NCBI GenBank assembly: GCA_030634715.1 | Contig: DAOWAG010000012.1 | Location: 1 to 12,751, forward strand | DNA length: 12,751 bases | From: Candidatus Aegiribacteria sp. | Lineage (GTDB): Bacteria; Fermentibacterota; Fermentibacteria; Fermentibacterales; Fermentibacteraceae | Direction of reading: 5' to 3' | In this document: one piece after another, positions 1 through 12,751 of the stretch | Layout: every line of letters begins with the position of its first letter | How positions within the stretch are numbered: the stretch's first letter is position 1 | The notes under the pieces: generated by a model | What the model saw: the letters and a program-made list of their open reading frames with translations, nothing else | What the model was told of the DNA's origin: nothing | The model's database searches: none | Translations under genes and position numbers: made by a program

Positions 1-2
1 CG

Positions 3-389
3 GTAACCGTTGTGTGCGGAGCACGATCGCCAGAGCTCATCCCATACAAATCGGAGCTGGAGCAGTGGGGAAGCAGGATGAGTATTCATGTAACTGTAGA
101 CAATGGGGATGAAAACTGGACCGGCAAGGTTGGAGTGGTACCGGAGGTCATAGAGGATATCGGAGTTTCTCCCGAGAATGCGGTCGCCGTGATCTGCGGT
201 CCCCCGATCATGATCAGGTTCGGGAAAGAGGCTCTTGCCGGGCTGGGATTCACATGCGATCAGATCTACACAACCCTGGAGATGAAGATGAAGTGCGGCG
301 TTGGCATCTGCGGCAGATGCAACATTGACCACAGGTACATCTGCAAGGATGGTCCCGTTTTCAGGATGGACAATATCGAGGAGTACTGA
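3..389 (+). CDS. Sulfhydrogenase/sulfite-reductase-type FAD/NAD(P)-binding gamma subunit (5'-truncated)
   Basis: This is the C-terminal 128 residues of a ferredoxin-reductase-like flavoprotein; the reading frame is open to the left edge, so the start lies outside the window. Such subunits pass electrons between NAD(P)H and the Fe-S or [NiFe] subunits of cytoplasmic sulfhydrogenases and anaerobic sulfite-reductase-like complexes. The nucleotide-binding half is visible: VVCGARSPE at the start, a TVD...W.GKVGVV segment and the CGPPIMI motif. Near the end lies a cysteine cluster, KCGVGICGRC followed by C seven residues later and then KDGPVF, which fits a [2Fe-2S] site. The KCGxGxCGRC form followed by DGPVF is closer to sulfhydrogenase gamma than to PyrK of dihydroorotate dehydrogenase, which shares the fold and is the main alternative. 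Partner subunits would be expected upstream, beyond the edge. The downstream neighbour is convergent, so this is the last gene of its operon. Confidence 0.85.
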   Translation, partial: VTVVCGARSPELIPYKSELEQWGSRMSIHVTVDNGDENWTGKVGVVPEVIEDIGVSPENAVAVICGPPIMIRFGKEALAGLGFTCDQIYTTLEMKMKCGVGICGRCNIDHRYICKDGPVFRMDNIEEY

Positions 390-450
390 CAGGATATAAT
401 CTGCGATGTAATCAAATGTATTGTATAGCGCTCTTAGCACTTCTGCGTTA

Positions 451-795
451 TCAGTTACCGTTTCCGGACGCAATACCGATCATCAGGAGAACTGTCATTA
501 TAACAGCTATGACGAGGGCTGTTTTTGCTTTCCTTGGAGAGGATTCACGGTTCAGGAAGTAAATGAACCATCCAACAGGGAAGAAGAGAAAACAGAGGCA
601 TCCCATGCCGGTGGAGAGCCTGTCTGGAGGTTCCTGGTGGTGATAGTGATGGATTTCCTGGACAGCACTCTTATCTGACTCACTGTTCCATTCGGGGTCG
701 AATTCGCGCTTGTGGAATACTGATCTGCAGTACTGGCATACACAGGTCTCACCCTTGAAATCACCAATCTGAGCACCACAGTTAGGACATTTCAT
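451..795 (-). CDS. Small zinc-ribbon protein with two transmembrane segments
   Basis: This 114-residue protein opens with a zinc ribbon: C3-x2-C6 and C20-x2-C23, with an extra Cys at 18. A hydrophilic, acidic stretch follows, with a histidine cluster HHYHH at about 49-53. Two hydrophobic segments, at about 63-81 and 91-109, are joined by a short basic turn (RESSPRKAK) and form a probable membrane hairpin. The ribbon probably faces the cytoplasm, by analogy with other ribbon-plus-TM proteins. An AAAGGGGT ribosome site on the minus strand (801-808) fits the ATG start. The protein is convergent with the hydrogenase-like gene and divergent from the permease at 911. A plus-strand open frame at 421-678 overlaps it but has no motif or ribosome site. 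Function is not known; zinc-ribbon/TM proteins such as YdjG in Bacillus act with SPFH proteins in membrane stress, but that link is only a guess here. Confidence 0.8.
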   Translation of the reverse strand: MKCPNCGAQIGDFKGETCVCQYCRSVFHKREFDPEWNSESDKSAVQEIHHYHHQEPPDRLSTGMGCLCFLFFPVGWFIYFLNRESSPRKAKTALVIAVIMTVLLMIGIASGNGN

Positions 796-800
796 GTTCT

Positions 801-808
801 ACCCCTTT
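801..808 (-). promoter_or_regulatory. Ribosome binding site of the minus-strand zinc-ribbon gene
   Basis: Read on the minus strand, this is AAAGGGGT, five nucleotides before the ATG at 795. It is the main reason for preferring the minus-strand gene over the overlapping plus-strand open frame. Confidence 0.6.
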
Positions 809-910
809 GAATTACTGTAATCTATCCGTGTTATTACGAAGAGTCCATCCATCACAATTAGGATATCAAAAAGCATTATGAATCTGCGGGACTGAATAGT
901 ATCTTTCAGT

Positions 911-2584
911 ATGTATTCAAAAGCAGGATTGTTGTTCAGAATCAGGATCGATTCCCTAAGAGGAGCAGCTGCTTCAGAGTGGGAGAATAACAGGCTGAAG
1001 CTCATTGCTGCCGGTATTACACTGTCTATCCTTGTTCCGGGTATTTACCTGCTGTTTCATTTCCTGTTTTCATATATCTACAGTCTTGAAAGTACTTTTC
1101 CAGGATTCGGTACAGCACTTGCTCGGAGACTTCTTGGAATGACTTTCATGTCGTTTGGAATCTTTATAGGTATCTCCTCTTTCATCAGCGGAGTCTCTGC
1201 CATGTTCAGATCGGGGGAGACTTCCCTGCTGCTAACCCTTCCTTTTCGGGCTAGACTGATTGCGTTTTTTCGAATGATTGAGAGCTGGTTCAATGCTGGA
1301 TGGGCTACAATTCTTCTGGGAATTCCAATTATAATCGCATTTAATGTCTCGCTTGAGTACAACCTTTATTCCTCCCTCATCGCACTTGCTCTATTTCCAT
1401 TTCTGCTGGTTGTATGGGTTTCATCCGGTACAATTCTGCTCGGTGCATCAATTCGAATGAGCCAGAGCAGCGGCAAGCTCTGGAGAGCGGCTATAATTCT
1501 TGGATTAATTGTTGCTGCGGGTATCTATCTTGTTCTGAAAAGTTCCGGACCTGAGGGTATAGTCGCTGAAGAAACAACAGCACTGGACGCAGTTCATAAG
1601 TTCGTTGCTGATCTGCCGGTAGCCGGTGGAAGATTCTGGCCTCATATCCTTTTTGGAAATGCAGTGTCTTCAGTAAATAATGGAATCTGGATTGATGCTC
1701 TTCGGAATGCCGGTATTCTGATCCTTGAATCATCCATTGCAATACTTCTGGCTTACATCATTATCTGTCCCGGCTTCAGAAAACGGTTTTCTGCCGTATC
1801 CACTTTTTCTTCACACAGGAGAAGCAGCTCATTGCTGCTGCGGTCCCGTGGCAGATTCAGTACAATGCTTCAGAAGGATATTCTTGTCTTTCTACGGGAT
1901 CCGGTGCAATGGAGTCAGCTTCTTCTTTTAACAGGACTGTTCCTGATTTACGCTTTCAACATAAACAGATTTCCCATGGATATAGGCAGTCCTCTCTGGC
2001 GATCGATCGTTGTTTACCTGAATTTCTCTTTTTCCTGTTTTGTGACTGCTACTATTCTCGTCAGATTCACTTTCCCGTCAATCAGTCTTGAGGGTGCCGG
2101 TATCAGTTACATCCTGCAGCTTCCAGCCGGAAGGAAGATGCTGCTGAAATCAAAATTATTGGAGTCATTCATTTTCATTACTCCTTTTATTCTTGGTATT
2201 GGTATCTGGTCTACAATCGCCATCGGTGCCGGGACAGTGCTTGTTGTTTCTTCAACTGTTGCTCTGGGGCTCATGTGTATTGCTCTGGTCAATATAAATA
2301 CCTGTCTTGGCGCGGTGTTTCCCCGTTTTGACAAAAGCAGCGCTGCAAGTATCGCAAGCGGTCACGGAGGAATAATCGCCGCATGCGCATCCATGGGTTA
2401 TGTTCTCGTTGCGGTGTCTGTGCTTGGTATGACAATCCGTCAGGCTCTTCCTGCTGGTGGATCTGAGCAGGCATTGATAGAACCGATGACTGTTGCTCTG
2501 ATTTTCCTTGGCCTTGTAACAACTGTTGTAACGTTGATTTCTCTGAGAGTTGGTTACCGCAGTCTTATGAAGAGGGATTATTAA
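911..2584 (+). CDS. ABC-exporter-type membrane permease, no ATPase alongside
   Basis: This 557-residue polytopic membrane protein resembles the large 'putative ABC exporter' permeases of about 550 residues. Hydrophobic segments lie at roughly 31-57, 75-97, 127-145, 152-179, 192-209, 266-286, 335-350, 364-385, 418-460, 485-507 and 524-545. A typical cytoplasmic motif, QKDILVFLRDPVQWSQ, sits at 321-336, and LGAVFPRFD at 466-474 also fits the family. The two halves look related: ETSLLLTLPF...RMIES (about 103-125) resembles EGAGISYILQLPA...KLLES (about 394-419), suggesting an internal duplication. The start is well bounded, because an in-frame TGA lies at 893-895 and ATG 911 is the first start after it; no clear Shine-Dalgarno is visible. 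The ATPase gene that normally precedes such permeases is absent. The stop touches the TTG start of ruvX. Substrate unknown. Confidence 0.8.
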   Translation: MYSKAGLLFRIRIDSLRGAAASEWENNRLKLIAAGITLSILVPGIYLLFHFLFSYIYSLESTFPGFGTALARRLLGMTFMSFGIFIGISSFISGVSAMFRSGETSLLLTLPFRARLIAFFRMIESWFNAGWATILLGIPIIIAFNVSLEYNLYSSLIALALFPFLLVVWVSSGTILLGASIRMSQSSGKLWRAAIILGLIVAAGIYLVLKSSGPEGIVAEETTALDAVHKFVADLPVAGGRFWPHILFGNAVSSVNNGIWIDALRNAGILILESSIAILLAYIIICPGFRKRFSAVSTFSSHRRSSSLLLRSRGRFSTMLQKDILVFLRDPVQWSQLLLLTGLFLIYAFNINRFPMDIGSPLWRSIVVYLNFSFSCFVTATILVRFTFPSISLEGAGISYILQLPAGRKMLLKSKLLESFIFITPFILGIGIWSTIAIGAGTVLVVSSTVALGLMCIALVNINTCLGAVFPRFDKSSAASIASGHGGIIAACASMGYVLVAVSVLGMTIRQALPAGGSEQALIEPMTVALIFLGLVTTVVTLISLRVGYRSLMKRDY

Positions 2585-2968
2585 TTGGCTGAGATAGCGA
2601 TTGATTACGGAAGAAAACGAACCGGTTTTGCAATATCTCTTTCCGGTGTTGTTTTACCCCAGGATCCTCTGGTAGATACCACCTGGACAGTTATCGCACA
2701 GAGAATAAGAACTCTGCAGAGTGAGTACGATTGCGGTATAGTAGTTCTTGGGCTTCCCCTTACATCTGAGGGAAAACCAACTGAGTTTTCAAATGAGGTG
2801 GAGCTGCTCGCTGAATTTCTCAAACACGAAGGTTTTGAAGTGGAACTCCTGAGGGAAACCGGCTCAACAAGAGAAGCAATAATGCAGAGAACGGATGATC
2901 GCAGAGACGGGAAACGGGATTCTCTGGCTGCGGCAATTATACTCAAACGGTATCTGGGACAACCATGA
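2585..2968 (+). CDS. ruvX: Putative pre-16S rRNA nuclease / Holliday junction resolvase RuvX (YqgF)
   Basis: This 127-residue protein has the RNase H-like YqgF fold seen in nearly all bacteria, linked to 5' processing of 16S rRNA and proposed as a Holliday junction resolvase. Diagnostic elements: IAIDYGRKRTGFAIS at the N-terminus (D7 first acidic catalytic residue), VVLGLPLTSEGKPTEFSN at 53-70, RETGSTREA at 90-98 (E91 in place of the acidic residue of the usual DER[LF][ST]T motif), and KRDSLAAAIIL at 110-120 (D112, third acidic residue). The start is TTG, immediately after the permease stop; no other start keeps D7. AGAGGGA just upstream serves as the ribosome site. The gene overlaps mltG by four bases (ATGA), a common ruvX-mltG arrangement. 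The second motif is somewhat divergent, but the overall match is clear. Confidence 0.9.
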   Translation: MAEIAIDYGRKRTGFAISLSGVVLPQDPLVDTTWTVIAQRIRTLQSEYDCGIVVLGLPLTSEGKPTEFSNEVELLAEFLKHEGFEVELLRETGSTREAIMQRTDDRRDGKRDSLAAAIILKRYLGQP

Positions 2969-3963
2969 AACGCGCTGTTGTTTCAGTTATTCTGGGTTTT
3001 ATTATTCTGATACTGACCGGGTTGATCCTCATGAAATGGTGCGGAAATCCGCCGGGTGAGGGTAAAGAGTGTGTTTTTGAAGTAGAGAGAGGATGGGGAG
3101 TAAGGCAGATCGCTGAAACGCTGGCGGATTCGGGACTTGTTCGATGTCCGGTCTATTTCCTCTGGAGATACTCGCAAACGCATGATTCTCCATCATTGCA
3201 GGCAGGTCTGTACTATCTCACGGATTCCATGTCTCCCGATTCAATTCTGAGAATTCTGGAAACTGGAGACGTCATACCTGTTGAAACGAGCTGGGTTACA
3301 CTAACTCCTGCTCTTACTCTGGAGCAATCCATCGACGTATTGGCTGACAGCCTTGGTTTAAGTCGAACTGTGCTGGACAGCCTGGCACGGGATTTAGTAT
3401 TTTTGGCATCATTGAACCTGCCGACTCTTGAAGGATACCTATTCCCGGAGACATACGAATTTGCTGATTCCCTTTTGGCTGAGCAGGTTCTCAGAAGAAT
3501 TGTTGAAACAGGCATGTCCAGATGGCCCGCAGACATAGCAGAGCTTCTGGAGAGTTCAGGTCTCACTGTTCATGAGACAATCATTCTTGCTTCGATAATT
3601 GAGAGGGAAGCAAAAGTTGACTCTGAAAGAACGGTTATCTCTGGTGTATTCCTCTCCAGAATTAGGTGCGGCATGAGACTGGAGAGCTGTGCGACAGTGC
3701 AGTATGCCATAGGAGAAGTGAGGGAAGCGTTACTGTACAGTGATCTTGAAATAGACAGTCCATACAATACATATCGCAACACAGGTTTACCTCCAGGACC
3801 GATCTGTTCTCCCGGTGAGAGTTCGATATCTGCTGCTTTCAGCCCGGATATCACTTCCGGATACCTGTATTTTGTCAGTATGGAGGACGGTTCAGGAAAA
3901 CATCTCTTCGCGAATTCGCATGCAGGGCATCTCGCGAACATCAGATCACTGCCTGACAGATGA
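2965..3963 (+). CDS. mltG: Endolytic murein transglycosylase MltG (YceG-like)
   Basis: This 332-residue membrane-anchored enzyme cleaves nascent glycan strands of peptidoglycan and is thought to set glycan chain ends. An N-terminal anchor (about 4-24) is followed by a LysM-like region (about 36-100) and the catalytic YceG domain. Key motifs: LEGYLFPETYEF at 155-166; ASIIEREA at 209-216 with E213 aligned to the catalytic Glu218 of E. coli MltG; GVFLSRIRCGMRLESCATVQYAIGE around 227-251; SPYNTYRNTGLPPGPICSPG at 265-284. The C-terminal segment YFVSMEDGSGKHLFANSHAGH is also typical. SCATV stands where E. coli has TDPTV, a variant I recall from other bacteria and not a sign of decay. Length matches the family. 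The start overlaps the ruvX stop by four bases. It is the last gene before an 82-nt gap that holds a possible new promoter. Confidence 0.95.
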   Translation: MKRAVVSVILGFIILILTGLILMKWCGNPPGEGKECVFEVERGWGVRQIAETLADSGLVRCPVYFLWRYSQTHDSPSLQAGLYYLTDSMSPDSILRILETGDVIPVETSWVTLTPALTLEQSIDVLADSLGLSRTVLDSLARDLVFLASLNLPTLEGYLFPETYEFADSLLAEQVLRRIVETGMSRWPADIAELLESSGLTVHETIILASIIEREAKVDSERTVISGVFLSRIRCGMRLESCATVQYAIGEVREALLYSDLEIDSPYNTYRNTGLPPGPICSPGESSISAAFSPDITSGYLYFVSMEDGSGKHLFANSHAGHLANIRSLPDR

Positions 3964-3967
3964 TGGA

Positions 3968-3999
3968 TTGACAGAACCGTTTGGTTTTATTCTTATAAT
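3968..3999 (+). promoter_or_regulatory. Possible sigma-70-type promoter ahead of the SPFH gene pair
   Basis: TTGACA at 3968-3973 and TATAAT at 3994-3999 match the -35 and -10 consensus exactly, but the spacer is 20 nt, longer than the usual 16-18. A -10 within normal distance is poorer. The site lies in the only clear gap between mltG and the gene at 4046, which supports it. The long spacer suggests a weak or activator-dependent promoter, if it is one. Confidence 0.5.
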
Positions 4000-4010
4000 G
4001 CATGAAAATA

Positions 4011-4030
4011 TACGATAAACATTTATCTTA
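4011..4030 (+). promoter_or_regulatory. Palindrome between the putative -10 box and the ribosome site; candidate operator
   Basis: GATAAA (4014-4019), CA, TTTATC (4022-4027) is a perfect 6-bp inverted repeat with a 2-nt centre. It extends to 4011-4030 with one mismatched pair. It lies just downstream of the putative -10 and upstream of the AGAAAGGA ribosome site (4032-4039), where a repressor would block transcription. It is AT-rich with no T-tract after it, so a terminator is unlikely. The binding protein is unknown. Confidence 0.35.
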
Positions 4031-4045
4031 GAGAAAGGATAGAAG

Positions 4046-4570
4046 ATGAGTGAAGAAAGAAGTCTGGGCTTTCTGGAAAAGGCAATCCGCCTGATTCCGG
4101 GGTATAAGGGATACAAGCGGAAAGAAGAACGCCGGGATAATGATCAGCTTTTCCGATCAGGGCTTACAGCCAAACTCGATCAGCTCAGAGTCAGAGTAAA
4201 CGAGATACCTGCCAGTCTTCGAGGACCATCAGCGCTGTCGGCCGTGACCGATATTGACAGGGTCACAAAAAAGATTGAAAAAGTAACTGACGAGATTCGT
4301 TTTGCTGCAAGGGGTTATCGAGGGTGGTTCGATATGCATAAAGTCCGCGAGAGCGAGCTGGATAAGCTCTACGCCTTTGATGTAGGACTTGTTGAGAATA
4401 TCGAAGAACTTGAAGAGGCAGTCGTTGTACTTGAAGCTGCTGCAGCTGCCGGATCCGATATGAAGGAAGCTATCAGAAAATTAGTTGATATTCTGATTGA
4501 ATTCAGTAACAAGATGGCTTCCAGAAGTGAACTTATGATCGATCTTGAGAAAAACAAGCCGATTGATTAG
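4046..4570 (+). CDS. Conserved-looking helical protein of unknown function, partner of the SPFH gene
   Basis: I do not recognise this 174-residue protein. It is hydrophilic and charged, without a signal peptide, membrane segment or cysteines. The N-terminal FLEKAIRLIPGYKGYKRKEE resembles an amphipathic lead-in, and the region after it (about 35-85) is rich in Lys, Arg, Glu and Asp with heptad-like spacing (LTAKLDQLRVRVNEI, VTKKIEKVTDEI). A second helical stretch at 115-165 contains ELEEAVVVLEAAAAA and ends in a charged tail. Everything points to an all-alpha, probably coiled-coil cytoplasmic protein. An AGAAAGGA site lies six nucleotides ahead of the ATG. It sits 23 nt upstream of the SPFH gene, in the place where PspA-like coiled-coil proteins accompany YdjI-type SPFH proteins in other bacteria; by position it could play a similar part, but no PspA signature was seen. 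Confidence 0.75.
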   Translation: MSEERSLGFLEKAIRLIPGYKGYKRKEERRDNDQLFRSGLTAKLDQLRVRVNEIPASLRGPSALSAVTDIDRVTKKIEKVTDEIRFAARGYRGWFDMHKVRESELDKLYAFDVGLVENIEELEEAVVVLEAAAAAGSDMKEAIRKLVDILIEFSNKMASRSELMIDLEKNKPID

Positions 4571-4593
4571 ATCGAAGAAAGGTTAGCAGACAA

Positions 4594-5727
4594 ATGTTCA
4601 AAAAACTGGAGATTATCGAATATCTGGATGCAAGTGGCACAGCGATTGTTCACAGGATTCCGGAAAGTGGTTCAGGGGAGTTTCGCCTTGGCAGTCAGCT
4701 TGTGGTGAGAGAGAATCAGGATTGTGTCTTCTTCCGTGATGGAAAAGCCATGGATGTGTTCGGACCCGGAAGGCATACGATCACGACTGAGAATATTCCG
4801 CTTCTCACCGGCGTTGTCAGCACGCTTTTCGAGGGGAAGGATTCACCATTCAGATCTGAAGCGTACTTTGTAGCCAAGAAAACATTTACTAATTTGAAGT
4901 GGGGAACGAAAGAACCCATCATCTTCAGAGATAAAGAACTGTCCATTGTTCGACTCAGAGCATTCGGCAGTTTCTCAATGAAAGTGGATCAGAGCCAGCT
5001 GTTCATCAATAAACTCGTTGGTACCGAAGGAAGATTCACAACGGATGAAATCGAGGGATTCCTCAAGGGTATGATTATCTCACGTCTGGCTGATCTGCTT
5101 GGAGAGACGATTGAAACCATTTTCGACCTTGCAGGTTTTTACGATGAAATAGGTACACTGGCCAAAGCCAGGCTGGGAGACGACTTCGGGAAATACGGAA
5201 TACAGCTTGTTGATTTCTATGTTCAGGCTATTACACCTCCCGAGGAAGTACAGGAGAGGATCGATGAACGGAGCGCCATGGCTGCGATTGGTGATATGAA
5301 CCAGTACATGCGTTTCAAGACAGCTACCGCTATGGGTGACGCAGCCTCGGGTGAAGGCGGAGGTGGAGCCGCGGGAGCAGGTGTCGGCATGGGCGCAGGA
5401 CTGGGCATGGGCATGACAATGGCGAATATGATGGGTAAGAGCATGGGAATGGGTGGTGGTCAAGGTGATGGAGCTGCTGCGGGAGCAGCCGCACTGATAT
5501 CCTGCCCATCCTGCGGTAAGAATGTGCGTGTCGGCAAGTTCTGCCCGGAATGCGGGAAACCGATGGGTGTCACCTGTTCTGGCTGTGGTGAGGTTGTTCC
5601 ACCCGGATCAAAATTCTGCCCTGAATGCGGTGGTAAGATCGGCGCTGGAAAAAAATGTGTAAAATGCAATGAAGATATTCCTTCCGACTCACAATTCTGC
5701 CCTGAGTGTGGAGAGAAACAGGAATAA
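4594..5727 (+). CDS. SPFH-domain protein with three C-terminal zinc ribbons (YdjI / 'virion core protein' type)
   Basis: This 377-residue protein has a soluble SPFH (stomatin/prohibitin-like) core at about 30-240, with FGPGRHTITTENIPLL at 56-71, a central beta region with AFGSFSMKV (123-131) and YGIQLVDFYVQAITPPEEVQ (201-220), all typical of the YdjI-like branch. There is no N-terminal membrane helix. A flexible Gly/Ala/Met-rich linker (about 249-300) leads to three successive zinc ribbons with CxxC pairs at C304/C307-C317/C320, C328/C331-C342/C345 and C355/C358-C369/C372. SPFH proteins form rings or scaffolds at membranes; in Bacillus YdjI works with YdjG/YdjH in recruiting PspA. An AAGAAAGG site lies 11 nt ahead of the ATG. 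The stop abuts the ATG of the ligase gene, so the two are probably co-transcribed. The target of the zinc ribbons is unknown. Confidence 0.9.
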   Translation: MFKKLEIIEYLDASGTAIVHRIPESGSGEFRLGSQLVVRENQDCVFFRDGKAMDVFGPGRHTITTENIPLLTGVVSTLFEGKDSPFRSEAYFVAKKTFTNLKWGTKEPIIFRDKELSIVRLRAFGSFSMKVDQSQLFINKLVGTEGRFTTDEIEGFLKGMIISRLADLLGETIETIFDLAGFYDEIGTLAKARLGDDFGKYGIQLVDFYVQAITPPEEVQERIDERSAMAAIGDMNQYMRFKTATAMGDAASGEGGGGAAGAGVGMGAGLGMGMTMANMMGKSMGMGGGQGDGAAAGAAALISCPSCGKNVRVGKFCPECGKPMGVTCSGCGEVVPPGSKFCPECGGKIGAGKKCVKCNEDIPSDSQFCPECGEKQE

Positions 5728-7389
5728 ATGCCGGGAACCGTACACGAACTGCTTGAAAATACGGCCGCGAGATTACCCGATGTCATTGCTCTGGAAGATG
5801 ACAGCCGGAAACTGACCTATTCCGATTGGCTACGGGTATCCTCGCACATTGCCTGCCTTCTTCAGAGAGCCGGAGCAAAATCCGGATATGTAATCGGCGT
5901 TGTGTCGGATCGATCAGCTCTGCTTCCGTGCGCTTTTACTGCAGTGTCAATGATTGGAGCAAGATTTGTTTCTCTCAATCCCGCCTGGCCTGTCCAGGAG
6001 AGAGAGAGAGTATTCGGAAGATGGTCAGATCGATTAGTGCTGACCGGAATAGCGGGTGCTGCTTTTGAACATTCCGATGAAAAGAATCTCTTTGTTGGCG
6101 AAGATGTATTTGAAGGGAATGAAACACATTGTACCCTTCCGGATATTGATGAAAATGAGGAGTTTTATCTTAACGTAACTTCCGCTTCAACAGGTCAGGC
6201 GAAAATCGCGCCTATTACTCACCGTCAGCTGCTTGCAAATACAGAGGGTGCCTGCAGAACTCTGGGGCTTAATCAGGATGACGTTCATCTGTCTCTGTTC
6301 GGTGTGTTCGGTCATCCCCATGAGCTATTCATGAGAGGTATTTTTCTCGGAGGGAGAACAGTACTGACTGAACGGAGATACCCGAGGGATCTTCTTCAAG
6401 TGATATCCGGAAGTCATGTTACAGCTGTTATGGCTCTTCCAACACAACTTGGAAGCCTGTCTCGTCTCTGGAGAAGAACTGACGCGGATCTCTCCAGAAT
6501 TAGAATTGCAGAAGCCGGGGGGATGCATGTTTCTAACGAGTTCATGGGTGTTTTCACCGAGAGGACAGGTGTTAACCTGATTCCAGTCTGGGGAAGTACG
6601 GAAACAGCCGGAGTCGTGCTTACCGGTAAGTCAGATTCATCCGGATTCACTTCTGTGGTTGATGGATATACCGTTGAACTTCGCGATCTCACCGGGAAAC
6701 CTCTGGAAGGGGATGGCAAAGGTGAATTATGGATTTCAGGCTCCGGAGTAGTTACAAGGTATCTGGGGGATCGACCTCAGACCGAAGAGGCTTTCGTGGA
6801 TGGATGGTACCGAACCGGTGATATGTTCAGAGAAGAAGATGGTCGCCTGATCTTTCTCGGACGAAGAGGAGGATTGATCAAAGCCGCGGGATTGAAAGTG
6901 TACCCACTTGAGGTTGAACTGGCAATACTGAAACATCCCGGAATTGTAGACGTGTGTGTAGTAGGAAGGGATCATCCCACTCGCGGAGAAATGCCTGCTG
7001 CTTACATTGTACCTCGACCTGGCGTTGAGCTGAACGTTGCTGGTATGAGAAGTTTTCTTCGGGAATTCCTTGATGAGCACAAAATACCGAGACTTATCAA
7101 TTTCGTGCACGGACTGCCCAGGACAGTCAGCGGGAAAATTGATAGAAAAGCAGTTGAAACCAGAGAAATAGTCCCAGACTATCGTAGCGAGCTTCTTCGA
7201 TCGGATGTTGAACTTGTTCGTCTGATCAATAACAGGGCTGAATTAATGACAGAAATCGGAGGAGGTTTTGATCCAACCTGGGTGGATGATCAGGAGGACA
7301 ATGCCGTCGGGCATAATCCCGGTCCGATTGCTGACAGTTCATTGAGAGAAATCATCAGATTCATAATCAGTGAACTTGGAAAGGGGTGA
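5728..7389 (+). CDS. AMP-forming acyl/aryl-acid ligase with a C-terminal chorismate-mutase-like (AroQ) domain
   Basis: Residues 1-480 form an ANL-superfamily adenylating enzyme that would activate a carboxylic acid with ATP and probably transfer it to CoA. Motifs: P-loop TSASTGQAK at 151-159 (Ala where Gly is usual), WGSTE at 288-292, YRTGD at 361-365, GRRGGLIKAAGLKVYP at 378-393 (Gly where the hinge Asp/Lys is usual) and SGKIDRK at 468-474 with catalytic K470. Substrate cannot be read from sequence. Residues 484-553 are extra and resemble AroQ chorismate mutase: YRSELLRSDVELVRLINNR aligns without gaps to helix 1 of the E. coli enzyme, with R486, D493 and R503 at the R11, D18 and R28 positions, and NPGPIADSSLREIIRFIISE (530-549) matches the last helix. 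The H1-H2 loop is short and K39, R51 and E52 equivalents appear as F514, W518 and V519, so mutase activity is doubtful. The start follows the SPFH stop directly, and the end overlaps the DAHP synthase gene, whose family often carries this very domain. Confidence 0.85.
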   Translation: MPGTVHELLENTAARLPDVIALEDDSRKLTYSDWLRVSSHIACLLQRAGAKSGYVIGVVSDRSALLPCAFTAVSMIGARFVSLNPAWPVQERERVFGRWSDRLVLTGIAGAAFEHSDEKNLFVGEDVFEGNETHCTLPDIDENEEFYLNVTSASTGQAKIAPITHRQLLANTEGACRTLGLNQDDVHLSLFGVFGHPHELFMRGIFLGGRTVLTERRYPRDLLQVISGSHVTAVMALPTQLGSLSRLWRRTDADLSRIRIAEAGGMHVSNEFMGVFTERTGVNLIPVWGSTETAGVVLTGKSDSSGFTSVVDGYTVELRDLTGKPLEGDGKGELWISGSGVVTRYLGDRPQTEEAFVDGWYRTGDMFREEDGRLIFLGRRGGLIKAAGLKVYPLEVELAILKHPGIVDVCVVGRDHPTRGEMPAAYIVPRPGVELNVAGMRSFLREFLDEHKIPRLINFVHGLPRTVSGKIDRKAVETREIVPDYRSELLRSDVELVRLINNRAELMTEIGGGFDPTWVDDQEDNAVGHNPGPIADSSLREIIRFIISELGKG

Positions 7390-8153
7390 ATTTGGACATC
7401 AGATCTGTGACCGTTGGAGATGTCCATATAGGTACAGGAGCGCCCATCCTGATTGCCGGACCGTGTTCCGTCGAGAATGCAGAGATGCTCAGAGAGATTG
7501 CCAGCGCTGTAGTTGATGCCGGTGTATCGATTCTCAGAGGTGGTTCTTTCAAGCCAAGAACTTCTCCCTATTCCTTTCAGGGACTTGGTCTGGAAGGTCT
7601 TAAGCTTCTCCATTCAGTCAGAAAAGAATTCAATATACCTGTCGTCACCGAAGTAATGGCAATTGATCAGATTGAACTCGCTATGGAACATGCCGATATG
7701 CTTCAGGTTGGTTCCAGGAATATGCATAATTTTTCTTTGCTGTCAGCACTGGGTAAAATTGATATGCCTATACTCCTAAAACGTGGATTCATGGCCACGA
7801 TCGAGGAATGGCTTATGGCCGCTGAGTACCTGGTTAAAGAAGGAAATGACAGAATTGTGCTCTGCGAGCGTGGAATTCGCACCTTTGAAACATGGACAAG
7901 AAACACTCTGGACATTTCTGCTGTCCCTCTTGCCCGGATGCTGGGTGGATATCCTGTCATCGTTGATCCCCGTCACGCATCCGGAAGGAGAGATCTGCTT
8001 GAACCGCTATCTCTTGCGGCTCTCGCTGCGGGGGCAGACGGTATCATGCTTGAAGTGCATCCGGATCCTGATAAGGCTTTGTCCGATGGAGGACAATCAC
8101 TCTCGATACCTGAATTGAGAAAACTGGCCCTGAAACTGTTACATACAAAGTGA
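7386..8153 (+). CDS. aroF: 3-deoxy-7-phosphoheptulonate (DAHP) synthase, type I-beta, without a fused regulatory domain
   Basis: This 255-residue enzyme condenses phosphoenolpyruvate and erythrose-4-phosphate to DAHP, the entry step of the shikimate pathway. Motifs: IAGPCSVEN at 23-31 with metal-ligand C27, GGSFKPRTSPYSFQG, VGSRNMHNFSLL, LLKRGFMATIEEWL, CERGIRTFE, DPRHASGRR (metal-binding His), MLEVHPDP (Glu) and LSDGGQSL (Asp). The KPRTSPYSFQG form separates it from KDO-8-phosphate synthase, its closest relative. Length is that of the bare catalytic domain; the N-terminal AroQ or ferredoxin-like regulatory domain found in many I-beta enzymes is missing, and an AroQ-like domain sits on the preceding protein instead. 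GTG 7386 overlaps the ligase TGA; TTG 7392 has better spacing (5 nt) from AAGGGG at 7381-7386 and may be the true start. A 40-nt gap separates it from pfk. The symbol aroF follows common usage for this family. Confidence 0.93.
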   Translation: MNLDIRSVTVGDVHIGTGAPILIAGPCSVENAEMLREIASAVVDAGVSILRGGSFKPRTSPYSFQGLGLEGLKLLHSVRKEFNIPVVTEVMAIDQIELAMEHADMLQVGSRNMHNFSLLSALGKIDMPILLKRGFMATIEEWLMAAEYLVKEGNDRIVLCERGIRTFETWTRNTLDISAVPLARMLGGYPVIVDPRHASGRRDLLEPLSLAALAAGADGIMLEVHPDPDKALSDGGQSLSIPELRKLALKLLHTK

Positions 8154-8181
8154 GACGAAACAAGTCAGTTTATGAAAAAAT

Positions 8182-8188
8182 AGGAGGT
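8182..8188 (+). promoter_or_regulatory. Strong ribosome binding site of the phosphofructokinase gene
   Basis: AGGAGGT, a full Shine-Dalgarno match, lies five nucleotides before the ATG at 8194. It is among the best ribosome sites in the window and suggests high expression. No clear promoter is visible in the 40-nt gap holding it. Confidence 0.75.
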
Positions 8189-8193
8189 AAGTT

Positions 8194-11450
<3,257 letters not shown>

Positions 11451-11454
<4 letters not shown>

Positions 11455-12221
11455 TCCTGAGACAGATAATAGGTGGTAACTGGAAGATGAACGGTTCCCT
11501 TGAGAGCGGTGTTTCGTTCATTGAAGAAATGAAAACGCTTGGTTCGATTGCCGCTCCGGCTTCCATTGTTATTTTTCCTCCCTTCACTCTAATACCATTA
11601 CTTGCCGAATTCGCTTCGGATGCTGGAATAGAGACCGGTGGACAGGATCTGTTCTGGCTGGAAAAGGGCGCATTCACAGGTGAGATAAGTCCCGATATGC
11701 TCAAAGATGCTGGATCTACCTGGTTCATTGCAGGTCACAGCGAGCGTAGACATGTTCTTGGCGAGACAGATGAAATCGTGAGGAAAAAACTTGAAGCAGG
11801 ACTGAGAAGTGGTCTCAAGGGCATCCTCTGCGTGGGTGAGCTTTTAACTGAACGTGAAGCCGATCGAACTGAGATGGTTATCAGGAGACAGATACAATCC
11901 TCTCTTGATGGATTGGATAATGTCTCACCCGAGAACTTTGTCATTGCCTACGAACCTGTCTGGGCAATAGGTTCCGGACTCACAGCAACACCTGAAGAAG
12001 CGGAAAGAGTTCATTCTCTGATAAGGGAGTGGGTATCCGGTATCATGGGTCAGGAATTCGCGGACAACCTGCGTATCCAGTATGGCGGAAGCGTGAAGCC
12101 GTCCAACGCCGCTGCGATTCTCTCAAAACCGTCAGTCAACGGAGCTCTTGTCGGGGGTGCCAGTCTGCGTGCCGGCAGCTTCATGGATATAATAAACTCG
12201 GTACCTGAATACTCATCCTGA
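11451..12221 (+). CDS. tpiA: Triosephosphate isomerase
   Basis: This 256-residue (beta/alpha)8 enzyme interconverts dihydroxyacetone phosphate and glyceraldehyde 3-phosphate. Catalytic residues are present: K12 in GGNWKMNG (8-15), H96 in AGHSERR (94-100) and E168 in AYEPVWAIGSG (166-176). EKGAFTGEIS (71-80), the phosphate-binding IQYGGSVKP (209-217) and NGALVGGASL (230-239) also match. The TTG start at 11451 overlaps the pgk stop (TTGA) and follows a G-rich ribosome site at about 11442-11447; the nearest ATG downstream would remove the catalytic lysine, so TTG is preferred. Length matches the family. One base after its stop a membrane-protease gene begins. Confidence 0.96.
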
Positions 12222-12222
12222 A

Positions 12223-12751
12223 ATGCTTCCTGCTCAAGGGGATGATTCAGATGGAAGCACATCTCATCAGGAGAAGAAATTCATCGAAAGGAAATGTTCT
12301 GAAAAGAGCAGACCTTTCTGTCGCATTGGAATAGCATTCGCGGGATTTTTCCTGTGGATCATGGTTCAGGATTTAGTATCCAGGTCTCTAGATTTCATAG
12401 AAAACGGTATTCTGAACGCTGCCATTTCCGGCTTCTTCGCTCTTGTGATTCTGTTACCGCTGTGGAAACTTGTGCCGGGAGTGACTCGAAAACTCGGTAC
12501 TGAGAACAGTTTGATTGTCGCAGCTGTCACTGTTATTCTTTTCTGTCCATTTCTGGTTATCGTTTTCTGTACAGGCCTGGAATACATGGGGTTCACATTT
12601 CGATGGATCTTGTATTCAGCAGGTCTTCTGATGTTAGCAGCGACTGAGGAGGTTATCTGCAGGGGATTCCTTCTTGATGTACTGAGTTTCAGAGGAAAGC
12701 GGATTACAGGACTTCTGCTCTCTTCTGCCGTTTTCGCATATCTGCATATGA
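12223..12751 (+). CDS. CPBP-family intramembrane metalloprotease (3'-truncated)
   Basis: An open frame of 176 codons runs from ATG 12223, one base after the tpiA stop, to the window edge without a stop. The first 33 residues are hydrophilic and charged. Hydrophobic segments follow at about 34-50, 64-85, 97-117 and 127-141. Then comes EEVICR (142-147), the EExxxR metal/catalytic motif of the CPBP (Abi, Rce1-like) family, and FAYLH (171-175), the FxxxH second motif. The remaining two conserved motifs would lie past the edge. Family members cleave proteins or peptides within the membrane; some give bacteriocin immunity or process prenylated proteins, and the substrate here is unknown. No clear ribosome site is seen, so translation may depend on coupling to tpiA. 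Why it follows glycolytic genes is unclear; it may be only a chance neighbour in the same transcript. Confidence 0.85.
   Translation, partial: MLPAQGDDSDGSTSHQEKKFIERKCSEKSRPFCRIGIAFAGFFLWIMVQDLVSRSLDFIENGILNAAISGFFALVILLPLWKLVPGVTRKLGTENSLIVAAVTVILFCPFLVIVFCTGLEYMGFTFRWILYSAGLLMLAATEEVICRGFLLDVLSFRGKRITGLLLSSAVFAYLHM

Follow-up and report, generated by a model that had tools for sequence, protein, structure and literature searches.

A putative pseudo-mutase AroQ domain on an adenylating ligase encoded beside DAHP synthase in the Fermentibacterota

Introduction

AroQ domains with a regulatory role are known from DAHP synthases, of which they form a part. In the AroA(Q)/AroA(G) fusions (3nvt, 5j6f, 5gmu/5go2 and 2d8d), the AroQ domain carries an N-x-G-P motif and is associated with a type I-beta DAHP synthase. 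In Mycobacterium tuberculosis, the DAHP synthase that partners the mutase-fold protein MtCM is reportedly of type II. To go by the available part of the published account (PMC7762937), MtCM is a free, working mutase that acts with a separately encoded synthase.

The locus described here, from Candidatus Aegiribacteria sp. (Fermentibacterota), shares with the fusions the AroQ subtype, the N-x-G-P motif and the type I-beta synthase, but the domain sits on a separate ANL (acyl-adenylating) ligase, its pocket is degraded, and its first helix and the following loop are shortened. It likewise resembles the M. tuberculosis pair (as far as PMC7762937 was available) in that a mutase-fold protein and a synthase are encoded separately, but here the mutase-fold part is an apparent pseudo-mutase at the end of a ligase, and the adjacent synthase is of type I-beta. 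Two further sets of proteins are close to the ligase itself. The ligase-CM_2 proteins P0226–P0241 belong to the same ligase family, most being 30–34% identical over 98–99% of the query; CM_2 stands in the precomputed Pfam list of 16 out of 16 and exceeded the cut-off in both that were scanned (P0226 and P0235, the latter named from candidate division LCP-89). Unlike the tail described here, they show no long deletion and have lost other pocket residues. The second set, tail-less ANL ligases (L172, L176, L178 and others), has the same ligase core but the normal ANL end (other sequence in L183), with no DAHP synthase in the fetched flanks. The literature searched yielded no published account of a ligase-borne AroQ tail beside a DAHP synthase, and the automatic names of P0225 and P0235 already hint at a ligase-mutase arrangement.

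Results

The window, meaning the whole stretch of DNA that was analysed, comprises 12,751 nucleotides, and the ligase and synthase genes lie on its forward strand. The ligase (5728..7389, 553 residues) ends in the AroQ-like tail (residues 480–553, 7165..7386), and its stop overlaps the GTG start of the DAHP synthase (7386..8153, 255 residues) by four bases (7386..7389). The sequence-only reading had described a bare synthase just downstream of a domain-bearing ligase with this overlap, and the open reading frames and the Pfam match of the synthase, which begins at residue 12, bear it out. An SPFH-domain gene abuts the ligase upstream and a PFK gene follows the synthase (both by Pfam), beyond which GAPDH, PGK and TIM were named by reading of the open reading frames. 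Further upstream, 4046–4570 encodes a small protein with a weak relation to the NCBIfam LIMLP_15305 family (43 bits against a cut-off of 210); a match was found in eight of 12 related loci, and in all eight it lies upstream of the SPFH gene.

The ligase is an ANL adenylating enzyme, matching Pfam AMP-binding (8e-43) and AMP-binding_C (1.5e-17), and K159 and K470 do not vary among the 27 homologues that were aligned; we take K470 to be the late catalytic lysine of ANL enzymes. The ANL homology stops near residues 470–482 (AMP-binding_C at 470, NCBIfam mostly at 470–482 among the matches listed), and no NCBIfam equivalog reached its cut-off among the best 25 matches listed. The same ligase is found in the Aegiribacteria relatives L001, L002 and L011 at 86–91% identity. 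In genome G006 (L008 and L059) a single in-frame TGA near residue 288 breaks the ligase frame.

The synthase matches Pfam DAHP_synth_1 (2.5e-77) from residue 12 and therefore has no AroQ domain. It belongs to the type I-beta DAHP synthases by its family score (NCBIfam TIGR01361, 364 bits against a cut-off of 268) and by its KPRTS motif, presumably the erythrose 4-phosphate binding site, in which KPR and S are invariant and T is kept in 98 of 100 synthases. Its best PDB matches are DAHP synthases, with nearly equal scores for 1rzm, which we take to be of the ferredoxin-like type, and for the AroQ-type 3nvt (292 and 289 bits). Among the 120 relatives listed of 7999, PF18152 (by our understanding a ferredoxin-like regulatory domain), not AroQ, occurs in 20 of the last 21 rows (P0149–P0169). 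Sixteen synthases were sought for comparison, of which 13 were found.

The sequence-only reading had proposed an AroQ-like domain at the C-terminus of the ligase, and both profile and fold comparisons confirm the resemblance. The isolated last 70 residues match Pfam CM_2 over profile positions 2–74 of 80 (E 8.2e-5), with 23.2 bits against a cut-off of 27, and the same match in a scan of the full-length ligase reaches just E 0.025 and 15.2 bits; the match to NCBIfam CM_A (2.1e-4) is far below cut-off, and the last 82 residues match PDB 2d8d at 6e-4. The CM_2 match is more than chance, since CM_2 was matched by 18 of 18 diverse tails at E ≤ 1 (best 7.9e-7), with any other family matching at most two, and since the profile of these 18 rows found 2d8d (1.3e-6), 5gmu (1.1e-4), 3nvt (2.5e-4) and 5j6f (0.02), all AroQ domains of DAHP synthases, ahead of chance matches starting at 0.037. 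The distant relatives settle the homology: the L174 tail scores 56 bits against CM_2 and 6.5e-13 against 5gmu, compared with 3.1e-3 for 6al9, the best free mutase. An AlphaFold2 model of the tail on 25 rows (pLDDT 90.9) has three helices, not the unlike fold that would have spoken against the proposal. In a Foldseek search with this model, the first 12 matches were DAHP synthase-fused AroQ domains (TM 0.76–0.85, probability 1.00, E just 1.8e-3 to 2.1e-2), with a Helicobacter mutase next in rank. By profile comparison, the closest solved relatives of the tail are thus DAHP synthase-fused AroQ domains and not free mutases. Judged by sequence and predicted fold, the tail is an AroQ (CM_2) domain and belongs to the subtype by which type I-beta DAHP synthases are regulated.

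In the model, helix 1 spans residues 485–510 (7180..7257; residues 6–31 of the tail) and includes R486, D493 and R503, helix 2 spans residues 516–528 (7273..7311) with W518 and V519, and helix 3 spans residues 536–551 (7333..7380). Alignments to PDB entries place an NPGP loop at residues 530–533 (7315..7326), as in the AroQ domains of DAHP synthases, and match the segment after it to the last AroQ helix, both as claimed in the earlier reading. Compared with the Bacillus domain, eight residues are absent between helix 1 and the FDP motif, or seven in tails with an extra Gly.

A search with the tail as query picked out 49 proteins from 95 candidates, and each of the 49 carries an AMP-binding domain; the two alignments of these tailed ligases took 27 and 18 of them. 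The catalytic residues of AroQ mutases are listed in the available part of PMC5526877 as Arg11', Arg28, Lys39, Asp48, Arg51, Glu52 and Gln88. Mapped on this numbering, the tail retains R486, R503 and D515 at the EcCM Arg11, Arg28 and Asp48 positions (48, 49 and 48 of 49), and the earlier assignment of R486, D493 and R503 to E. coli R11, D18 and R28 holds, these residues being kept in 48/49, 49/49 and 49/49 homologues. Of the other positions on the list, the Lys39 stretch is deleted, Arg51 is replaced by W518 (48/49) and Glu52 by V519 (V or L in 49/49), and helix 3 ends before the Gln88 position, which falls beyond the stop. With four positions of a catalytic AroQ chorismate mutase lost, it is very unlikely, as judged from these residues, that the tail is a working mutase. 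Other tails differ in what they have lost: those of L173–L175, the most canonical AroQ domains seen in this analysis, have canonical spacing and keep Arg51, with Ile, Val and Val at the Lys39 position; L182 has Arg at the Lys39 position; and in P0226 the Arg11 (Phe), Lys39, Asp48 and Arg51 positions have all changed.

The tail is under purifying selection, and the constraint on it is strong and at least equal to that on the enzyme that carries it. In all six pairs for which it could be computed, its dN/dS was below that of the core, by a narrow margin in two of them, and mean pairwise identity was 0.74 for the tail and 0.64 for the core, a comparison that favours the tail in that the 49 proteins were found with a tail query.

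Within the Fermentibacterota, the tailed ligase occurs in 37 of 42 genomes, and G038 has a 31-residue ligase end at a contig edge. The DAHP synthase directly follows the tailed ligase in 38 of 38 tail-bearing genomes, the ligase-borne AroQ domain beside the synthase being conserved across the phylum. Genome searches of G022, G023, G024 and G039 gave neither the ligase nor a strong-class DAHP_synth_1 match; the sole case viewed of the weaker class (L034) is a KDO8P synthase by reading of its neighbours. The ligase-synthase junctions vary among genomes. In L066/L093 and L084 (two genomes) ligase and synthase share one frame with a single stop between them. The domain may, as the sequence-only reading suggested, have moved by a shift of the stop/start boundary, a conjecture on which these in-frame junctions and the nearly equal 1rzm and 3nvt scores of the synthase bear. 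An uninterrupted ligase-AroQ-synthase frame in L083 (G027) is discounted, since it probably arose in sequencing or assembly: its junction lacks one base relative to L069, and several genes on the contig are split by apparent frameshifts (PFK, GAPDH, SPFH, ligase and an ABC gene are each matched by two open reading frames). The pair is thus encoded as two overlapping genes and not as an AroQ-fused DAHP synthase.

Outside the phylum, adjacency is less regular. When 385 genomes were searched with a ligase profile, 68 had a match at 1e-100. Of these, 45 lie outside the Fermentibacterota, and the flanks were inspected in 13 of the 45, taken from the top of the ranking. A tailed ligase lies beside a DAHP synthase in three of the 13 (L177, L179 and L182). 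Seven ligases are tail-less (L172, L176, L178, L180, L181, L183 and L184), and no synthase was found in their fetched flanks. The tailed ligases of L173–L175 overlap or adjoin a GalU-like nucleotidyltransferase gene (by reading), and no DAHP synthase was found in their fetched flanks. The earlier reading had named tailed ligases far from any DAHP synthase as evidence to the contrary, and L173–L175 in part supply it, as far as the fetched flanks show. A ligase tree of 38 rows (seven of 45, namely L080, L084, L180, L181, L184, L151 and L156, had no usable open reading frame and were left out) is divided by a branch with support 91/88. All 15 rows with an established neighbouring synthase fall on one side of it; on the other, where tailed and tail-less ligases are mixed, are six rows established to have no synthase next to them and 17 of unexamined context. 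Taken together, the tree and the flanks outside the phylum indicate that the tail is older or more mobile than its adjacency to the synthase.

These distributions bear on whether the AroQ-like segment might just dimerise or stabilise the ligase, the synthase being a mere operon neighbour. The tailed ligases beside the GalU-like gene would fit such a role, as would the dimeric AroQ domains of the solved Bacillus structure (available part of PMC5526877), but the pairing with an adjoining synthase in all 38 tail-bearing Fermentibacterota genomes and in three from outside the phylum, the lack of an adjoining synthase in all seven inspected tail-less relatives, and the affinity of the tail to DAHP synthase-type AroQ domains make this explanation unlikely.

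In most genomes of the phylum the aromatic pathway appears truncated. AroC was found in 12 of 42 Fermentibacterota genomes, AroA over cut-off in 12 and a canonical AroQ mutase in 12, and these are the same 12; with controls positive in 14, 14 and 13 of 14, respectively, the searches found none of the three in the other 30 genomes. Of these 30, 27 have the ligase-synthase pair, and a shikimate-dehydrogenase-family gene is present in 28 (38 of all 42 genomes). Random incompleteness would hardly account for three genes missing from 30 genomes in which others are retained. Among ten negative genomes checked, a DHQ-synthase-family gene was found in nine and PDT in none. The one AroE and the one AroB tested both score below their NCBIfam cut-offs. 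From this gene content, most Fermentibacterota seem to be without chorismate synthesis, and the pair therefore probably serves another product.

Two gene settings were observed alongside. In L132 (6801–9982), a shikimate-dehydrogenase-family gene is flanked on one side by a HydE-like radical SAM gene and on the other by a B12-binding radical SAM gene whose nearest family is TIGR04072 (lipid biosynthesis), all three under their NCBIfam cut-offs, and the order of open reading frames is similar in L130 and L133. A DHQ-synthase-family gene (L140, 7307–8425; TIGR01357, 274 bits against a cut-off of 305) lies between transporter-like and TatC-like genes (by reading) in L140, L043 and L050, with no other aro genes near it in the stretch fetched.

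The pair is also present in 11 AroC-positive genomes. In nine of these the extra synthase matches are just of the weaker class or fragments; with none of its own class seen besides it, the ligase-linked synthase there probably supplies chorismate synthesis too. The remaining two, G042 and G016, each have a further DAHP synthase of the strong class, near trp-like or aro genes. That of G042 (L109) bears additional N-terminal sequence and is next to trpA- and trpG-like open reading frames (by reading); that of G016 (C239, L113) is truncated and located at the end of a contig, together with AroA, AroC and a canonical mutase.

Against this background it is barely credible that the tail serves as the cell's chorismate mutase. 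The automatic names of P0225 and P0235 say so, and the tail is the only CM_2 match seen in the 30 AroC-negative genomes, but its catalytic positions are lost, the Lys39 position is occupied by a residue other than Lys in every tail counted (L173–L175, P0226 and P0235, with Arg in L182), 30 of 42 genomes yielded no AroC, and a separate canonical AroQ mutase is present in the 12 that are AroC-positive. Nor does the gene content favour the sequence-only reading's suggestion that the domain senses chorismate or prephenate and relays the signal to the synthase. Such is the known role of these domains in DAHP synthase fusions, where the AroQ domain, once prephenate is bound, is proposed to close over the synthase (available part of PMC5526877) and so inhibits the enzyme it contacts, and the pair does occur in the 11 AroC-positive genomes. 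Yet the 27 genomes that keep the pair without AroA, AroC or a canonical AroQ mutase argue against it, as does the degraded pocket, which recurs in the AroC-positive lineages L072 and L074 (no Lys39 stretch, Trp at the Arg51 and Asn at the Asp48 position); a sensor of either compound is accordingly highly improbable.

The residues at which the tail might meet the synthase give a mixed picture. In the Listeria enzyme, the AroQ-synthase interface includes AroQ F46, L49, R52 and K76 and synthase F163, D326 and V329, as given in the available part of PMC5526877. F46 corresponds to F514, kept in 49 of 49 tails, K76 to R544 (R in 43, K in one and M in five of 49) and D326 to D227, kept in 94 of 100 synthases; F163 corresponds to F64, within a motif kept in 100 of 100 synthases, which tells little. 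The changes L49 to T517, R52 to D520 and V329 to K230 count against a coupling of the two enzymes through the tail. In an AlphaFold2 prediction of the AroQ and synthase stretch of L083, from the frameshifted contig, the AroQ part reached a pLDDT of about 40–58, too low to inform on docking.

Discussion

The preferred reading, to which we give an about even chance, is that the pseudo-mutase tail would act in trans as a docking or gating tail on the neighbouring DAHP synthase. Docking is plausible given the conserved adjacency of the genes, the relationship of the tail to AroQ domains fused to DAHP synthases, and the interface positions that are kept. The tail would dock the ligase onto the synthase, and the ligase, perhaps with its substrate or acyl-AMP bound, would scaffold or gate DAHP synthesis. 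Such coupling is supported by the adjacency in all 38 tail-bearing Fermentibacterota genomes and in L177, L179 and L182, and by the lower dN/dS of the tail in the six pairs. It is weakened by the tails of L173–L175, without a synthase in the fetched flanks, and by the nine AroC-positive genomes in which the synthase probably feeds chorismate.

We favour docking or gating over a purely structural tail and also over a retuned sensor, in which the pocket would bind another acid of the shikimate, dehydroquinate or quinate type and feed back on the synthase. The conservation of R486, R503 and D515 would suit a retuned pocket, as would the DHQ-synthase-family genes in nine of ten genomes and the shikimate-dehydrogenase-family genes in 38 of 42. 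Chlorogenic acid is a quinate ester. The Bacillus domain binds it better than chorismate, according to the available part of PMC5526877, which fits the same idea. With the Lys39, Arg51, Glu52 and Gln88 positions lost in the window tail and Phe at the Arg11 position of P0226, though, a retuned sensor has a rather small chance of being correct.

Under the docking or gating reading, the DAHP made here would, in most Fermentibacterota, be turned by the early shikimate pathway into a product that does not depend on chorismate and that the ligase may help to activate; the 27 of 30 genomes that keep the pair without AroA, AroC or a canonical AroQ mutase support such a product. The fuller proposal, that a retired mutase domain has become a trans-acting coupling subunit on a ligase and controls the synthase heading a truncated, chorismate-free shikimate pathway whose acid product is activated for a cofactor, lipid or glycan, is offered tentatively and is more doubtful as a whole than the docking step within it.

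The regulatory AroQ subtype known as part of DAHP synthases here appears on another enzyme with its chemistry apparently lost. Should the tail couple both enzymes, it would show clearly that a pseudoenzyme domain can link pathways in trans. The phylum retains DAHP synthase and early shikimate-pathway genes, while 30 of 42 genomes yielded neither AroA, AroC nor a canonical AroQ mutase; this combination points to the early steps of the shikimate pathway leading to an unnamed product.
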